Assembly: GCF_022844445.1 (NCBI RefSeq)
Contig: NZ_JALHLS010000001.1
Location: 62,001-126,000 of the forward strand
DNA from: Hyphomonas sp.
Lineage (GTDB): Bacteria > Pseudomonadota > Alphaproteobacteria > Caulobacterales > Hyphomonadaceae
Length of the DNA stretch: 64,000 bases
Direction: 5' to 3'
Both the position numbers and the translations under genes were made by a program. The notes under the pieces are model-generated. The model was not told the origin of the DNA, searched no databases, and was given only the letters and a program-made list of their open reading frames with translations. This document shows, piece after piece, positions 1 to 64,000 of this stretch (its first letter is position 1; every line of letters starts with the position of its first letter).

Positions 1-345
1 CGCCTGGTTGGCCGAGAAGCAGAGCGTGACATTGACCTGCGTGCCCTCCCCCGTCAGCGTCTTGCAGGCCTTGAGGCCGTCGAGCGTCAGCGGGAGTTTC
101 ACAGTGACGTTGGAGGCGATCTTCGCGAGCTTGCGGCCTTCCTTGATCATGCCGTCATAGTCGGTGGCGACGACTTCGGCGCTGACCGGGCCTGGCGTAA
201 GCGCGCAGATCTCGGCGATCACTTCGGCGAAGGGGCGGCCGGACTTGGCGATCAGCGAGGGATTGGTCGTGACTCCGTCGATCAGGCCGGAGGCGGCGAG
301 GTCGGCGATGTCTTTCGTATCGGCAGTGTCGACGAAGAATTTCAT
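1..345 (-). CDS. fsa: Fructose-6-phosphate aldolase / transaldolase-like protein (TalC/FSA family), 3' end cut by window
   Basis: The N-terminal 115 residues are visible; the gene runs off the left edge. It starts [13 protein letters not shown], followed by the family hallmark GVTTNPSL (about residues 25-32) and the KLP(L)T strand carrying the region of the Schiff-base lysine. This is the small transaldolase family of about 215-220 residues, which does aldol cleavage or transfer on fructose 6-phosphate or sedoheptulose 7-phosphate in the cytosol. FSA and class-3 transaldolase cannot be told apart without the C-terminus and the tyrosine/phenylalanine switch residue. It is on the same strand as ugd, downstream of it, behind a hairpin, so it may have its own promoter. 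Confidence 0.9.
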
Positions 346-428
346 GTGCAGGTTCCAGTCCGGTGAGAGAGCGCTGGCGCTTCCTTAACCAATCGGGACC
401 CGCGATCCAAGTGCGGCGCAGATAGAAA

Positions 429-454
429 CGCTCCCCCCGGGGCCGGGAGGAGCG
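429..454 (-). terminator. Candidate terminator hairpin after ugd
   Basis: Arms 429-440 and 443-454 are complementary over 12 positions with one mismatch (inner pairs open to form the loop). The hairpin lies 25 bases past the ugd stop. On the minus strand it is followed only by a short T-rich stretch (GTTTCTAT), so it is a weak intrinsic terminator candidate. Confidence 0.4.
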
Positions 455-479
455 CTGGATTGTGGGCGCCGTAGCAGCC

Positions 480-1790
480 TCAGACGGCCGGACGGCCGAT
501 CGAGGTGTAGGCGAAGCCGTGTTTCGCCATGTCTTCCGGGGAGTAGATATTTCGCAGGTCGACGACGACCTTGCCCTTCATCGCGCCCTTGATGCGGCCG
601 AAATCAAGCGCGCGGAACTGGTCCCACTCGGTGATGATGACCATGGCATCGGCGCCATCGACGGCTTTGTAGGCGCTGTCGGCGTAGGTGATGTCTTTCA
701 GGAGGTGGGACGCTTCCTTCATCGCTTCCGGATCGAAGGCGACGACCTTGGCGCCAGCAGCCGTGAGCGCCGGGAGGATGTCGAGCGAGGGCGCATCGCG
801 CATGTCGTCTGTGTTCTGCTTGAAGGCGAGGCCGAGCACGCCGATCGTCTTGCCCTTCACCTCGCCACCCATCGCCTGGATGACCTTGTGGGCCATGGCT
901 TTCTTGCGGGCGGCGTTGACCTCGACGACGGTGTCGACGATGCGCACCGGACTGCCATAATCGTTCGCGGTCTTGGTGAGCGCGAGCGTGTCTTTCGGGA
1001 AGCAGGAGCCGCCATAGCCTGGGCCGGCGTTGAGGAATTTGGAGCCGATGCGGCCATCAAGGCCAATGCCGCGCGAAACTTCCTGCACGTTGGCGCCGAC
1101 CTTTTCGCACAGGTCCGCCATCTCGTTGATGAAGGTGATCTTCACGGCGAGGAAGGCGTTGGCGGCATACTTGATCAGCTCTGACGTGCGGCGCGCCGTA
1201 AACAGGATCGGCGTTTCGTTGAGGAAAAGCGGGCGGTAAAGCTCGCGCATCACCTGCTTGGCGCGCTCGTCCTCTGTGCCCACGACAACGCGGTCCGGGA
1301 TCTTGAAGTCCTTGATCGCGGCGCCTTCGCGCAGGAATTCGGGGTTCGATACCACGGCGAAGTCGCCATCCGGGCGGACCTTCTTGATGATCGCTTCGAC
1401 TTCGTCGCCGGTGCCGACGGGCACGGTCGACTTGGTGACGATGACGGTGAAGCCGCTCATCAGCTGGCCGATCTCCTCGGCAGCGGCATAGACATAGGAA
1501 AGGTCGGCGTGGCCGTCACCGCGGCGAGAAGGCGTGCCGACGGCAATGAACACAGCATCGGCATCCTTGACCGCTTCGGCGGCGTCAGTGGTAAAGAACA
1601 GGCGCTCTTCCTTGACGTTGTTGGCCACGAGGGTGTCGAGGCCCGGCTCGTAGATCGGCATGATGCCGGCCTGGAGCTTGTCGATCTTCGACTTGTCCTT
1701 GTCCACGCAGGTTACGATGTGGCCGAAATCGGCAAAACAGGCGCCTGACACGAGGCCGACATAGCCCGTTCCGATAATCGCGACACGCAT
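480..1790 (-). CDS. ugd: UDP-glucose 6-dehydrogenase
   Basis: A 436-residue protein, the usual length for bacterial UGDH. It oxidises UDP-glucose to UDP-glucuronate with two NAD+ in the cytosol, supplying uronate for capsule, exopolysaccharide or LPS. The N-terminal Rossmann motif GTGYVGLVSGACFAD is at residues 7-21. The catalytic cysteine lies in GPGYGGSCFPKDT (about residue 262), and the C-terminal UDP-binding domain includes GLAFKQNTDDMRDAPS. The ATG at 1788-1790 gives the expected N-terminus directly before the Rossmann strand. It sits near phosphomannomutase and two glycosyltransferase genes, consistent with envelope-polysaccharide precursor supply. It diverges from the GST gene; the 156-base spacer holds a LexA-type box nearer the GST side. 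Confidence 0.96.
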   Translation of the reverse strand: MRVAIIGTGYVGLVSGACFADFGHIVTCVDKDKSKIDKLQAGIMPIYEPGLDTLVANNVKEERLFFTTDAAEAVKDADAVFIAVGTPSRRGDGHADLSYVYAAAEEIGQLMSGFTVIVTKSTVPVGTGDEVEAIIKKVRPDGDFAVVSNPEFLREGAAIKDFKIPDRVVVGTEDERAKQVMRELYRPLFLNETPILFTARRTSELIKYAANAFLAVKITFINEMADLCEKVGANVQEVSRGIGLDGRIGSKFLNAGPGYGGSCFPKDTLALTKTANDYGSPVRIVDTVVEVNAARKKAMAHKVIQAMGGEVKGKTIGVLGLAFKQNTDDMRDAPSLDILPALTAAGAKVVAFDPEAMKEASHLLKDITYADSAYKAVDGADAMVIITEWDQFRALDFGRIKGAMKGKVVVDLRNIYSPEDMAKHGFAYTSIGRPAV

Positions 1791-1916
1791 GGAATAGTCC
1801 CTCAGTAAGATACAATAGCGGGGTGTTCGCCTGCGGGGTGCAATTTTTGTGCGAGAGGGTCAAGGGGCGTTTGCCCCAAGGGGAACTGGGTTGACTCGGG
1901 GGGTGCCGACCCATTA

Positions 1917-1931
1917 GAACAAAACATGAAC
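1917..1931. promoter_or_regulatory. LexA-type box (GAAC-N7-GAAC) upstream of GST gene
   Basis: Plus strand GAACAAAACATGAAC, equal to GTTCATGTTTTGTTC on the other strand. This exactly matches the alphaproteobacterial LexA direct-repeat consensus GTTC-N7-GTTC, with a T-rich spacer as is typical. It ends 15 bases before the ATG at 1947 and just upstream of the AGGAGG-like ribosome site, a position suited to repression. Regulation is inferred from the motif only. Confidence 0.6.
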
Positions 1932-1946
1932 AAATAGGAGGGCAGG

Positions 1947-2570
1947 ATGAGCCTCGTACTTTATACGAACCCCATGTCGCGCGGCCGGATTGCCCGCTGG
2001 ATGCTCGAAGAGACAGGCGCAGCGTACGAGACGCGCTATGTGCGCTATGGCGCTGAGATGAGCGGGGCGGCGTATGCCGGCGTGAACCCGATGCGGAAGG
2101 TACCGGCGATCGTGCATGACGGCCGGGTGATAACAGAGTGCGCGGCAATCTGCCTTTACCTTGCCGATGCCTTTCCGCAGGCGGATCTCGCCCCGCCTCT
2201 AAACGCGCGGGCGGATTATTACCGCTGGATCCTGTTTGCGGCCGGGCCCTGGGAGCAGGCGACGACGGCGCAGGCGCTGGGCATGGATGTGCCGCCGGAC
2301 AAGTCGGCGATGGCGGGCTTTGGAGATTTCCAGCGGACGCTGGAAACGCTGCTGGGCGCGGTACCGGAGACGGGCTACTTGGCAGGGCCGAAGTTCACGG
2401 CGGCGGACGTCTATGTGGGCGCGCAGATCGGCTGGGGTGTGCAGTTCGGCTCGATCCCGAAGACGCCGGCAGTGGAGGCCTATCTGGGGCGCATCCAGTC
2501 GCGGCGCGGCGCGATCCGGGCGAACGAGTTGGACGATGCGGCAGGCGCAGAATACGGGCCAGATGGCTGA
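1947..2570 (+). CDS. Glutathione S-transferase family protein
   Basis: A 207-residue cytosolic protein with an N-terminal thioredoxin-like domain (residues 1-80) and an all-alpha C-terminal domain. The active-site region YTNPMSRGR puts a serine at residue 11. NPMRKVPAI contains the cis-proline loop. The glutathione-contact motif, usually ES or DS, reads EC here (ITECAAICLYL), a slight deviation. The start is supported by AGGAGGGCAGG immediately upstream. The substrate is unknown: family members conjugate glutathione to electrophiles or reduce peroxides. A LexA-type box overlaps the promoter/RBS region, suggesting induction by DNA damage (inference). The downstream GT-C gene is convergent, 6 bases away. 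Confidence 0.92.
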   Translation: MSLVLYTNPMSRGRIARWMLEETGAAYETRYVRYGAEMSGAAYAGVNPMRKVPAIVHDGRVITECAAICLYLADAFPQADLAPPLNARADYYRWILFAAGPWEQATTAQALGMDVPPDKSAMAGFGDFQRTLETLLGAVPETGYLAGPKFTAADVYVGAQIGWGVQFGSIPKTPAVEAYLGRIQSRRGAIRANELDDAAGAEYGPDG

Positions 2571-2576
2571 GCAGGA

Positions 2577-4340
2577 TCAGTCCGGACGGACGCGGTAGAT
2601 GGCGGTTGCGCCGCCCTGTCCGGCGGGTTGAAGCCAGGCGGGCACCTCGCCGCTCAGGATTTTGGCGACAAGGCCGTCCGGAGCATAGCCAGCGAAGAAT
2701 TGCAGATCGGGATCCGCCGGACAGACCAGGAGATAGTCGACCCGCACGGCACGAAGCCGGGCGTGGGCGTCGTCTGGCGGGGCGGTGAAGATGGCGAGGG
2801 CGGCGTCAATGCCAGCGGCGTTGCGGTGATAGTGGCCATGGAGCGTGCTGTGCGGTGTCTCCAGCAGCAGGCCGGGGGCATCAGAGGCGGACGCGAGGAT
2901 GCGGCCAGTGGGCAGCGTGTTCAGCTCGGCGTGGGTTGCGGCGGGGTCGCAGGAGGCGGCGAGCGGCGCAGTGGGCCCCGCGCCTGAAGGCGCCAGCAGT
3001 CCGCCTGCGATACTCCAGGTGAAGGGCAAGGCGGCGAGCAGGACGACGAGGTAGGCGAGGCGCGGCCAGGAGGAACCAGCTTCTCCGGCATGAATGCGCG
3101 CGATGAGAACCGCGAGCGGCAGAACAGCGAAGAGCTGGCCGAAGACATAAAAGCGCGTCTGGTAGAGCGCGAAGAGCAGCGAGACCGTCAGCAGGAGAAC
3201 AAAAAGCAGACCGGCGCGGCGGTCCCTACCCTGCCAGACCATCCAGAGCGCAGCGCCGAGGCCCGCAATCTGCGATCCGAGGCGGAAGAGGACTTCGTCG
3301 GGATGCGCGTTCATGAGCGCCAGTGTGGGGCGGGCTTCGTCTACGCGGGAAAGCCAGAGATCGCGCGCCTCCGGCGACAGGGCCGCGAGCGGATTGGCGA
3401 AGCATTGCGGCCCAGCGACCAGCACGAAGGCAACGCAGATGGCGCCGACATTGGCGAGCGCGCCGAGACGGATGGCAAAGGACTTGTCCGAGGTGATCTG
3501 AGCGGCGAGCGCGAAGGCAGCGCCGCCGCCGAGCCCGGCGAGAAGAGTGACCGAGGAATGCGCATCGCAGCGCGCGGTCCAATAGTCGAGCGGCGGGACA
3601 GTGACGAGGAACGTGGCCGCGAGGACAGCGGCAAAGCTCGCGCCAAAGACGACCGCGCCCTGGCGCGCGGAGGCGCCGCTGATCGCCCAGTCCACGGCGA
3701 CGAAGGCGGCGATGGCGGCAACGAAGAGGTAGACCTCGACACCGACAGTCGCCGCAAGTGCGAGGCAGGCGCCAGAGAGCGCCATGGGCGCGGCGGGCCG
3801 GCCGCGCGCCAGAAGTGCGGCGGCGGCGAGGAGGACGAGGCCGAGTTGGATGTTGTGGTGGTCAATGGCCCCGGGCAGGAAGCGGAAGTGGCGGAATAGA
3901 ACCGCGAAGCCAAGCAGACAAGTGAACAGGACAACGCCCCGGCCACCGACGGCGCGGGCGCCGTGCACAAGCGCCGCCGTTACCACCAGCACACTGATTA
4001 TCGGCCAGAAGGTAAAGGCCAGTCCAAGCGCGGCATCCTGGCCAAGCAGGGGCGTGAACAGCGCCGCTATCGCAGCGATGGGCAGATCCACGAGGCGGGA
4101 CCAGTGCATCAGCGTCCCGCCCTCCGGTCCAAGGCGCGGCTGGGTAAGGTCAAACCAGGACCGCCCCTCCAGTAGGTCACGCACCTGGACGAGGCGCATG
4201 ACATCGTCGCCGTCCGGGCCGATAGCACCGAATCCTCCCATCAGTATACTGACGATCAAAAGGCTGGTGCAGACCGCTACTGAAAGCAGCAGACCGGCAT
4301 GTCCTTCAGCGAAGTTTTCAGATCGCCCGGGCGCCGTCAT
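2577..4340 (-). CDS. Multi-pass membrane protein, probable GT-C-type glycosyltransferase
   Basis: A 587-residue protein with a first membrane helix at about residues 17-36, then an external loop containing GDDVMRLVQVRDLLEG and HWSRLVDLP. About ten more hydrophobic segments and a soluble C-terminal part of about 110 residues follow. The acidic D-D motif in the first loop and the histidine/aspartate motif GAIDHHNIQL after a middle helix are typical of GT-C-fold enzymes that use polyprenyl-phosphate-linked sugars. Exact donor and acceptor cannot be read. It is divergent (80 bases) from a GT2 gene that could make the lipid-linked sugar donor, so a shared envelope-glycan role is inferred. It could also be an uncharacterised membrane protein without transferase activity. 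Confidence 0.7.
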   Translation of the reverse strand: MTAPGRSENFAEGHAGLLLSVAVCTSLLIVSILMGGFGAIGPDGDDVMRLVQVRDLLEGRSWFDLTQPRLGPEGGTLMHWSRLVDLPIAAIAALFTPLLGQDAALGLAFTFWPIISVLVVTAALVHGARAVGGRGVVLFTCLLGFAVLFRHFRFLPGAIDHHNIQLGLVLLAAAALLARGRPAAPMALSGACLALAATVGVEVYLFVAAIAAFVAVDWAISGASARQGAVVFGASFAAVLAATFLVTVPPLDYWTARCDAHSSVTLLAGLGGGAAFALAAQITSDKSFAIRLGALANVGAICVAFVLVAGPQCFANPLAALSPEARDLWLSRVDEARPTLALMNAHPDEVLFRLGSQIAGLGAALWMVWQGRDRRAGLLFVLLLTVSLLFALYQTRFYVFGQLFAVLPLAVLIARIHAGEAGSSWPRLAYLVVLLAALPFTWSIAGGLLAPSGAGPTAPLAASCDPAATHAELNTLPTGRILASASDAPGLLLETPHSTLHGHYHRNAAGIDAALAIFTAPPDDAHARLRAVRVDYLLVCPADPDLQFFAGYAPDGLVAKILSGEVPAWLQPAGQGGATAIYRVRPD

Positions 4341-4420
4341 CAGGAAACCGCCCCTCCCGCAAGGCTAACTTAACCAGTGCAGGTGTATGGCATGCAAACA
4401 TTCACCAAAGACTGAACGCC

Positions 4421-5431
4421 ATGACGCCCGAACCGAACCGTTACAGCCTTGCCGTCCTGTTGCCCTGTTACAATGAGGGGCTGTCGATCGCGTCCGTGGT
4501 GATCAGCTTCCGCAAGGTGCTGCCAGGCGCGCGCATCTATGTGTATGACAACAACTCCACCGACAACACCGCCCAGCAGGCCGCGCTGGCCGGCGCAACG
4601 GTGATAACCTGCCGGCGACAGGGCAAGGGCAATGTCGTGCGCCAGATGTTCGCCGACATCGAAGCCGACATCTACATCATGGCCGATGGCGACGGGACAT
4701 ATGATGCGTCTGCGGCACCGCGTATGATCGAAGCGCTGATTGCCGACCGGGCCGACATGGTGGTGGGCACGCGCCGAAACATCACGGAAGATGCCGGGCG
4801 CAAGGGCCACGCCTTCGGCAATCAGCTGTTCAACCGCGTCTATCAGGCGATGTTCGGCCGCGACTTCACGGACATCTTCTCCGGCTACCGCGTGTTTACC
4901 CGCCGCTTTGCCAAAAGCTTCCCGGCGCATTCGGCGGGCTTCGAAATCGAGACGGAAATGTCAGTCCACGCCTCGACGCTGCGCCTGCCGGTGACCGAGA
5001 TCGAATTTGACTACGGCCGGCGCGTCGAAGGCTCGGCCAGCAAGCTGTCTACCTTCCGGGATGGCTTCCGCATCTTGTCGATGATGGCCATGCTGCTGAA
5101 GGAGACGAAGCCGTTCGTGTTCTTCGGCTGGATTTCTGCGGCGCTGTTTGCGACCTGCACGGCGCTGATGGCGCCGATCACGTTGGAGTTCTTCGCAACC
5201 GGACTTGTAGAGCGCATCCCTACTGTGATGCTGGCCATGACGCTGCTGGTCGGTGCGATGCTGTCGCTGTCGTGCGGGATCATCCTTGATTCCGTCTCTC
5301 GCGCGCGCATCGAGCAGAAGCGCATCTTCTATCTCTCGCAGGCGCCCGCGCGCGGGGAGCGCTCCTTTTCCGGCGCGCACCCGATCGAGGAACGAGAGAC
5401 GCAGGCACCCTTCCGGAGCACGGGATTCTAA
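4421..5431 (+). CDS. Family 2 glycosyltransferase with C-terminal membrane helices (DPM/GtrB-like)
   Basis: A 336-residue protein. The GT-A domain (about residues 9-220) starts LAVLLPCYNEGLSI, with the nucleotide-sugar metal motif ADGDGTYD (about residues 88-95) and DIFSGYRVF before the acceptor region. Two or three membrane helices follow at about residues 228-290, and there is a polar tail. This is the layout of polyprenyl-phosphate sugar synthases, which move a sugar from NDP-sugar to undecaprenyl phosphate at the cytoplasmic face. The stop overlaps the start of the following methyltransferase by one base (TAATG), so the two are translationally coupled. No strong ribosome site is seen before the ATG. 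Confidence 0.88.
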   Translation: MTPEPNRYSLAVLLPCYNEGLSIASVVISFRKVLPGARIYVYDNNSTDNTAQQAALAGATVITCRRQGKGNVVRQMFADIEADIYIMADGDGTYDASAAPRMIEALIADRADMVVGTRRNITEDAGRKGHAFGNQLFNRVYQAMFGRDFTDIFSGYRVFTRRFAKSFPAHSAGFEIETEMSVHASTLRLPVTEIEFDYGRRVEGSASKLSTFRDGFRILSMMAMLLKETKPFVFFGWISAALFATCTALMAPITLEFFATGLVERIPTVMLAMTLLVGAMLSLSCGIILDSVSRARIEQKRIFYLSQAPARGERSFSGAHPIEERETQAPFRSTGF

Positions 5432-6129
5432 TGCGCCGGGAGATGACCAACCGTATCCGCTATGTGTTGGAGGACATTGTGCCGCCGGTGCTGAGGGATT
5501 CTTCCCTGTTCCGCGCAGCGGCCTCGATGGCTTGGGGCAGTCATGTGGCAGACCTTGCCCGTTTTCGCGAGCGCGCAGCCTTTCTGACGGACGAGGAATA
5601 CGAGGCGCTCTACCGCAAGCATCCCCGCGTGCATGAGGACACCGACAATTCGGACGCCTGCATCGCAGCCATTACGGCGGATATTGCAGGCATGAGCGCG
5701 GTGGACGTGGGCTGCGGCACGGGCGCGCTGCTCCGCCGCGTGCGAGAGGCGCGACCTGAGCTGAAGGCGCTGGCGGGCGTTGACTTCGTGATCGATCCAG
5801 AGCTGAAGGATGAGGGCATCCGCTACTTTGCGGCGAAGGTTGAGACCCTGCCCTTCCCGGACAAGGCGTTCGACACCGTGATCTGCACCCATGTAATCGA
5901 ACATATCGTGGACTACCGCGCCGCGATTGCCGAGCTGCGGCGCGTTGCTCGCCGGCGGCTGATCATCGTGGTGCCACGCGAGCGGGAGTACCGCTATACG
6001 TTCAACCCGCATGTGAACTTCTTTCCGTACCCGCACAGCTTCCTGCGGGCGATGATGCCGGTGCCGGATGCGCACCTCATCCGCGAGATCGGGCGTGACA
6101 TCTATTACCGGGAGGATTTCAGCGCTTAG
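5431..6129 (+). CDS. Class I SAM-dependent methyltransferase
   Basis: A 232-residue protein. The SAM-binding glycine-rich motif I reads VDVGCGTGALL (about residues 91-101), and VICTHVIEHI (about residues 150-159) is the post-II/motif III region typical of Methyltransf_11 proteins. The substrate is not identifiable. Coupling to the GT2 gene (TAATG overlap) suggests methylation of a glycan, glycolipid or lipid carrier intermediate. A second possible start (ATG at 5443) removes four residues and would not overlap; the upstream start is kept because overlapping starts are common here. A strong bidirectional terminator follows the stop. Confidence 0.88.
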   Translation: MRREMTNRIRYVLEDIVPPVLRDSSLFRAAASMAWGSHVADLARFRERAAFLTDEEYEALYRKHPRVHEDTDNSDACIAAITADIAGMSAVDVGCGTGALLRRVREARPELKALAGVDFVIDPELKDEGIRYFAAKVETLPFPDKAFDTVICTHVIEHIVDYRAAIAELRRVARRRLIIVVPREREYRYTFNPHVNFFPYPHSFLRAMMPVPDAHLIREIGRDIYYREDFSA

Positions 6130-6146
6130 AAGCGGCTGGAATCAAA

Positions 6147-6172
6147 AAAGCCCGCTCGGCGGAGCGGGCTTT
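6147..6172. terminator. Bidirectional intrinsic terminator
   Basis: Arms AAAGCCCGCTC (6147-6157) and GAGCGGGCTTT (6162-6172) form a perfect 11-base stem with a 4-base loop, flanked by an A-run on the left that becomes a U-run on the minus strand. It separates the methyltransferase (+) from the convergent phosphomannomutase gene (-). Confidence 0.85.
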
Positions 6173-6195
6173 GCAGTGTCTGCCGGAAAAGGCGC

Positions 6196-7713
6196 TCAGA
6201 TTTCCTGGTTGTAGGCGCCCACTTCCGGATGCTTGCCGAGGCGCGGCTTCACTTCCTTGTGGAAGAGGTCCTTCATATCGGCGTCGCTGGCCATGGATTC
6301 GACCACGACCACCAGCTCCGGCTTATTGGACGAGGCGCGCACGAGCACCCAGGAGCCATCTTCCAGCGTGACGCGGGCGCCGTTGACCGTGTTCACGTCG
6401 ACAACCTTCCGCCCAAGGATGGTCTGTCCGCTGAGGGATTTGTATTCTTCGACCATTTTATCGATGACACCGTACTTCACTTCGTCGCCGCAATGGGGAG
6501 ACATAGTGAGTGAGGTAAAGGCGACGCCGAGTTCGGACTTCAGGTCCGCCATCGTCTTGCCGGGGTTGCGATCCAGCATCTCGAGCACGGCCTTGGCGGC
6601 AACGAGTCCGTCGTCATAGCCGAGGCCGATGGGTGGGCGGAAGAAAAAGTGGCCGGACTTCTCGAAGCCGGCTAGCGCGCCAAGCTCGTTCGTGCGGCGT
6701 TTGATGTAGGAATGCCCGGTCTTGTAATAGTCGACGGTTGCGCCGTTGGCTTTCAGAACGGGATCGGTCTTGTAAAGGCCAGTGGATTTCACGTCGACGA
6801 CGAAGGTGGCATTCGGATAGCTTTTCGAGAGGTCGCGGGCCAGCATCAGGCCGATCTTGTCGGCATAGATTTCCTCTCCGGTATTGTCGACAACGCCGCA
6901 GCGGTCCCCGTCGCCGTCGAATCCGAGCACAACATCGGCGCCGTGCTCTTTTGCGGCGAGCGACATCTCGTGCAGCATCTCGTGATCCTCCGGATTCGGA
7001 TTATATTTCGGGAACGTGTTGTCGAGGTTGCAGTCCATCTCGATCACTTCGGCGCCAAGGGCGCGCAGGCAGTCGCCCGCGAAGGCGCCGGCCGTGCCGT
7101 TGCCGCAGGCGGCGACGACCTTGATCTTGCGGGTCAGTCTTGTGTCGCCGACGATTGCCTGGATGTATTTCTCGCGCAGGCCGTCGATGCGGCGGATCGA
7201 GCCGCCGGCGCGCTCGACGAAGCGGCCGTTCATCACGATCTCTTTCAGCTTGCCCATTTCGTCCGGACCGAAGGTCAGCGGGCGGTTGGCGCCCATCTTC
7301 ACGCCGGTCCAGCCGTTCTCGTTGTGGGAGGCGGTAACCATGGCGCAGCAGGCTGCGTCGAGTTCGAACTGGCTCCAGTAGACCATCGGCGAGAGGGCGA
7401 GGCCGACATCCATGACTTCGCAGCCGCCGGCAACGAGGCCGAGGGTGAGCGCGTTCTTGATCGGCTGGCTGATCGAGCGGAAATCGTGGCCGGTGACGAC
7501 CGTGGGCTTCACGCCGAGTTCGTGGAAGAGGGTCGCCATGCCGAGGCCGAGCGCCTGGACGCCGGTGAGGTTCAGCTCCGGGGCTTTCGGATGGCCGATG
7601 CCGTTGAACCACCAGCGGGCGTCGTATTCCCGGAAACCGGTCGGCTTCACCAGGGGCAGGATCTCGAATTCGAGCGTATTGGGGGCCAGGTCTGTGCGCG
7701 GCTTCGGCAGCAT
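6196..7713 (-). CDS. Phosphomannomutase / phosphoglucomutase
   Basis: A 505-residue alpha-D-phosphohexomutase that interconverts hexose 1- and 6-phosphates for GDP-mannose or UDP-glucose synthesis. The phosphoserine loop reads VTASHNENGWTGVK (about residues 126-139), with NE in place of the more usual NP after TASH. The metal loop is GFDGDGDRCG (about residues 265-274), and the sugar-specificity loop contains GFEKSGHFFF. The start MLPKPRTDL at 7713 has GGAG eight bases upstream; a longer frame to 7944 overlaps the promoter region of the divergent outer-membrane gene and lacks family similarity. Mannose versus glucose preference cannot be read. It belongs with ugd and the glycosyltransferases in sugar-precursor supply. 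Confidence 0.93.
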   Translation of the reverse strand: MLPKPRTDLAPNTLEFEILPLVKPTGFREYDARWWFNGIGHPKAPELNLTGVQALGLGMATLFHELGVKPTVVTGHDFRSISQPIKNALTLGLVAGGCEVMDVGLALSPMVYWSQFELDAACCAMVTASHNENGWTGVKMGANRPLTFGPDEMGKLKEIVMNGRFVERAGGSIRRIDGLREKYIQAIVGDTRLTRKIKVVAACGNGTAGAFAGDCLRALGAEVIEMDCNLDNTFPKYNPNPEDHEMLHEMSLAAKEHGADVVLGFDGDGDRCGVVDNTGEEIYADKIGLMLARDLSKSYPNATFVVDVKSTGLYKTDPVLKANGATVDYYKTGHSYIKRRTNELGALAGFEKSGHFFFRPPIGLGYDDGLVAAKAVLEMLDRNPGKTMADLKSELGVAFTSLTMSPHCGDEVKYGVIDKMVEEYKSLSGQTILGRKVVDVNTVNGARVTLEDGSWVLVRASSNKPELVVVVESMASDADMKDLFHKEVKPRLGKHPEVGAYNQEI

Positions 7714-7958
7714 GTGTCTCTCCGTGAAACGGGTTAGGCGCGCTCCCGGGCGGGGCGCTGCGTGATGCCGGGTTCTTTTGCAGTTTTCGCGCCGCAGGCG
7801 AAAGGGGCGGCGTACCGTGACGATCACGAAAAGTTCAGAAGCAGGAAAGTTGCCCCGGCAATGCACCCTTCTATCTGCCTTCCCGGAAGCGTTCCGAGGC
7901 CGGCTTTTTCCAGCCGGCCCCGGGGAGGCTCTCCCGAACCCCATAAGGAGACTTCAGA

Positions 7959-8747
7959 ATGAACTTTCGGATTGCGATCCTTGCGCTCGGCGCCGCAACG
8001 GCCAGCCTCGCCCTGCCCGCTTCGGCACAGGAATGGTATGTTGGCGGCTCTGCCGGCTACGTCCTCCAGAATGATAGCGCCAATGCCGGTGAGACCGGCG
8101 CCTTCACGACCGGCAACGGCGCGCCGGTGATCCCGTTCGGCAGCCCGATTGCCGCGGGCACAGACTACGGCTGGGACACTGAATTCGACAATGGCTACGC
8201 GCTCTCTGCCGAATTCGGCGCGCGCTATGGTAACGGCTTCCGTTCCGGCGTGGAGCTTGTCTACAGCCAGGCGGACGTTGACACCCACTCCGGCGTGAAC
8301 GTCGCTGGAACCGTCATCGACGGCGTGGACGCCGCCGTGCTGACCGGCTCGCCGACGCAACTCGGCGCTACGGTTGGCCAGGTAGTGGCGACGCCGGACG
8401 GTGACCAGATCGAGTCAACCAGCCTGTTCGCCAACCTCTACTATGACTTCAACCGCGAGGGCCGGATCAGCCCCTATGTGGGCGCTGGCCTCGGCTATTC
8501 GGATGTGTCGGTGCAGTACAGCCCGTCGGGCGTCGGCATCATCGATGACAGCAAGGGCAAGTTTGCCTACCAGCTGAAAGCCGGCGCCACGCTGGCCGTC
8601 AGCGAGAGAATCGACCTCTTCGGTGAGGCGGCCTACCGCGCCACGGATGACGTGAAGCTGGAGAACGAGCTGTTCCCCGGCACACTAAACATCGAGAACA
8701 CGCAGACCGTGTTCAGCGTCGGTGTACGCTACCGTTTCGGCGGCTAA
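7959..8747 (+). CDS. Outer-membrane beta-barrel protein (OmpA/OmpW-like porin fold)
   Basis: A 262-residue protein with a clear Sec signal peptide (MNFRIAILALGAATASLALP, cleavage after ASA-Q near residue 23). The mature part is glycine- and aromatic-rich with alternating strands (VGGSAGYVL, YDFNREGRISPYVGAGLGYS, KAGATLAVSERIDLFGEAAYR). It ends in VGVRYRFGG, near the usual terminal aromatic of BAM substrates. Around 8-10 strands are expected. Ligand and role are unknown. AAGGAG lies 10 bases before the ATG. Confidence 0.88.
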   Translation: MNFRIAILALGAATASLALPASAQEWYVGGSAGYVLQNDSANAGETGAFTTGNGAPVIPFGSPIAAGTDYGWDTEFDNGYALSAEFGARYGNGFRSGVELVYSQADVDTHSGVNVAGTVIDGVDAAVLTGSPTQLGATVGQVVATPDGDQIESTSLFANLYYDFNREGRISPYVGAGLGYSDVSVQYSPSGVGIIDDSKGKFAYQLKAGATLAVSERIDLFGEAAYRATDDVKLENELFPGTLNIENTQTVFSVGVRYRFGG

Positions 8748-8755
8748 TCCGGAAT

Positions 8756-8789
8756 GTCAGCTTCCTGCGTTTGCGCGCAGGAAGCTGAC
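8756..8789. terminator. Long perfect inverted repeat at convergent gene ends
   Basis: Arms 8756-8769 and 8776-8789 are perfectly complementary over 14 bases with a 6-base loop. The repeat begins 9 bases past the barrel-protein stop and covers the last codons of the convergent amidotransferase gene. There is no T-run on either side, so it may stop or protect transcripts rather than act as a classical intrinsic terminator. Confidence 0.5.
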
Positions 8790-9479
8790 GATCCAGCCGG
8801 CCAGCAGGCGGCGGTCGCAGTCCCCGGCAAGGGAGGCGACCGCAGCATCTGCATCCTCCTCCCTGAGCGCGCCGCCACGCCGGGCAGCGTAGAGGGCGGC
8901 GGCGAAGTCCGGATCAAACTCCGGATGGCACTGGAAACTGATGGCGGGAAAGCCGCGATAGTCGAGGCCCGCATAAGGTGTGAAATCGGACTGTGCGATA
9001 ACGCTGGCTGTCGGCGGCAGTGCAACGACCTGATCTTGATGGCTTACCGCCACGCTGAGCGACGGCGGGCACGGCACCGCGCTCCAGTCCGGACACTGAA
9101 CAATCTCGTAGGTATGGCGGCCGACACCCCAGCCCTTGTCGGACTTGACGACCTTTCCGCCGAGGGCCTCGCCCATGATCTGGTGGCCGAAGCAGATCCC
9201 GACCTGCGGCGTGTTTGCGGCAGCGGCGCTGCGAATGAAGTCCGTGAGCGGACCTATCCAAGGCAAAGGATCGTACACGCCGGCGGGTGAGCCGGTATAG
9301 AGCACGGCTTCAAGCGTCGCGGGATCGGGCAGCGTTTCGCCCCGGGCAATCGAGACCGTCTCGCACGTGATCGCTGAATCAACACCGGCGAACATGCGGC
9401 GAAACATTTCTGGATAGTCGGGGAACCGGTCGCGGATGGCCACCGGCGCCAAGCCTGTCTCGATGATCGTGAGTTTCAT
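8757..9479 (-). CDS. Class I glutamine amidotransferase-like protein
   Basis: A 240-residue protein of the stand-alone GATase1/GMP-synthase-like group. The nucleophile elbow is QVGICFGHQIMGEALGG (cysteine near residue 95), and the catalytic His/Glu pair is in FQCHPEFDPDF (about residue 180). Such proteins hydrolyse glutamine or gamma-glutamyl amides in the cytosol; the acceptor here is unknown. Its start lies 8 bases after the ABC exporter stop, so it is probably the last gene of the minus-strand run that includes the metallo-beta-lactamase. Its 3' codons lie within a perfect 14-base inverted repeat. Confidence 0.9.
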   Translation of the reverse strand: MKLTIIETGLAPVAIRDRFPDYPEMFRRMFAGVDSAITCETVSIARGETLPDPATLEAVLYTGSPAGVYDPLPWIGPLTDFIRSAAAANTPQVGICFGHQIMGEALGGKVVKSDKGWGVGRHTYEIVQCPDWSAVPCPPSLSVAVSHQDQVVALPPTASVIAQSDFTPYAGLDYRGFPAISFQCHPEFDPDFAAALYAARRGGALREEDADAAVASLAGDCDRRLLAGWIVSFLRANAGS

Positions 9480-9487
9480 GCCCTGCC

Positions 9488-11350
9488 CTATTCTGCCGGG
9501 ACGTCTTCGGTTTCGCGCGGTTCCGGCTGGACTAGGAACCCGCCCGACTGGCGCGCCCAGAGATCGGCATAGAGGCCGCCGGACGCGACAAGTTCTTCGT
9601 GCGTGCCCTGCTCTATGATGCGGCCTTCGTCGAGCACGACGAGGCGGTCCATCGCAGCGATGGTGGACAAGCGGTGCGCGATGGCGATAACGGTCTTGCC
9701 TTCCATCAGCTCGAAGAGGTGTTCCTGGATCGCGGCTTCGACTTCTGAGTCGAGCGCGGAGGTGGCTTCGTCGAGGATCAGGATGGGCGCATCCTTTAGG
9801 AAAATGCGTGCAATGGCGATGCGCTGTCGCTGGCCGCCAGACAGCTTCACGCCGCGCTCGCCAACATGTGCGTCGAGGCCGCGGCGGCCTTTCGCATCTT
9901 CGAGAGCCTCCACAAAATCGTTGGCGGCCGCCTTGCGGATGGCGGTACGGATTTCGTCATCGGTGGCGCCTGGGCGGCCATAGGCGATGTTCTCGCGGAT
10001 CGAGCGGTGCAGGAGCGATGTGTCCTGCGTGACGACACCGATCTGTGCCCGGAGGGATTCTTGCGTGACCTTCGCAATGTCGTGCCCATCAACAACAATG
10101 CGGCCGCTTTCCGCGTCGTAGAAGCGCAGCAGAAGGTTTGTGAGCGTCGTCTTGCCCGCGCCGGAGCGGCCGACGAGGCCGATCTTTTCGCCGGGGCGGA
10201 TGGCTAGAGAGAGATTCTCGATGACGCCTTCGCCCTTGCCATAGTGAAAGGCTACCGATTCGAACCGCACGTCGCCTTTTACGCGCGGCAGAGCAGCGGC
10301 GTCCGGCGCATCGACCACGGCGACCGGTTTGTCCAGCATGGCCATACCGTCATAGACAATACCGATATTCTCGAAGAGACCAGCGACTTCCCACATGATC
10401 CACTGCGACATGGCTTTCATGCGCAGCGCGAGGCCGACGGCGACAGCGACCGCACCCGCACCGACAACATTACCGGTCCACAGGAGAATGCCAGAGGCGG
10501 CGATGAGGAAAACGAGCAGCGAGTTGTTCAGGTAAACGATAACATTGAAGCCGGTGACGAGGCGCATCTGGCCGTGCACGGTATCGAGGAAACCGGACAT
10601 CGAGTCCCTAGCGTAGGATTCCTCCCGGCCGGAATGGGCAAAGAGCTTGACCGTCTGGATGTTCGTGTACGAATCAACGATGCGCCCGGTCATGATCGAG
10701 CGCGCGTCGGCCTGCTTTTCGGCGATCCTGCCGAGCCTGGGCACGAAGTACCAGAGGAGGCAGGCATAAACCGCAAGCCAGAGGACGAGCGGCGCAGCAA
10801 GGCGCCAGTCGGCCGAGCCGATGAGCGCAAGCGCCGAGAAGAAATAGACAAGGACGAAGACGAAGACGTCCAGAATTTTCATTACGACTTCGCGCACGGA
10901 CAGCGCCGTCTGCATGACTTTCGTTGCGACGCGGCCGGCGAACTCGTTACCGAAGAAACCCATCGACTGGCCGAGCATTTGCCGGTGCATGCGCCAGCGC
11001 GCACTCATCGGCACATTGCCCATCAGGCCCTGATAGACGATCAGTCCCTGGAGGAGCGTTGCGAGCGGCAGGCCGATCAGCAGGATACCCGCCATCAGCG
11101 CGAGTCGGCCTCCTTCCCGCTCGAAGAATCCTTCGCGCTCAGCGGTGGCCAGCCAGTCGACGATGCCGCCGAGAAAGCCGAACAGGGCGACTTCGCCCAC
11201 AGCAATCAGCGCCGTGAATATCGACATGGCGATCAGCCAGGGGGCGGCATCCTTGATGTAATGCCACACAAACGCGCGCAAGCCCTTCGGCGGAACGCCG
11301 GGGCGGGTTTCCGGAAACGGATCAATACGGGTTTCGAACAAGCGGAACAT
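9488..11350 (-). CDS. ABC exporter, fused permease-ATPase half transporter (MsbA/multidrug type)
   Basis: About 620 residues. The N-terminal membrane domain (about residues 30-330) has six helices. The ATPase domain has Walker A GRSGAGKTT (about residue 393), the Q-loop in GVVTQDTSLLHRSI, the signature LSGGQRQRIAIARI (about residue 503), Walker B ILILDEATSALDSE and the H-loop AIAHRLSTI. It acts as a homodimer exporting lipids, peptides or drugs from the inner leaflet; the substrate is unknown. The ATG at 11350 (MFRLFETR) is preferred over a TTG ten codons upstream, although neither has a clear ribosome site. It lies 50 bases after the metallo-beta-lactamase and 8 before the amidotransferase. 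Confidence 0.92.
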   Translation of the reverse strand: MFRLFETRIDPFPETRPGVPPKGLRAFVWHYIKDAAPWLIAMSIFTALIAVGEVALFGFLGGIVDWLATAEREGFFEREGGRLALMAGILLIGLPLATLLQGLIVYQGLMGNVPMSARWRMHRQMLGQSMGFFGNEFAGRVATKVMQTALSVREVVMKILDVFVFVLVYFFSALALIGSADWRLAAPLVLWLAVYACLLWYFVPRLGRIAEKQADARSIMTGRIVDSYTNIQTVKLFAHSGREESYARDSMSGFLDTVHGQMRLVTGFNVIVYLNNSLLVFLIAASGILLWTGNVVGAGAVAVAVGLALRMKAMSQWIMWEVAGLFENIGIVYDGMAMLDKPVAVVDAPDAAALPRVKGDVRFESVAFHYGKGEGVIENLSLAIRPGEKIGLVGRSGAGKTTLTNLLLRFYDAESGRIVVDGHDIAKVTQESLRAQIGVVTQDTSLLHRSIRENIAYGRPGATDDEIRTAIRKAAANDFVEALEDAKGRRGLDAHVGERGVKLSGGQRQRIAIARIFLKDAPILILDEATSALDSEVEAAIQEHLFELMEGKTVIAIAHRLSTIAAMDRLVVLDEGRIIEQGTHEELVASGGLYADLWARQSGGFLVQPEPRETEDVPAE

Positions 11351-11400
11351 ACGCCGCACATGTGGCGCAGGGTGCGGCAAAGAACAAGATGGCCGGGGGA

Positions 11401-12357
11401 TCAGCGCGCCATGTCTTCTTCCATGGCGAGCTGCGTTTCGAACGCCGCTTCCATTGCAGTGTTGAAGGCCTGCAATTCCTCGGCATCCACGAAGGCATTG
11501 GCATCACCGGCGGCGAGGCGCGCGCGCTTTTCGGCGAGGCCAAAGAAGTTGTCGTGGTTGGCGAGGAAGATGTCTGCCTCAAGCGTGCGGACCTTCTCGA
11601 AAGTGGCGCGATAGCTGTCGATCATGCCGGGATAGGATTCCGGCACCAGCCTCTGCCCAGCGACGGTTGAGCTGCAGTGCAGGAAGGCCGTATGCGCGGC
11701 GCCGTCTACGCCGGCGACCGGCAAGGACCACGAGGTGCACCCCGGCGTGTGGCCGGGCGTAAGGTGAGCGGTCAGTATGACGCCGCCGAGGCTGAGCGTT
11801 TCGCCATCATCGATGATTTGGTCGACACGCACGGGCGGAAATTTCATGCCCTTGGAGGGGCCATAGAAAACATCTCCGGCCTCAAGGATCGGCGTGTCGG
11901 CGGCGCTGGCGACCATGATTGCGCCCGTGGCGCGCTTCAGGGCGGCGAGGCCGCCAGCATGGTCGATATGGGCGTGTGAGTTCAGCAGGTATTTCACGTC
12001 AGCCGGATCGAAGCCGAGGGCGCGGATGTTCTCGAGGATCAAAGGCGCAGATTGCGGAACGATGCCGTCCACGAGGAAGTGGCCATCCGGCGTGGTGACA
12101 AGATAGGCGCCGACCGTCTTCGAGCCGACATAGTGTATGTTGCCGATGACCTTGAACGGGGCAGAGGGCGCGTTCCATTCCATACTGGCCGCCGTCGGCT
12201 CCAGCGGCGCGGTGATGGAGGCGTCGATCTCGGCATCGCTGGCGAGGGGTGGCTGTACTACGGCAGCTGGCAGCGGCGCTTCGAGCCCGAGGTCTGCCGC
12301 AGGCGCGGCGCAGGCAGCCAGCAGGAGCGCGGCCGGCGCGGTAAAGGACAAACGCAT
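11401..12357 (-). CDS. Subclass B3 metallo-beta-lactamase (CAU-1-like), putative lipoprotein
   Basis: A 318-residue protein. The metal-ligand motif NSHAHIDHAGGL (about residues 125-136) gives H116/H118/D120/H121 of B3 numbering. LTPGHTPGCTSW (about residue 201) gives H196, and ANHDNFF (about residue 265) gives H263. This set, with no cysteine ligand at 221, is diagnostic of B3 rather than B1/B2, and the text resembles the Caulobacter CAU-1 enzyme. The N-terminus has a short hydrophobic stretch ending LLLAAC, a lipobox, so the protein may be lipid-anchored in the periplasm. It would hydrolyse beta-lactams including carbapenems, or act on another lactone/lactam. It lies 15 bases downstream of the DUF885 gene and upstream of the ABC exporter. 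Confidence 0.88.
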   Translation of the reverse strand: MRLSFTAPAALLLAACAAPAADLGLEAPLPAAVVQPPLASDAEIDASITAPLEPTAASMEWNAPSAPFKVIGNIHYVGSKTVGAYLVTTPDGHFLVDGIVPQSAPLILENIRALGFDPADVKYLLNSHAHIDHAGGLAALKRATGAIMVASAADTPILEAGDVFYGPSKGMKFPPVRVDQIIDDGETLSLGGVILTAHLTPGHTPGCTSWSLPVAGVDGAAHTAFLHCSSTVAGQRLVPESYPGMIDSYRATFEKVRTLEADIFLANHDNFFGLAEKRARLAAGDANAFVDAEELQAFNTAMEAAFETQLAMEEDMAR

Positions 12358-12372
12358 CGGAATCTCTCGGGA

Positions 12373-14094
12373 CTAGGGTTTCGGGTAGGAGGCGACCCAG
12401 GCTTTCACCTGCGCTTCGAGCACATCGAGTGGCACGGCGCCTTGGCCGAGGACGACATCATGGAACTCGCGGATGTCGAAACGTTCACCGAGCGCGCCTT
12501 CCGCTTCCGCGCGCAGGCCGCTGATCTTCAGTTCGCCGATCTTGTAGGCGGTCGCCTGCCCCGGCCAGCCGATATAGCGGGTAACTTCGGTCTTGATGTT
12601 GAGGGGCGAGAGGGCCGAGTTCTCGATGAAGCAGGCCTCGGCCTGTTCGCGCGTCCAGCCATACCAGTGCAGGCCCGTATCGGCGACGAGGCGGCAGGCG
12701 CGCCACATCTCGTAGGACAGCGCACCGAAGCGTTCATAGGGCGTCTGGTAGATTCCGGCCTCTCCGGCGATGCGCTCGGCATAGAGCCCCCAGCCTTCGC
12801 CGAAGGCGGTGGCGTAGTACTCCTGCCGGAAGCGGGGCTGGCCGGACATTTCCTGCGCAAGGGCGATCTGAAGGTGGTGGCCGGGGACGGCTTCGTGGGC
12901 GGATAGCGAAGGAAGTTCGTAAAGTGGACGCTGCTCCAGCGCATAAGTGTTGACGAGGTAGCTACCCTGGCGGCCTTCAGCGGGGTCGCCCTGTGCGTAC
13001 CGGCCCGTGGTGTAGCCGGGGGCGATGGAAAGCGGGACCGGGTCAACCGTGTAGCCAAGCTTCGGCAGTTGATTGAACCAGAGCGGCAGGATGGCGTCGA
13101 TCCGGCCGGTGATTTCCTTTGCCTTGTCCATCAGTTCGGTATCGGTTTGTGCATAGAATTGCGGATCAGTGCGCAGAAAGGACTGGAACTCGGCAAAGGT
13201 GCCTGCGAATCCCGTTTCCGCCATCACGCCGTGCATTTCAGCGCGGATGCGGGCGACTTCGTCCAGGCCGATGGCATGGATGTCCTCGGGGGAGTAGCCG
13301 GCGCCGGCGGTATGGGCATCGACCGCCGCCGCGTAGGCCTCGCGGCCGCCGGGCAGCGCAGCGATGCCAGCTTCGCGGCGAACGGCCGGGGCATAGGTCA
13401 TATCGATGAAGCGTGCAGTGTCCCGGTAGGCCTGAATGGCATTGGCAACAGCGATGAGGCCGTCTGCCTTGAGGCGGGCGGCGGTGGCGGGCGGGATCGT
13501 ATCCGGCAGGGAAAGGAACGGGGCGTACAGGTCGCTGGTGGCCGGATCTTCGACGATCTGGGCGGCGATCTGCTCGCGCATGGTGGCGAGCGGGTCCCTG
13601 TGCGCGGTCCAGCCGGTGGTAATGCCACGCGCCATATTGATGCGGTTCTCGGCAAAGAAGCGGGGTACATCATTCAGCCTTTGGACCCAGGCATCAGCAT
13701 CTGCCTCGGTCCTGATTCTAAGGCGCAGGGCAGCGAAAACCGGCGCGGCGTTGAAGCCCCAGTCGCCCGTGAATGGGATGCGGGCAGTATCGAGCGCGTC
13801 GGCGGTAACCTCGTCAGTGAGCAGGCGCGTCAGGATCGCCGCATCTATGGCGCGGGCGGTGCCGGAGGCCTCAATCTCTTCCAGAAGGGCGCGGGCTTCG
13901 TCGGCGCGGGCCGACACATCGCGCGGACGCACACGGCCCCAGCCTGTCGGTGCAGTGCCGGCGGCGCGGGCCGCCTCCCCCGGATCGCTGGCCAGCGCGA
14001 AGGATTCGTAGGCCTCGATCAGGGGATCGAGAGGGTCTGCAAAGGCAGGCGCAGAGAGCGCCAGGATGCCTGCCGCGAGGACAGCCAGTTTCAT
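12373..14094 (-). CDS. DUF885 family periplasmic protein, probable zinc metallopeptidase
   Basis: 573 residues with a Sec signal peptide (MKLAVLAAGILALSAPAFAD). The motif HEAVPGHHLQ (about residue 400) is the HExxxGHH zinc-site signature of the DUF885 family, whose fold is related to M2/M32-type peptidases. The C-terminal RYIGWPGQATAYKIGE is also a family signature. The start at 14094 has a purine-rich GAAGAGAG upstream; a longer frame to 14157 would add 21 residues before the signal peptide. It is the first gene of the minus-strand run with the beta-lactamase, and diverges from sdhC across a 93-base promoter region. A distant paralogue lies at 53372-55246. Confidence 0.88.
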   Translation of the reverse strand: MKLAVLAAGILALSAPAFADPLDPLIEAYESFALASDPGEAARAAGTAPTGWGRVRPRDVSARADEARALLEEIEASGTARAIDAAILTRLLTDEVTADALDTARIPFTGDWGFNAAPVFAALRLRIRTEADADAWVQRLNDVPRFFAENRINMARGITTGWTAHRDPLATMREQIAAQIVEDPATSDLYAPFLSLPDTIPPATAARLKADGLIAVANAIQAYRDTARFIDMTYAPAVRREAGIAALPGGREAYAAAVDAHTAGAGYSPEDIHAIGLDEVARIRAEMHGVMAETGFAGTFAEFQSFLRTDPQFYAQTDTELMDKAKEITGRIDAILPLWFNQLPKLGYTVDPVPLSIAPGYTTGRYAQGDPAEGRQGSYLVNTYALEQRPLYELPSLSAHEAVPGHHLQIALAQEMSGQPRFRQEYYATAFGEGWGLYAERIAGEAGIYQTPYERFGALSYEMWRACRLVADTGLHWYGWTREQAEACFIENSALSPLNIKTEVTRYIGWPGQATAYKIGELKISGLRAEAEGALGERFDIREFHDVVLGQGAVPLDVLEAQVKAWVASYPKP

Positions 14095-14187
14095 ATTGTC
14101 ACTCTCTTCCCTCGTTGCGTTGACACGAACATAGAGGCGCCTAGAAGGCGAGGCCAAGTGTTTTCACGGCGCGCAAGGAACCACTTC

Positions 14188-14586
14188 ATGTCCGGCACTC
14201 CGAAGGCTGATTCGCGGCCTCTGTCCCCTCACCTGCAGGTCTGGCGTTTCCACGCCACGATGGCCGCTTCGATCACCCACCGTTTCACCGGCATGGGTCT
14301 ATATGGCGGCACGCTGCTGATCACGGCCTGGCTGATCGCACTGGCCAACGGGCCTGACGCGTACAACACCGTCGAAGCGATCGCCTTCTCAATCCCCGGG
14401 CAGATTCTGCTGTTCCTCTGGGCCTTCGCGGTTCTTTTCCACTTTGCCAACGGGATCCGCCATCTGATCTGGGACGGGCCCGGCCTCGGCTTCAATCCGA
14501 AGGTCGCCAGCCAGATCTCGATCTTCAACTACGTGTTCGCGCTGGTCGGGGCTGTTGCCCTGATGGCAGCTGCAATCCTGTCCTGA
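14188..14586 (+). CDS. sdhC: Succinate dehydrogenase cytochrome b556 subunit
   Basis: 132 residues and three membrane helices. RPLSPHLQVWRF near residue 12 and SITHRFTGMGLYGG (about residues 30-43) are the quinone-site and helix-I signatures, and HFANGIRHLIWD (about residues 85-96) holds the heme-ligand histidine region. It anchors SDH in the inner membrane and passes electrons to ubiquinone. AAGGA lies 8 bases before the ATG. The start at 14188 is the family start; the long frame open upstream is antisense to the DUF885 gene. It is the first gene of sdhCDAB, 10 bases before sdhD. Confidence 0.95.
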   Translation: MSGTPKADSRPLSPHLQVWRFHATMAASITHRFTGMGLYGGTLLITAWLIALANGPDAYNTVEAIAFSIPGQILLFLWAFAVLFHFANGIRHLIWDGPGLGFNPKVASQISIFNYVFALVGAVALMAAAILS

Positions 14587-14596
14587 GGCCGGCGCC

Positions 14597-14986
14597 ATGT
14601 CCGACAAACCTTTCGTCAGCCCGATCAAGACCACCCGCGGCCTTGGCGCGTCCAAAACCGGCACCAGCCACCACATGCGCCAGCGCGTGTCCGCACTTGC
14701 GCTCATCGTGCTGGTGCCGTGGTTCCTGTTCTCGGTCATGAAAGCCGCGCTCGGCGGCTATGCAGATGCGCTGGCCTGGGTGTCCTCGCCAGTGAACGCG
14801 ACGCTGCTGCTGCTGACAGCCGGCGCGGCCTTCTACCACATGCGCCTCGGTATGCAGGCGGTCATCGAAGACTACATTGGAAAGCCGGGCACCCGTGCGG
14901 CGCTCCTGATCCTCAACACGTTCTTTGCCGCCGGCCTGTTTGCCGTCGTGGTGATGTCGGTGCTGCGGATCTGGACCGGACGCTGA
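14597..14986 (+). CDS. sdhD: Succinate dehydrogenase hydrophobic membrane anchor subunit
   Basis: 129 residues with three membrane helices. [22 protein letters not shown] near the N-terminus precedes helix I, and [16 protein letters not shown] (about residues 77-92) carries the histidine/aspartate-containing helix II typical of alphaproteobacterial SdhD. It forms the quinone pocket with SdhC. Spacing to sdhA is 26 bases, with GGCAGG before the sdhA start. Confidence 0.94.
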
Positions 14987-15012
14987 AGCCCAGGGCGAAA
15001 GACAGGCAGGAC

Positions 15013-16800
15013 ATGAGCACCTATAACTGGATCGATCACACCTACGACGTCGTTGTTGTCGGCGCCGGCGGATCGGGGCTGCGCGCCGCGCTCGGCGCCG
15101 CCCAGGCAGGCCTGCGTACGGCCTGCATCACCAAGGTTTTCCCGACCCGCTCGCACACCGTGGCAGCGCAGGGCGGCATTGCCGCCTCTCTCGGCAACAT
15201 GTCCGAGGACAGCTGGAAATGGCACATGTACGACACCGTCAAGGGCTCCGACTGGCTCGGTGACCAGGACGCGATCGAGTATCTTGTGCGCAACGCGCCG
15301 GCCGCCGTGTATGAACTCGAACACTGGGGTATGCCCTTCTCCCGCACGGAAGAAGGCAAGATCTACCAGCGCGCCTTCGGCGGCATGACCCGCGAGTATG
15401 GCAAGGGCCCTGTGCAGCGCACCTGCGCCGCCGCCGACCGCACTGGTCACGCCATGTTGCACACCCTCTACGGCCAGTGCGTGCGCGAAGAGACAGAGTT
15501 CTTCATTGAGTATTTCGCACTCGACCTGATCATGGACGAAGACGGCGTCTGCCGGGGCGTCACCGCTTGGAAGCTTGATGACGGCACGCTGCATCGTTTC
15601 CGCGCGCAGAAGACAATCCTCGCTACAGGCGGGTATGGCCGCGCCTACTTCTCCTGCACCTCGGCCCACACCTGCACGGGCGATGGCAATGCTATGGTAC
15701 TGCGGGCCGGCCTGCCGCTGCAGGACATGGAATTCGTACAGTTCCATCCGACCGGCATCTACGGCTCGGGATGCCTGATCACTGAGGGCGCCCGCGGCGA
15801 AGGCGGCTATCTGACAAACTCAGAGGGCGAACGGTTCATGGAGCGCTATGCGCCCTCCGCAAAAGACCTTGCCTCGCGCGATGTCGTCTCACGCGCGATG
15901 ACGATGGAAATCCGCGAAGGCCGCGGTGTAGGCCCCGAGAAAGACCACATCTACCTGCACCTCAACCACCTCTCCCCCGAAGCGCTGCATGAGCGCCTAC
16001 CGGGCATCTCCGAGACGGCGAAGATCTTTGCCGGCGTGGACGTAACCAAGGAGCCGATCCCCGTTCTGCCGACGGTGCACTACAACATGGGCGGCATCCC
16101 CACGAACTTCCACGGTGAAGTACTGACCAAGAAGGGCGGCGACCCGGATTCGGTCGTACCCGGACTGATGGCCGTGGGCGAAGCCGCCTGTGTGTCCGTA
16201 CACGGCGCAAACCGCCTCGGTTCCAACTCACTGATCGACCTGGTCGTGTTCGGCCGTGCGGCTGGCCTGCGCTGCGGCGCAACGACGGAAGCCGGCGCGC
16301 GTCAGCCGGACCTGCCCACGAAGGCAACCGATGCGCACATCGCCCGCTTCGACAGGATGCGCAATGCGACCGGCGGCGAGCCGGTGGCAAAGCTGCGCCT
16401 CGAGATGCAGAAGGCCATGCAGTCCAACTGCGCCGTTTTCCGCACGGGCTCTGTGCTGAAGGACGGCGTCAGCGCCATCGAAGATGTCTACAAAAAGGTC
16501 CCGGCCCTGGACGTGAAGGACCGCGGCATGGTCTGGAACACAGACCTGGTGGAAGCACTCGAGTTCGACAACCTGATCTGCCAGGCTGCCGTGACTGTGA
16601 ACTCCGCCGCCAACCGTGAAGAGAGCCGCGGCGCACATGCGCGCGAGGACTTCGCCGACCGCAACGACACGAACTGGATGAAGCACACGCTCGCCTGGGT
16701 CGATGGCGCCGGCAAGGTGACCATCGATTACCGCCCTGTGCACGAATACACGCTGTCCAACGACATAGGGTATATCGAGCCGAAAGCGCGGGTGTACTGA
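15013..16800 (+). CDS. sdhA: Succinate dehydrogenase flavoprotein subunit
   Basis: 595 residues, the normal length. [19 protein letters not shown] is the FAD dinucleotide motif. [15 protein letters not shown] (about residue 47) contains the histidine that binds FAD covalently. [23 protein letters not shown] (about residues 240-262) and an arginine in SRDVVSRAM form the succinate site. The start [12 protein letters not shown] at 15013 is the family N-terminus; the same frame is open upstream through sdhD but that part is a shadow. It oxidises succinate to fumarate in the TCA cycle on the cytoplasmic face of complex II. A small unknown ORF separates it from sdhB. Confidence 0.98.
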
Positions 16801-16833
16801 TCAATCAGGTGTCTTCAGGTGTGGAGGGGGGGG

Positions 16834-17130
16834 ATGAGTGAATACAAATCCGTCTGGGTTCGCACCGGAAGGCAGAAGAAGGAAGAAAAGAAACTGCTCG
16901 GCCGGGGCAAGAAACTGGTCGACGATCCGCACCAGGCGGACATCGCCGACCTCGCCGCCCAGATCGAGACTGCGTGCAATACGCTGCATGAAGAAGGCTA
17001 TGACGTGATTTCGATACTCCCCTCCGTAGGCGGCCATTCGGAAAAGGGCGCCGTCAATCAGGGCGGCTATGGCTTCGGATTCAGCATCTCCGATGGCGCG
17101 GTGATCACTGCCCGCCGCCGCCCCGTTTAA
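16834..17130 (+). CDS. Small conserved-looking protein of unknown function between sdhA and sdhB
   Basis: 98 residues, soluble and rich in charged residues. The N-terminus has SVWVRTGRQKKEEKKLLGRGKKL (strongly basic); the middle, ADLAAQIETACNTLHEEGYDVISILP, looks like an amphipathic helix followed by a strand; the end GYGFGFSISDGAVITARRR looks like strands. I do not recognise a family; the size and E-GYDVISI pattern resemble small alpha/beta proteins. GGAGG lies 6 bases before the ATG at 16834, better than the GTG five codons upstream. Codon use resembles its neighbours, and the position 33 bases after sdhA and 24 before sdhB makes it part of the sdh transcript. An SDH assembly or accessory role is possible but unproven. 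Confidence 0.8.
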   Translation: MSEYKSVWVRTGRQKKEEKKLLGRGKKLVDDPHQADIADLAAQIETACNTLHEEGYDVISILPSVGGHSEKGAVNQGGYGFGFSISDGAVITARRRPV

Positions 17131-17154
17131 CATAAAGACTTCCAGGACGAGACC

Positions 17155-17937
17155 ATGGTTCAGCTGACCCTTCCCCAGAATTCCAAAGTCCAGAAGGGCA
17201 AGACCTGGCCCAAGCCGCAGGGCGCGACGAACCTGCGCGAGTTCCGCATCTATCGCTACAGCCCCGAGGAAAAGGGCAACCCGCGCTGGGACACCTACTG
17301 GGTAGATATGGACAAGGCGGGGACGATGATTCTGGACGTCCTGTTCTACATCAAGAACACCATCGACCCGACGCTGGCCTTCCGCCGCTCGTGCCGCGAG
17401 GGCGTTTGCGGCTCCTGCGCGATGAACATTGCCGGGCGCAACACGATCGCCTGCACCAAGGGCTTCGACGATCTGCCGGGCGGCGTGATCTCCATCAGCC
17501 CATTGCCTCACCTGCCGGTGATCCGCGACCTGATCCCGGACCTGACGAACTTCTACGCTCAGCATGCGTATGTGCAGCCCTACCTTAAGACCGATAGTCC
17601 GACCCCGGAGAAAGAGTGGCGCCAGTCCGAAGAGGACCGCACCAAACTCGACGGCCTTTATGAGTGCATCCTGTGCGCTTCGTGCTCGACCTCCTGCCCG
17701 TCCTATTGGTGGAACGGCGAGAAATACCTCGGCCCGGCAGCGCTGCTGCAGGCTTACCGCTGGCTGATCGACAGTCGCGACGAGGCAACTGGCGAACGGC
17801 TCGACGATCTCGAGGATCCGTTCAAACTGTACCGTTGCCACACGATCATGAACTGCGCGCAGGTCTGCCCGAAGGGCCTCAACCCGGCGCAGGCAATCGC
17901 GAAGATCAAGCACATGATGGTCGAGCGGGTTTCGTAG
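17155..17937 (+). CDS. sdhB: Succinate dehydrogenase iron-sulfur subunit
   Basis: 260 residues. The three cluster motifs are intact: [14 protein letters not shown] with a fourth cysteine in TIAC for [2Fe-2S] (about residues 79-102), [16 protein letters not shown] for [4Fe-4S] (about residue 172), and [17 protein letters not shown] for [3Fe-4S] (about residue 230). It transfers electrons from SdhA flavin to ubiquinone. The ATG at 17155 gives the typical alphaproteobacterial N-terminus [12 protein letters not shown]. Its stop is 6 bases from the convergent purA stop; no terminator hairpin is seen between them. Confidence 0.98.
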
Positions 17938-17943
17938 CCGAAA

Positions 17944-19236
17944 TCAGCCCTCGAACGGATCCCGCATCAGGATGACGTCTTCGCGTTCCGGCGACGTCGA
18001 TACGAGGGCGCAGGGTTTGCCGACGAGTTCCTCCAGACGGCGAACATAAACGACCGCTTCGGCCGGAAGGTCGGCCCAGCTGCGGGCACCGCGGGTTGAG
18101 CCGCTCCAGCCCTTCAGCGTTTCGTAGACGGGCTCGACAGCGGCCTGATCGGTGAGGCCAGCCGGGAAATAGTCGATCGTCTTGCCGCCCAGCTTGTAGG
18201 CCGTGCAGACCTTGATCTCGTCAAAGCCGTCGAGCACGTCGAGCTTCGTCAGGGCAAGGCCGTTGACGCCCGACGTGGCGCAGGCCTGGCGCACCATGAC
18301 GGAATCGAACCAGCCGCAACGCCGGGGGCGGCCGGTATTAGTGCCGAACTCGTGGCCAACCGTGCCGAGGCGCTTGCCGATGTCGTTGTCCTGTTCGGTA
18401 GGGAACGGGCCGGAGCCGACGCGTGTTGTGTAGGCCTTGGCGAGGCCGAGGACGTACGAGATGGCGCCGGGGCCGACACCTGAGCCGGCGCTGGCATTGC
18501 CAGCGACCACGCTGGACGAGGTCACGAAGGGATAGGTGCCATGGTCCACGTCCAGCATCACGCCTTGCGCGCCTTCGAACAGGATGCGGCGGCCCTTGCG
18601 GACCTGCTCGTCCAGCAGTTTCCAGACGGGCTGGGCATAGGCGAGCACCTGCGGAGCGATCTTCAGAAGCTCGGCCTTGAGGGCCGTGCCGTCCGGCTCC
18701 GGCAAGTCGAGGCCGATGCGGAGCGGGCGGTGGTGGGCGAGCAGGCGCTCGATCTTCATGTCTAGGGCGGCGGGATCGGCAAGGTCTGCGACGCGGATGG
18801 CGCGGCGGCCCACGCGGTCTTCATAGGCCGGGCCGATGCCGCGCTTGGTGGTGCCGATCTGGGCGGCGCCGAGGGCCCCCTCCCGCGCAGCGTCGATGTC
18901 CTTGTGCCAGGGCAGGATGAGGGAGGCATTGTCCGCCAGCACAAGGCTTTGCGGCGAGACGTCCACCCCCTGCGCGCGGATGCCTTCGATTTCGGAGAGG
19001 AGGTGCCAGGGATCAACAACGACGCCATTGCCGATGACGGACAGCTTGCCGCCGCGCACAAGCCCTGAGGGCAGCAGCGCGAGCTTGAACACCTTTCCGT
19101 CAATGACGAGCGTGTGGCCAGCATTGTGACCGCCCTGGAAGCGGACGACGACATCGGCGCGCGCCGACAGCCAGTCCACGATCTTGCCCTTGCCTTCGTC
19201 ACCCCACTGGGCGCCTACGACGACGACTCCTGCCAT
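17944..19236 (-). CDS. purA: Adenylosuccinate synthetase
   Basis: 430 residues, typical length. The N-terminus [22 protein letters not shown] carries the GDEGKGK P-loop and the catalytic Asp. GHNAGHT (about residues 37-43) is the IMP/GTP catalytic histidine region, and [12 protein letters not shown] is the second signature. It makes adenylosuccinate from IMP, aspartate and GTP in AMP synthesis. The start at 19236 is the family start; the upstream open extension of 60 codons lacks similarity. It is convergent with sdhB and downstream of the PagL-like gene on the same strand (85-base gap). Confidence 0.97.
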
Positions 19237-19321
19237 GTTCCGCTCCGTTTGCAGCCGCGGCGACAAGGGCAGGATTTGGCCGCCAAATGCAAGGTCAAAG
19301 GCGTGCGATGATTGGCCCCGG

Positions 19322-19900
19322 TTACTCGCCGAGGCGATAGAAGACCCGGACACCAACATTGTCGATGCCCTGGTTGCGCCCTTCCCCGAGAATCTGGCCG
19401 TGGGAGAGGTGCTCAAACATCAACTGGACGCCCCACCTGTCGGTGACTTCACGGTTCAGTGCGAAACTGGTGCGGAAGAGGTCGCGCGAGCCAAAGTAGA
19501 TTTTGCTGCGCGAGATCGGATCGTTGCGCGGATCGCCCTGAGGAAAGCGGAAATCCAGCTCACCATCGTGGATGACATACCCGACGCCGGGCTCGAACGC
19601 CCACCCCTCGGCAAAGCCCCAGCGCCATTGCAGGCCGGCGCCGCCATAGCTGGTATCCCCGGCAATGTTGACGCTCGCGACGACATAAGGGCGCGGACTA
19701 CCCAGGATATTCAGAAGTTCCGGAGAGGCAAAGACAGCTTCGCCGCTGAGATCCGGGCTCTCTTCCTTTTCGGCATTGTCGCAGTCGGTGACGCAGACAT
19801 TGTGCTGCATGAGGCCGAGACGGACTTCTTCCACGATATCTGCTGAAGCCATGGACGCGGGCAGCGCGGCAAGTGCGAGGGAGACAACGAGACGGCGCAT
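19322..19900 (-). CDS. Acyloxyacyl hydrolase / lipid A 3-O-deacylase (PagL-like) outer-membrane protein
   Basis: 192 residues with a signal peptide ([20 protein letters not shown]). The mature barrel ends in [12 protein letters not shown]. The motif [10 protein letters not shown] (about residues 159-168) matches the PagL catalytic His-x-Ser, and the downstream acidic residue ([11 protein letters not shown]) may be an Asp in place of the catalytic Glu. PagL-type enzymes sit in the outer membrane and remove the 3-linked acyl chain of lipid A, changing envelope charge and immune recognition. Two cysteines near the mature N-terminus (NVCVTDCDN) could form a disulfide, which is unusual for short PagL proteins. 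Assignment is by motif and layout. Confidence 0.75.
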
Positions 19901-19992
19901 GATCTCTCAACGATTACAAACGTATCCCGTTCCATCGCCCCCCTGCGCAGGGTCCGTCAAGCCAGTTCAGCCTGTGCTGGGACACGTCCCCG

Positions 19993-20564
19993 TCATAGGA
20001 CGGCCTGCGCAACACGTTTGGCGAACAGTTCCGCGGCCTTGAGTTCATAGCGGTCCGGGGTCTGTTCGGCAGGCAGGTCCGTCAGCGCCTGGATGGCGAA
20101 GCCGGGGAAACGGCCAGCGCGGTCGTGGGCTGCAGCGAAGTCGCTCTTCGACAACTGTAGCCACTCGGGATGTCGCTGCCGACCCAGACCATGCCCGGTT
20201 GCGCTGCGAGCATCGCAATCTGATCCAGGGTGACGGTCCTGTCGACCGACAGGTAGCCGGAGGCAGTGAAACCGGCGGCGACCTTGTTGTCCCAAGTGCA
20301 GTTGAACCAGGCCTTTGAGGTTACGTCGATGGAGGTCTTCATGACGCCGCAAGCCGAGCCCATGAAGGTCGGCGCGCCGAAGATGATAGCGTCCGCCGCG
20401 GCAAGTTCGCCCCACGGACCAGCGCCTGGTGAGGTCAGATCCTCCGCCTTGCAGAGGCGCACGTCAGCGCGCTTCACGGACCCGGCACCCTTGCAGACAT
20501 GCTCTGCGGCCGTGGCCGTCTGGCCCTAGCCTGAAAAGTCGGCGCTCGCGATCCTGGCCGTGTT
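19993..20564 (-). pseudogene. Decayed flavodoxin / NADPH-dependent FMN reductase-type gene (WrbA-like)
   Basis: The remnant reads, on the minus strand, ARIASADFSG, then an in-frame TAG at 20526-20528, then GQTATAAEHVCKGAGSV and on through AAADAIIFGAPTFMGSACG and KVAAGFTASGY to GMVWVGSDIPSGY. Near 20155 a one-base frameshift moves the family-like C-terminus (QLSKSDFAAAHDRAGRF to ELFAKRVAQAVL, stop at 19993) into another frame. FSG-x-GQTATAAE is the FMN phosphate loop of flavodoxins with the x codon (usually Tyr or Asn) turned into a stop, and no start codon is found in the expected place. A GTG at 20477 could in theory give a 131-residue product lacking the FMN loop. A sequencing error could explain one lesion but not all three. 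Confidence 0.75.
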
Positions 20565-20674
20565 GGGGCCCCTGCTCCGTTGATGGCCAACAGATGGGGC
20601 GGGTGATGCGAAGATCAGCCCGCCCCTGAGGCATAGTGTTTATGCCGTCCGTCCATGGAAAGAACGACTGACCG

Positions 20675-22270
20675 TCAGAAGCTCAGCACTTTCACGTAGC
20701 GCACCTGCGGCAGGGCATCGAGTTTCTCGATAACCGAGGCCGGCGGCAGCGAGTCGATACCGATCAACGCGATGGCTTCGCCGCCGGCAGCCTGACGGCC
20801 GAGGTGAAAGGTGGCGATGTTCACCTTCGCTTCGCCGAGCATCTGGCCAAGCGCGCCGATGAAGCCCGGCTTGTCGAGGTTGTTCACATACAGCGTGACC
20901 GGAGAGAAATCGCCTTCCAGCGCCATGCCCTTCACCTCGACGATGCGCGGCTTGCCGGCGATCAGTGCGCCGGCCAGCGTGCGCCAGCCGCCTTCCGGCG
21001 AATTCTTCGTAGCTTTGGTTTTCACCTTGATGCGGATCAGGCTGTCATAGACCGGGCTCGACTCGGTCTTGGTCTCGGTGAGCTTGATGCCGCTCTCGGC
21101 AAGAATTGCAGGAGCCGAGACCATGTTCACGTCGCCGCGCGAGGCGCGCAGCAGGCCCGCGAGCAGCGCGGCGGTGACCGGCTTGCGGTTCAGCTCGGCG
21201 ACTTCGCCTTCATACTCGATGACCACTTCATCATATCCATAGTCCGAGATTTGCCCGGCAAAGGAGCCGAGCTTCTCGGCGAGCGTCGCGAAGGGACGGA
21301 TGCGCGGAGCCTCTTCTGCGGTTACAGACGGCATGTTGAGCGCATTGGTAACGGCGCCGGTCAGCAGGTAGTCCGACATCTGCTCGGCCACCTGAAGGGC
21401 GACGTTTTCCTGCGCCTCGTTGGTCGACGCGCCGAGGTGGGGCGTGGCAACGAAGTTCTTCTTGCCGAACAGCACGTTTTCCTTGGCGGGCTCGACGGCG
21501 AACACGTCGAAAGCGGCGCCGGCGAGATGGCCCGATTCTAGAAGGTCTGCCACGGCCTGCTCGTCGACAAGGCCGCCGCGCGCGCAGTTGACGAGGATGA
21601 GGCCCTTCTTGGTCTTCTCGAGACTTTCGCGCGAGAGGATATTGCGTGTCTGATCCGTGAGCGGAACATGCAACGTTATGACGTCTGCGCGCTTCAGGAG
21701 CGTGTCGAGGTCGACCTTCTCGACGCCGAGCTCGATGGCGCGCTCGTCTGTGAGGAAAGGGTCATAGGCGACAACACGCATCTTCAGGCCGATGGCGCGC
21801 TCTGCGACGCGGCTGCCGATGTTGCCTGCCCCGATCAGGCCGAGCGTCTTGAAGGAGACCTCGACGCCCATATAACCTGACTTCGGCCACTTGCCGGCCT
21901 GCGTATCATTGTTGGCGGCGGGGATCTGCCGGGCGGCCGCAAACATCATGGCGATGGCATGCTCTGCCGTCGTGATGGCGTTTCCGAAAGGCGTGTTCAT
22001 GACGACGACGCCCTTGGCAGTGGCAGCCTTGATGTCGATGTTGTCGACGCCGATGCCCGCGCGGCCAATGACCTTCAGATTGGTTGCCGCCGCAATCACG
22101 TCAGCATCCGGCTTGCAAGCCGAGCGGACAGCGAGACCGTCATACTGGGGAATAATCTTGATCAGATCTTCCTTGGACAGACCAACCTTGATGTCGGTTT
22201 CTATACCGCGCGCCTTGAAGATTTCGACGGCGGCGGGGGAGAGCGAATCTCCGATGAGGACTTTAGGCAT
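20675..22270 (-). CDS. serA: D-3-phosphoglycerate dehydrogenase
   Basis: 531 residues, the long form with an extra intervening domain and a C-terminal ACT domain. MPKVLIGDSLSPAA begins the protein. TLGLIGAGNIGSRVAERAIG (about residues 142-161) is the NAD-binding loop, and HLGASTNEAQENVA contains the catalytic histidine. NLDKPGFIGALGQMLGEAKVNIATFHLGR (from about residue 465) is the ACT domain that gives serine feedback in relatives. It oxidises 3-phosphoglycerate, the first step of serine synthesis. It starts 6 bases after the GNAT gene and is the third gene of the serC operon. Confidence 0.97.
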   Translation of the reverse strand: MPKVLIGDSLSPAAVEIFKARGIETDIKVGLSKEDLIKIIPQYDGLAVRSACKPDADVIAAATNLKVIGRAGIGVDNIDIKAATAKGVVVMNTPFGNAITTAEHAIAMMFAAARQIPAANNDTQAGKWPKSGYMGVEVSFKTLGLIGAGNIGSRVAERAIGLKMRVVAYDPFLTDERAIELGVEKVDLDTLLKRADVITLHVPLTDQTRNILSRESLEKTKKGLILVNCARGGLVDEQAVADLLESGHLAGAAFDVFAVEPAKENVLFGKKNFVATPHLGASTNEAQENVALQVAEQMSDYLLTGAVTNALNMPSVTAEEAPRIRPFATLAEKLGSFAGQISDYGYDEVVIEYEGEVAELNRKPVTAALLAGLLRASRGDVNMVSAPAILAESGIKLTETKTESSPVYDSLIRIKVKTKATKNSPEGGWRTLAGALIAGKPRIVEVKGMALEGDFSPVTLYVNNLDKPGFIGALGQMLGEAKVNIATFHLGRQAAGGEAIALIGIDSLPPASVIEKLDALPQVRYVKVLSF

Positions 22271-22276
22271 AGTGGA

Positions 22277-22825
22277 TCATTCTCCAGAAAGAGGTTTGAG
22301 CCAGGCGTCGCGAGTCAGGCGATGAACCAGGCAGATATCGTTGTCTTCACCGAGCTCCCGGATCCCTTCCGGGCGGAAGCCAAGCCGTTGATAGAAAGTG
22401 TGTGCGCGGGTGTTTGAAGCGAGCGGGTCGATGATGATAGCCGTCACCTCAGGGCCCAGAAAGCAGGCCTCGATGGCCAAGCGCATCATCTCGGCCCCGT
22501 AGCCGTGGCCATGGTCGGCGGCGCTGCCAATCCAGATATCGATGGCACGCAGCCCCGGTTCAATGTCGCCCCAGTATCGAGTTCGTTCCGTATGCGGATC
22601 GATGATCTGCATGCCCCCGATGGGCCGGCCATCGAGCTCGGCGATGAAGTACTGGTAGTCTTCCCGAACGAGCGCAAGCTCATCTGGCCAGTAGGTATCG
22701 CCGAAGGCCTTTTCGGCATCCGGATCATCGGATGTCGCTGAAATGACGTGTGGTTCCAGATCCCAGAGGTCCAGATGCGGCACATCATTCAGGGTGGCGG
22801 GGCGGAGAGTGATCATCGGATACAT
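22277..22825 (-). CDS. GNAT acetyltransferase resembling aminoglycoside 6'-N-acetyltransferases
   Basis: 182 residues covering one GNAT domain. ITLRPATLNDVPHLDLWD starts the fold. The segment RPIGGMQIIDP, then YWGDIEPGLRAIDIWIG, then GHGYGAEMMRLAIEACF (acetyl-CoA loop with G-x-G-x-G/A), then IIIDPLASNTRAHTFYQRLGF closely follows the AAC(6')-Ib-like arrangement. The ATG at 22825 is supported by GGGAGGA 7 bases upstream. It lies between serC and serA in the same direction. It could acetylate an aminoglycoside, or an amino-acid or other amine related to serine metabolism; resistance is not shown. Sequence style matches its neighbours, so recent transfer is not obvious. Confidence 0.85.
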   Translation of the reverse strand: MYPMITLRPATLNDVPHLDLWDLEPHVISATSDDPDAEKAFGDTYWPDELALVREDYQYFIAELDGRPIGGMQIIDPHTERTRYWGDIEPGLRAIDIWIGSAADHGHGYGAEMMRLAIEACFLGPEVTAIIIDPLASNTRAHTFYQRLGFRPEGIRELGEDNDICLVHRLTRDAWLKPLSGE

Positions 22826-22931
22826 CCCTGTCCTCCCGGCCGGAGCGAGGCAGTGGGCCGGGACCTCTTCACCAGAGTGGCAAGCAGGTCCCGGATCACA
22901 TCGCGCGCGCCTGACCGGGGTGACAGCGTGC

Positions 22932-24098
22932 CTAAAGCTTCGCCGCTTCCTCGTGGAAGGCCCAGTCGAGCCAGGGGACAAGCTTGGCGACGTCCGACGG
23001 GTCAACGGAACCACCGCACCAGATGCGCAGGCCCGGAGGGGCCTTGGCATAGCCGGCGGCGTCATAGCAGGCGTTCTCGGTCTCGAGGCGTTTCATGAAT
23101 TTCTTGATGAAATCACGCTGGCCGGCCTCATCGAGCGCCGCAACGCGCGGATCGACAATCTTGAACGTTACGCCGGTGTTCGACCGCACGGACGCATCCG
23201 GACACAGAAACTCGACCCAGCTGGTCCGTCCGACCCAGTCCGTCAGAGTACGCAGGCTGTCGTCCGAGCGCTCTTTCAGCTTCTTCCAGCCGCCAAGCCG
23301 CTCAACCCAATCCAGCGCCTGCAGGTAGTCCTCGACGCAGAGCATGGAGGGCGTGTTGATCGTGGCGCCTTCAAAAAGGTCCTCGTCGAGCTTGCCGCCC
23401 TTGGTCATGCGGAAGAGTTTCGGGAGGGGGCGGTCCGGCGTGTAGGTTTCGAGGCGGCGCACGGCATTCGGAGAGAGGATCAGCATGCCATGGGCAGCTT
23501 CACCGCCGAGGCATTTTTGCCAGCTGTACGTGATCACATCGAGCTTTTCCCACTCGATGTCCTGACTAAAGGCGGCCGAGGTGGCGTCGCAAATGACGAT
23601 CCGGTCGGGGTTCGGCTTGATCCAGTCGGCATTCTTGACGCGCACGCCGGAGGTGGTGCCGTTCCAGGTAAAGACGATGTCGGCATCATCGCGGGCTTTC
23701 GAGAAGTCCGGGAGGGCGCCGTAGTCGGCGTTGTAGCTCTTGCAGTCTGGCAACTTCAACTGCTTGACGGCGTCGGTCACCCAGTCCTGGCCGAAGCTTT
23801 CCCAAGCGAACACGTCGACAGGGCGAACACCCAGCATCGACCACATGCACATCTCGACAGCGCCCGTATCAGAGGCCGGCACAATGGCGACCCGGTAGCC
23901 TTCCGGCAGGTCGAGGATCAGCTTGGTGCGGTCGATCGCAGCTTTCAGTTTCTTCTTGGCGTCGCCCGAACGGTGCGAGCGGCCGAGGGCGGCGGTCACC
24001 AGGTTCTGGAGCGAAAATCCGGGATACTTCGCGGTGGGGCCCGAAGAAAAATGCGGGCACGCTGGGCGCACTACCGGCTTGGCGGTGGTCACGGTCAT
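22932..24098 (-). CDS. serC: Phosphoserine aminotransferase
   Basis: 388 residues, the alphaproteobacterial type that starts PVVRPACPHFSSGPTAKYPGF. PLP-binding lysine is in TYSWQKCLGGEAAHGM (about residue 193), preceded by the aspartate strand IVICDATSAAF. It converts 3-phosphohydroxypyruvate and glutamate to phosphoserine (and can serve in pyridoxine synthesis). The leader of about 75 bases carries a hairpin that covers the AGGAG ribosome site, see separate entry. GNAT and serA follow on the same strand at 106 and 6 bases. Confidence 0.96.
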   Translation of the reverse strand: MTVTTAKPVVRPACPHFSSGPTAKYPGFSLQNLVTAALGRSHRSGDAKKKLKAAIDRTKLILDLPEGYRVAIVPASDTGAVEMCMWSMLGVRPVDVFAWESFGQDWVTDAVKQLKLPDCKSYNADYGALPDFSKARDDADIVFTWNGTTSGVRVKNADWIKPNPDRIVICDATSAAFSQDIEWEKLDVITYSWQKCLGGEAAHGMLILSPNAVRRLETYTPDRPLPKLFRMTKGGKLDEDLFEGATINTPSMLCVEDYLQALDWVERLGGWKKLKERSDDSLRTLTDWVGRTSWVEFLCPDASVRSNTGVTFKIVDPRVAALDEAGQRDFIKKFMKRLETENACYDAAGYAKAPPGLRIWCGGSVDPSDVAKLVPWLDWAFHEEAAKL

Positions 24099-24170
24099 CT
24101 GTTTTTACTCCTATCCTCACAGATAGGCTGGGCGCCGTTGGGGGCGCCTGGCCCGCGGGCGGTTTCTCAC
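24099..24170 (-). ncRNA. serC leader RNA candidate with Shine-Dalgarno sequestering hairpin
   Basis: On the minus strand the serC leader has two hairpins: GGCGCC/GGCGCC at 24131-24148 (6-base loop) and CCTATC/GATAGG at 24110-24127 (6-base loop). The AGGAG ribosome site (24108-24112) overlaps the 3' arm of the second hairpin. A conserved serC leader RNA is known in alphaproteobacteria at this place; the match here is by position and shape, not by covariance search. Confidence 0.5.
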
Positions 24171-24274
24171 AGTTCCGGACTTTCCGCAAACGGCATTTTT
24201 CAGGCGCAGGCAGGTGACACTCCTTCGCGCGGGGTTATGGTGCCGCCAAATGCCTGACCCTTGGAGGTGCTGCC

Positions 24275-26248
24275 ATGCGCAACCTGTTGTTTTCTTCCGC
24301 CATTCTGCTGGTCACGGGCTGCGCAAGTGCGCTGTCCCCGCAGGCGCCCGCAGAACAGGCCACCCCGCCGGCGGATGCCGCCCCCTTCAAGACCTACAGC
24401 GCGCAGCAATTCTATGACACGGTGAACTATAGCCTGGCGTCTGATCAGGGCCGCTGTTTTGCACCGGACGGCGAGACGCTGCTCGTCAGCTCGGATGAGA
24501 CCGGCATCATCAATGCCTATGAGATGAACCTTGATGGCACGAAAACAGCGCTGACAGCTTCGGCTATCGACTCAACCTATGCTGAGACGTTTTTCCCCTC
24601 CGATGACCGCATCCTCGTCGAGGCGGACAAGGGCGGCAACGAGATCAACCATCTCTATGTGCGCGCCAGCGACGGCACATTGACCGACCTTACGCCCGGC
24701 GAGAAGACACGGGCCTATTTCCTCGGATGGGATCAATCCGGGGAGACCTTCTATGTCGCCACGAACGCGCGGGACGAGCAAACCGATGATGTCTACGCCT
24801 ACTCGGCTGCCGATTATTCGAGCCGTTTGATCTACCAGAATGATGGAAAGGAAATCGGCGCCATCAGCCCCGACGGCAAACACCTGGCGCTGGTCGAGAA
24901 TGTCTCAAGCGCCGACGCCAACGTCTACCTCATTGATCTGTCCGCCGCGGCGCCTGTGCAGACGCTGATCACACCGCATGCGGGCAACATTGCCTACACA
25001 ACCTATGGCTTTACGCCGGATGGCCAGAAATTGGTATACGGAACAAACGAACATGGCGAATTCACTGAAGCCTGGACGCATGATGTTACGACCGGTGCAA
25101 AAGCTGAGCTGGCGTCAGCCGACTGGGACGTTCTCGACGTCAGCTTCTCGCCGAGCGGTCGCTACCGGGTGACCACCGTCAACGCCGACGGCCTTTGGGA
25201 AGTGACCTTCCTCGACACGACTACCGGCAAACCTTTAGCCCTTACCGGCGTACCGGATGGGGAAGTCACGCAGGTCTGCTTCAATGCGGACGAAACGCGC
25301 GTCGCCTTCGGCGTCAACACGGACACCTCGCCGCGCAACATTTACGCCGCCGACCTATCCACCGGCGCCGCGACCCGCCTGACCAGTGCACTCTCGTCCG
25401 AAATCGACGAAGCGAATCTCGTGACCGCGTCCATCGTGCGCTATCCGAGTTTCGACGGGCTCGAGATTCCGGCGATCTTCTATGTGCCAAAGACGGCTTC
25501 TGCGGAGACCCCTGCTCCGGCTGTCGTCTGGGTGCATGGCGGCCCGGGCGGGCAAAGCCAGAAAGGCTACGCAGCCGAAATCCAGTTCCTCGTGAACAAT
25601 GGCTACGCTGTTCTGGCGGCGAATAACCGCGGATCGTCCGGCTACGGAAAAACCTTCTTCCACATGGACGACAAGCGCCATGGGCAGGAAGACCTGCAGG
25701 ATATCGTCTGGGGTAGGGCCTATCTTGAATCGTTGGACTATATTGACGGCGAACGGATCGGCATTGTCGGAGGTTCGTATGGCGGCTTCATAACCGCAGC
25801 AGCCCTCGCCTTCGAGCCGGAAGTGTTCGATGCCGGCATTAACATCTTCGGCGTGACAAACTGGGTGCGGACGCTCGAGAGCATCCCCGCCTGGTGGGGC
25901 TCGTTCCGCGTGGCCCTCTATGACGAGATGGGAGACCCCGCGACGGATGCCGAGCGGCACCGCGCAATATCGCCACTGTTCCACGCCTCGAACATTGTGA
26001 GGCCAATGCTGGTCGTGCAGGGCTCCAACGACCCACGTGTCCTGCAGGTCGAGAGCGACGAGATCGTTGCCGCAGTGCGGGCAAACGGTGTGCCGGTCGA
26101 GTATGTTGTGTTCCCTGATGAGGGCCACGGTTTCCGGAAGAAGGCGAACCGGATCACGGCGGCAGAGGCTTATCTGAGCTTCCTCGACAGATACCTGAAG
26201 GGCAAGGCGGCAGGCGGAACGGCTGTGGGTGCAGGATCTCTGAACTGA
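24275..26248 (+). CDS. S9 family prolyl-oligopeptidase-like peptidase, putative lipoprotein
   Basis: 657 residues. The N-terminus MRNLLFSSAILLVTGC has a lipobox (VTGC), pointing to a periplasmic lipid-anchored protein. Residues about 60-390 form repeated beta-propeller strands with SPDGK and TPDGQ motifs (WD40/PD40-like). The C-terminal alpha/beta-hydrolase has the nucleophile GGSYGGF (Ser near 500), aspartate in GSNDPR (near 585) and histidine in DEGHGF (near 615). It would cleave short peptides or acylated peptides after propeller gating. GGAGGTG precedes the ATG. It diverges from serC. Confidence 0.93.
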   Translation: MRNLLFSSAILLVTGCASALSPQAPAEQATPPADAAPFKTYSAQQFYDTVNYSLASDQGRCFAPDGETLLVSSDETGIINAYEMNLDGTKTALTASAIDSTYAETFFPSDDRILVEADKGGNEINHLYVRASDGTLTDLTPGEKTRAYFLGWDQSGETFYVATNARDEQTDDVYAYSAADYSSRLIYQNDGKEIGAISPDGKHLALVENVSSADANVYLIDLSAAAPVQTLITPHAGNIAYTTYGFTPDGQKLVYGTNEHGEFTEAWTHDVTTGAKAELASADWDVLDVSFSPSGRYRVTTVNADGLWEVTFLDTTTGKPLALTGVPDGEVTQVCFNADETRVAFGVNTDTSPRNIYAADLSTGAATRLTSALSSEIDEANLVTASIVRYPSFDGLEIPAIFYVPKTASAETPAPAVVWVHGGPGGQSQKGYAAEIQFLVNNGYAVLAANNRGSSGYGKTFFHMDDKRHGQEDLQDIVWGRAYLESLDYIDGERIGIVGGSYGGFITAAALAFEPEVFDAGINIFGVTNWVRTLESIPAWWGSFRVALYDEMGDPATDAERHRAISPLFHASNIVRPMLVVQGSNDPRVLQVESDEIVAAVRANGVPVEYVVFPDEGHGFRKKANRITAAEAYLSFLDRYLKGKAAGGTAVGAGSLN

Positions 26249-26291
26249 CCCTGTTCTTGCGTCCCGGCATGCCCGGTGCTTCACTCTGCCC

Positions 26292-27128
26292 ATGAGCATC
26301 GAAATCCTTCCCCTTTCCGGTACGCTGGGCGCAGAAATCTTCGGGCTGGACCTGCAGTCAGGCCTGTCCAATGCCGAGTTCGACAAGGTCTACCAGGCCT
26401 TCCTCGATCACAAGGTGATCATCATGCGCGGGCAGACGACCCTCCAGCCCGACCAGCACAAAGCCTTTGCGCGGCGGTTCGGCACGCTGAACGTTCACCC
26501 CTATGTGAAGGGTATGAAGGATCATCCGGAACTCCTCGAGATCATCAAGGAGAAAGAGGATAAGGTGAACTTCGGGGGCGGCTGGCACACCGACATGAGC
26601 TTCGAAGAGACTCCAGCCCTCGGCTCTATCCTGCATGCCATCGAGCTGCCGCCCTATGGCGGCGACACGCTGTTTGCAGACCAGCAGGCTGCCTATGACG
26701 CCCTGTCTCCGGGCCTGAAGGAAACATTGGGGGGCCTCAAGGCCGTCCACTCCGCAGCACGCGAATACGGCGTGCACGGAGCGTCTGCGCAGAAGCGCAA
26801 ATCGATGGACACGACCGAAGTGGAAACCGCACCGGAGTTCGAACACCCCGTGGTGCGCACCCACCCGGTGACCGGCCGCAAGGGTCTCTACATCAACCCG
26901 GCCTTCACACTTCGCTTTGCCGGCTGGTCGAAGCGGGACAGCAAGCCGTTGCTGGACTACTTGTTCAACCACTCGCGCGAGGAACGTCTCACCTGCCGCG
27001 TCCGCTGGCAGGCGGGCGATGTGACGATGTGGGACAACCGGTGCACCTGGCACTATGCACTGAATGACTATCCAGGCCACCGCCGGCATATGCGGCGCGC
27101 GACGGTGAATGGCGATAAGCCGTTCTAG
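26292..27128 (+). CDS. TauD/TfdA family alpha-ketoglutarate-dependent dioxygenase
   Basis: 278 residues, the usual size. The iron ligands are HTD in GGWHTDMSFEE (about residue 99) and the distal histidine in RCTWHYALNDYPGHRRHMRR (about residue 254), with the final arginine binding alpha-ketoglutarate. Family members oxidise sulfonates, phenoxyacetates or other small acids; the substrate cannot be told. Start context is poor. The stop codon TAG shares the tetranucleotide CTAG (27125-27128) with the stop of the convergent YhhN gene. Confidence 0.93.
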   Translation: MSIEILPLSGTLGAEIFGLDLQSGLSNAEFDKVYQAFLDHKVIIMRGQTTLQPDQHKAFARRFGTLNVHPYVKGMKDHPELLEIIKEKEDKVNFGGGWHTDMSFEETPALGSILHAIELPPYGGDTLFADQQAAYDALSPGLKETLGGLKAVHSAAREYGVHGASAQKRKSMDTTEVETAPEFEHPVVRTHPVTGRKGLYINPAFTLRFAGWSKRDSKPLLDYLFNHSREERLTCRVRWQAGDVTMWDNRCTWHYALNDYPGHRRHMRRATVNGDKPF

Positions 27129-27793
27129 GCCGGAAGGCCGATCAGGCCGATCAGGCCGAACGTGATGGCGGCCTGCCCGAAAAAGTAGAGGAACCAGACC
27201 GCATAGGACGCAGCCTTGTTGGGCGGCGCGTCTGCCGGGCGGCAGAACAGTTGATGCGCGAGGATGGAGTCCGAGGCGATGAACATCAGCGCACCGACGG
27301 TCACCAGCCAGTAGACCGATGGCAGCGCTATGGCTGCCGCGCCCATCATCAGGATCACGGCGCCGTACAGGATCACCGGTACGCGCATCTTCGCCTTGAT
27401 CCAGGGCACCAGCCAGCGGATGTAGAGAACGCCGCTGAGAACCAGCGCTGCCTGCGCCGTCTTCACCGGCCAGCTCCAGCCGCCGCCCTCCACCAGCTGC
27501 CAGAACAGCACGACGTAGAAAACATGCGCGAGGAAGAAGGCAGCCATGCCCGGCAGCAACCAGCGTTCCGGCTTGCCCGCCAGGAAGAGGTCACCCATCG
27601 CCGAGGCGAGCAGCGCTGACCACAGCATCCACGGACCGCCCACGGCATAAGCGATACCGGCAAGGATGAGGATGCCGGATACCTTCAGCAGGGCACGGGC
27701 GGGACCTTCCCCGCGCCAGCTGTAAAGAAATCCGTAGGCCAGGGCAGCGAGGCTCGCCGTGCCGAAGGCTGCCCAGATGGCCGGCCCGCTCAG
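27125..27793 (-). CDS. YhhN/TMEM86 family membrane protein (lysoplasmalogenase-like), probable CTG start
   Basis: About 222 residues with seven or eight hydrophobic helices. SALLASAMGDLFLAG and SDSILAH (aspartates in helices) are the conserved acidic motifs of YhhN/TMEM86, whose eukaryotic members hydrolyse lysoplasmalogens. No ATG, GTG or TTG allows the full family length: the first is a GTG at codon 49. The frame is open further upstream, and CTG at 27791-27793 gives SGPAIWAAFG, a natural N-terminus, with GGAG 8 bases before and a CTGA overlap with the stop of the DUF1232 gene. The CTG start is an inference. The TAG stop is shared with the convergent dioxygenase. Confidence 0.75.
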   Translation of the reverse strand: MSGPAIWAAFGTASLAALAYGFLYSWRGEGPARALLKVSGILILAGIAYAVGGPWMLWSALLASAMGDLFLAGKPERWLLPGMAAFFLAHVFYVVLFWQLVEGGGWSWPVKTAQAALVLSGVLYIRWLVPWIKAKMRVPVILYGAVILMMGAAAIALPSVYWLVTVGALMFIASDSILAHQLFCRPADAPPNKAASYAVWFLYFFGQAAITFGLIGLIGLPA

Positions 27794-28191
27794 GTAGCGT
27801 CTCCGAGTGGCTCCGGCAGGCGCAGCAGACGGCGGGCCATGGCGCGGTGGCGTTCCTTGACGTGCGCGCCCACGACGCCAAGGGCCGTGGCGAGCACTGT
27901 AGCATCATCGGTGAAGCCGAGGCCGGCGATCACGTCGGGCAACATGTCGAGCGGTATGACAAAATAGGCCACAGCCGCAAACAACACGGCCTTGGCCTTG
28001 ACCGGCGTGCGCGGGTCGCGGGCGCAGTAATAGGCGCTCGCCAGATCGTCGGCGAACGGGATCTGTCCGGCCAGCCGCAACAGCTTGGGAATGAGGCCGC
28101 GCGCCGTGCGTTCATTGCGCTGGATCGACTTGGGAAGGTAGACCCCGCCCTCGCCTTTCACCGTATTGATGATTTCCGCTGCGTCAGACAT
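27790..28191 (-). CDS. DUF1232 (YkvA-like) domain protein
   Basis: 133 residues. The core KAKAVLFAAVAYFVIPLDMLPDVIAGLGFTDDA (about residues 67-99) is the DUF1232 signature YFxxPxDxxPDxxPxxGxxDD and includes a membrane-embedded stretch. Function is unknown; such proteins are small membrane-associated proteins. AGGAG is 9 bases before the ATG. The stop TGA overlaps the probable CTG start of the downstream YhhN gene, implying translational coupling. Confidence 0.88.
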   Translation of the reverse strand: MSDAAEIINTVKGEGGVYLPKSIQRNERTARGLIPKLLRLAGQIPFADDLASAYYCARDPRTPVKAKAVLFAAVAYFVIPLDMLPDVIAGLGFTDDATVLATALGVVGAHVKERHRAMARRLLRLPEPLGDAT

Positions 28192-28285
28192 TGCGCTCTC
28201 CTAACGGCATTATAGTTCACTGCGGTCATCGCCGAAAGCAAGGCCCGCATATGGGTCATCTGAATGAACAAGGAGGGCAGAGCCC

Positions 28286-29065
28286 ATGGAACTGAATTCG
28301 AACATCTCCGCCGTCATCACCGGCGGCGCCTCGGGCCTCGGGGCCGCAACCGCCCGCAAACTCGCATCTTACGGTGTGAAAGTGGCGCTTTTCGACCTGA
28401 ACGCCGAAAAAGGCGAAGCGCTCGCCAAGGAACTCGGCGGCGTCTTCTGCAACGTTAACGTCACCGACGAAGCCTCCGTGGATGCCGGTTTTGCCAAGTC
28501 CCGCGCCGCCATCGGCCAGGAGCGGATCCTGATCAACTGCGCCGGCACCGGCAACGCGATCAAGACGGCCAGCCGCAACAAGGAAACCGGTCAGCCGGAG
28601 CACTTCCCGCTCGATAAGTTCAACCTGATCATCCAGATCAACCTCGTCGGCACCTTCCGCTGCATCGCCAAGTCGGCCGCCGGCATGCTGACGCTCGACC
28701 CGATCGATGGCGAGCGCGGCGCGATCGTCAACACGGCGTCCGTGGCTGCTGAAGACGGCCAGATCGGCCAGGCCGCTTACTCCGCCTCCAAAGGCGGCGT
28801 TGTCGGCATGACCCTACCGATCGCCCGTGACCTCAGCCGCGACTTCATCCGCGTCAACACGATCCTGCCGGGCATCTTCAACACCCCGCTGCTGGCCGCT
28901 GCTCCGGAGCCGGTGAAAGCCGCGCTCGGCGCGCAAGTCCCGCACCCGGCCCGCCTCGGTAACCCGGAAGAGTATGCCTCGCTTGCGGTTGAAATGTGCC
29001 GCAACGCCTACTTCAACGGCGAAGACGTCCGTCTCGACGGCGCAATCCGCATGGCGCCTAGATAA
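28286..29065 (+). CDS. Short-chain dehydrogenase, 3-hydroxyacyl-CoA dehydrogenase type II-like
   Basis: 259 residues. SAVITGGASGLGAATARKLA (about residues 8-27) is the NAD-binding glycine motif. NCAG (about residue 89) and NTASVAAEDGQIGQAAYSASKGG (Ser about 152, Tyr about 165, Lys about 169) give the catalytic Ser-Tyr-Lys. The insert after NCAGTGNAIKT and the end GEDVRLDGAIRMAPR resemble HSD17B10-type enzymes of beta-oxidation. AAGGAGGGCAG precedes the ATG. It stands alone and is followed by a strong terminator; a hydratase-like MaoC gene lies convergent to it. Confidence 0.94.
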   Translation: MELNSNISAVITGGASGLGAATARKLASYGVKVALFDLNAEKGEALAKELGGVFCNVNVTDEASVDAGFAKSRAAIGQERILINCAGTGNAIKTASRNKETGQPEHFPLDKFNLIIQINLVGTFRCIAKSAAGMLTLDPIDGERGAIVNTASVAAEDGQIGQAAYSASKGGVVGMTLPIARDLSRDFIRVNTILPGIFNTPLLAAAPEPVKAALGAQVPHPARLGNPEEYASLAVEMCRNAYFNGEDVRLDGAIRMAPR

Positions 29066-29106
29066 CAACTGCTCGTCGGGCTCCACCCGACTGGTATTGG
29101 AACAGG

Positions 29107-29132
29107 AAAGCCCGCTCTTGCGAGCGGGCTTT
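29107..29132. terminator. Intrinsic terminator after the SDR gene
   Basis: Arms AAAGCCCGCTC (29107-29117) and GAGCGGGCTTT (29122-29132) with loop TTGC, followed by TTTCTTT on the plus strand. It also has an A-rich flank and may serve the convergent MaoC gene. The arms are identical to those at 6147-6172. Confidence 0.88.
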
Positions 29133-29162
29133 TTCTTTGCCGAAACCTTTGCTGGGAAGCCG

Positions 29163-29630
29163 CTAGTCGATGGGTGCCGAAGGGTCGCGCACGCGCAGCA
29201 GGCCGTTGGAGACCATCGTCATAACCACTTCGCCGTTCTGGTTGGTGACCGTCTGGCGGGTCTTGGTGAGGCCCATGTCGGGGCGTGACTTGGAGCGGCG
29301 CTTGTCGATCAGTTCCATTTCGACTGACAACTCGTCACCCGGATAGACCGGCTTTACCCATCTGAGTTCGTCAATTCCGGGCGAGCCAAGGCCCGCTGCC
29401 GGCTCGGTGTCCTTCCACGTGTCGACCATCAGGCGCATCACCATGGCGCCGGTATGCCAGCCGGAGGCGGAGAGACGGCCGAAGAAGGTGTTCTTCGCGG
29501 CCTCGTCATCGAGATGGAAGGGCTGAGGATCATATTTCGTGGCGAACTCGATCACCTCTTCGCGTGTGACCTTGTAGGTGCGCGAAGCGCGGGTGCGCGT
29601 GCCGATCACCATGTCCTCGAAATACCTCAT
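29163..29630 (-). CDS. MaoC-like (R)-specific enoyl-CoA hydratase family protein
   Basis: 155 residues of hot-dog fold. YEDM/FEDM..GTRTRASRTYKVTREEVIEFATKYDPQPFHLDDEAA contains the catalytic-type Asp and His (D-x-x-P-x-H, about residues 34-39). GRLSASGWHTGAMVMRL and the RWVKPVYPGDEL strand are also family features. It would hydrate or dehydrate trans-2-enoyl-CoA or an analogous acid. The start at 29630 with GGAAGGGCGG upstream is preferred to a longer frame. No partner gene is coupled. Confidence 0.92.
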   Translation of the reverse strand: MRYFEDMVIGTRTRASRTYKVTREEVIEFATKYDPQPFHLDDEAAKNTFFGRLSASGWHTGAMVMRLMVDTWKDTEPAAGLGSPGIDELRWVKPVYPGDELSVEMELIDKRRSKSRPDMGLTKTRQTVTNQNGEVVMTMVSNGLLRVRDPSAPID

Positions 29631-29767
29631 GCCGCCCTTCCCTAAATCCTGAAACAGGACGGGAGGTTGCCGGAACGCCTCCGGTTGGCAAGCCTGACCC
29701 AACGGGAGGGGATGCGGCGGCAAAACAGGGCGCTAGAACAGCATCCGGACCGCAACAGGAGATTGGT

Positions 29768-30445
29768 GTGGAATTTGATGACGTTGTACGGGGCCGCCGC
29801 AGCATTCGGGGCTATCAGAAGAAGCCCGTTCCCAAAGCGCTGATCCGGGAAATCCTCGAGATCGCCATGCGTGCGCCGACCTCGCTGAACACGCAGCCCT
29901 GGAACTTCTACGTCGTCGCCGGCGACGTCCTGGACCGGATCCGAGCGGGCAATGTGGAGCGCAACCTCGCCGGTGTGCCGCACAGCCGAGAATTCCGTCT
30001 CGGACCGGAGTATGCCGGCGACCATCGCAAGCGCCAGATCGAGATCGCGATCCAGCTATTCGAGGCGATGGGTATCGAGCGCGACAACAAGGAAAAGCGG
30101 ATGGACTGGATCCTGCGGGGGTTCCGCCAGTTCGATGCGCCCGTCTCGATCATCATCACTTATGACAAGTCGATCCAGGGCAGCGACATTGCGCCGTTCG
30201 ACTGCGGGGGCGTCGTCAACTGCCTTGTCAATGCGGCCTGGAACCGGGGACTGGGCTGCGTGATCAATTCGCAGGGCATCATGCAGAGCCCGGTGGTGCG
30301 CGCCGAGGCCGGCATCCCGGAAGACCAGGTGATCCAGACCTGCGTGGCGATGGGCTGGCCGGACGACAGCTTCCCGGCGAACGCCGTCGTCTCGAAACGC
30401 AAATCCGTGGACGAGGCGGCGACGTTCTTGGGGTTTGATGACTAG
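29768..30445 (+). CDS. Nitroreductase family FMN-dependent oxidoreductase
   Basis: 225 residues. RRSIRGYQKKPVPKALI (about residues 9-25) is the FMN-phosphate motif, and APTSLNTQPWNFYVVAG is the second FMN region. CVINSQGIMQSPVVR and MGWPDDSFPANAVVSKRKSVDE close the family fold. It reduces nitro groups, quinones or enones with NAD(P)H. It starts with GTG at 29768, preceded by CAGGAGA. It is convergent with the DUF4199 gene, and both stops share CTAG at 30442-30445. Confidence 0.93.
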   Translation: MEFDDVVRGRRSIRGYQKKPVPKALIREILEIAMRAPTSLNTQPWNFYVVAGDVLDRIRAGNVERNLAGVPHSREFRLGPEYAGDHRKRQIEIAIQLFEAMGIERDNKEKRMDWILRGFRQFDAPVSIIITYDKSIQGSDIAPFDCGGVVNCLVNAAWNRGLGCVINSQGIMQSPVVRAEAGIPEDQVIQTCVAMGWPDDSFPANAVVSKRKSVDEAATFLGFDD

Positions 30446-30987
30446 GCGGCCCTTGCCCTTGCAGGCATGAAGCGGCTGTTGCGCAGGAGCAGCGCGGAGA
30501 TCAGGGACACGATCAGGCCAACGGGCAGGATCTCGGTAAAGGTGATCGGCATGCGGAAGAATGGATTGGCGTACATCTTCGCGAATTCTTCCGCCTTGGC
30601 GATCTCCGCAGCAATCTCTGCCTCTGTGGCGCCGCGAGCCTTCGCCGCCTCAACGAGATGCTCGGCATAAAGCGCGCCGAAATCCATGCCGCTGACGACA
30701 AGTGACGCCTCCCAGGCGAGCACGTAGAGCACGCCCGCCACGGCACTGATGCCGAGGCCCATGAGGAAGGCGGGCAGGAACTTGATGACCCCGCCGTTCA
30801 CGACGTCGCGCTGATGCTTGATGGCGAGAAAGATGACACTGAGGGCGACGAGCATGGTCGTGTAGCCGATCGCCATGCCGAGCGCGCCGCTCGGCGCAGC
30901 CTCGCCGAGGGTGAGCGTGAGAAGTACCATCGGAACACCGACGATCAGGCCAGCAATCACGCCGTTAGTCAGGATGCGTTGCAACAT
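30442..30987 (-). CDS. DUF4199 family membrane protein
   Basis: 181 residues with four hydrophobic segments (about residues 9-29, 37-56, 70-92 and 147-168) and a polar alanine/glutamate-rich loop (AAKARGATEAEIAAEIAKAEEFAK) between the last two. This pattern and the NGGxIKFLPAFLMGLGISAVAG region match DUF4199. Function is unknown. AAAGGAG lies before the ATG at 30987. The next gene upstream on the strand is a membrane-anchored LuxR-type regulator (115-base gap). Confidence 0.85.
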   Translation of the reverse strand: MLQRILTNGVIAGLIVGVPMVLLTLTLGEAAPSGALGMAIGYTTMLVALSVIFLAIKHQRDVVNGGVIKFLPAFLMGLGISAVAGVLYVLAWEASLVVSGMDFGALYAEHLVEAAKARGATEAEIAAEIAKAEEFAKMYANPFFRMPITFTEILPVGLIVSLISALLLRNSRFMPARARAA

Positions 30988-31102
30988 GGGAAACTCCTTT
31001 GCGGGTTGCCCGCCGGTCGTTGCGGTTGCGGCGCGCAGCCACAATCGCCCGAAAGGGTGATTTTCGCCAGATCACCTACAATTTTCCGACGTTTTCCTCA
31101 GA

Positions 31103-31567
31103 TCAGGGCAGCAGGCCCAGTTCGCGTGCCCTGGCGAGCGCGGCCGTCCGGCGGCTCACCTCCAGCTTTTCGAGCACCCGCGCCACATGCGTTTTCACCG
31201 TATTCGGTGACACATTCAGGCGCATGGCGATCTCCTTGTTGGAAAGCCCGTCAGCGATCAGCGCCAGCACGTCCATCTCCCTTGCGCTGAGGCCGAGCGT
31301 ACGCTGCGCTTCGGGATTGCCGTCGAAGGCTGGAAGTTCCGGGCGGCCTGCGAACACACGCGCGCCCACCCAGACGCCGAGGGCTAGGAAGCCGATGGCA
31401 ATCAGGACCATCTGGAACTCACCCGGAAAGGTGCGCGCGAAGCGCAGGTAGTCCAGCCAGGTCAGTGCGAGCGCTCCGGCGGCAAGGAGGGCACCATACA
31501 ACAGGAGCGGGCGCGCGGCGGTAAACCAGGCGGCGACCTGCTTTTTGCTGAACTTCGCTTGGGACAT
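31103..31567 (-). CDS. LuxR-type regulator with N-terminal membrane helices, no receiver domain
   Basis: 154 residues. Two membrane helices lie at about residues 20-40 (PLLLYGALLAAGALALTWLDYL) and 50-70 (MVLIAIGFLALGVWVGARVF). A C-terminal LuxR HTH follows at about 95-150 with LSAREMDVLALIADGLSNKEIA and VSPNTVKTHVARVLEKL. There is no phosphorylation or ligand domain. This is a membrane-tethered transcription factor, which may sense through its helices or partner with the DUF4199 protein encoded next. The ATG at 31567 is preferred over a start 15 codons upstream because the longer extension has low-complexity content. Confidence 0.9.
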   Translation of the reverse strand: MSQAKFSKKQVAAWFTAARPLLLYGALLAAGALALTWLDYLRFARTFPGEFQMVLIAIGFLALGVWVGARVFAGRPELPAFDGNPEAQRTLGLSAREMDVLALIADGLSNKEIAMRLNVSPNTVKTHVARVLEKLEVSRRTAALARARELGLLP

Positions 31568-31613
31568 GCCGGCTCCCCTACTCCCCTGCGCTCCGAAGGC
31601 TAGACCAAACAAA

Positions 31614-31638
31614 AGGCCCGCTCAATCTGAGCGGGCCT
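31614..31638 (-). terminator. Intrinsic terminator after VWA gene 1
   Basis: Arms AGGCCCGCTCA (31614-31624) and TGAGCGGGCCT (31628-31638); on the minus strand the hairpin is followed by TTTTGTTT. It lies 28 bases past the stop of the VWA protein gene and upstream of the LuxR gene. Confidence 0.82.
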
Positions 31639-31665
31639 CTGTATCCTCATCTGACGGAAGCCGGG

Positions 31666-32421
31666 TTACTGGCCCTTGCGTTCCTTCACACCTTCTTCGT
31701 CAGCCGCGGCGCGGTCTTCCGCAGTGAACTCAACCGCCGGGGCAGCGCCTTTGCCATAGGCACGGGCCTTCTGGGCGAGGTTGTCCATCGATTCCTGCAT
31801 GCGGCCCTGGCCAACAGCCATGGTCTTCGAGGAGGCCATGCCGACTGCTTCAGCATCTCCGAAGCTGGCAAACTCGGCGCCAAGGAAGACGACTTCCCAG
31901 CCGCGCGCGCGGGCGCGGTCAAGCGCCGCCTTGGCGCCCTGATTGGTCAACTCGCTGGAGGAGTTCTCGAGCCCGTCCGTCATGATGACGATCACGGCTT
32001 TTTCCGGCGCGTCCGCTTCGGCGCGGTTCACGATGCGGCCGATCGCGTCATAGAGAGGCGTCATGCCGCGCGGGTTGGCTTCGTCATTGGTGACCTTGTT
32101 CCATTTCGACGGGTCGACCTTGTCGCGCAGCACGTCGAACTGGAAACCGTCCTGATGGTCGAACACGGCGAGCGTGACGGCCGTCTTGATGTCAGCGCCG
32201 GCGATCTCTGCGCCGGGCGCGTCCGCCGCGAAGCTGTCGGCGTAGGCGTTCACGGAAGTGAGCGCCTCGTCCCAGATGTCGGCCATCGAGCCCGTGCGGT
32301 CGAGCAGGATGTAGGACTGGACGGTGTCGGATTTCTGCGGCTTCGGAAGAACCTTGGCATCTGCCGAAGCGCCCAAGGCAACAACGGCAACAACCGCCGC
32401 AATGGTGTTGAGGAATTTCAT
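31666..32421 (-). CDS. Secreted von Willebrand factor A domain protein
   Basis: 251 residues with a signal peptide (MKFLNTIAAVVAVVALGASADA, cleavage near residue 22). The VWA domain has the MIDAS-like motif LLDRTGSM (about residues 43-50; D-x-T-x-S rather than D-x-S-x-S), RGMTPLYDAIGRI (MIDAS threonine) and VIMTDGLENSS (aspartate). The C-terminus is a charged helix ending in KERKGQ. It would bind a metal and a protein partner in the periplasm. It is a paralogue of the next gene upstream, with which it shares RARARGWEVVFLGA. Each has its own terminator, so they are separate units. Confidence 0.88.
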   Translation of the reverse strand: MKFLNTIAAVVAVVALGASADAKVLPKPQKSDTVQSYILLDRTGSMADIWDEALTSVNAYADSFAADAPGAEIAGADIKTAVTLAVFDHQDGFQFDVLRDKVDPSKWNKVTNDEANPRGMTPLYDAIGRIVNRAEADAPEKAVIVIMTDGLENSSSELTNQGAKAALDRARARGWEVVFLGAEFASFGDAEAVGMASSKTMAVGQGRMQESMDNLAQKARAYGKGAAPAVEFTAEDRAAADEEGVKERKGQ

Positions 32422-32510
32422 GGTGTGCGTCCCTTCCCTGTATCGGTGTGAAGGAAAGCTGCGCCCCGATTGAGGCGCGTCTGTGACGCGATTCCGCCGA
32501 AGCAAAGGAA

Positions 32511-32538
32511 AAGGGCCGCCTTTTGAGAGGCGGCCCTT
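32511..32538 (-). terminator. Intrinsic terminator after VWA gene 2
   Basis: Arms AAGGGCCGCCT (32511-32521) and AGGCGGCCCTT (32528-32538); on the minus strand the hairpin is followed by TTCCTTTGC. It lies 45 bases past the stop of the second VWA gene. Confidence 0.82.
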
Positions 32539-32583
32539 CCCTCAACTGAACAACCGTTCAGACTTCACCCGTCAGGGGACGGA

Positions 32584-33270
32584 TCAACTGCCTTTACGGC
32601 GTTTGACCTCTTTTTCGCCGGCTTCCGCGCGGTCTTCATCATTGAAGTCCACGGACGCAGCTTCCGCCGCATAGTAAGCCCGGTTCTTGGCCGCGAGCTT
32701 GCGCATCGAACCTTCGAACATGCCGGGCGCCATCGCCATCGACTTCGATCCGGCCACACCGACGGCATCAGCGTCGGAGAACTTCGCGAAGTCAGCGCCA
32801 AGGAAGACAACTTCCCAGCCGCGCGCCCGCGCCCGGTCAAGCGCCGCTTTCGCGCCGTCCCGCGTGACTTCCCGCGACGAGTTCTCGGCGCCGTCCGTCA
32901 TGACGACGATCACGGCGCGGGCAGGATTGTCAGCCTCGGCGAGCGCGACCGTCCGCGCAAGAGCGTCGAACAAGGGCGTCATGCCACGCGGCGTGGCATC
33001 GGCATTCGTCACCTTTTGCCAGTCTGCCAGCAGGACGCCTTTGCGGATGACGTCGAACTGCAGACCATCGTGATGGTCGAACACGGCAAGGGTGATCATC
33101 TCGCCGGCGTCCGGCCGGGCGCCGGCTTCCGGTTTGGCCAGAGCCTCGACATAGGCGTTCACCGATCCCAGCGCTTCTTCCCAGATGCCGCCCATGGATC
33201 CTGTTCGGTCAAGGAGGACATAGGAGTGCGATGGGCCAGCGGGAGCGGCCGGTTTTTGTGCGTCTGTCAT
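32584..33270 (-). CDS. Cytosolic von Willebrand factor A domain protein (paralogue)
   Basis: 228 residues without a signal peptide. The MIDAS-like LLDRTGSMGG is at about residues 19-28, RGMTPLFDALART carries the threonine, and VVMTDGAENSSREVT the aspartate. The segment after it, RARARGWEVVFLGADFA, is almost identical to the neighbour at 31666-32421. The C-terminal charged tail ends KRRKGS. It is a tandem duplicate that either lost its signal peptide or gave rise to the exported copy. Function is unknown; VWA proteins often mediate metal-dependent assembly. Confidence 0.88.
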   Translation of the reverse strand: MTDAQKPAAPAGPSHSYVLLDRTGSMGGIWEEALGSVNAYVEALAKPEAGARPDAGEMITLAVFDHHDGLQFDVIRKGVLLADWQKVTNADATPRGMTPLFDALARTVALAEADNPARAVIVVMTDGAENSSREVTRDGAKAALDRARARGWEVVFLGADFAKFSDADAVGVAGSKSMAMAPGMFEGSMRKLAAKNRAYYAAEAASVDFNDEDRAEAGEKEVKRRKGS

Positions 33271-33320
33271 GGGGTAGTCCTCCGTGATGCGCCCCCACGC
33301 CCCGGACAGCCCAAATGGGA

Positions 33321-33349
33321 AAGCGCCCTCCCGGTTAAAGAGGACGCTT
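33321..33349 (-). terminator. Candidate terminator after desaturase gene
   Basis: Arms 33321-33330 and 33340-33349 pair over ten positions on the minus strand, including one G-U, with a 9-base loop, then TCCCATTT. It lies 34 bases past the desaturase stop. Confidence 0.55.
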
Positions 33350-33382
33350 CACAAAATTGTGTGCTGCAGGTGCGAAGGCGCG

Positions 33383-34273
33383 CTAGGCGAACTGGGGCGC
33401 GATCTTCAGGTTTTTCACCCAACCGACCTTCTCGAGGAAGAGAAGAACCGTGCCGTTATAGTCGACAATCCGGTTCCAGACTCCTTTGCGCGGACGGTGC
33501 AGGGCGCTTTGCGGCTGGTCATGATGGTGGTCGTGGAAGGCTTCGCCGCCGGTGAGCAGCGCCATCATGTGATCCGCCCAGACGGGCGTTTTCAGGTGGC
33601 CGAGCACGTTGATGCCGTAGACCGTGGCATGGAACTGGATCGCGCGGCCGATGATGACGCTGGCATGCAGCAGCGCGGTGAGCACAAGGGAGCCACCGCA
33701 GGCCCAGACAATCAGGTAGATGATCGCGGGCACCACGAAATGGATGACGATGCTGAACTGGATGTAGAGTTCGTCCATCCAGACGATGATCGGATGTTTC
33801 TTGAGCCAGAGCGGCCAGGGACGTTCGACGTCTTTCTGGTCGCGCCAGAGGATCCAGCCCACCCAGGCCCAACGCTTGGATTCGAAGGGATTGTGAGGGT
33901 CGCCCGGCTGGTCGGCAAAACGGTGGTGCTGCGAGTGATAGTTCACCCAGTCGCGCACCCTCCCCTGCATCGCGAAGAACAGGTTGAGCATGGCGACAAC
34001 CTGCGCAGGCGGGGCCAGCTCGCCGGCGCGGTGCTGCAGGATGCGGTGTAGCGGGCCGATGCCCATGTTGCACCAGAAGACCGAGAAGGCGATGACGCCG
34101 ACGGCGAGCGGCACGTACCACCAGTGGAAGGTGAGCTGGCTGACGAATATCCCGAGCAGTACCATGGTGACGAAGAGGGAGATGCCCAGGAACGGGTAGA
34201 AGAAGGCGGAAAAGAAGCTCGGGATGTCGAAAGTTTTCCAGTTCTTCGGAATCGCGAGCGAGCGCGGTGTCAT
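33383..34273 (-). CDS. Acyl-CoA / fatty acid desaturase
   Basis: 296 residues with four membrane helices. Three histidine boxes are present: HRILQH (about residues 79-84), HSQHHRFAD (about 117-125) and FHDHHHDQPQ (about 245-254), typical of diiron Delta-9-type desaturases. It would introduce a double bond in acyl chains at the inner membrane. AGGAAAG is upstream of the ATG. A CtrA-type box lies 76 bases upstream of the start, between this gene and the divergent CHC2-like gene. Confidence 0.93.
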   Translation of the reverse strand: MTPRSLAIPKNWKTFDIPSFFSAFFYPFLGISLFVTMVLLGIFVSQLTFHWWYVPLAVGVIAFSVFWCNMGIGPLHRILQHRAGELAPPAQVVAMLNLFFAMQGRVRDWVNYHSQHHRFADQPGDPHNPFESKRWAWVGWILWRDQKDVERPWPLWLKKHPIIVWMDELYIQFSIVIHFVVPAIIYLIVWACGGSLVLTALLHASVIIGRAIQFHATVYGINVLGHLKTPVWADHMMALLTGGEAFHDHHHDQPQSALHRPRKGVWNRIVDYNGTVLLFLEKVGWVKNLKIAPQFA

Positions 34274-34348
34274 TTCAGGTCTTTCCTTTTGCCCCCGCCA
34301 AGCGTGTCCAGCGGCTCCCCATTGCGGATAAGTCTCACTCTCCGCGCG

Positions 34349-34363
34349 TTAACACCTAATTAA
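34349..34363. promoter_or_regulatory. CtrA-type box (TTAA-N7-TTAA)
   Basis: Plus strand TTAACACCTAATTAA; on the minus strand it reads TTAA-TTAGGTG-TTAAC, the full CtrA consensus TTAA-N7-TTAAC. It lies between the desaturase (76 bases from its start) and the CHC2-like gene (139 bases from its start). Binding is inferred from sequence only. Confidence 0.5.
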
Positions 34364-34501
34364 TGCCTGCGACGGCGCGGTCAAAGGCGAAATAGCGCCC
34401 GGAGGGCCAATCTCCTGCAACTGTAATGTATGCAAGACGCAGGGACGGTGACGGGCCGAAGGCGGGCGGCTATGGAATCGGGACGAGGAGCCGGGAGCCA
34501 T

Positions 34502-35701
34502 ATGACCGACGAACGACACCTGAAGGAAATTCGGCAGGTCGCCGAACTCCTGCGGCTGTCTGAGGACGTAAGTCAGGACACCTCGGACATCCGCACCGCC
34601 TGTCCGTTGCACACCGATTGCGTTCCTTCAGACAACACGCTCAGCCTGAACCTGCTCCAAGGCACATGGCAATGCAGAGAATCTGGCGAACGAGGCTTCC
34701 TGAAGGACCTCATCCCGCGCCTAGATTCCGGAAGAACTCACCTGCCCGCAGTGATCGACACATCTGACGTTTCGAACGTGCCGGTTATTCTGGATGCTGA
34801 ATACTCTGAGGTAACCAGAGCGATCAATCCGGTCCTGAAGACACCGCCAAGCGTCTTGCCACTTCGTCTGGACCAGAAACTGCCCGAACCGGAAGAGATA
34901 AAGGCCGAGCGCGAAATCCGGCTCGCCGCAGTGCGCGCCGAGCGGGCCGCGCGTCGCAAGGGTCAGGGCGAGAAAACCATCATCGTCCTTCTCTCGCTCG
35001 TTTTTGTCATCGCCGGCCTGATGGCCGCAGGGCTATCCGGCTTTGCCAACTATCAGGCCTTTGCCTCGACGGTCACCGATCCGCTGGAATCCATGATCTG
35101 GGGCGCTGCAGGGATTATCGCCGCCATCGTATCCTTCGGCGGCTTCACCTTCGTCTACTGGCACGCGGCCAACAAGCGGCTGTGGGAAAGCCTGCGCTCG
35201 CTGGTGTTCGCCCTGATCGGCGCGGGCGCCTCGATCCTCGGCACCGAAATCTATATCAGCTCCAACAATCTCACCGCCGCAGCTGAAGTGACCAGCGCCG
35301 CAACCAACCGCGACGTGCTGGAATCGCAGCTTGCTGACTGGCGCCGCCAGCTGGACGGCATTCCGCCGGAGACACGATCCGTGGACGGACTGGAATCCTA
35401 CCTTGCGGAGGTCGAACGCGTCGGGCGGACGGAGCAGAAGCCCTACCGCGATGCGCAGAACGAACTCGGACTCGCCAAACGCCGGGACGACCTGATCGCC
35501 AAGATCGAAGCGGCGAATGCGGAGCTGCTGGGACAAGGCTCGGGCAACATCCTGCTGCAGGCCGAGCAGCGCGCGTCCTTGCCAAGCTGGCTGTTTGCCG
35601 TGCTGCTGGAGCTTTTCTCAAGCCAGGCCACGTCCATCGGACTCGTGGCACTACTGATCCTCACCGGCCGCCGGGCGTCAGCTCAATCCGCAAACGGATA
35701 A
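34502..35701 (+). CDS. Membrane protein with N-terminal degenerate CHC2 zinc-finger-like domain and coiled coil
   Basis: 399 residues. The N-terminal region (about 30-72) reads CPLH-x20-C-x2-S-GERGF-x2-DLI. This resembles the CHC2 zinc finger of DnaG-type primases (C-x2-H-x18-22-C-x2-C) with the fourth ligand, position 61, changed to serine. Membrane helices follow at about 159-181, 197-220 and 233-255. A charged helical region at about 262-355 (VTSAATNRDVLESQLADWRRQL and on to EIEAANAELLG) is likely coiled coil, and a last helix is at about 362-392. I do not recognise the whole protein. GGAGCCGGGAG precedes the ATG at 34502; an earlier ATG at 34430 is less likely. The 3' end overlaps the convergent epmB by 19 bases. 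Confidence 0.8.
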   Translation: MTDERHLKEIRQVAELLRLSEDVSQDTSDIRTACPLHTDCVPSDNTLSLNLLQGTWQCRESGERGFLKDLIPRLDSGRTHLPAVIDTSDVSNVPVILDAEYSEVTRAINPVLKTPPSVLPLRLDQKLPEPEEIKAEREIRLAAVRAERAARRKGQGEKTIIVLLSLVFVIAGLMAAGLSGFANYQAFASTVTDPLESMIWGAAGIIAAIVSFGGFTFVYWHAANKRLWESLRSLVFALIGAGASILGTEIYISSNNLTAAAEVTSAATNRDVLESQLADWRRQLDGIPPETRSVDGLESYLAEVERVGRTEQKPYRDAQNELGLAKRRDDLIAKIEAANAELLGQGSGNILLQAEQRASLPSWLFAVLLELFSSQATSIGLVALLILTGRRASAQSANG

Positions 35702-36723
35702 ACACCGCCGTCCCGGCCACGCACGGCCCAAGCATCATCGCGGCGTTCGATGTCCGGCAGGGCAAGTGACGCTTTTGATACCCCGCCGGGAATGTCGAGC
35801 ACATAGTGCGGCACGGCGAGACCCGAAAGATTGTCGCGGAGCGCGCGCACAAGGCGCTGTCCTTCCTCGACCGGCACGCGGAAATGCGCGGTGCCGGGGG
35901 CGGCGTCAAGCTGATGCAAATAATAGGGTTTGATGCCGACTGAAAGGAATGCCTGCATCAAATCGGATAGGTCTGCGACCGTGTCGTTCACACCGCGTAG
36001 CAGAACAGATTGCGAGACAAGCGCGGCACCCTTCTCCGCCAGCAGACGGCAGGCGGCGATGGCGTCAGCCGTGAACTCGCTGGCATGGTTGGCATGCACG
36101 GCGAGAAATATCGCTTTCTTGCGGCTGGAAAGTGCCTCGGCATAAGCAGGCGTAATCCGGTCTGGCCGCGTGACCGGCATACGCGTATGCCAGCGGATGA
36201 CCTTCACATGCGCAATGCCTTCGAGGCGCAGGGTAATCTCCCGTGCCCTCGCAGCCGATAGCATCAGAGGGTCGCCGCCGGTCAGAATTACCTCGAAGAT
36301 TTCGGGGTGCACGGTGACGTAGTCGAAGATGGCTTCAAGGTCCGCTTTGGTCAGCGCCTCGCCCTTCTCCGGGCCGACCATCTCGCGCCGGAAACAGAAA
36401 CGGCAATAGACCGGACAGGTCGACGTCACCTTGATCAGTACACGGTCGGGGTATCTGTGCACGAGCCCAGGCATCGGTGAGTGTCGCGCGTCGCCGATCG
36501 GATCGCCGGATTCACCTGCACGGATGTCCAGCTCTTCCGGCGCCGGAACAAACTGCCGGCGGATCGCGTCGCCCGGATCGGCCGGATTGATCGCCCGCGC
36601 CAAAGGTTCTGGCAGCGCGATTGCGTAGGCCGCCTCGACCGCCGCGAGCTTTAGCGCGAGGGTGTCGGAGACGAGCCCGGCCGCTTTGAGTGCGGCGACA
36701 GAGCGAAGGGTATCAACAGTCAT
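35683..36723 (-). CDS. epmB: EF-P beta-lysylation protein EpmB (lysine 2,3-aminomutase-like radical SAM enzyme)
   Basis: 346 residues. The radical-SAM cluster motif CPVYCRFCFRRE (CxxxCxxC, about residues 105-116) and GGDPLM (SAM glycine motif) are present, as are the PLP region and the C-terminus YVLDIPGGVSKASL of the KamA/EpmB family. EpmB isomerises (S)-alpha-lysine to (R)-beta-lysine, the preferred substrate of EpmA. Its start overlaps the epmA stop by four bases (ATGA), so the two are coupled. It is convergent with the membrane protein gene, with a 19-base overlap. Confidence 0.93.
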   Translation of the reverse strand: MTVDTLRSVAALKAAGLVSDTLALKLAAVEAAYAIALPEPLARAINPADPGDAIRRQFVPAPEELDIRAGESGDPIGDARHSPMPGLVHRYPDRVLIKVTSTCPVYCRFCFRREMVGPEKGEALTKADLEAIFDYVTVHPEIFEVILTGGDPLMLSAARAREITLRLEGIAHVKVIRWHTRMPVTRPDRITPAYAEALSSRKKAIFLAVHANHASEFTADAIAACRLLAEKGAALVSQSVLLRGVNDTVADLSDLMQAFLSVGIKPYYLHQLDAAPGTAHFRVPVEEGQRLVRALRDNLSGLAVPHYVLDIPGGVSKASLALPDIERRDDAWAVRGRDGGVYPFAD

Positions 36724-37763
36724 GACCGCCCCTTTAGCGCAGGCGGTGTCCAGAGCACATCGGAAATCTCCCGCGCACCGGTCGCCAGCATGACCAGGCG
36801 GTCAAACCCCAGCGCAACGCCGCTCGCCTCCGGCATCGCTTCTACAGCCGCAATGAACTCCTCATCCAGAGGATAGCGCTCACCATAGACGCTCTGTTTA
36901 AGCGCCATTTCGGCTTCCTGGCGGGCGCGCAAGAGCGCTGCATCGGTCAATTCCCGGTAGCCGTTCGCAAGCTCCACGCCGCAGGCATACAGCTCGAAGC
37001 GTTCGGCAAAGCGCGGGTCGTCCGGGATCGGACGGGACAGCGCTGCTTCGCTGACCGGATAGCGATGCAGGAAGGTCAGCCGACCGTGGCCGAGCTTCGG
37101 CTCGATCAGGGTGACCAGCACCGCGGAAAACACGTCCGTCCAGCTGGCGCCGGACGGCGTCTCGATACCGGCCTTGCGCGCTGCGGCAGCGAGGCCGGCA
37201 GCGTCTGTCAGCACTGGTTCAAGTTCAATCCCGGCATGAACGGCAAAGGCGTCCTCCAGCGTCAGGTACTCCGGTTCGGCAAACGGGTCGCACGACTGGC
37301 CCCTCCAGACGAGAGCCCGCGTCGATGCCGCCTGAGCTGCGATCTGGGCAAGCCGCTCGGCATCCGCCATCACGGCGCCGATATCCTGCGCGGCCCGGTA
37401 CCATTCCAGCATCGTGAATTCCGGGGCATGGCGGCTGCCGGTCTCGCGGTTGCGGAAGGCGCGGGCGAACTCAAAGATCCGCGTTTCCCCTGCTGCCAGC
37501 AGCTTTTTCATCGCGAACTCGGGCGATGTATGCAGATAAAGCGGCGTCAGGGCGCCGTTTTCAGCCATGAAAGCAGTCGAAAAGGCATGCAGATGGGCCT
37601 CATTTCCCGGTGAGTGCTGCAGCTGGCCGCATTCGGTCTCGGTGAAGCCATCGCTCTCGAACCAGGTCCGGATCTGCGCCTTGATCGCGCCGCGCGCTGT
37701 AAGGTAGCCGCGTTTGCGGGCGTGGGCCTCAGGTGACCACCAAGACGGGGTTTCGGGGGGCAT
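36720..37763 (-). CDS. epmA: EF-P lysine aminoacylase EpmA (GenX/PoxA/YjeA)
   Basis: 347 residues: a class II lysyl-tRNA synthetase catalytic core without the anticodon domain. Motif 2-like [22 protein letters not shown] (about residues 100-121) and motif 3-like [16 protein letters not shown] near the end are present. It attaches (beta-)lysine to EF-P. The ATG at 37763 with CCGGAG 5 bases upstream is chosen over an ATG 14 codons further up. It diverges from efp, with 112 bases between the starts, making a complete EF-P modification locus with epmB. Confidence 0.95.
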
Positions 37764-37875
37764 TCGGCTCCGGCTGCGCGGGATCAAAGCGGGCCAAAGC
37801 CGCATCTGCGGCTGGCCAAACGGCGCCGAGGCGGTATATAGCGGCGCTTTCGACCTCGCAACTCAGGAACGCCCC

Positions 37876-38448
37876 ATGGCCGTTGAAATCGCTGCGGACA
37901 TCCGCAAAGGCAACATCATCGAATACACCGACGGCCAGCTCTATGTGGTCCTCAAAGCGGAATCCTTCCGTCCGGGCAAAGGCACGCCCACCACCACCAT
38001 CGACATGCGCCGCATTTCGGATGGCATCAAAATCTCGAATACGTACAAGACGTCCGACAAGGTCGAGCGCGCCTATGTAGAGGAAGTCGACCATTCCTAC
38101 CTCTACATGGAAGGCGAGAACTACGTCTTCATGAACACGGCCAACTACGAGCAAGTCATCGTTCCGGCGGCAATGTTGGGCGACAGTGCCCATTACCTGC
38201 AGGAAAACATGACGGTCATCCTGCAGATGTTCAACGGTGAAGCCGTTTCGCTCACCCTGCCCCAGCGCATCACCGCCGAAATCGTGGAAACCGAACCGGT
38301 CGTCAAAGGCCAGACGGCGTCCGGCTCCTATAAGCCCGCCAAGCTCGACAACGGCGCCCGCATTATGGTGCCGGCCCACATCGGCGTGGGCACGCGTGTG
38401 GTCGTCAACACCGAAGACGGCAGCTATCTCGAGCGCGCCAAGGACTGA
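37876..38448 (+). CDS. efp: Elongation factor P
   Basis: 190 residues, three beta domains. The loop [11 protein letters not shown] places the modified lysine at residue 35 (the Lys34 equivalent of E. coli), which fits beta-lysylation by the neighbouring EpmA/EpmB. The end [19 protein letters not shown] is the family C-terminus. EF-P enters the ribosomal E-site and relieves stalling at polyproline. AGGAA precedes the ATG at 37876; the frame upstream overlaps epmA antisense. A strong terminator follows. Confidence 0.97.
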
Positions 38449-38540
38449 TCCGGACTTTTGCGGTCCCCGGGAACCATTCACTGGCCTGCTGCATAGACGC
38501 CGCGAAGCCAATGAGCTTCTCCATCTGACATCAACTCACC

Positions 38541-38568
38541 GAGCCAGCGCTTTTCAGAGCGCTGGCTC
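38541..38568 (+). terminator. Intrinsic terminator after efp
   Basis: Arms GAGCCAGCGCT (38541-38551) and AGCGCTGGCTC (38558-38568), 6-base loop, then ATTTTTCT. Confidence 0.9.
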
Positions 38569-38640
38569 ATTTTTCTGTTCGGTGCGGAAGCAGATAGTTT
38601 TTGTTAACCTCACTGCACCAATCTGAACATTCCGAAGCTA

Positions 38641-38659
38641 GCGGGCGTGTCCCGCCCGC
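38641..38659 (+). terminator. Second GC-rich hairpin before the PilZ gene
   Basis: Arms GCGGGCG (38641-38647) and CGCCCGC (38653-38659) with 5-base loop, followed by CGGCTTTTC. It lies 44 bases before the PilZ start and could act as an attenuator or be a back-up terminator. Confidence 0.35.
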
Positions 38660-38702
38660 CGGCTTTTCAAACGAACTGATTGACGCACCGGGAGCTGACC
38701 GG

Positions 38703-39041
38703 ATGACCGATCCAGGATCAGAAGCGCCGCGAAAGTACCCGCGCCAGCGCACGCTGAAAGGCGCCCGGATACAGTTCGATGGACTGAAAACCTATGACGT
38801 CACCGTGCGCGACATGTCGGAAGGCGGTGTGAAGCTGAAACTGGGGTCACCTTTTGCAGCACCGCACACCTTCCTGCTGATCATCCTCAATCCGAATACC
38901 GGCATTTCCCAAAAGCGAGCGTGCGAGCTGCGCTGGCAGCGCGGCGATCAGATTGGCGCGCAGTTCGTGGATCATGAACCTGCGGCGCCTGTGACAAAAC
39001 TTGCCGCGGCCGGCCTGCGCCGAGCCGCCGCGCCTGACTGA
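38703..39041 (+). CDS. PilZ domain protein, predicted c-di-GMP binder
   Basis: 112 residues forming one PilZ domain. RKYPR / RQRTLKGARIQF gives the N-terminal arginine switch (RxxxR), and DMSEGGVKLKL gives the (D/N)xSxxG motif. CELRWQRGDQIGAQF closes the barrel. It probably binds cyclic di-GMP and passes the signal to a partner, for example in motility or holdfast control. The ATG at 38703 follows GGGAGCTGACCGG; a longer frame from 38601 would include a hairpin region. Confidence 0.88.
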   Translation: MTDPGSEAPRKYPRQRTLKGARIQFDGLKTYDVTVRDMSEGGVKLKLGSPFAAPHTFLLIILNPNTGISQKRACELRWQRGDQIGAQFVDHEPAAPVTKLAAAGLRRAAAPD

Positions 39042-39146
39042 CCAGAGCTGCGCTAGCGCCGCTGCACTGAACCCGGCCCGGTATCCAGTAGAGACATAGA
39101 CTCTTGAAAGTGGTTGTCGTCGCAGCAAAAGCTGGTGGCGCGAGAC

Positions 39147-39320
39147 GTGAACATCACTCATCATAGAAGACGATGAAGCCCTGATCGAAAACATCCAGCT
39201 TGGCTGGCCGGATGGCGGAGATCGAGTTGATCCATACACAAACTTTTCCAGTTTCAGATCAGTGCTCTTCTCGGGGGGGCTCTCATCTTCTGACGGTATC
39301 ATCCCGGCCGGGCAATGCCA
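39147..39320 (+). pseudogene. Truncated response-regulator receiver remnant
   Basis: GTG AAC ATC at 39147-39155, one extra base (A at 39156), then an open frame reading LIIEDDEALIENIQLGWPDG and further to NFSSFRSVLFSGG. LIIEDDEALIE is the acidic pocket of a receiver domain (Asp-Asp near the N-terminus). The rest of the domain, including the phospho-aspartate strand, is missing or scrambled. The frame has no start codon of its own because TGA precedes it. This looks like a decayed response regulator; chance similarity cannot be fully excluded for so short a stretch. Confidence 0.45.
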
Positions 39321-39337
39321 GATGGTGAGACTGGCAC

Positions 39338-39862
39338 TCAGGCGCTCGCCGCAGCCTTGTCGTAAGTATCCGGGCCGATCGCCTTGCGCACCACGTCCAG
39401 CGCGGCGGCCACTGCTTCGGCGGTCAGACCCAGCATCGAAGCGGTCTCACTGACCGGCAGGCCCGCGCCGAGATGCAGCGCGGCAATCTCGCGGGTCTCT
39501 AGCTGCAATTGCAACAGAGGTGCCAGAGCCTGGTCGAGGTCTGATCCACGCCGTGCCCGCGCACCCGTCGTACGCAGCAGCCGGCGCACCGCAGCGATCA
39601 GAAAGGCATACGAGCCGTCGGCCTCTTGAGGGTCCGGATCGGTTGAGAGGTAAAGGATCAGTGCGTCCTCGACGATCTCGTCGGCTTCGACGCGGTTGCC
39701 GATTACAAGACAGGTGAAGGCCCGCACCTTCTTAAGGATTTTTTCAATACCCATCACGGTCTGCAGCTCTATCGAAGAGTGATCGGCGGGCTGGCCAAAT
39801 GCAGGCGTCAAATCGTCCTCCTCTTTACAGTTGGTCACAAGAGGCACCTCTGCCCGCAGCAT
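39338..39862 (-). CDS. Sigma-70-like (ECF/PhyR sigma-like) small protein
   Basis: Up to 174 residues. The part from about 44 to 80 (VRAFTCLVIGNRVEADEIVEDALILYL) matches sigma region 2 helices, and LQLETREIAALHLGAGLPVSETASMLGLTAEAVAAALDVVRKAIG (about 125-165) matches region 4 HTH. The linker is short. It lacks the strong DNA-binding residues of a confident ECF factor, so it may be an anti-sigma-binding mimic or degenerate sigma factor. The start is uncertain: ATG 39862, GTG 39829 (better upstream GAGG) or ATG 39754 (removes the acidic N-terminus). It is convergent to the receiver remnant. Confidence 0.65.
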   Translation of the reverse strand: MLRAEVPLVTNCKEEDDLTPAFGQPADHSSIELQTVMGIEKILKKVRAFTCLVIGNRVEADEIVEDALILYLSTDPDPQEADGSYAFLIAAVRRLLRTTGARARRGSDLDQALAPLLQLQLETREIAALHLGAGLPVSETASMLGLTAEAVAAALDVVRKAIGPDTYDKAAASA

Positions 39863-39984
39863 CCCAGGAGCGCGTTTCAGAAGGGGCTAAAACCTTCAAC
39901 TGATCTCAGTCATCCACCGCACGAGACGAATACTCTGGCTGAGTCGCCAGCGGCACACAATGCCGAGCCGGAGAATTCAGCAAA

Positions 39985-40061
39985 TGGCGCACCCGAAGAG
40001 ATTCGAACTCCTGACCCCCAGATTCGTAGTCTGGTGCTCTATCCAGCTGAGCTACGGGTGC
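39985..40061 (-). tRNA. tRNA-Arg (anticodon ACG)
   Basis: On the minus strand: acceptor arms GCACCCG and CGGGTGC, D-arm GCTC/GAGC, anticodon stem CCAGA/TCTGG with loop CTACGAA (anticodon ACG), variable GGGTC, T-loop TTCGAAT. The 3' CCA is encoded (TGG at 39985-39987 on the plus strand). Length is 77 bases. A34 would be edited to inosine. Confidence 0.96.
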
Positions 40062-40131
40062 TTGGCCACTGCAAGGAGCGGACACATACAGGCGTGCCTC
40101 CCGCCTTGCAAGCCTCAAAAACCCATGTGCT

Positions 40132-41160
40132 TCAGCCGGGGTTGCTGGCCGTCTCAGGGGCCGTTTCCGGGGTGGATTCGACCGACAATGCGGCAGGTAG
40201 ATCGGCGGGTGAGGCCTCTTCCAAGGCACTGGCACCCACCGGTGGGAGTGAGGGCGGCGGATCGATGACACCGCCAATCCAGTCCGCATAGGCCGAAACG
40301 CGCATGTAGACTCCGGGATTTTCGGCCCGGCCGCAGCCAAGCCCCCAGCTGACCACCCCGACCAGCACCGGCCCCGCCGGCGTGCGGAGCGCCAGCGGTC
40401 CGCCGCTGTCGCCCTGACAGGCATCCGATCCGCCGGTCCCAGCGCAGATCTGGGTGGCGGCGTCGACGGTCACGCCGGAATAGATAGCGTCCACAAGCCC
40501 TTCGCGCTCGAGGCCGGCGCCAATCCGCTCTGCACACACCTCTGGCGGCAGCGGCGGCACGTAACCTTCCTGAAGGATCAGCGAGCCGGCCTCGACCTGC
40601 CGGCCGGTGCGCGTCACGCCGTCCTGCCCCTGTGCGCCCTCGCCTTTCTGACCGTAACCTGCTGCCCAAACATCGGCGTAGGGATCGTAGATGCCCCGCG
40701 CCGAACCGCTGAGCCCTGCGGCCGGCATCGGCGCCGCAGCAGAGGATCCTGCTAGGCGCAGCAGCGCCAGATCATGGCCACGCTCCGGCGCGCCCGGTTG
40801 GTAATTCGGGTGCAGGATAACGTCGGCGACCGGAAACACGCTCCCCGGCGGGATTGTCCGCAGGTCGCCAAGCCCGATGGCCACCGCGACCGCGCCCCGC
40901 CGCGTCTCGCCCGCGTATTGCGCGGCGCGGCCTGAGGCTTCGATCCGCATGTCCTCGGCGCAGTGCCCCGCCGTCAACACCCATTCCGGAGCGATCAGTA
41001 TGCCGCCGCATTCATGGAACACGTCTTTCCCGGATATTGTCTGGATCGATGCCATTCCCGGCCACTTCGCGGGATCGGCGTCGCGCCCCGCCACCATACA
41101 GCTGGCAAGCAGGCAGGCGCTGGCCATAGCGGCGAGCGATAGCTGCAGCTGGCGGTTCAT
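40132..41160 (-). CDS. Trypsin-like serine protease (S1 family), putative lipoprotein
   Basis: 342 residues. [21 protein letters not shown] suggests a lipobox (LASC). The catalytic triad is complete: LTAGHC (His near residue 68), HDLALLRL (Asp near 129) and CQGDSGGPL (Ser near 257), with [16 protein letters not shown] after it. A proline-rich tail follows the protease domain. Six cysteines around the core suggest disulfides and an exported protein. Its start overlaps the stop of the P1 peptidase gene (ATGA), so the two are coupled. Confidence 0.93.
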
Positions 41161-42152
41161 GCTGGTTGTTCCTGACGTTCGGCTTCGTAGACTCCGCGCG
41201 CAATTGCCCGCGCGAGTGTGGAGGCAGCAAGCTCACCGATCCGCGCAATCAATTGCGGGCGCGCACCCTCGATCTGACAGCGCTCAGTGGACATAACGAA
41301 CACAACGTCACCATCCGTCGGTGCAAACACCGGCCGGATCGCCCGCGCCATGCCCGCCAGCGCCATCTGCGCGACGCGCTCGGCTTCGTCCCGCGTCAGG
41401 GCAACATCCGTCGCGATACAGGCGATGGTCGTGTTCTCTCGCGGTGCCGGATTGGCCTTGGCCGCGCCCCAATCCTCCGCATCGAAGGCTTGCGTCACAT
41501 CCGGCCGCGCCCCGCCGAACTCGCCGCCGATCTCGTAAGGCCAGGCCCAGAAGGCGGCGCTGTTTGGCACCCGGACCGATCCGAAACTGTTGACCGCCGC
41601 CAGCGCGCCGACCGTCAGGCCATCGGCTGTCACAATACTGGCCGATCCTGTCCCGCCGGGCGACTGTCCCGCGCGGGCTCCAGCTCCCGCCCCTGCCCGT
41701 CCAAGACGGAAACTGTCGCCCGCCGCATCAAACGCCCTGCGCCCCATCGCGGCGTAGGGGGCGACCTCGCCCCAGTCCTTGTCGCCGCCGTTGGCGAGAT
41801 CATATAGGATTGCCGCCGGCACGATCGGCGTCGGCGGCACTCCTGGCCGCGCCACAAGCGCAAAACCTCGCCCGGCTGCTTTCAGACCCGACATCACGCC
41901 GTCTGCGGCTGCAAGGCCGAACGCGCTGCCGCCCGACAGGCAGATCGCATCTGCGCCGCCGACCAGCCGCCCGCCCCTCAGCACATCCGTCTCCCGCGTG
42001 CCTGGACCTCCCCCCACAACAGCCACCGCGCCAACGGCAAAGCTCTCCGGCAGGATTACGGTTACGCCGCTGCGCACGCGCGCGTCTTCGGCTTGCCCGA
42101 CCCGGATGCCCGGAACGTCAGTAATGAGGTTGCGCGATCCCGGCATTGCCAT
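41157..42152 (-). CDS. P1 family peptidase (DmpA/L-aminopeptidase-D-Ala-esterase type)
   Basis: 331 residues. [16 protein letters not shown] starts the family fold, [15 protein letters not shown] is the first loop, and [11 protein letters not shown] (about residues 200-210) holds the autocleavage/nucleophile region. [30 protein letters not shown] is the C-terminal hallmark. Such enzymes self-cleave and release N-terminal residues from short peptides. The ATG at 42152 is preferred; the frame extends 29 codons further but overlaps the divergent ggt start. The following protease is coupled through ATGA. Confidence 0.92.
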
Positions 42153-42230
42153 GTTAAGAGCCTTGTCAGCTGATTTGTCTGTCCCGGTCTTAAGGGCCTG
42201 CGGGCGCCCCGCCAAGCAAAGGGTTTTTTC

Positions 42231-44009
42231 ATGCGCCATCTCACCAGCCTTGCGCTCGTTCTCCTCCTGGCTGCCTGCGCACCCCAGCCGGCAGCGACAA
42301 GTGCTTCAACCATCGACGCTCAGGCCAGCGTACCTGAGTCCCTCGGCGACCTCTCCTGGACAAAGGGCGGCATGGTCGCTGCCGCCAACCCCTACGCCGT
42401 GGAAGCCGGCCTCGAAGTGCTGCGCAATGGCGGCAATGCCATCGACGCGGCCATCGCCGTGCATGCGGTGCTCGGCCTGGTCGAGCCGGAAAGCTCCGGC
42501 ATCGGGGGCGGCGCCTTCCTGGTCTATTACGACCGCGGCGCGGACAGGATCACCGTCTTCGACGGTCGTGAAACCGCGCCGGCTGCCGCCACCGCCGACT
42601 TGTTCGCAAAAGACGGCAAGACGATGGATTTCATCACCGCCTGGCAGTCCGGCCGCTCGGTCGGTGTGCCGGGGCAGATTGCGCTGTACAAGGCCGCCCA
42701 TGAAGCGGGCGGACAGGCGGACTGGGCCTCGTTGTTCGATCCGGCGATCCGCCTTGCTGAGGACGGCTTCAAGGTCTCGCCGAAACTCGCCGAAATCCTC
42801 GCGTCCGAGCGCCTTCGCGCCGCGATCCGGCTCGATGATAACCCGGTCACCGCCGCCTATTTCTATCCGGACGGCAAGCCTCTCGCCGCCGGCTTCGTGC
42901 GCACCAACCCAGCTTATGCCGCCACGCTCGCCGCAATCGCGGAAGAAGGCCCATCTGCCTTCTACACCGGCAGCATCGCCGCCGAAATCGTTGCCGCCAC
43001 CAATGACGGCCCGGATGGCGGCAGCATGACGCTCGATGACCTGCAGAATTACAAGGTTGCCGTACGCGAGCCGGTCTGCGGCGAACTTCAGAGTGGCTAC
43101 AAGATCTGCTCTGCCCCACCGCCCAGCTCTGGCGGCATCGCGCAGAACCTGATCATGGGCCTCTACGACTACCTGAAGCCGGCAGATACACCGGAGACGG
43201 ATGAAAGCCTCTATCTCAAGGCATTCGTCGATGCCCAGCGCCTCGCCTATGCTGACCGTGACCACTATGTCGCCGACGCCGATTTCGTCACCGTGCCGAC
43301 CGCCGAACTGATCGATCCCGCCTACATCAGGGCACGCGCGAAAGAGGTGTTTGCGCCGGACGCGAAATCCTATCCGGGTGACCCGGGCATCGTACTTGGC
43401 AAGGAACCGATGCGCCAAATGTGGGGCGAGGACACGACCACGCCCGGCGCCGGCACGACGCACATCTCAATCATTGACCTTGATGGCAATGCCGTCGCGA
43501 TGACCGCAACCGTCGAAGCCGCGTTCGGCTCCTCCCGCATGGCCGGGGGCTTCCTTCTCAACAACGAACTCACCGACTTCGCCCTGACGCCCACCAAGGG
43601 TGGCAAGCCCGTCGCCAACGCGCCAGCAGCCGGCAAACGTCCACGTTCGTCGATGTCTCCAACCCTCGTGTTTGACAAGGGCGGCGACCTGTTCATGGTC
43701 ACCGGCTCGCCGGGCGGCAACTCGATCATCGCTTATGTCTCGAAAACGCTCGTTGGCGTGCTCGAATGGGGAAAGACGGCGCAGGAAGCCGCCGCGTTGC
43801 CGAATGTCATCGCCCGCGGTGACAAGGTCGCTGTTGAAGTGGACGTCGAGGGTGGCCCCGAGGCCGCTCAGGCGCTGCGCGACATGGGCTATACGGTCGA
43901 GGAACGCACCGGCGAGAATTCGGGCCTCCATCTGATCGTCGTGCGCGATAAGGGCCTCGAAGGCGGAGCCGATCCCCGCCGCGAGGGTGTTGCGCTGCCG
44001 ATCCGCTGA
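42231..44009 (+). CDS. ggt: Gamma-glutamyltransferase, putative lipoprotein
   Basis: 592 residues. MRHLTSLALVLLLAAC has a lipobox, suggesting a lipid-anchored periplasmic precursor. The autoprocessing threonine is at about residue 408 in PGAGTTHISIIDLDGNAVAMT, followed by GSSRMAGGFLLNNELTDFA and the small-subunit RPRSSMSPTLVFDKGG and GSPGGNSI oxyanion motif. It hydrolyses glutathione and transfers the gamma-glutamyl group. AAAGGG precedes the ATG. It diverges from the P1 peptidase and lies 18 bases before tdk. Confidence 0.96.
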   Translation: MRHLTSLALVLLLAACAPQPAATSASTIDAQASVPESLGDLSWTKGGMVAAANPYAVEAGLEVLRNGGNAIDAAIAVHAVLGLVEPESSGIGGGAFLVYYDRGADRITVFDGRETAPAAATADLFAKDGKTMDFITAWQSGRSVGVPGQIALYKAAHEAGGQADWASLFDPAIRLAEDGFKVSPKLAEILASERLRAAIRLDDNPVTAAYFYPDGKPLAAGFVRTNPAYAATLAAIAEEGPSAFYTGSIAAEIVAATNDGPDGGSMTLDDLQNYKVAVREPVCGELQSGYKICSAPPPSSGGIAQNLIMGLYDYLKPADTPETDESLYLKAFVDAQRLAYADRDHYVADADFVTVPTAELIDPAYIRARAKEVFAPDAKSYPGDPGIVLGKEPMRQMWGEDTTTPGAGTTHISIIDLDGNAVAMTATVEAAFGSSRMAGGFLLNNELTDFALTPTKGGKPVANAPAAGKRPRSSMSPTLVFDKGGDLFMVTGSPGGNSIIAYVSKTLVGVLEWGKTAQEAAALPNVIARGDKVAVEVDVEGGPEAAQALRDMGYTVEERTGENSGLHLIVVRDKGLEGGADPRREGVALPIR

Positions 44010-44027
44010 TAGGCCGCAGACGCCGCC

Positions 44028-44615
44028 ATGGCCAAGCTCTACTTCTCCTACGCGGCAATGAACGCCGGCAAGTCGACGATCCTGCTGCAGGCGGCGTACA
44101 ACTACCGCGAACGAGGCATGGACGTGCTGTTGCTCACCTCCGCGCTCTACCGCGATGCCGATGACGGACACATCAGCTCGCGCATCGGCATCTCGGCCGA
44201 GGCCACGCTGTATACGCAGGATACGGATCTTTTCACCCTGATCCAGGAACGCATGGGCGAAGGCCGGCTCGATGCCATCTTCGTGGACGAGGCACAGTTC
44301 CTGACTCGCGAGCAAGTCTGGCAGCTCGCCCGCGTGGCGGACCACCTCGGCATGCCGGTGCTCGCCTACGGCCTGCGCACGGACTTCCGGGGCGAACTCT
44401 TCGAAGGATCTGCCGCGCTGCTCGCCGTCGCGGACTCCTTGCGCGAGGTGCGCACCATCTGCGAGTGCGGCCGCAAGGCCACTATGGTCATTCGTCAGGG
44501 TCCGGATGGGCGCGCGCTTACCGAGGGCGACCAGATCTCGATCGAAAAGACAACTTACGTCTCCCTTTGCCGGCGCCACTGGGAGGAACGAATGGGGCGC
44601 TTCCCGAAAACCTGA
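44028..44615 (+). CDS. tdk: Thymidine kinase
   Basis: 195 residues. The P-loop is AAMNAGKST (about residues 9-17), the catalytic/base-binding segment is DAIFVDEAQFLT (about 85-96), and the lasso/Tyr region ends the active site. Zinc ligands are CECGRKA (C-x-C) and CRRHW (C-x2-H). It phosphorylates thymidine with ATP for salvage. It follows ggt by 18 bases with only a weak ribosome site, so it may rely on the ggt transcript. Confidence 0.96.
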   Translation: MAKLYFSYAAMNAGKSTILLQAAYNYRERGMDVLLLTSALYRDADDGHISSRIGISAEATLYTQDTDLFTLIQERMGEGRLDAIFVDEAQFLTREQVWQLARVADHLGMPVLAYGLRTDFRGELFEGSAALLAVADSLREVRTICECGRKATMVIRQGPDGRALTEGDQISIEKTTYVSLCRRHWEERMGRFPKT

Positions 44616-44731
44616 CCCGGCAGAGCGTCACAAACTGGCACAGAATTCGCAGCAACGCCCTCAAGCGTGCACAATCTGGCCACGGAGTCCGGTGACTCTG
44701 GGGACCTGAAGGCCGCTCGAGGAGACCGGCC

Positions 44732-45286
44732 ATGAACCATGAGCCCATGAAGACGAACCTGCCTTTTGTCGCCGCCCTGGCCCTCGCCGGCCTCGCCGCC
44801 ATCATCATCTTCGCCCTGACGGCGCCCGCCGCCGAGGCCGACGAAAAGCCCGCCCAGGTCGATTATCCGGGCTTCCTGCAGCTGGGCGGTGACATTGCCG
44901 CCTACCGCGAAACGCGCCTGATCGACCTTGAGACCTTCAACGCCATGAAGGCCGATCCGGACACCATCATCATCGATGCCCGCAGCGCCGGTAACTATGG
45001 CCTCGGCCATATCTCGGGCGCCGTGAACCTTAACTTCTCGGATTTCTCAGCGGGCATGCTGTCCGAAGTTATCGGCTCCAAACAGCGCCGCATCCTGATC
45101 TACTGCAACAACAACTTCACCGATAATGTCGCCCCGGTGATGCTGAAATCCGCCCCGCTCGCCCTAAACGTGCCGACCTTCATCAACCTCTATGGATATG
45201 GCTACGAGAACATCTACGAACTCTCGGGTGAATACAGCATCGAGGATCCGGAAATCGGCTGGGTGAGCCGTCCGACCTATCAGTAA
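44732..45286 (+). CDS. Rhodanese-like domain protein with N-terminal membrane helix
   Basis: 184 residues. A hydrophobic segment at about 10-30 (FVAALALAGLAAIIIFALTAPAAEA) acts as signal peptide or anchor. The rhodanese domain contains IIDARSAGNYGLGHISGAVNLNFSD (about 80-104) and the active-site cysteine in LIYCNNNFTDN (about residue 125). Such proteins move sulfane sulfur in the envelope, or bind phospho-like substrates. The loop C-NNNFTDN is six residues and points to a sulfurtransferase. Partner is unknown. Confidence 0.9.
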   Translation: MNHEPMKTNLPFVAALALAGLAAIIIFALTAPAAEADEKPAQVDYPGFLQLGGDIAAYRETRLIDLETFNAMKADPDTIIIDARSAGNYGLGHISGAVNLNFSDFSAGMLSEVIGSKQRRILIYCNNNFTDNVAPVMLKSAPLALNVPTFINLYGYGYENIYELSGEYSIEDPEIGWVSRPTYQ

Positions 45287-45368
45287 AACTAAAACTATCA
45301 TCTGACGCATTGCTTTTGGCGCGCGCCCGGCTCAATTGAGGCCGAGACATCTCCCAGGAGGGCTGAGG

Positions 45369-46190
45369 ATGAGCGCTGAAGCGCCCGCCGGCCAGACGGC
45401 CGCAGTGAAAGTGAACCCGAACGGGCCGACCGAGGAAACCGTCCTCGCCGTCGAACACTACACCGACCGCCTCTTCCGCTTCCGCCTGACCCGGCCGCAG
45501 AGCTTCCGCTTCCGCTCCGGTGAATTCGTGATGATCGGCCTGCCCAAGGAAGACGGCAAACCGCTCCTTCGCGCCTATTCCGTTGCCTCCCCGTCCTGGG
45601 ACGAGGAACTCGAATTCTACTCGATCAAGGTGCCGGACGGCCCGCTGACTTCGCGCCTGCAATCCATCAAGGTGGGCGACAAGGTCCTCCTCGGCCGCAA
45701 GCCGACCGGGACGCTGGTGCTCGACGCACTGACTCCCGGCAAGCGCCTCTACATGTTCTCCACCGGCACCGGCTTTGCCCCCTTCGCCAGCCTCGTGCGC
45801 GACCCCGACACCTATGAGCGCTACGAGCAGGTGATCGTCACGCACACCTGCCGCGATGTCGCCGAACTGACCTATTCGCGCAACCTGATCGACAGCCTGA
45901 AGGACGATCCGCTCGTCGGCGAACTCGTAGGCGGCAAGCTCGCGCTCTACACGACGACGACACGCGAGCCCTATCCTAACATGGGCCGCATCACCACGCT
46001 GATCGAGAATGGAAAGCTGTTCACCGATCTTGGCGTACCGCCACTTGATCCGTCTACGGACAGAGCGATGATGTGCGGATCGATGGAAATGATTCAGGAT
46101 ACCAAAGCTCTTATGATCAAGGCGGGCCTGACCGAAGGCTCAAACGCCGCACCGGCCGAGTTCGTCATCGAGAAAGCCTTCGCCGGCTGA
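45369..46190 (+). CDS. fpr: Ferredoxin--NADP(+) reductase
   Basis: 273 residues. RAYSVASPSWDEEL (about residue 67) is the FAD-binding signature R-x-Y-S-x-A-S, and FSTGTGFAPFASLVRDP (about residue 130) is the NADPH loop. MMCGSMEMIQDTK and the C-terminal EFVIEKAFAG complete the bacterial FPR subclass. It transfers electrons between NADPH and ferredoxin or flavodoxin and supports oxidative-stress responses. AGGAGGGCTGAGG precedes the ATG at 45369; the frame's upstream start is not needed. Confidence 0.95.
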   Translation: MSAEAPAGQTAAVKVNPNGPTEETVLAVEHYTDRLFRFRLTRPQSFRFRSGEFVMIGLPKEDGKPLLRAYSVASPSWDEELEFYSIKVPDGPLTSRLQSIKVGDKVLLGRKPTGTLVLDALTPGKRLYMFSTGTGFAPFASLVRDPDTYERYEQVIVTHTCRDVAELTYSRNLIDSLKDDPLVGELVGGKLALYTTTTREPYPNMGRITTLIENGKLFTDLGVPPLDPSTDRAMMCGSMEMIQDTKALMIKAGLTEGSNAAPAEFVIEKAFAG

Positions 46191-46210
46191 GTCGTCCGCG
46201 CCAGCCGCCT

Positions 46211-46221
46211 TACAAATTGTA
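46211..46221. promoter_or_regulatory. Short palindrome TACAAATTGTA upstream of antiporter gene
   Basis: A perfect 11-base palindrome 65 bases before the antiporter start. It could be a repressor site; no regulator is identified. Confidence 0.25.
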
Positions 46222-46285
46222 GACTTCCCCCGCCGTGCTGCACACGACAGTGTGGCGCCGAAACACGGCAGAGAAGGAGACCGGC

Positions 46286-48337
46286 ATGGAAAACACTCTG
46301 CCGATCACAGACCCGGTCCTGATCTTCGCCATCGTGTCAGGCTTGATCCTGCTTGCGCCCATTGTGCTCGGTCGCTGGCGTCTTCCGGGCATGATCGGCC
46401 TGCTGATCGCCGGCGCCGTGCTTGGCCCGAACGGGTTCGGCGTCCTTGCCCGCGACATGTCCTTCGTACTCTTCGGCACGGTCGGTCTACTCTACATCAT
46501 GTTCACGGCCGCGCTCGAGGTCGACATGGCCGTGTTGAAGCGCTCGCGCACCAGCACACTGATCTTCGGTCTCCTGACCTTCGCTGTGCCCATGACCCTC
46601 GGCATCCTGGTTGCACGCCTGATCCTCGGCTTCAACTGGCCGGCCTCTCTCTTGCTCGCCAGTACCTTTGCATCCCACACGTTGCTGACCTACCCGATAG
46701 CCAGCCGCCTTGGCCTCGTCCGAAATCCTGCGGTAACCACCGCCGTTGGCGGCACCATCATCACCGACACGCTCGCCCTCCTCGTGCTTGCCGTCATCGC
46801 CGGCATGGTGCGCGGCGAAGCGGGCGGTGCCTTCTGGGTCCAGCTGATTATCGGCTTGACGATTTACACCGCCGCCATCCTCTTCGTTCTGCCGCGCGTC
46901 GCTCGCTGGTTCTTCCGCTATGTCGCCCGCGACGGCGTAGCTGAGTTTGTCTTTGTGCTTGCGGTGGTCTTCGCCATCTCGGCTGCCGCGCACAGTGCGG
47001 GCTCGGAACCCATTGTAGGTGCCTTCCTTGCCGGTCTCGCTCTCAACCGGCTGATCCCGCACAACGGCGTGCTCATGAACCGGATCCAGTTTACCGGCGA
47101 GGCGATCTTCGTCCCGTTCTTCCTTCTCTCGGTCGGCATGCTGCTGGACGTGCGTATCTTCCTTGGCGGCTTCGAGGCCTGGCTCGTCGCGGGCAGCATG
47201 GTCGTCACTGTCGTCACAGGCAAATTCCTCGCTGCATGGCTCACCGGGCGCGTGCTGGGTTACAATCGCGACGAATACATGCTGATTTTTGGCCTCAGCG
47301 TCCCTCAGGCAGCAGCCACCCTCGCCGCGACGATCGTCGGCTTCGAGATTGGCCTGTTCGACGAATTCGTCGTCAACGGCGCGATCATGATGATCTTCGT
47401 GTCCTGCATCCTCGCGCCCATCGTGGTGCAGCGCCATGGTCGGGAAGTGGCGCTCGCCGAAGCGATTGCGCCGACCGAAGTCGATCTCCTGCCGCCCAAG
47501 CGCATCCTCGTCGGCGCCTCCAATCCCGCCGTCAGCCAGCGCCTTGCTGAACTCGCCATCCTGCTGCGCGATCCCCGTAGCACTGAGGCCGTTCACCTCC
47601 TGCGCATCCTGCCGGACGGAAGTGTCAGCTCCTCTGCCGAATCCGCCGCGCAAGACTCACTCGCCTCCGTAGCTTCGCTACTGTCTGCAGCGGAAATCAA
47701 GACCGAGTCCCGCGTCCGGCCTGCCCTCAGCGTCGGCACAGGATTGCTCGCCGCGCGCCAGGAAATCGAGGCGACCGATCTCCTGATCGGCTGGCCGGAA
47801 AGCGGCGGCACCAACCAGCTGCTTCTCGGTTCGCTGATCCAGCAATTGCTGCGCGACCGGTATTTCAGCCTCCTTGTCGGACGCCTCCCAGGCTCTCTGC
47901 ACGCGACCAAGCGTATTGTTCTGGCACTGCCGACGCACGCCGCACACGAAGATGGATTCCTGGAAGCCATACGCCACCTCCGGCACCTTGCAGGCCAGCT
48001 TGCCGCACCGATCCATGTGCTGACAGAACGGCGCGCCTCAGCCACGTTCCAAGTCTACTTTCGGGATTTCGAGCTTTCCGAGAACGTGAAGTTCCACACG
48101 ATCGAAAGCTGGGCCAAGCTCCCGCGCGGCCTCGCCAAGGGTAAGCAGCCCGACGATCTGGTCATCATCTACGGCATCCGCCGGGGCGGCCTGTCCTGGT
48201 CGCCGGGAGATGACGCACTACCCGGCAAGGTCGCCGCAGCACTGCCCAGCACCAATCTCCTGTTCTACTTCCCCGCCGAACTTGCTCCCTCCGGCGAAGA
48301 AGGCCCGACCAACTTCGTGGAAGATCTGATCGTCTGA
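46286..48337 (+). CDS. CPA2 family cation:proton antiporter with C-terminal cytosolic domain
   Basis: 683 residues. About 12 membrane helices lie in residues 10-395 (LLYIMFTAALEVDM, NPAVTTAVGGTIITDTLALLVLAVIAG, with the Thr-Asp of helix V). SEPIVGAFLAGLALNRLIP is the ion-site helix. Residues from about 410 onward form a soluble part with two alpha/beta repeats that resemble universal-stress-type domains. It probably exchanges Na+ or K+ for protons. GAGAAGGAGACC precedes the ATG at 46286. Confidence 0.92.
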   Translation: MENTLPITDPVLIFAIVSGLILLAPIVLGRWRLPGMIGLLIAGAVLGPNGFGVLARDMSFVLFGTVGLLYIMFTAALEVDMAVLKRSRTSTLIFGLLTFAVPMTLGILVARLILGFNWPASLLLASTFASHTLLTYPIASRLGLVRNPAVTTAVGGTIITDTLALLVLAVIAGMVRGEAGGAFWVQLIIGLTIYTAAILFVLPRVARWFFRYVARDGVAEFVFVLAVVFAISAAAHSAGSEPIVGAFLAGLALNRLIPHNGVLMNRIQFTGEAIFVPFFLLSVGMLLDVRIFLGGFEAWLVAGSMVVTVVTGKFLAAWLTGRVLGYNRDEYMLIFGLSVPQAAATLAATIVGFEIGLFDEFVVNGAIMMIFVSCILAPIVVQRHGREVALAEAIAPTEVDLLPPKRILVGASNPAVSQRLAELAILLRDPRSTEAVHLLRILPDGSVSSSAESAAQDSLASVASLLSAAEIKTESRVRPALSVGTGLLAARQEIEATDLLIGWPESGGTNQLLLGSLIQQLLRDRYFSLLVGRLPGSLHATKRIVLALPTHAAHEDGFLEAIRHLRHLAGQLAAPIHVLTERRASATFQVYFRDFELSENVKFHTIESWAKLPRGLAKGKQPDDLVIIYGIRRGGLSWSPGDDALPGKVAAALPSTNLLFYFPAELAPSGEEGPTNFVEDLIV

Positions 48338-48365
48338 CGACGGATTACAAGAAAGGGCCGCAAGA

Positions 48366-49346
48366 TCACACGCGCCGGTGTGGATCGGAATGGTCCCATT
48401 CAGCCAGCAACATGCGCAGTGCCGAAATGAAGGCGATAGGCTGGTCCAACATCACATGGTGGCGCGCATGCGGGATCGACACGAACGGCACCTGATGGCC
48501 GAGCAGTCCGCGCATGTAGTCACGCACCTCGTCCGGCATCAGCGCGCTCTCTTCGCCCCGGATGATCGCCACCCGGCACCTCGCCGCCTTAAGGAGTTCG
48601 CCGCCATCCCGGCCCGGCTCGAACCGGGTCCAGATCGTCGGATCGAACTTCCATGTCCAGCCGCCCTCGGCGCGCTTCAGGCTCCAGCGCGCGATATAGT
48701 CCATAGCGAAATGGTTCTCGCAAAGCTGCGGCGGGGCAAGGCGGAACCGCGACAGCGCCGCTGCCAGATCCGCATAGACCTTGTGCGGACGGCCTGCGCG
48801 CGACGGGCCTTGGTTCGGCCGCTCCGGCGGGTTCACCGGACTGTCGACAATCACCATACCTTCGAACCGTTCGCCATGCTCGGCGCCGGTCACAAGCGTC
48901 ACGAAACCGCCGAAAGAATGCGCGACGATCACGGGCTTTCGCGGACCGTCAAACAGGCCGGCATCTTCTGCCACCGCGACCTGCTCAGCCGAAAAGGTCG
49001 CCATGTCATAGGTCTCGCGCCATGCGCTCTCGCCCATGCCTGAGAAGGTCAACGCCGCCACATTGTAATGCTCTGCGAAGTAAGGGGCGATGAAATCCCA
49101 CCAATGCGCATGCGCACCATTTCCGTGTACGAACAACAATCCCGGCGCGCCGCGCTTTCCCCAGCGTTGATAGGACACTTCAGCGCCCAGCACCTCGATC
49201 CGGTGGGTTTCGTAGGGTGTCGCCACCGCATCCGGAAACCAGTCCGGCGCAGGCGGCAACGCGCCGCGATATTCGGCCAAGGGCCCACCCTCCGACGGCA
49301 TCTCCGGCGGTTGGTCGCGGACAATCGGATCACTTTCCCGGCTCAT
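48366..49346 (-). CDS. Alpha/beta hydrolase
   Basis: 326 residues. The oxyanion motif LLFVHGNGAHAHWWDFI (about residues 70-86), nucleophile elbow VAHSFGGF (Ser near 140), acidic residue in RGEESALMPDEV and the histidine in PHARHHVMLD form the usual triad. The N-terminal 55 residues are a proline-rich extension. It is probably an esterase or epoxide-hydrolase-like enzyme of unknown substrate. It is convergent with the antiporter, with no clear terminator between. Confidence 0.9.
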   Translation of the reverse strand: MSRESDPIVRDQPPEMPSEGGPLAEYRGALPPAPDWFPDAVATPYETHRIEVLGAEVSYQRWGKRGAPGLLFVHGNGAHAHWWDFIAPYFAEHYNVAALTFSGMGESAWRETYDMATFSAEQVAVAEDAGLFDGPRKPVIVAHSFGGFVTLVTGAEHGERFEGMVIVDSPVNPPERPNQGPSRAGRPHKVYADLAAALSRFRLAPPQLCENHFAMDYIARWSLKRAEGGWTWKFDPTIWTRFEPGRDGGELLKAARCRVAIIRGEESALMPDEVRDYMRGLLGHQVPFVSIPHARHHVMLDQPIAFISALRMLLAEWDHSDPHRRV

Positions 49347-49446
49347 GCGGCCTCCCCGTCTCTAGCGTGTCAGTCTGCGCCGGACCGCCCCCGCCAATCA
49401 ACCCCGTCCGCTACGGCAAGCCCGCTGAACGCCAGCCAAAAAGAAA

Positions 49447-49470
49447 GGGCCGGGCGCTTGCGCCCAGCCC
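49447..49470 (-). terminator. Intrinsic terminator after the redoxin gene
   Basis: On the minus strand GGGCTGGGCG/CGCCCGGCCC (49470-49447) with loop CAAG, one G-U pair, then TTTCTTTTT. Confidence 0.88.
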
Positions 49471-49492
49471 CTCTTGTCCATCCGTCTCCGGA

Positions 49493-50137
49493 TTACTTGT
49501 ACTTCACCGCGCAGCCATAGGGCTTGGTCACCGGCGTCGCCACCGGCTTTCCGGCCTCAAGGTCAGCCAGCGCCGCGGTGACATAATTCGTCGCCGCACC
49601 AATGTCGGCCACCTTTGCCGTCGCCTTGGAATCGATGGCGCCGTCATAGACGAGGTCGCCTTCCGGCGCGATTATGAACATGTGGGGCGTGGTTTTTGCG
49701 CCGTAGAGCTTGCCGATCGTACCTTCCGCGTCGAGCAAGACATGCGCCGGCGCGGCCCCGCGCGAGGCGGTCAGCTGATTGGCGCGCGCCGCGTCCGCGT
49801 AGCCCTGCTCGCCCTCCGCAGACGAGATCACCGAAATCCAGACGATGTCATCCGCCGCCGCGGATTTCTGCAGCTCCTGCATGTTGGAGGGCGGCGCGGT
49901 ATAGTGCTTCTTAACGAAGGGGCAGCCGTCATTTGTCCATTCGAGGACAACCGTCTTGCCGGCAAAGTCGGCCAGCGAAATCGTCTCGCCCTCAGACGTG
50001 ACGCCCGAGAAGGCTGGTGCGGCAGAACCAGTCACCGGTGCAGCCTGAGCTGTGGACGCAATCAGCGCACCGGCGGACAACGCAACGGCCGTCGCCATGC
50101 CGGCGGCGAGGGACAGGTGGCGCCGGGTGATCTGCAT
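49493..50137 (-). CDS. Exported thioredoxin/peroxiredoxin-like protein (redoxin)
   Basis: 214 residues. The N-terminus MQITRRHLSLAAGMATAVALSAG holds a twin-arginine-like motif and ends in ASTAQA-A, so it is exported, perhaps by Tat. The redoxin domain has LEWTNDGCPFVKKHYT (Cys near residue 72; CPF rather than CxxC) and KTTPHMFIIAPEG (cis-proline); the C-terminus ends in YGCAVKYK with a second conserved cysteine. It is a periplasmic thiol peroxidase or reductase. AAGGAGACG precedes the ATG. It is the second gene after the DsbD/ScsB-like transporter (43 bases), which probably reduces it. Confidence 0.88.
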   Translation of the reverse strand: MQITRRHLSLAAGMATAVALSAGALIASTAQAAPVTGSAAPAFSGVTSEGETISLADFAGKTVVLEWTNDGCPFVKKHYTAPPSNMQELQKSAAADDIVWISVISSAEGEQGYADAARANQLTASRGAAPAHVLLDAEGTIGKLYGAKTTPHMFIIAPEGDLVYDGAIDSKATAKVADIGAATNYVTAALADLEAGKPVATPVTKPYGCAVKYK

Positions 50138-50180
50138 CGTCGTCTCCTTAAAAGGGTGTTTGGGGGAAAAGAGTAAAGGC

Positions 50181-52295
50181 CTAGCGGCCTTCGACAAGTC
50201 CAATGACAAGTTCTTGATTGAGAAGCTCCGGCAGCACCACCGGCTCGCTCGCGCCGGCCGGATACCACAGGTACATCGGCACGCCCGCGCGCCCACGCCG
50301 TTGCAGTTCCTGCGCGATGGCCGGGTCCTTCTGTGTGAAGTCGGCCACGAGGAAAGCGACATCCGCGGCCGCGAAGGCCTCCTTCACGCGCTTCGTATTC
50401 AGTGTCGTCAACTTGTTGACCTGGCAGCTCGCGCACCAGCTTGCCGTGAAATCCACGAACACCGGGCGGCCTTCGGCCAACAAGCCCGCAACAGTCTCCA
50501 CACTCCACACCGCTTCTGCATACGAAGGCACCGATGGTTCACCGCCCGCGTGGCCCGAAGGCACGTTTGCCTGCACCGCCGGCAATCCGAAACCCACCGC
50601 CAGCGCCACAATTGCCAACGCCCGGCGCCCCTGCCCGCCGCCGCGCGACACCCAGACCGCAAAACCGACCGCGGTCGCGCCGACGAGCGTCCAGCCAACC
50701 GCCCCCGCCCCGGCGAGGTCAGCCAGCACCGCCAGCAGCCAGGCCGCCGTCAGGAACATAGGGAAGGCGAAAGCCTGCTTCAGCGTGTCCATCCACTTGC
50801 CGGGCTTCGGCAGCAGGCGCTGCAGGCCTGGCACGAAGCTCAGCACCAGAAAGGGCAACGCCATGCCCAATCCCATCGCCAGGAACACCGCAATCACCGC
50901 CGGCGCGGGCTGCGTCATCACGGCGCCGAGCGCTGCCGCAAGGAACGGTCCGACGCATGGGGCGCCTACCACCGCCGCCAGCACGCCGGTGAAGAACGCA
51001 CCCAGTGCGCCGCTCCGTCCGGCGAGCCCGCCGCCGAGGTTCTGCACCGACGTGCCGAGGGCGAAAGTGCCCATCAACCAGAGGCCGACGGAAAACATGA
51101 TCAGCGCCAGGATCGCGACGGTGGGCGCATGTTGCATCTGGAAGCCGAGCGTCAGCATCTCAGTCGGCGTGCGCAGCGCGAGGATCACTAGCGCAAGCGC
51201 GAGGAAGGAGATCAGCACACCGCCAGTATACCAGAGCCCGTGGGCCTTCAATTCACCCGCCTGTCCGTTGGCCGCGGCCGAGACCATACCGATGGCCTTC
51301 ATCGACAGCACCGGCAACACGCACGGCATTAGATTCAGGATAAGACCGCCAATGAAGGCGAAGCCGACGAGGCCGAGCAAGCCTTGCCAGCCCTGAGCAC
51401 CGGCCGCGCCTGCCTCTGAGAGCGCCGAAGCAGCGGTCTCGGCCGTACCGGGCAGCACATCGCCGCGCGTTGCCCGGATCTCGTAGCCTGCAGGTTCAGC
51501 ACCTCGCGCATCTACGCGGATGATGCCTTCAAGCGCCTCGCCGACCTTGCCAGCCCGGTCCGGCGTCAGCGAAAGGCTGACACCATTCGGGCCAACGCGC
51601 TGAGGCTGGTCGGCCGGATGACTGATTTCGTGTTCGAACGGGAAAAAGCGCACCTGCGCGCCCTCGGGAAATCCCCCGGACTGTGCGAGGCTGAGTGTCC
51701 AAGGCTGAGCTGTATCGGTGATCCGCGCTTCGCCGGCAAATGGACCCGGCACTTTGGCAACCCAACGGGCGATCAGCGTCCCGGACTTTGCATTCTCGAC
51801 CGGCACACCAACCGGCAGCACGAGCGCGACATCCTGGCTCTCAGGAATGCAGACCGCTTCGCAGATAAGGTAGTCCGCCTCGGCCACAATGCGCACTTCG
51901 CCGGATGCGTCCCGTGGCACCGTCAGCGGCAGCGCAAACACCGCCTCGTCGTCATAGCCATAGTCCATGATCTCGCCGGGCACGACGGGAAGCAGTTTGG
52001 GCAGTGGCCACAGCATGTCGCCAAGGGCGCCGTCCGGCAGGTTGGTCCCATCCTTCAGCACCAGTTGCGGCGGCAGGCCGGCATCCCCCGCATTGCGCCA
52101 GTAGATGTGCCAGCCCGGATCCATGGTCATCTTCAGCGCGATGTAGATGGTCTCGCCCGGGGCCACGCTGGCGCGTTCGGAAATCAGCTCCGCTTCCGCG
52201 CGCCGCGCTGACGGGTCGGCCTGAGCAGGCGCAAACAGGGCAAGCAGGCAGAGAGCTGCCACAGCAGCCATCAGGGCGCGGTAGATGCGGATCAT
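50181..52295 (-). CDS. Thiol:disulfide interchange electron transporter (ScsB/DsbD-like)
   Basis: 704 residues. It has a signal peptide (IYRALMAAVAALCLLALFAPAQA) and an N-terminal periplasmic domain (about 28-290) with the long ScsB-type beta sandwich. The membrane domain of eight helices has the redox pair PCVLP (about 323) and PCVGP (about 445). The C-terminal thioredoxin domain has FTASWCASCQVNK (about 622). It moves electrons from cytosolic thioredoxin to periplasmic thiols. The large N-terminal domain fits ScsB (Caulobacter type) better than DsbD. It is followed by the redoxin gene, its likely substrate. Confidence 0.92.
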   Translation of the reverse strand: MIRIYRALMAAVAALCLLALFAPAQADPSARRAEAELISERASVAPGETIYIALKMTMDPGWHIYWRNAGDAGLPPQLVLKDGTNLPDGALGDMLWPLPKLLPVVPGEIMDYGYDDEAVFALPLTVPRDASGEVRIVAEADYLICEAVCIPESQDVALVLPVGVPVENAKSGTLIARWVAKVPGPFAGEARITDTAQPWTLSLAQSGGFPEGAQVRFFPFEHEISHPADQPQRVGPNGVSLSLTPDRAGKVGEALEGIIRVDARGAEPAGYEIRATRGDVLPGTAETAASALSEAGAAGAQGWQGLLGLVGFAFIGGLILNLMPCVLPVLSMKAIGMVSAAANGQAGELKAHGLWYTGGVLISFLALALVILALRTPTEMLTLGFQMQHAPTVAILALIMFSVGLWLMGTFALGTSVQNLGGGLAGRSGALGAFFTGVLAAVVGAPCVGPFLAAALGAVMTQPAPAVIAVFLAMGLGMALPFLVLSFVPGLQRLLPKPGKWMDTLKQAFAFPMFLTAAWLLAVLADLAGAGAVGWTLVGATAVGFAVWVSRGGGQGRRALAIVALAVGFGLPAVQANVPSGHAGGEPSVPSYAEAVWSVETVAGLLAEGRPVFVDFTASWCASCQVNKLTTLNTKRVKEAFAAADVAFLVADFTQKDPAIAQELQRRGRAGVPMYLWYPAGASEPVVLPELLNQELVIGLVEGR

Positions 52296-52402
52296 CGATC
52301 AGGTTCCCTGCCAGACATGGTCCGGGCACCATATGCGCCGGTCGCGCCGGAGGGAAAACCCCTGCTCGCCTCTTCGTGATGCCGCACCCTTTCTCGAAAC
52401 GA

Positions 52403-52431
52403 AAACGGCCCTCCACGCGGGAGGGCCGTTT
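52403..52431 (-). terminator. Intrinsic terminator after the SapC gene
   Basis: Arms AAACGGCCCTCC (52403-52414) and GGAGGGCCGTTT (52420-52431), 5-base loop; on the minus strand it is followed by TCGTTTCG. Confidence 0.9.
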
Positions 52432-52470
52432 CAAGGGCATCAGCCACTAGGTTAACCTAGGTCAGCTGCG

Positions 52471-53265
52471 TCAGGAGACGGCCTGGCCCGGGGGCGGCGT
52501 GCGGACGGCACGGTTTACCACTTTCGACCAGTTGAGCAGCGACACGAGGTGCGCATAGCAGGCTCCGAGCGCGCCATTGTTGCGCAGTTCAACGTATTTC
52601 TCGGCTGGCAAGGCATTCAGGCGCTCCTCGGAGATCGCCCAATAGTCGGCAACCTTCTGGACAGGGCCGACTTCGCGGCCCTGTGGGTCGCGTGGCTGGA
52701 AGGTCACGGTCTTCTGCTCGAACAGGTCCATCGACGCGACGATCTTCGCGAAATCGGTGGTCGCGCGGCGCTGGCGCTCGAACTCCTTGCAGAACTCGAT
52801 AGCGTCGGTGGTGAACTTGCTCGGCTGGCCATTCTCGAAGAATGGAACGTCCGGCTGGTTCGACACCATCGGCGCGGCGCGGTCGACGCAGAGCAGCAGG
52901 CGGTCGGAGGACTCGTCGGCAGCAAACACGAACGGATAGCGGCGCACGAAGGCAGGAATGTAGTAGTCTTCGAAGACGTAGCCATTCTGGTCAACGAACA
53001 GGTTCTGACCCTGACGCACGCCCATTACGGCAACCGGCGTACGCTCGTCACCGACAAAGATGATCGGATAGGAAGCGGCGGCGACGCCGAATTCGGTCAC
53101 CGTCACCGGCACAGCATGGGCGGCGCGCAGGAAGGCAAAAGGCTCTGCGATCTGGCGAACGCCCAGGCCGCCATGGTTTTCGGCGGACAGGGGCTGCGGG
53201 TCCTTATAAAACAAGACCTGACCGGTAATCGGCGGTTGGCCGCCAGTTGCATTTGGCATCGTCAC
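52471..53265 (-). CDS. SapC family protein
   Basis: 264 residues, no signal peptide. LSAENHGGLGVRQI, FAFLRAAHAVPVTVTEFGVAAASYPIIFVGDE and YVFEDYYIPAFVRRYPF are the conserved SapC/S-layer-associated blocks, and LNALPAEKYVELRNNGALGACYAHLVSLLNW ends the family. SapC is named after Campylobacter S-layer locus proteins; its activity is unknown. It starts with GTG at 53265, AAGGAG upstream; an ATG two codons later is an alternative. It diverges from the second DUF885 gene. Confidence 0.9.
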   Translation of the reverse strand: MTMPNATGGQPPITGQVLFYKDPQPLSAENHGGLGVRQIAEPFAFLRAAHAVPVTVTEFGVAAASYPIIFVGDERTPVAVMGVRQGQNLFVDQNGYVFEDYYIPAFVRRYPFVFAADESSDRLLLCVDRAAPMVSNQPDVPFFENGQPSKFTTDAIEFCKEFERQRRATTDFAKIVASMDLFEQKTVTFQPRDPQGREVGPVQKVADYWAISEERLNALPAEKYVELRNNGALGACYAHLVSLLNWSKVVNRAVRTPPPGQAVS

Positions 53266-53371
53266 GAGGGCTGAACTCCTTAGATTTGGCCGGAGCGATA
53301 CCGGAAATATACTCTGGCCACAACTCCCGAACCGGGCTCAATTACAGTGCACTTTCCGTGAAAAATCCGTC

Positions 53372-55246
53372 ATGCCGCAACAGCTTCAGCCTTATCGCCC
53401 TCTCCTGCTTGCCCATCTGGGCGCAGCGGTCGTTCTCGGCCTCGTCGCGGCGTGCTCGGGCGGCGCAGATCCCGAAGGCACGCCCCGGCGCATCGTGCGC
53501 GAGGTCGAGCAGACCCTGAAAACGGTCGCACAGAACGAACTCGTGCGTGACCCCGAGCTTGCCACGCGCCTTGGTGTTCTGCCCGACGCGGCCGGATATC
53601 CCTTCGGCGGCTACCTGTCCGACCGGTCGCAAGCCGCCTTCGAGCGGGCGCGCCTCGAGCGCCTCGAAACGCTCGACGTTCTTGTGCGCACGGCGCGCCC
53701 CGCTCCCGGCAGTGCACTGGCGCGCCACCTCGACACGGTCATTGCTGCCCACGAAGCGGCTGAGCGCGTCCTCGTCTCCGGCCATGGTGCCGGCGACCTT
53801 TCCGGTTTCTACCCCTACGTCGCCGACCATATGCGCGGCGCCTATCTCGACGTGCCGGAACTACTGGCCCGCCGGCAGCCGATGGAAACGCCGGCCGATG
53901 TCGAAGCCTTCCTGTCACGCGCCTCGCAGCTGGCCGATGCAATCGACGATGACCGCCGACGGCTTGATGCCGATGCCCGCGCCGGTGTCCTTCCCCCCGC
54001 TCCGATCCTTGCCCGGATGCAGGCCCTCGCCGCATCCGGCGCTCTGGAGACGCCTGAAACGTCCTTCATGGTGCAGACCTTCGATAATCTCCTCAACGGC
54101 GTCGAAGGCCTTTCGCCAGACGCCCGCACCCAAAGCGCCGCGCGCCTGAGGACCATCTTCACCGGCGACATCCTCCCCGCCTATGCGCGCCTGGCCGAAG
54201 ACATCACTGCGCTCGCCGAAAGCGCGCCATCAGAGCCCGGCGTCTGGCAGCTGGAAGGCGGCGACGCCTACTACCGCGCGATCCTCGACGCCTATACCGG
54301 CACTCGCGAGACACCCGCCGAACTGCACACACGCGGCCTTGCCGATGTGAAACGGCTCACCACCGAACTCGACGCTGCCCTCGCCGCCGCGGGCCTGCCC
54401 GATGGCACGATCGCCGAACGCCTGATCTTCCTCGGCCAGCAGCCGGGACAGTTCTACGAGGATTCAGATCTCGGCCGCGCCGCGCTGATTGAACGGCTCA
54501 CGCAGCTCTCCACGAAGGCCACGGGCCTCGTCCAAACCCAGATCGGCCCTCCGCCCGCCGGCGCCGTGACCGTCAGCATGATACCGTTCGCTTTCTCGGC
54601 CGCCGCCCCTTCTGCCGTCTATACATCGCGCACCGCCGATGGCCGCAACCCGGCCCGATTCGAAATCAACCTGCTGCGCCTTGCGGACTGGCCGGACTTC
54701 AGCCTGCCGACACTCGTCTATCATGAGACCCTGCCCGGCCATCACCTCGAGAGCGCGCTGGCTGCTGAACAAGCCGCCCTGCCCCTCGCCCGGCAGCTGA
54801 TCTGGAATCCGGGCTATGGTGAGGGTTGGGCGTCGTATGCAGAAACGCTTGCCGATGAAGGTGGTCTGTATACGGATGACCCACTCGGCCGCATCGGCTA
54901 TCTGCAATCGATGCTGCTGCGAGCGGCCCGTGTCGTGGCAGATACCGGCATCCACCAGCAGAAATGGACCCGCGAGCGCACAATTGCCTATATTCAGGTT
55001 ACCGCCGGGCTGAGCCGCGAAGCGGCCACCGACGAGGTGGACCGCTACAGCGTCTGGCCTGGCCAGGCGGCGGCCTATTGGATAGGGCGACAGCGGATCC
55101 TGGATTTGAGGGAACGCGCCCAGCGCGTGCTCGGACCACGCTTCGACGCGAAGGCCTTTCACGCCGCCATCCTCGGCGGCGGGCCCCGCCCGCTCGACAT
55201 GGTCGAGGCTGACGTGACCCGCTGGTATACTGAGACGGCGCGTTAG
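53372..55246 (+). CDS. DUF885 family lipoprotein, probable zinc metallopeptidase (second copy)
   Basis: 624 residues. A hydrophobic N-terminal segment ends at LVAACSGG (lipobox), so it is lipid-anchored in the envelope. Zinc motif YHETLPGHHLES is near residue 451. The distal glutamate strand GYGEGWASYAETLADEGG follows, and YSVWPGQAAAYWIGRQRI is the C-terminal signature. It is a paralogue of the protein at 12373-14094, with low overall identity but the same motifs. Substrate is unknown. Confidence 0.88.
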   Translation: MPQQLQPYRPLLLAHLGAAVVLGLVAACSGGADPEGTPRRIVREVEQTLKTVAQNELVRDPELATRLGVLPDAAGYPFGGYLSDRSQAAFERARLERLETLDVLVRTARPAPGSALARHLDTVIAAHEAAERVLVSGHGAGDLSGFYPYVADHMRGAYLDVPELLARRQPMETPADVEAFLSRASQLADAIDDDRRRLDADARAGVLPPAPILARMQALAASGALETPETSFMVQTFDNLLNGVEGLSPDARTQSAARLRTIFTGDILPAYARLAEDITALAESAPSEPGVWQLEGGDAYYRAILDAYTGTRETPAELHTRGLADVKRLTTELDAALAAAGLPDGTIAERLIFLGQQPGQFYEDSDLGRAALIERLTQLSTKATGLVQTQIGPPPAGAVTVSMIPFAFSAAAPSAVYTSRTADGRNPARFEINLLRLADWPDFSLPTLVYHETLPGHHLESALAAEQAALPLARQLIWNPGYGEGWASYAETLADEGGLYTDDPLGRIGYLQSMLLRAARVVADTGIHQQKWTRERTIAYIQVTAGLSREAATDEVDRYSVWPGQAAAYWIGRQRILDLRERAQRVLGPRFDAKAFHAAILGGGPRPLDMVEADVTRWYTETAR

Positions 55247-55255
55247 AGGTGAAAA

Positions 55256-55603
55256 TCAGGCCGCGAGGCGGATCACCTGACCTGTGCGGACACCGGAGCT
55301 AACAATCGGCCGGAAGCCGGCTTCAAGGTCTGCCACGATCTGTTTGCGCACCGGGGCGTCGAACTCGAGGGCCACGAACACGGCGCTGGCACCATATCGC
55401 TCGGCCTCGGCCAGGGCCCAGATCGGCTGAATGTCGTGCGGCTTGCCGGAGAGTTCAATCACCCGGAAAACGCGCCACCCGCAAGCTTCGGGGATGGCAA
55501 AAATGGCCACACCGGGAGACCGTGCCCAAGGCGCATCCGCGGCCGCCCGCTGAAACGACCACGCCTTGCCCGATTGACCGCGAAAGCTGACTGCGCTACC
55601 CAT
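55256..55603 (-). CDS. Small protein of unknown function under LexA-type boxes
   Basis: 115 residues, no signal peptide. The N-terminal third is basic (FRGQSGKAWSFQRAAADAPWARS); AIFAIPEACGWRVFRVIELSGKPHDI has strand-helix character, and QPIWALAEAERYGASAVFVALEFDAPVRKQIVADLEAGFRP looks like a helix-strand-helix. I do not recognise a family. GGAGCAAGAAC precedes the ATG at 55603. Immediately upstream are five GTTC half-sites, three pairs spaced exactly as LexA boxes, so it is probably SOS-induced. It is not ImuA by sequence. It lies 9 bases from the convergent DUF885 gene. Confidence 0.8.
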   Translation of the reverse strand: MGSAVSFRGQSGKAWSFQRAAADAPWARSPGVAIFAIPEACGWRVFRVIELSGKPHDIQPIWALAEAERYGASAVFVALEFDAPVRKQIVADLEAGFRPIVSSGVRTGQVIRLAA

Positions 55604-55654
55604 GTTCTTGCTCCGTTCCTTGTAGAATGTTCCTACTCTGTTCCAGTTTGGTTC
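55604..55654. promoter_or_regulatory. Cluster of LexA-type boxes (five GTTC half-sites)
   Basis: GTTC begins at 55604, 55615, 55629, 55640 and 55651. Spacing of 11, 14, 11 and 11 bases gives three GTTC-N7-GTTC units, two of them sharing the middle half-site. The first unit touches the start codon of the small gene. LexA of alphaproteobacteria binds this direct repeat; the multiplicity suggests tight repression. Confidence 0.7.
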
Positions 55655-55679
55655 GCAAGAAGTTTTTGATAAACAATGG

Positions 55680-55705
55680 GTTAACGGAACCCTGAATCCG
55701 TTAAC
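55680..55705. repeat. Inverted repeat at the DUF2794 stop
   Basis: Arms GTTAACGGA (55680-55688) and TCCGTTAAC (55697-55705) with 8-base loop; the TAA stop of the DUF2794 gene lies in the right arm. It may be a terminator without a U-run or an operator. Confidence 0.4.
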
Positions 55706-56036
55706 GGACGATCGTGAACTTCCGGCTGTCAAATACGCGCAGAACCTGCCGCAGTTCCCGCCCGCGCCGGAGCACCTGGCCACCTGATCCGTACACGGCA
55801 TATTGCCCCTGCCGGTTGGCAAGCGCCGGTTCCTTCTCTATTCGCCAGGTCGGGCTTTCGGCATGCCGGCGGAAGATGGCGAAGGTCGCCACATCCTTTC
55901 CGTAGCCGATCGAGTAATCGCGCGCCTCGCCGGCAATCACCAGCCGGCCATAGACATCGAGAATGGGCTGGAGTTCGCTCTTCTGGAAGGCGACCACCGG
56001 ATCGGAGGCAGGCTTGCGCGAAAGATGTTCCGTCAT
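55701..56036 (-). CDS. DUF2794 family protein
   Basis: 111 residues. FQKSELQPILDVYGRLVIAGEARDYSIGYGKDVATFAIFRRHAES and RIEKEPALANRQGQYAVYGSGGQVLRRGRELRQVLRVFDSRK follow the alphaproteobacterial DUF2794 pattern (RREL-x-LYGR, DYAID, IEK-P-LA-RQG-Y). Function is unknown. The ATG at 56036 removes 27 unsupported upstream codons. It lies 97 bases upstream of the LexA-controlled small gene on the same strand. Confidence 0.88.
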   Translation of the reverse strand: MTEHLSRKPASDPVVAFQKSELQPILDVYGRLVIAGEARDYSIGYGKDVATFAIFRRHAESPTWRIEKEPALANRQGQYAVYGSGGQVLRRGRELRQVLRVFDSRKFTIVR

Positions 56037-56340
56037 TGATGACAGTTCCGCATAGGTTTGCGTCCGCGTCCAGCCCCAAGATCGACGCGACGCAATGAAG
56101 CCCCGGCATTCTTGCATAAACGCAGGCGCCGCGCAGTTATCCAGCTAACTGCGAATTAATCCGCCAGTCCCGAAATCTCCGCATTTCGGACTTGCCGCGG
56201 ACACAGCACACCTCCATCTTTGGATTGTCGGGCGGAGGCGTTTAGCAGGTGCTCCAGACCCATCAGCCCCCCCAGCCCCCTGGGGCGCTTGATCAGCTTC
56301 TGCCCGACACCCCCCAAACCAAGAGAAGAACTGCGGCGCC
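56037..56340. other. Non-coding stretch with one inverted repeat
   Basis: No coding sequence is supported here. It contains an inverted repeat CCGAAAT (56170-56176) / ATTTCGG (56183-56189) with 6-base loop and a C-rich tract near 56267-56280. The repeat is 151 bases past the COQ9 stop on the minus strand, without a T-run; it may be an operator or a hairpin in the leader of DUF2794. Confidence 0.5.
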
Positions 56341-56952
56341 TTAGCGCTTGCCGAATCGTTCCAGCACCGGCTTCACAACTTGTCCGGCGCGCCGTCCGAT
56401 TCCGGAAACATTGGCGAGCCGGCGGGTGACGAATCCGTCGAGATCTTCCGGCGCCGGATTGTCCGACCAGTAGAGAATGATTGCGGGCAGCACGGCCGCC
56501 AGCAGGCCACGTTTCGAGTAGCGGTTATAGTCTTCAGAGGTGTCGCCCGCGGCGGTCCAGACCATGTCCGCCACTTTCCAGGTCCGCTGCAGGGCGGGTC
56601 CCGCACTCCAGGGCAGGAAACCCCGGCTCGCGGCGCGGCGCACCGCCTCTCGGTTGGGCTCTAACGCCGTCAGCCAGGCGAGCACCCCGCGCTTTACCTT
56701 GTCCGGTACGCGCATCGCGCTCAGGTCCTCGCCCGCCAAAGCCTTCCGGGCGGCCTCTTCCGCGTCATCAAAGAAGGCGTCGATCAGATTTACCACCCCC
56801 TGCGGGGCCGCCAACGCCTGCTCACCTTCGGATAGCCCGGCCCGGCCAGCTGCCAGCTTCGCCGCTGCTTCGCTCCAGCCCTCAAACGCCACATCCGGAA
56901 GCAGTTCGGCCAACCAGCGGCGGCGCAACAGGACAGAGGGCGGGACGGTCAT
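56341..56952 (-). CDS. COQ9 family ubiquinone biosynthesis protein
   Basis: 203 residues. RRRWLAELLPDVAFEGWSEAA near the N-terminus, then DTSEDYNRYSKRGLLAAVLPAIILYWSDN, are COQ9 signatures. It has a TetR-like fold with a lipid-binding helix at the C-terminus and assists hydroxylation steps of ubiquinone synthesis. The ATG at 56952 is chosen over a GTG four codons upstream; no ribosome site is strong. It diverges from rpsU. The terminal NVSGIGRRAGQVVKPVLERFGKR is basic. Confidence 0.9.
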   Translation of the reverse strand: MTVPPSVLLRRRWLAELLPDVAFEGWSEAAAKLAAGRAGLSEGEQALAAPQGVVNLIDAFFDDAEEAARKALAGEDLSAMRVPDKVKRGVLAWLTALEPNREAVRRAASRGFLPWSAGPALQRTWKVADMVWTAAGDTSEDYNRYSKRGLLAAVLPAIILYWSDNPAPEDLDGFVTRRLANVSGIGRRAGQVVKPVLERFGKR

Positions 56953-57086
56953 CGTAAATTCCACGCAGGCTAGGGCTTGGCGAGTCTGCTTACCCCGTGA
57001 TATAGGCCGCGCTTTCCGGGCTGTCAGGCCCTATCTGCCCCATTTTCCGGGCTGGCGCCCGAAACCGAACCCGATGGAGAAGTCCT

Positions 57087-57296
57087 ATAGTACAGATCGT
57101 CGTCCGCGATAATAACGTCGAGCAAGCCCTGCGCGCGCTGAAAAAGAAGATGCAGCGCGAAGGCCTGTTCCGGGAAATGAAAGCGCGTCAGGCGTTTGAA
57201 AAGCCGTCCGAGAAGAAAGCCCGCCAGCGCGCCGAAGCCGTGCGCCGTGCCCGCAAGCTGGCTCGCAAGCGCGCCCAGCGCGAAGGTATTGTGTAA
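57087..57296 (+). CDS. rpsU: Ribosomal protein bS21 with ATA in place of the usual start codon
   Basis: 69 codons reading, after the start, [20 protein letters not shown], then [20 protein letters not shown] and a basic tail to GIV. The alphaproteobacterial bS21 begins [11 protein letters not shown], but the codon there is ATA (57087-57089); no ATG, GTG or TTG exists in frame before an internal ATG at codon 22, which would lose the conserved N-terminus. GGAG at 57076-57079 is 7 bases from ATA, ideal spacing. bS21 helps the 30S subunit in initiation. A 12-codon out-of-frame ATG frame (57074-57112) overlaps the start and could modulate it. Confidence 0.85.
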
Positions 57297-57323
57297 GAAC
57301 GAACGGGCTGTCTGGCCCTAGAA

Positions 57324-57359
57324 AAAGAACCCCGCCAGCTGCAGCTGGCGGGGTTCTTT
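57324..57359. terminator. Bidirectional terminator between rpsU and ABC genes
   Basis: A 36-base palindrome, arms AAAGAACCCCGCCAGCT (57324-57340) and its complement (57343-57359), flanked by A and T runs. It serves rpsU and the convergent ABC permease. Confidence 0.92.
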
Positions 57360-57387
57360 GTGTCTGGGGCCGTCCGGGACCACTTGT

Positions 57388-58779
57388 TCAGCTTGTTTTC
57401 GGCTTCAAGCCGATGGCTGCCTTCAGCATCCCACCCAACTCGCTGATCCCTGCGCCATGCACGGCGCCCGCGCGGTAGACTTTCGTCGCACCCCAAACTA
57501 TCAGAGCCGTTGTCACCGCCATGATCACCATCTGCGCGAGGATCTCCCAGAGCGGCGGGTCTTGCGGGATGCGCAGGATCAGTAGGAAGGGCGTAAACAG
57601 TGGCACCCAGCTCGCATAATCGATCACCGGAGAGCCCGGATCCTGGAACGCAATGAAGATCGCGAACATTGGCAGCATCAGCAGGATCATCATCGGCGAC
57701 AGCAGCGTCTGGGCTTCCTGGATCGTGTCGCACAGCGAACCAAGCGCCATGAAGATGGCACCATAGAGCACATAGCCGAGGATGAAGCTGACAAGCGCCG
57801 GAATGATCAGGCCGGGATCGGTCGCTGCCGCAATGAAGGGCTGAATCATCTCGACCACCGCCGGCGACTGGCTCGCCGCAAAGGCTGAACCGGCGCCCGC
57901 AAACAGCGACCAGGACAACATCATCGTCGAGGTCACCGCGAACACAGCCAGCAGTTTGCCCGCCAGCAGTTCCGGCAGCTTTACCGAGGTCAGCAACGTG
58001 TCGAAGATCTTGTTGGAACGTTCTTCGATAGTACCCATCAGGAGGTACTGGATGATCGAGAACACCATCAGCCAGAGGAAGTAAGCCAGCGCCACGGCCA
58101 CGATCGATGGCGCACGGTCGGCCACGGTCACTTCCGCCCCGCCCTCACCGGCATGCGACTCAGTTAGCCGGAAAGCCGGCACCTTCACCGCGACGCGGTC
58201 AGCCTCTTTCAGGAATCCGCCGTCGAGACCTGCCGCCTCCAGCGCATTGCGCCGGCTCATGTCGCGCATTGCGATCTCTGCGGCGCGTTTCAGCGTGGTG
58301 ATATTGACGTCGCCGCTCCAGTATTCCAGCACGCTGCCGTCTTCCGACAGGATCAGCGCCGCAAACAGTGGGCGTTCGCCCGCAGGCCCAGCCACCATCC
58401 GCTCGCCCGTCAGCCAGGGCCGCAGCTCCTCCAGCGAGCGCGCCGGTGCCGGCACTGCCACAAATTTGCGCTCGCCGACCGCGTCGGCCAGCTGCTCTTC
58501 CGCCTCGGCGAGCGGAATGTTCATCTGCTTGGCTAGCTCTACGGCTTCTTCAGCCGCAGCGACCGCCCGTTGTTGGAACTCGCCTTCTACTGCCCGCGCG
58601 ATTACGTCGGACGGCTCGATCACCGTGTAGTAGCGCACCGGCGAGGACGAAGCAGCAAACATGCCGAACCCGACACCGATGATCAAGAAGAGCGGCACCG
58701 CCGCCAGGCTCAGCCAGAAGCCCCAGGCTTTCACATAGCCGAGGAAGTCGCGCCGGAAGATCAGGTAGATGTTGCGCAT
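57388..58779 (-). CDS. ABC-2 type permease (NatB-like)
   Basis: 463 residues. It begins MRNIYLIFRRDFLGYVKAWGFW (first helix about 19-40), then a large external domain (about 55-225) with a proline-rich core. Five membrane helices follow from about 230 to 430 (LLMGTIEERSNKIFDTLLTSVKLPELLAGKLLAV contains the E-R-S-N-K motif of ABC-2 permeases). It would export sodium, lipids or a drug with its ATPase. The start overlaps the stop of the ATPase gene by one base (TAATG), so they are coupled. Confidence 0.93.
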   Translation of the reverse strand: MRNIYLIFRRDFLGYVKAWGFWLSLAAVPLFLIIGVGFGMFAASSSPVRYYTVIEPSDVIARAVEGEFQQRAVAAAEEAVELAKQMNIPLAEAEEQLADAVGERKFVAVPAPARSLEELRPWLTGERMVAGPAGERPLFAALILSEDGSVLEYWSGDVNITTLKRAAEIAMRDMSRRNALEAAGLDGGFLKEADRVAVKVPAFRLTESHAGEGGAEVTVADRAPSIVAVALAYFLWLMVFSIIQYLLMGTIEERSNKIFDTLLTSVKLPELLAGKLLAVFAVTSTMMLSWSLFAGAGSAFAASQSPAVVEMIQPFIAAATDPGLIIPALVSFILGYVLYGAIFMALGSLCDTIQEAQTLLSPMMILLMLPMFAIFIAFQDPGSPVIDYASWVPLFTPFLLILRIPQDPPLWEILAQMVIMAVTTALIVWGATKVYRAGAVHGAGISELGGMLKAAIGLKPKTS

Positions 58780-59750
58780 TAGGGAGCCTCCACCGCTTCG
58801 GCAGCCGTCGGCGCATCCAGCGTCGCCGCCTCAGCCTCGCCTACCAGCGAGACGAACACATCGCGCAGACGCGCCTCTTCAGGCTGGAAGCCGACAATCG
58901 GCGCGCCGGTTTCCAGCGCCGCCCGCAGCGCGTCCTGCGCGCCAAGACCCTTCGGCAGACTCACCCGCCAGGAGTCACCGGGGCCCTTGTCCGCCGCGCG
59001 GTGCGCTTCGAAGCCCTTCGGCGCCAGCGCGGCCGCAAGATCGAAGCCATGCTCCACTGCCATCCGGGCGCCCTGCCCGAGCGTCGCATAGGCTGCGTCC
59101 AGCGTACCGTCGAACACCTTGCGCCCGCGCGCCAGCATCACGATCCGGTCGCAGAGCCGCTCGGCATGTTCCATGACGTGCGTCGAGAACAGGATCGTCG
59201 CGCCGCGTTTGTGCTCGGCGCGGATCAGGTCCTCCAACGTCTGCTGGTTCATCGGGTCCAGGCCAGAGAACGGCTCATCGAGGATGAGGAAGTCCGGACG
59301 GTGCGCCAGCGTCGATAGGATCTGCACCTTCTGAGCCATGCCCTTCGACAGCTTGGAAATCCGCGTCGCTTTGAACTTGCCGAGCCCGGTTGTCTCCAGC
59401 AGCTCGTTGGCGCGCGCCTTCGCGTCCGCTGCGCTCAGGCCCTTCAGGCGCGCGAAATAGGTGATCGTGTCGCGCGCGGTCATCTTCTTGTAGAGACCGC
59501 GTTCTTCCGGGAGGAAGCCCACCCGTCGCAGGTTGCGGATATCCGGCTTTGCGCCAAACAGTGCCACCTCGCCCTCGTCCGGCGCCATCACGCCCAGCGC
59601 CATCCTCAGACTGGTCGACTTGCCCGCCCCGTTCGGCCCGAGAAAACCGATGATCTGTCCGGCCGGCACGTCGAACGAAAGATTGCTGACAGCGGTAAAA
59701 CCACCGAACCTCTTCGTTGCGCCGGACATCACGAGCGGGGCATCGCCCAT
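58779..59750 (-). CDS. ABC transporter ATP-binding protein (NatA-like)
   Basis: 323 residues. Walker A is FLGPNGAGKSTSLRM (about residues 36-50), the Q-loop sits in GFLPEERGLYKKM, the signature is ISKLSKGMAQKVQIL (LSKG in place of LSGG, about residue 135), Walker B is FLILDEPFSGLDPMN, and the H-loop FSTHVMEHAERL. The C-terminal 90 residues are an extra domain. LSKGM is common in NatA-type ATPases. It is coupled to the downstream permease. Confidence 0.95.
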   Translation of the reverse strand: MGDAPLVMSGATKRFGGFTAVSNLSFDVPAGQIIGFLGPNGAGKSTSLRMALGVMAPDEGEVALFGAKPDIRNLRRVGFLPEERGLYKKMTARDTITYFARLKGLSAADAKARANELLETTGLGKFKATRISKLSKGMAQKVQILSTLAHRPDFLILDEPFSGLDPMNQQTLEDLIRAEHKRGATILFSTHVMEHAERLCDRIVMLARGRKVFDGTLDAAYATLGQGARMAVEHGFDLAAALAPKGFEAHRAADKGPGDSWRVSLPKGLGAQDALRAALETGAPIVGFQPEEARLRDVFVSLVGEAEAATLDAPTAAEAVEAP

Positions 59751-59881
59751 CGGCGGTCTCCTTTTGCAGCTGCCACAAGACTTTAGCGCAATTCGATAAA
59801 GTTCAAGGTGTATGCTGCGGCAAGGCTTAGAGCCACGTTAAGCACGCGCTCCGGAATGTCATGAATTGAAGAGCTTGCCGC

Positions 59882-60184
59882 TTAGAGAACGGTGCCGAAC
59901 AGCCAGATCATCGCTTGCACGAGCAGCGCGAGCACGATCATCACGACGACCGTGGCCATCCAGCGGCCGCCGAGGTTCATGAACCCGCCGGCACCAAAGC
60001 CGACGATCGCCATGATACCGAGCGAGACCGCCCAGGGCAGACCGATCGCGATCGCAAGAACGGCATGGCCAACCATCAGGATGATGAGCAGTCCGCCCCA
60101 GACGCTACCGGTGATAAATCCATCCCAGGTCGCCTTCTGGTCGCGGATGTCCATTTCGCCGCGGTGATACTCGTGGGTGGCCAT
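59882..60184 (-). CDS. aa3-type cytochrome c oxidase subunit IV family protein
   Basis: 100 residues. The N-terminus MATHEYHRGEMDIRDQKATWDGFI is the bacterial subunit IV signature (MDI-x-x-Q-x-x-T-x-x-GF). Two or three membrane helices (about 26-47, 49-71 and 78-98) follow, more than the single helix of some members. It would be a small accessory subunit of cytochrome oxidase in the inner membrane. No other oxidase gene is near. Confidence 0.88.
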   Translation of the reverse strand: MATHEYHRGEMDIRDQKATWDGFITGSVWGGLLIILMVGHAVLAIAIGLPWAVSLGIMAIVGFGAGGFMNLGGRWMATVVVMIVLALLVQAMIWLFGTVL

Positions 60185-60275
60185 GTCTGCCCTCTTGGAT
60201 TCGGTTTGCCGCCTTCTAACCAAGCCCTCCGCCGGCATCAAGCGCGGCAAAGCGCCCCTCTCGCGGCGGCGGGCG

Positions 60276-60722
60276 TCAGTTCAGCGTTGTCGGCGCTTTC
60301 CGCTTCGGCGGCTTTGGGGCGAACGGAGCCGGTAGTGGCATCGCCTGAACGCCCTCTTCCTTAAGAGCTTCGCGCTCTTCGGCAGTGGTTTCACCCCAGA
60401 TCGGACGGTCATCTGCCTCGCCGTAATACATCGCCCGCGCCTCTTCGGCGAAGCTGTCCCCGACATAGTCGAAGTTCTCCGCCACATGCGCGCGCGCCTT
60501 GGCAGCAAACTCAGCAAACGCCTTTTCCGGATCAGGGACAGCGGTCTTGCCCTTGGTTGTCTTCACCGCGGGCGCCATGATCTGCTTTGAAACCTTGCGG
60601 CCATCGCAGTCCGGGCACGCAACCAGCTTGCGCTTCGCCTGCCGGTCAAACGCCTCCGACGAGGCAAACCAGGCCTCGAATTCGTGTTCACAGTCGCCGC
60701 AGGCCAGCGCGTAGCGGATCAT
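60276..60722 (-). CDS. DUF1178 family protein
   Basis: 148 residues. MIRYALACGDCEHEFEAWFASSEAFD with CGDC and later ACPDCDGRKVSKQIMAP makes two CxxC pairs, a probable zinc ribbon. The helical C-terminal half contains DYVGDSFAEEARAMYYGEADDRPIWGETT (ArgMHYG-type motif). Function is unknown. It is 17 bases downstream of grxC on the same strand, a common alphaproteobacterial order. Confidence 0.92.
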   Translation of the reverse strand: MIRYALACGDCEHEFEAWFASSEAFDRQAKRKLVACPDCDGRKVSKQIMAPAVKTTKGKTAVPDPEKAFAEFAAKARAHVAENFDYVGDSFAEEARAMYYGEADDRPIWGETTAEEREALKEEGVQAMPLPAPFAPKPPKRKAPTTLN

Positions 60723-60739
60723 GCGCGCCCCCGTTCCCG

Positions 60740-60997
60740 TCAGGCCGCCAACAGCGGGTCAAGCTTGCCGGCCCGGTCGAGGGCCATCATGTCGTCGCAG
60801 CCGCCGATATGCCGGTCGCCCACGAAGATCTGCGGGAACGTCTTTCCGCCATTCGAGCGCTGGACCATCTCCTCGCGCTTTGCAGCGTCCATCCCGGCAT
60901 CAATCTCGGTGAAATCAGCCTTCTTGTCCTTAAGCAACGCCACCGCACGCGAACAATAGGGGCAGAACTGACGGGTATAGATCGTGACCTTGGCCAT
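60740..60997 (-). CDS. grxC: Glutaredoxin 3
   Basis: 85 residues. MAKVTIYTRQFCPYC has the dithiol CPYC at residues 12-15. TFPQIFVGDRHIGGCDDMMALDRAG has the cis-proline and GG motif. It reduces protein and small-molecule disulfides with glutathione. The ATG at 60997 is the family start; ten codons upstream are unsupported. It is followed by DUF1178, and preceded by the comF remnant, as expected for the conserved comF-grxC order. Confidence 0.96.
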   Translation of the reverse strand: MAKVTIYTRQFCPYCSRAVALLKDKKADFTEIDAGMDAAKREEMVQRSNGGKTFPQIFVGDRHIGGCDDMMALDRAGKLDPLLAA

Positions 60998-61045
60998 CCT
61001 GTAGTCCTTTCGCATCGGCAGGCGCATTCTGCCCTGACGAGTTAA

Positions 61046-61657
61046 TTATATGGTTACGTCAGCTTTCCCGACAACGCGCGCCAGCACAAGCACGTCAACG
61101 TGCCGCGCCCCTGCCTGTTTGAGGGCGCGCACACGCCGAAAGGGTCACCCCGCGCATTAGAACGGTGTCAACCAGCGGCGCCTGCTTGCCCGCCACTTCC
61201 GCCCCGTCTTAGACAACTTGAATGCCGGGGACATGTTGCGCTGCCGGGCCCGCCGAGCCAGCCGGACGGGTTGAGCTCCTGCACCAACAACCGCGCACAA
61301 TGCGACGTCACGGGCACTAAGACGTCTGCCGCGTCGATCAGAAACCAGCCTGCCTGCCGCAGCCGCAGAGCCTGCCCAGCCGGTCCCAGCGCCCTCCCCG
61401 CTTCAGGTCCGGCACCCGGGCGCCGGGAGGGCTCTTCATGGATCAGCGCCGCCTGCACCCGGTCCCAGCGGGACGCCGCACCGGTCACACAAAGGAACGT
61501 AAACGTAGCGCAACTGCACAGCGTCGTCTGGCGCCCGCAGTCCGCTGCCCACGCCGCGCGCGCCGCTGACGATGGTGGACGGGGGCTGGAAGAAATCACC
61601 CGCCGAGCGGAAAAACGCCTTGGCCCGCGCGCCCCGCGTGGGCATACCCCTCGCCAT
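61046..61657 (-). pseudogene. comF: Decayed comF (phosphoribosyltransferase-like competence family) gene
   Basis: On the minus strand, pieces of a ComF protein are spread over several frames. VSGARGVGSGLRAPDD and PLCDRCGVPLGPGAG (frame from 61657) end in a stop at 61436. Then AGWFLIDAADVLVPVTSHCARLL appears in another frame. Near the end, LVDTVLMRGVTLSAC (the PRPP-binding motif LVDDVLTTGATL altered at its key residues) is followed in yet another frame by ALKQAGARHVDVLVLARVVG and TAA at 61046-61048. The Cys pairs and the acidic PRPP loop are damaged. The remnant lies where comF is expected, between a methyltransferase and grxC. Confidence 0.8.
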
Positions 61658-62567
61658 GCCGTCTCCACCGCCCGCCCCGACGCAGATCTTTGACCGGGCG
61701 CGCCTAGCCGCCCGCCGCCAGCGGCTTGCCCCAAACTTTGCAGACTACGGCTTCCTGCGTCAGCGCGTGATCGCAGACCTTGAATCCCGGCTGGACGACA
61801 CGCCCCGCCGGTTCGAACGCGGCCTCGAACTTGGCGCGGCCGGCGGCGAGTTGTCCGCCCGCCTCATCACCAGCGGCAAGGCCGCCGATATGGTGGCCGC
61901 CGACACGGCGTCCGCGTTCTTGGAAGTTGCCCGCGCGCGCGGACTCGAAAGCGTGCTGGCGGACGAAGAAGACCTCGCCTTCCCGCCGGCAAGCTTCGAC
62001 CTGGTCGCGGCGCCGCTGACCCTGCACTGGGTCAATGACCTGCCGGGCGCCCTCGCCCGCATCCGGCGCAGTCTGAAGCCGGACGGCCTGTTTGTAGGCG
62101 CGCTGTTCGGCGCCGGTACGCTCACCGAGTTGCGCAGCGTGCTGACCGATGCCGAAACCGAACTCACCGGCGGCCTCGCGCCGCGTCTCTCGCCGCTCCC
62201 GGGCCTGCGCGACATGGCGGGCCTGTTGCAGCGCGCCGGCCTTGCCCTGCCGGTCGCCGATCGGGACACAGTCACCGTCCGCTACGCTGACCCCCTTCGC
62301 CTCCTGGCAGACCTGAAAGGCATGGGCGAGCGCGCTGCCTTCACGCGTGGCCATGGCCGGCCCCTTCCCCGGCGCGTGCTGGCGCGCGCGCTGGAGCTTT
62401 ATCGCGAACGCTACGCCGCCGCGGACGGGCGTGTGCCCGCCACGTTCGAGATCGTGCATGTGCTGGGATGGGCGCCAGCACCCGGCCAGCCGCAGCCGCT
62501 GAAACCCGGCAGCGCAAAAGTCAGCCTCGCGGACGCGGTGCGCCGCGCGCAGAAGGACGAAAGCTAG
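61656..62567 (+). CDS. SAM-dependent methyltransferase of the BioC/NDUFAF5-like family
   Basis: 303 residues. IFDRARLAARRQRLAPNFADYGFL starts the family (it is the alphaproteobacterial homologue of NDUFAF5). LELGAAGGELSARL (about residues 50-63) is a modified SAM motif I. LVAAPLTLHWVNDLPGALARIRRSLKPDGLFVGALFG is the central part, and EIVHVLGWAPAPGQPQPLKPGSA ends it. Some homologues act on complex I or biotin. The start at 61656 is the only ATG in a good place and is back to back with the comF remnant. Confidence 0.9.
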   Translation: MPSPPPAPTQIFDRARLAARRQRLAPNFADYGFLRQRVIADLESRLDDTPRRFERGLELGAAGGELSARLITSGKAADMVAADTASAFLEVARARGLESVLADEEDLAFPPASFDLVAAPLTLHWVNDLPGALARIRRSLKPDGLFVGALFGAGTLTELRSVLTDAETELTGGLAPRLSPLPGLRDMAGLLQRAGLALPVADRDTVTVRYADPLRLLADLKGMGERAAFTRGHGRPLPRRVLARALELYRERYAAADGRVPATFEIVHVLGWAPAPGQPQPLKPGSAKVSLADAVRRAQKDES

Positions 62568-62591
62568 GGATTTTGTCCGCTTACAGACGGA

Positions 62592-62768
62592 TCAGACGAC
62601 GATTGAGTCTTCGATGGTCTGGTAGGTCCGGTCATTGGCGTCGGCCACGGATGTCAGGCCGGCAAGAAGCGCCACCACGATCAGCGCAGCAATCAGGCCA
62701 TACTCAACCGCTGTCGCACCGCGTGCATCAGCGTGAAGGTTCCGGAAGAGGCAGCGCAGTGCGTTCAT
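62592..62768 (-). CDS. Flp/Fap pilin-like small membrane protein
   Basis: 58 residues. RNLHADARGATAVEYGLIAALI has the Flp processing-type motif G/ATAVEYGLI (G followed by E at +5), with a hydrophobic helix to about 45. It resembles type IVb pilins of tad systems. The start MNALRCLF is at 62768, 10 bases after the mutT stop, so it may be cotranscribed with argJ and mutT. No tad gene is in the window. Confidence 0.85.
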   Translation of the reverse strand: MNALRCLFRNLHADARGATAVEYGLIAALIVVALLAGLTSVADANDRTYQTIEDSIVV

Positions 62769-62778
62769 CGTCAATCCA

Positions 62779-63183
62779 TCAGGGCCGCCGGGCGAGCCAA
62801 TCAAAAAGGGGCAGGTCTGCCGGCGGGGCCGGGTAGTCTCTCAGCCTTGATGCCTCTACCCACGCTATGGCCTGACCTTCGCGCGGACGGAGGAACCCCG
62901 ACCATTCTTTACACCCGTACAATGGCATTATCAGGTGAAAATCAGGGTAAGCGAAGCTGGCGAAAGTCAGCGGTTCCAGTGAGCTTTCGTTAACCGTGAT
63001 GGAGAGTTCTTCTTCCAGCTCACGCACCAGCGCCGCTTCCGGCGCCTCGCCCGGCTCCAACTTGCCGCCAGGAAACTCCCAAAGGCCCGCAAGCTGCTTT
63101 CCTTCCGGCCGCTGCGCCAGCAGGATGCGCCCGCCTGCGTCAAACAGCGCGGCCGCCACAACCAGCAAAACCGGTTTCGTCAT
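62779..63183 (-). CDS. mutT: NUDIX hydrolase, MutT (8-oxo-dGTP diphosphatase) type
   Basis: 134 residues. The Nudix box is GGKLEPGEAPEAALVRELEEELSI (about residues 38-61); the last conserved Gly is Ser, otherwise G-x5-E-x7-R-E-L-x-E-E-L. LLAQRPEGKQLAGLWEFPGG precedes it. It hydrolyses oxidised dGTP to avoid A:T to C:G mutations. Its start overlaps the stop of argJ (ATGA), so it is coupled. Confidence 0.93.
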   Translation of the reverse strand: MTKPVLLVVAAALFDAGGRILLAQRPEGKQLAGLWEFPGGKLEPGEAPEAALVRELEEELSITVNESSLEPLTFASFAYPDFHLIMPLYGCKEWSGFLRPREGQAIAWVEASRLRDYPAPPADLPLFDWLARRP

Positions 63184-64000
63184 GTCCGATAGGCGCCGTT
63201 GATGTCGACATAGCCGTGCGTGAGATCGCAGGTCCAAACAGTCGCCCCGCCGCTGCCGACGCCGAGATCGACGCGGATGCGGAACTCGGCCTTGGCGAAC
63301 ACAGCGCTCGCCGCAGCCTCGGCATAGTCCGGCGCCCGCGCGCCATCCTTTGCCACCTGCACATCATCGAACCAGATGGCGAGCTTCTCGAGATCCACCG
63401 GTTGGTAGGACTTGCCGACCGCCATCACGATCCGGCCCCAGTTGGCGTCGCCCGCCGCCATTGCCGTCTTGATGAGCGGAGAGTTGGCGATCGACACCGC
63501 GACCGCCTTGGCCGAGGCATCGGACGAAGCGCCTGTCACGCGGACCGTGGCGATCTTGCTCGCTCCTTCCCCGTCCTTGACCACCTGCATCGCGAGGTCA
63601 TGGCATACGCCCAGCAACGCTTCGGCGAAAGCGGCAAAACGCGGGTCTTCGCGTGTCGTGATCGGCGCCATGCCGCTCGCCCCTGTCGCGAACACCATCA
63701 GCGTGTCGGAGGTCGAGGTGTCACCGTCCACCGTGATTGCATTGAAGCTGAGATCGGCAACCGTGCGCAGTGTCTCCTGCAGCAGCGCCGGCGCCACCGC
63801 CGCGTCGGTGAATACATAAGCCAGCATCGTCGCCATGTTCGGCGCGATCATGCCTGAGCCCTTGGCGATGCCGGCGAGGCGCACTTCGGCGCCGCCGATA
63901 TCCGCCACACAGCCCGCGCCCTTCGGATAGGTGTCGGTCGTCATGAACGCCCGCGCGGCGCGCTCCCAGTCCGGCGCGCCAAGCTTCGCCGCAAGGTCCG
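63180..64000 (-). CDS. argJ: Bifunctional glutamate N-acetyltransferase / ornithine acetyltransferase, N-terminus beyond window
   Basis: About the last 273 residues are visible; the frame continues past the right edge. The autocleavage motif KGSGMIAPNMATMLAYVFTD (Thr of ATML) is present. DGDTSTSDTLMVFATG, AVSIANSPLIKTAMAAGDANWGRIVMAVGKS and the end CDLTHGYVDINGAYRT are typical ArgJ. It recycles the acetyl group in arginine synthesis (acetylornithine plus glutamate to ornithine plus acetylglutamate). mutT and a Flp-type pilin follow, coupled. Confidence 0.95.
   Translation of the reverse strand, partial: DLAAKLGAPDWERAARAFMTTDTYPKGAGCVADIGGAEVRLAGIAKGSGMIAPNMATMLAYVFTDAAVAPALLQETLRTVADLSFNAITVDGDTSTSDTLMVFATGASGMAPITTREDPRFAAFAEALLGVCHDLAMQVVKDGEGASKIATVRVTGASSDASAKAVAVSIANSPLIKTAMAAGDANWGRIVMAVGKSYQPVDLEKLAIWFDDVQVAKDGARAPDYAEAAASAVFAKAEFRIRVDLGVGSGGATVWTCDLTHGYVDINGAYRT

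Follow-up and report, generated by a model that had tools for sequence, protein, structure and literature searches.

A conserved array of LexA-type half-sites precedes a gene for a diverged GIY-YIG-fold protein in Hyphomonas and its relatives

Directly upstream of a 115-residue gene on the minus strand of a Hyphomonas sp. genome (55256..55603; all coordinates are positions in the window, the 64,000-nucleotide stretch of DNA analyzed here) lies a dense array of GTTC half-sites, which raises the question of what controls this gene and what its product does. The half-sites begin at 55604, 55615, 55629, 55640 and 55651 on the plus strand and read as GAAC in the direction of the gene, along which they follow one another at steps of 11, 11, 14 and 11 bases. 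Three neighboring pairs match GTTC-N7-GTTC exactly (55604-55618, 55629-55643 and 55640-55654), and the half-site nearest the gene joins the start codon directly, as GAACATG on the minus strand; the reading frame is 115 codons long from this ATG and remains open upstream of it. The five positions, the exact spacing of the three pairs and the abutment on the start codon were all confirmed as the preliminary description had given them. The array can be divided into an upstream operator of two overlapping LexA-type boxes (55629..55654, plus strand) and a proximal operator over the ribosome-binding site and start codon (55604..55618, plus strand), within which lies the GGAG of the ribosome-binding site (55611..55614, minus strand).

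The window contained six exact copies of GTTC-N7-GTTC, whereas dinucleotide shuffles averaged 1.65 and never exceeded 5, and the whole genome contained 100, compared with 70 for the reversed pattern. In the genome list no exact box outside the array had a neighbor closer than 490 bases; the array is therefore the only cluster of exact boxes in the genome. According to the accessible text of a 2025 study, ~97% of Caulobacter SOS promoters carry one LexA box (PMC12700426), whereas two operators with up to five half-sites were found family-wide here. The array is unusual by that measure.

Of 105 family genomes, 92 had the gene, in one copy each save for two assemblies with a second, partial match. 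An order-wide sample of 299 genomes yielded 85 matches: 54 in this family, 29 of low similarity in a second family, a strong one in a third family and one that was marginal. The names tied to the second, or sister, family were Vitreimonas, Terricaulis and 'Hyphomonadaceae bacterium', and the loci examined included named Hyphomonas species together with metagenome-assembled genomes under other labels. The marginal match (G270, locus L245; E 9.7e-4) was set aside, as it looked unrelated on reading.

Upstream DNA was loaded for 33 of 41 genus, 37 of 51 other-genus and 20 of 29 sister-family genomes with a match (90 loci); one locus (L159) was dropped for having too little DNA, and three array-less sister loci were kept among the 89 counted. 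At least one exact GAAC-N7-GAAC occurred within 130 bases before the start codon in 33/33 genus, 36/36 other-genus and 17/20 sister-family loci, or 86 of 89 homologues overall, compared with 0.6-0.7% of shuffles. Two or more exact pairs were found in 32/33 genus, 0/36 other-genus and 16/20 sister-family loci, and in none of the shuffles. Other genera of the family had a counterpart of the upstream pair, as GAAC-N7-GAAT in 34 of 36 copies, and the proximal pair there was exact. With the array kept before nearly all homologues examined, the idea of SOS control survived its comparison with relatives.

Conservation was concentrated in the half-sites themselves. Counted in shared alignment columns over the 32 distinct rows among the 33 genus loci, and numbered from the site farthest upstream of the gene, half-site 1 (55651..55654) was exact in 24, half-site 2 (55640..55643) in 31 and half-site 3 (55629..55632) in 29, and half-site 4 beside the ribosome-binding site (55615..55618) and half-site 5 touching the ATG (55604..55607) were exact in all 32. 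The majority base averaged 0.96 in half-sites and 0.70 in spacers, with 0.91 for the RBS-proximal spacer alone. The neighboring genes that were scanned varied among loci (DUF2794, TonB receptor, FUR, NadA and GH88); the array stays with the 115-residue gene while these differ, and it was therefore assigned to that gene and rejected as a property of an adjacent one.

Two side observations concern array length and absence. In two of three copies from one genus (L148 and L149), additional GAACAAAA elements lengthen the array farther upstream. The three array-less sister loci (L119, L122 and L123) encode a second group of short proteins that was caught by the same profile and differs in sequence; this group is probably a paralogue outside SOS control.

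By its DNA-binding domain, a single LexA is encoded in the genome. Read by eye, the lexA promoter carried GAAC-N7-GAAC at 31 of 31 genus loci, including the genome's own copy (L009), and in the rows shown a third GAAC stood six bases beyond this pair. A lexA gene was found in 25 of 26 genomes from other groups; its promoter had the exact box in 21 of these 25 and GAAC-N7-GAAT in four, all of one genus (L247, L267, L268 and L269), a form that is possibly a drift of the LexA motif. The arrays of these four genomes have this GAAT variant too; because it is likewise seen in arrays from genomes with an exact lexA box, the agreement gives only partial support. The placement of GTTC-N7-GTTC before a start codon, as at these lexA promoters, is that of the alphaproteobacterial LexA regulon.

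The neighborhoods of 25 boxes in this genome were opened, 20 of them mostly picked for AT-rich spacers and hence a non-random set, and five boxes preceded ssb, rmuC, SRAP, MmcB-like and photolyase genes; others lay near genes that have no established part in repair. Two of the latter share the identical spacer GAACAAAACATGAAC: a box at 1917-1931 of the window before a glutathione S-transferase gene (1947-2570), and a box elsewhere in the genome (G000:C1:266703, L164) before a gene for a glutathione-dependent formaldehyde-activating protein (GFA). Judging from these boxes, glutathione chemistry may fall under LexA. When the 100 genomic matches were scored with a spacer matrix made from six sites, the five repair-gene boxes and the lexA box, the two upstream pairs of the array ranked 13 and 18 and the RBS-proximal pair ranked 55. 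The inner box with its flank (55627-55643) also fits the Caulobacter LexA consensus (T/A)TGTTC-N6-TGTTC as it appears in the accessible part of its source (PMC13384398). The recA promoter, obtained for two of nine loci tried, had GTTC and GAAC elements and no GAAC-N7-GAAC in either locus, and recA was for that reason not used as support.

The conserved array, the same box at lexA promoters and the boxes before repair genes together point to LexA as the likely repressor. We consider it very probable that LexA binds the array, and we assign the upstream operator to LexA with high confidence; at the level of sequence, the LexA-type control first proposed for this gene stands. The titles and abstract openings listed for open-license papers on LexA with GIY-YIG, Hyphomonas or Alphaproteobacteria contained no report of the gene, a result that does not imply its absence from print.

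The proximal operator is assigned to LexA with less confidence than the upstream one, because its spacer, which contains the GGAG, almost equals its half-sites in conservation. Only the upstream boxes might belong to LexA, in which case the half-sites at the RBS and ATG would be conserved translation-initiation sequence or would serve control at the RNA level; the poor LexA spacer match of the proximal pair agrees with this, as does its contact with the start codon in 33/33 genus and 21/36 other-genus copies. Against it, both proximal half-sites are invariant across the distinct genus rows, and the sister family retains a second GAAC-N7-GAAC away from the start codon: in the 17 loci with an exact pair, the last one ends 13-50 bases short of it, which favors a proximal LexA operator. 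We regard such a LexA-independent role of the proximal pair as unlikely.

A candidate promoter could be placed by eye on the minus strand, with a -35 element TTGCGA (55653..55658) and, across a 17-base spacer, a -10 element TAGGAA (55630..55635); these elements overlap half-sites 1 and 3, respectively, and plausibly form a promoter inside the upstream operator. Farther upstream on the same strand is a CtrA-like box, TTAA-N7-TTTAT (55669..55684). The stalked budding bacterium in which CtrA binding was mapped by ChIP-seq is presumably Hyphomonas neptunium. In the accessible text of that study, its CtrA binds TTAA-N7-TTAAC (PMC7200025). With at most one mismatch, the CtrA-like box was found in 32/33 genus, 24/36 other-genus and 0/20 sister-family copies, compared with 3.0%, 2.5% and 0.9% of the respective shuffles, and it was exact in nine genus and five other-genus copies; the window copy, with two mismatches, is the sole exception in the genus. 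Its position is fixed in the genus and nearby in other genera, suggesting that in Hyphomonadaceae cell-cycle state could also gate expression. An inverted repeat (GTTAACGGA ... TCCGTTAAC, 55680-55705) overlaps the end of DUF2794 and touches the CtrA-like box; it is possibly the terminator of that gene.

What, then, does the gene encode? The preliminary description could name no family for the product, and the window protein had no match in Pfam or NCBIfam. A placement was obtained through intermediates: from one class-level match, relatives with an intact YIG motif were found, and profile alignment connected these to the sister clade (probability 99.4, E 2.4e-21) and the sister clade to the Hyphomonas clade (probability 97.4, E 1.1e-11). 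One of six intact relatives passed the cut-off for GIY_YIG_2 (22.8 versus 22.4 bits). The top structural rows for both of two predicted structures were GIY-YIG domains; Foldseek by itself gave no match below E 0.3. Direct searches gave little: Pfam and NCBIfam yielded a single sub-threshold match for the sister clade, to Cho (NCBIfam; E 0.015, 14.5 bits versus a cut-off of 367), and PDB sequence searches yielded none for the sister clade and two at chance level for the joint alignment (E 0.25 and 0.28). Direct profile comparison with 14 UvrC domains and one other GIY-YIG domain was weak: the sister clade reached a probability of 25, the joint alignment 1.8 and the Hyphomonas clade 0.1; the window's clade compared directly with UvrC was not significant. 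One further GIY-YIG gene (L226, G525:C54) has an internal stop separating its two motifs and is broken or misassembled.

On the strength of the profile chain and the two predicted structures, the 115-residue protein is placed in the GIY-YIG superfamily (Pfam GIY-YIG and GIY_YIG_2, the UvrC N-terminal domain, T4 EndoII and R.Eco29kI) as a diverged member. Among known proteins, a near comparison is Cho of E. coli, a UvrC homologue induced in the SOS response. The two have a GIY-YIG domain in common, and the weak match to Cho noted above came from one sister-clade protein; in contrast to Cho, proteins of the window's clade consist of one short domain with no active site and exceeded no family cut-off, and at 115 residues the window protein has none of the multidomain architecture of UvrC. 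The preliminary description had proposed a new effector that might be a division inhibitor, a repair helper or a toxin; superfamily membership favors the repair helper over the other two, without proving it.

The protein ends in LAA, and a C-terminal Ala-Ala was found in 78 of 85 listed proteins and in 120 of 120 in a second list, the best 120 of 290 matches. In the accessible parts of two Caulobacter studies, CtrA is stabilized when its C-terminal alanines are changed (PMC4433202) and ClpXP recognizes non-polar C-terminal residues (PMC8973945). From its conserved tail, the protein is on balance predicted to be a ClpXP substrate, and as such would vanish after repair. A parallel exists in RecN of E. 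coli, an SOS protein removed by ClpXP: an SOS-type promoter and a C-terminal Ala-Ala tail are alike in both.

Tight repression and a proteolysis-type tail would also suit a protein that is harmful when present, and small SOS proteins are often division inhibitors, SidA and SulA among them; the GIY-YIG fold would then be merely the scaffold of a cell-division inhibitor or toxin. Descent from DNA-acting enzymes speaks against this, as do the retention of the gene in most genomes of the family and the lack of any antitoxin family among the few neighbors scanned, and we think such a role quite unlikely.

An active GIY-YIG nuclease uses the tyrosines of GIY and YIG together with an arginine, a histidine, a glutamate and an asparagine. 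The sister clade (Vitreimonas/Terricaulis type) kept Y, R, H, E and N in 22 of 22 rows, with the YIG tyrosine replaced by F; since these residues are retained, the sister clade may cut. Among 58 Hyphomonas-type rows, the GIY tyrosine, the YIG tyrosine, R, H and E were kept in none and N in one. The GIY tyrosine is replaced by A or V, the YIG tyrosine by R, K, Q or G, R by D, E or N, H by I, and E mostly by V, I or A. Purifying selection nonetheless acts on the gene, with dN/dS of 0.05-0.13 in nine pairs (dS above 1 in three of them). Read from these alignments, the Hyphomonas-type clade has lost the GIY-YIG active site, and the frame persists without the chemistry. A case for retained nuclease activity, with the active site rearranged, could be built on the residues of the sister clade and on the different set of residues that is invariant in the Hyphomonas clade; the near-complete absence of the known catalytic residues from the 58 rows makes this improbable. 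Weakest is the proposal that the array serves a different regulator, such as a response regulator of the OmpR/PhoB type, which three direct repeats at 11-base steps would suit and for which the poor LexA match of the proximal pair could be cited, but which is very improbable given that GAAC-N7-GAAC is common to lexA promoters across the group and precedes ssb, SRAP, MmcB-like, rmuC and photolyase genes, and that the inner box agrees with the consensus from Caulobacter.

The best reading, and one we judge likely, is that the gene encodes a LexA-repressed, probably short-lived, non-cutting helper in the response to DNA damage, its function being proposed from descent and control; the non-cutting role in DNA damage, taken by itself, is put forward tentatively. 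In undamaged cells, LexA bound to the upstream operator would cover the core promoter, and LexA bound to the proximal operator would cover the RBS and start codon. Upon damage, RecA would trigger cleavage of LexA, the promoter would fire, and the 115-residue single-domain protein would be made. Binding rather than cutting is the most likely activity of a GIY-YIG fold without catalytic residues; its target would be a repair protein or DNA that is damaged or branched, it would act in repair or tolerance, and ClpXP would remove it once the damage is repaired. In Hyphomonadaceae, the state of the cell cycle may also gate expression through the CtrA-like box. LexA repression, the first of these steps, draws on comparative evidence; the later ones we infer.

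Many genes in the SOS regulons of bacteria other than E. coli have no assigned role, and the present gene belongs to 92 of the 105 genomes of its family. Operator pairs persist while the protein falls to ~25% identity, so that control seems central to its function, and the gene family forms a series in which nuclease gives way to non-nuclease while the control stays constant. For Caulobacterales, the locus may represent an unnamed SOS protein, in which a GIY-YIG nuclease was turned stepwise into a DNA-damage factor that no longer cuts, is repressed by LexA and is rapidly degraded, with CtrA gating in Hyphomonadaceae and the sister clade half-way; we hold this picture as possible rather than established. 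Hyphomonas species can be cultured in the laboratory, which makes these predictions directly testable, and in budding bacteria the locus may tie DNA damage to the CtrA cell cycle.
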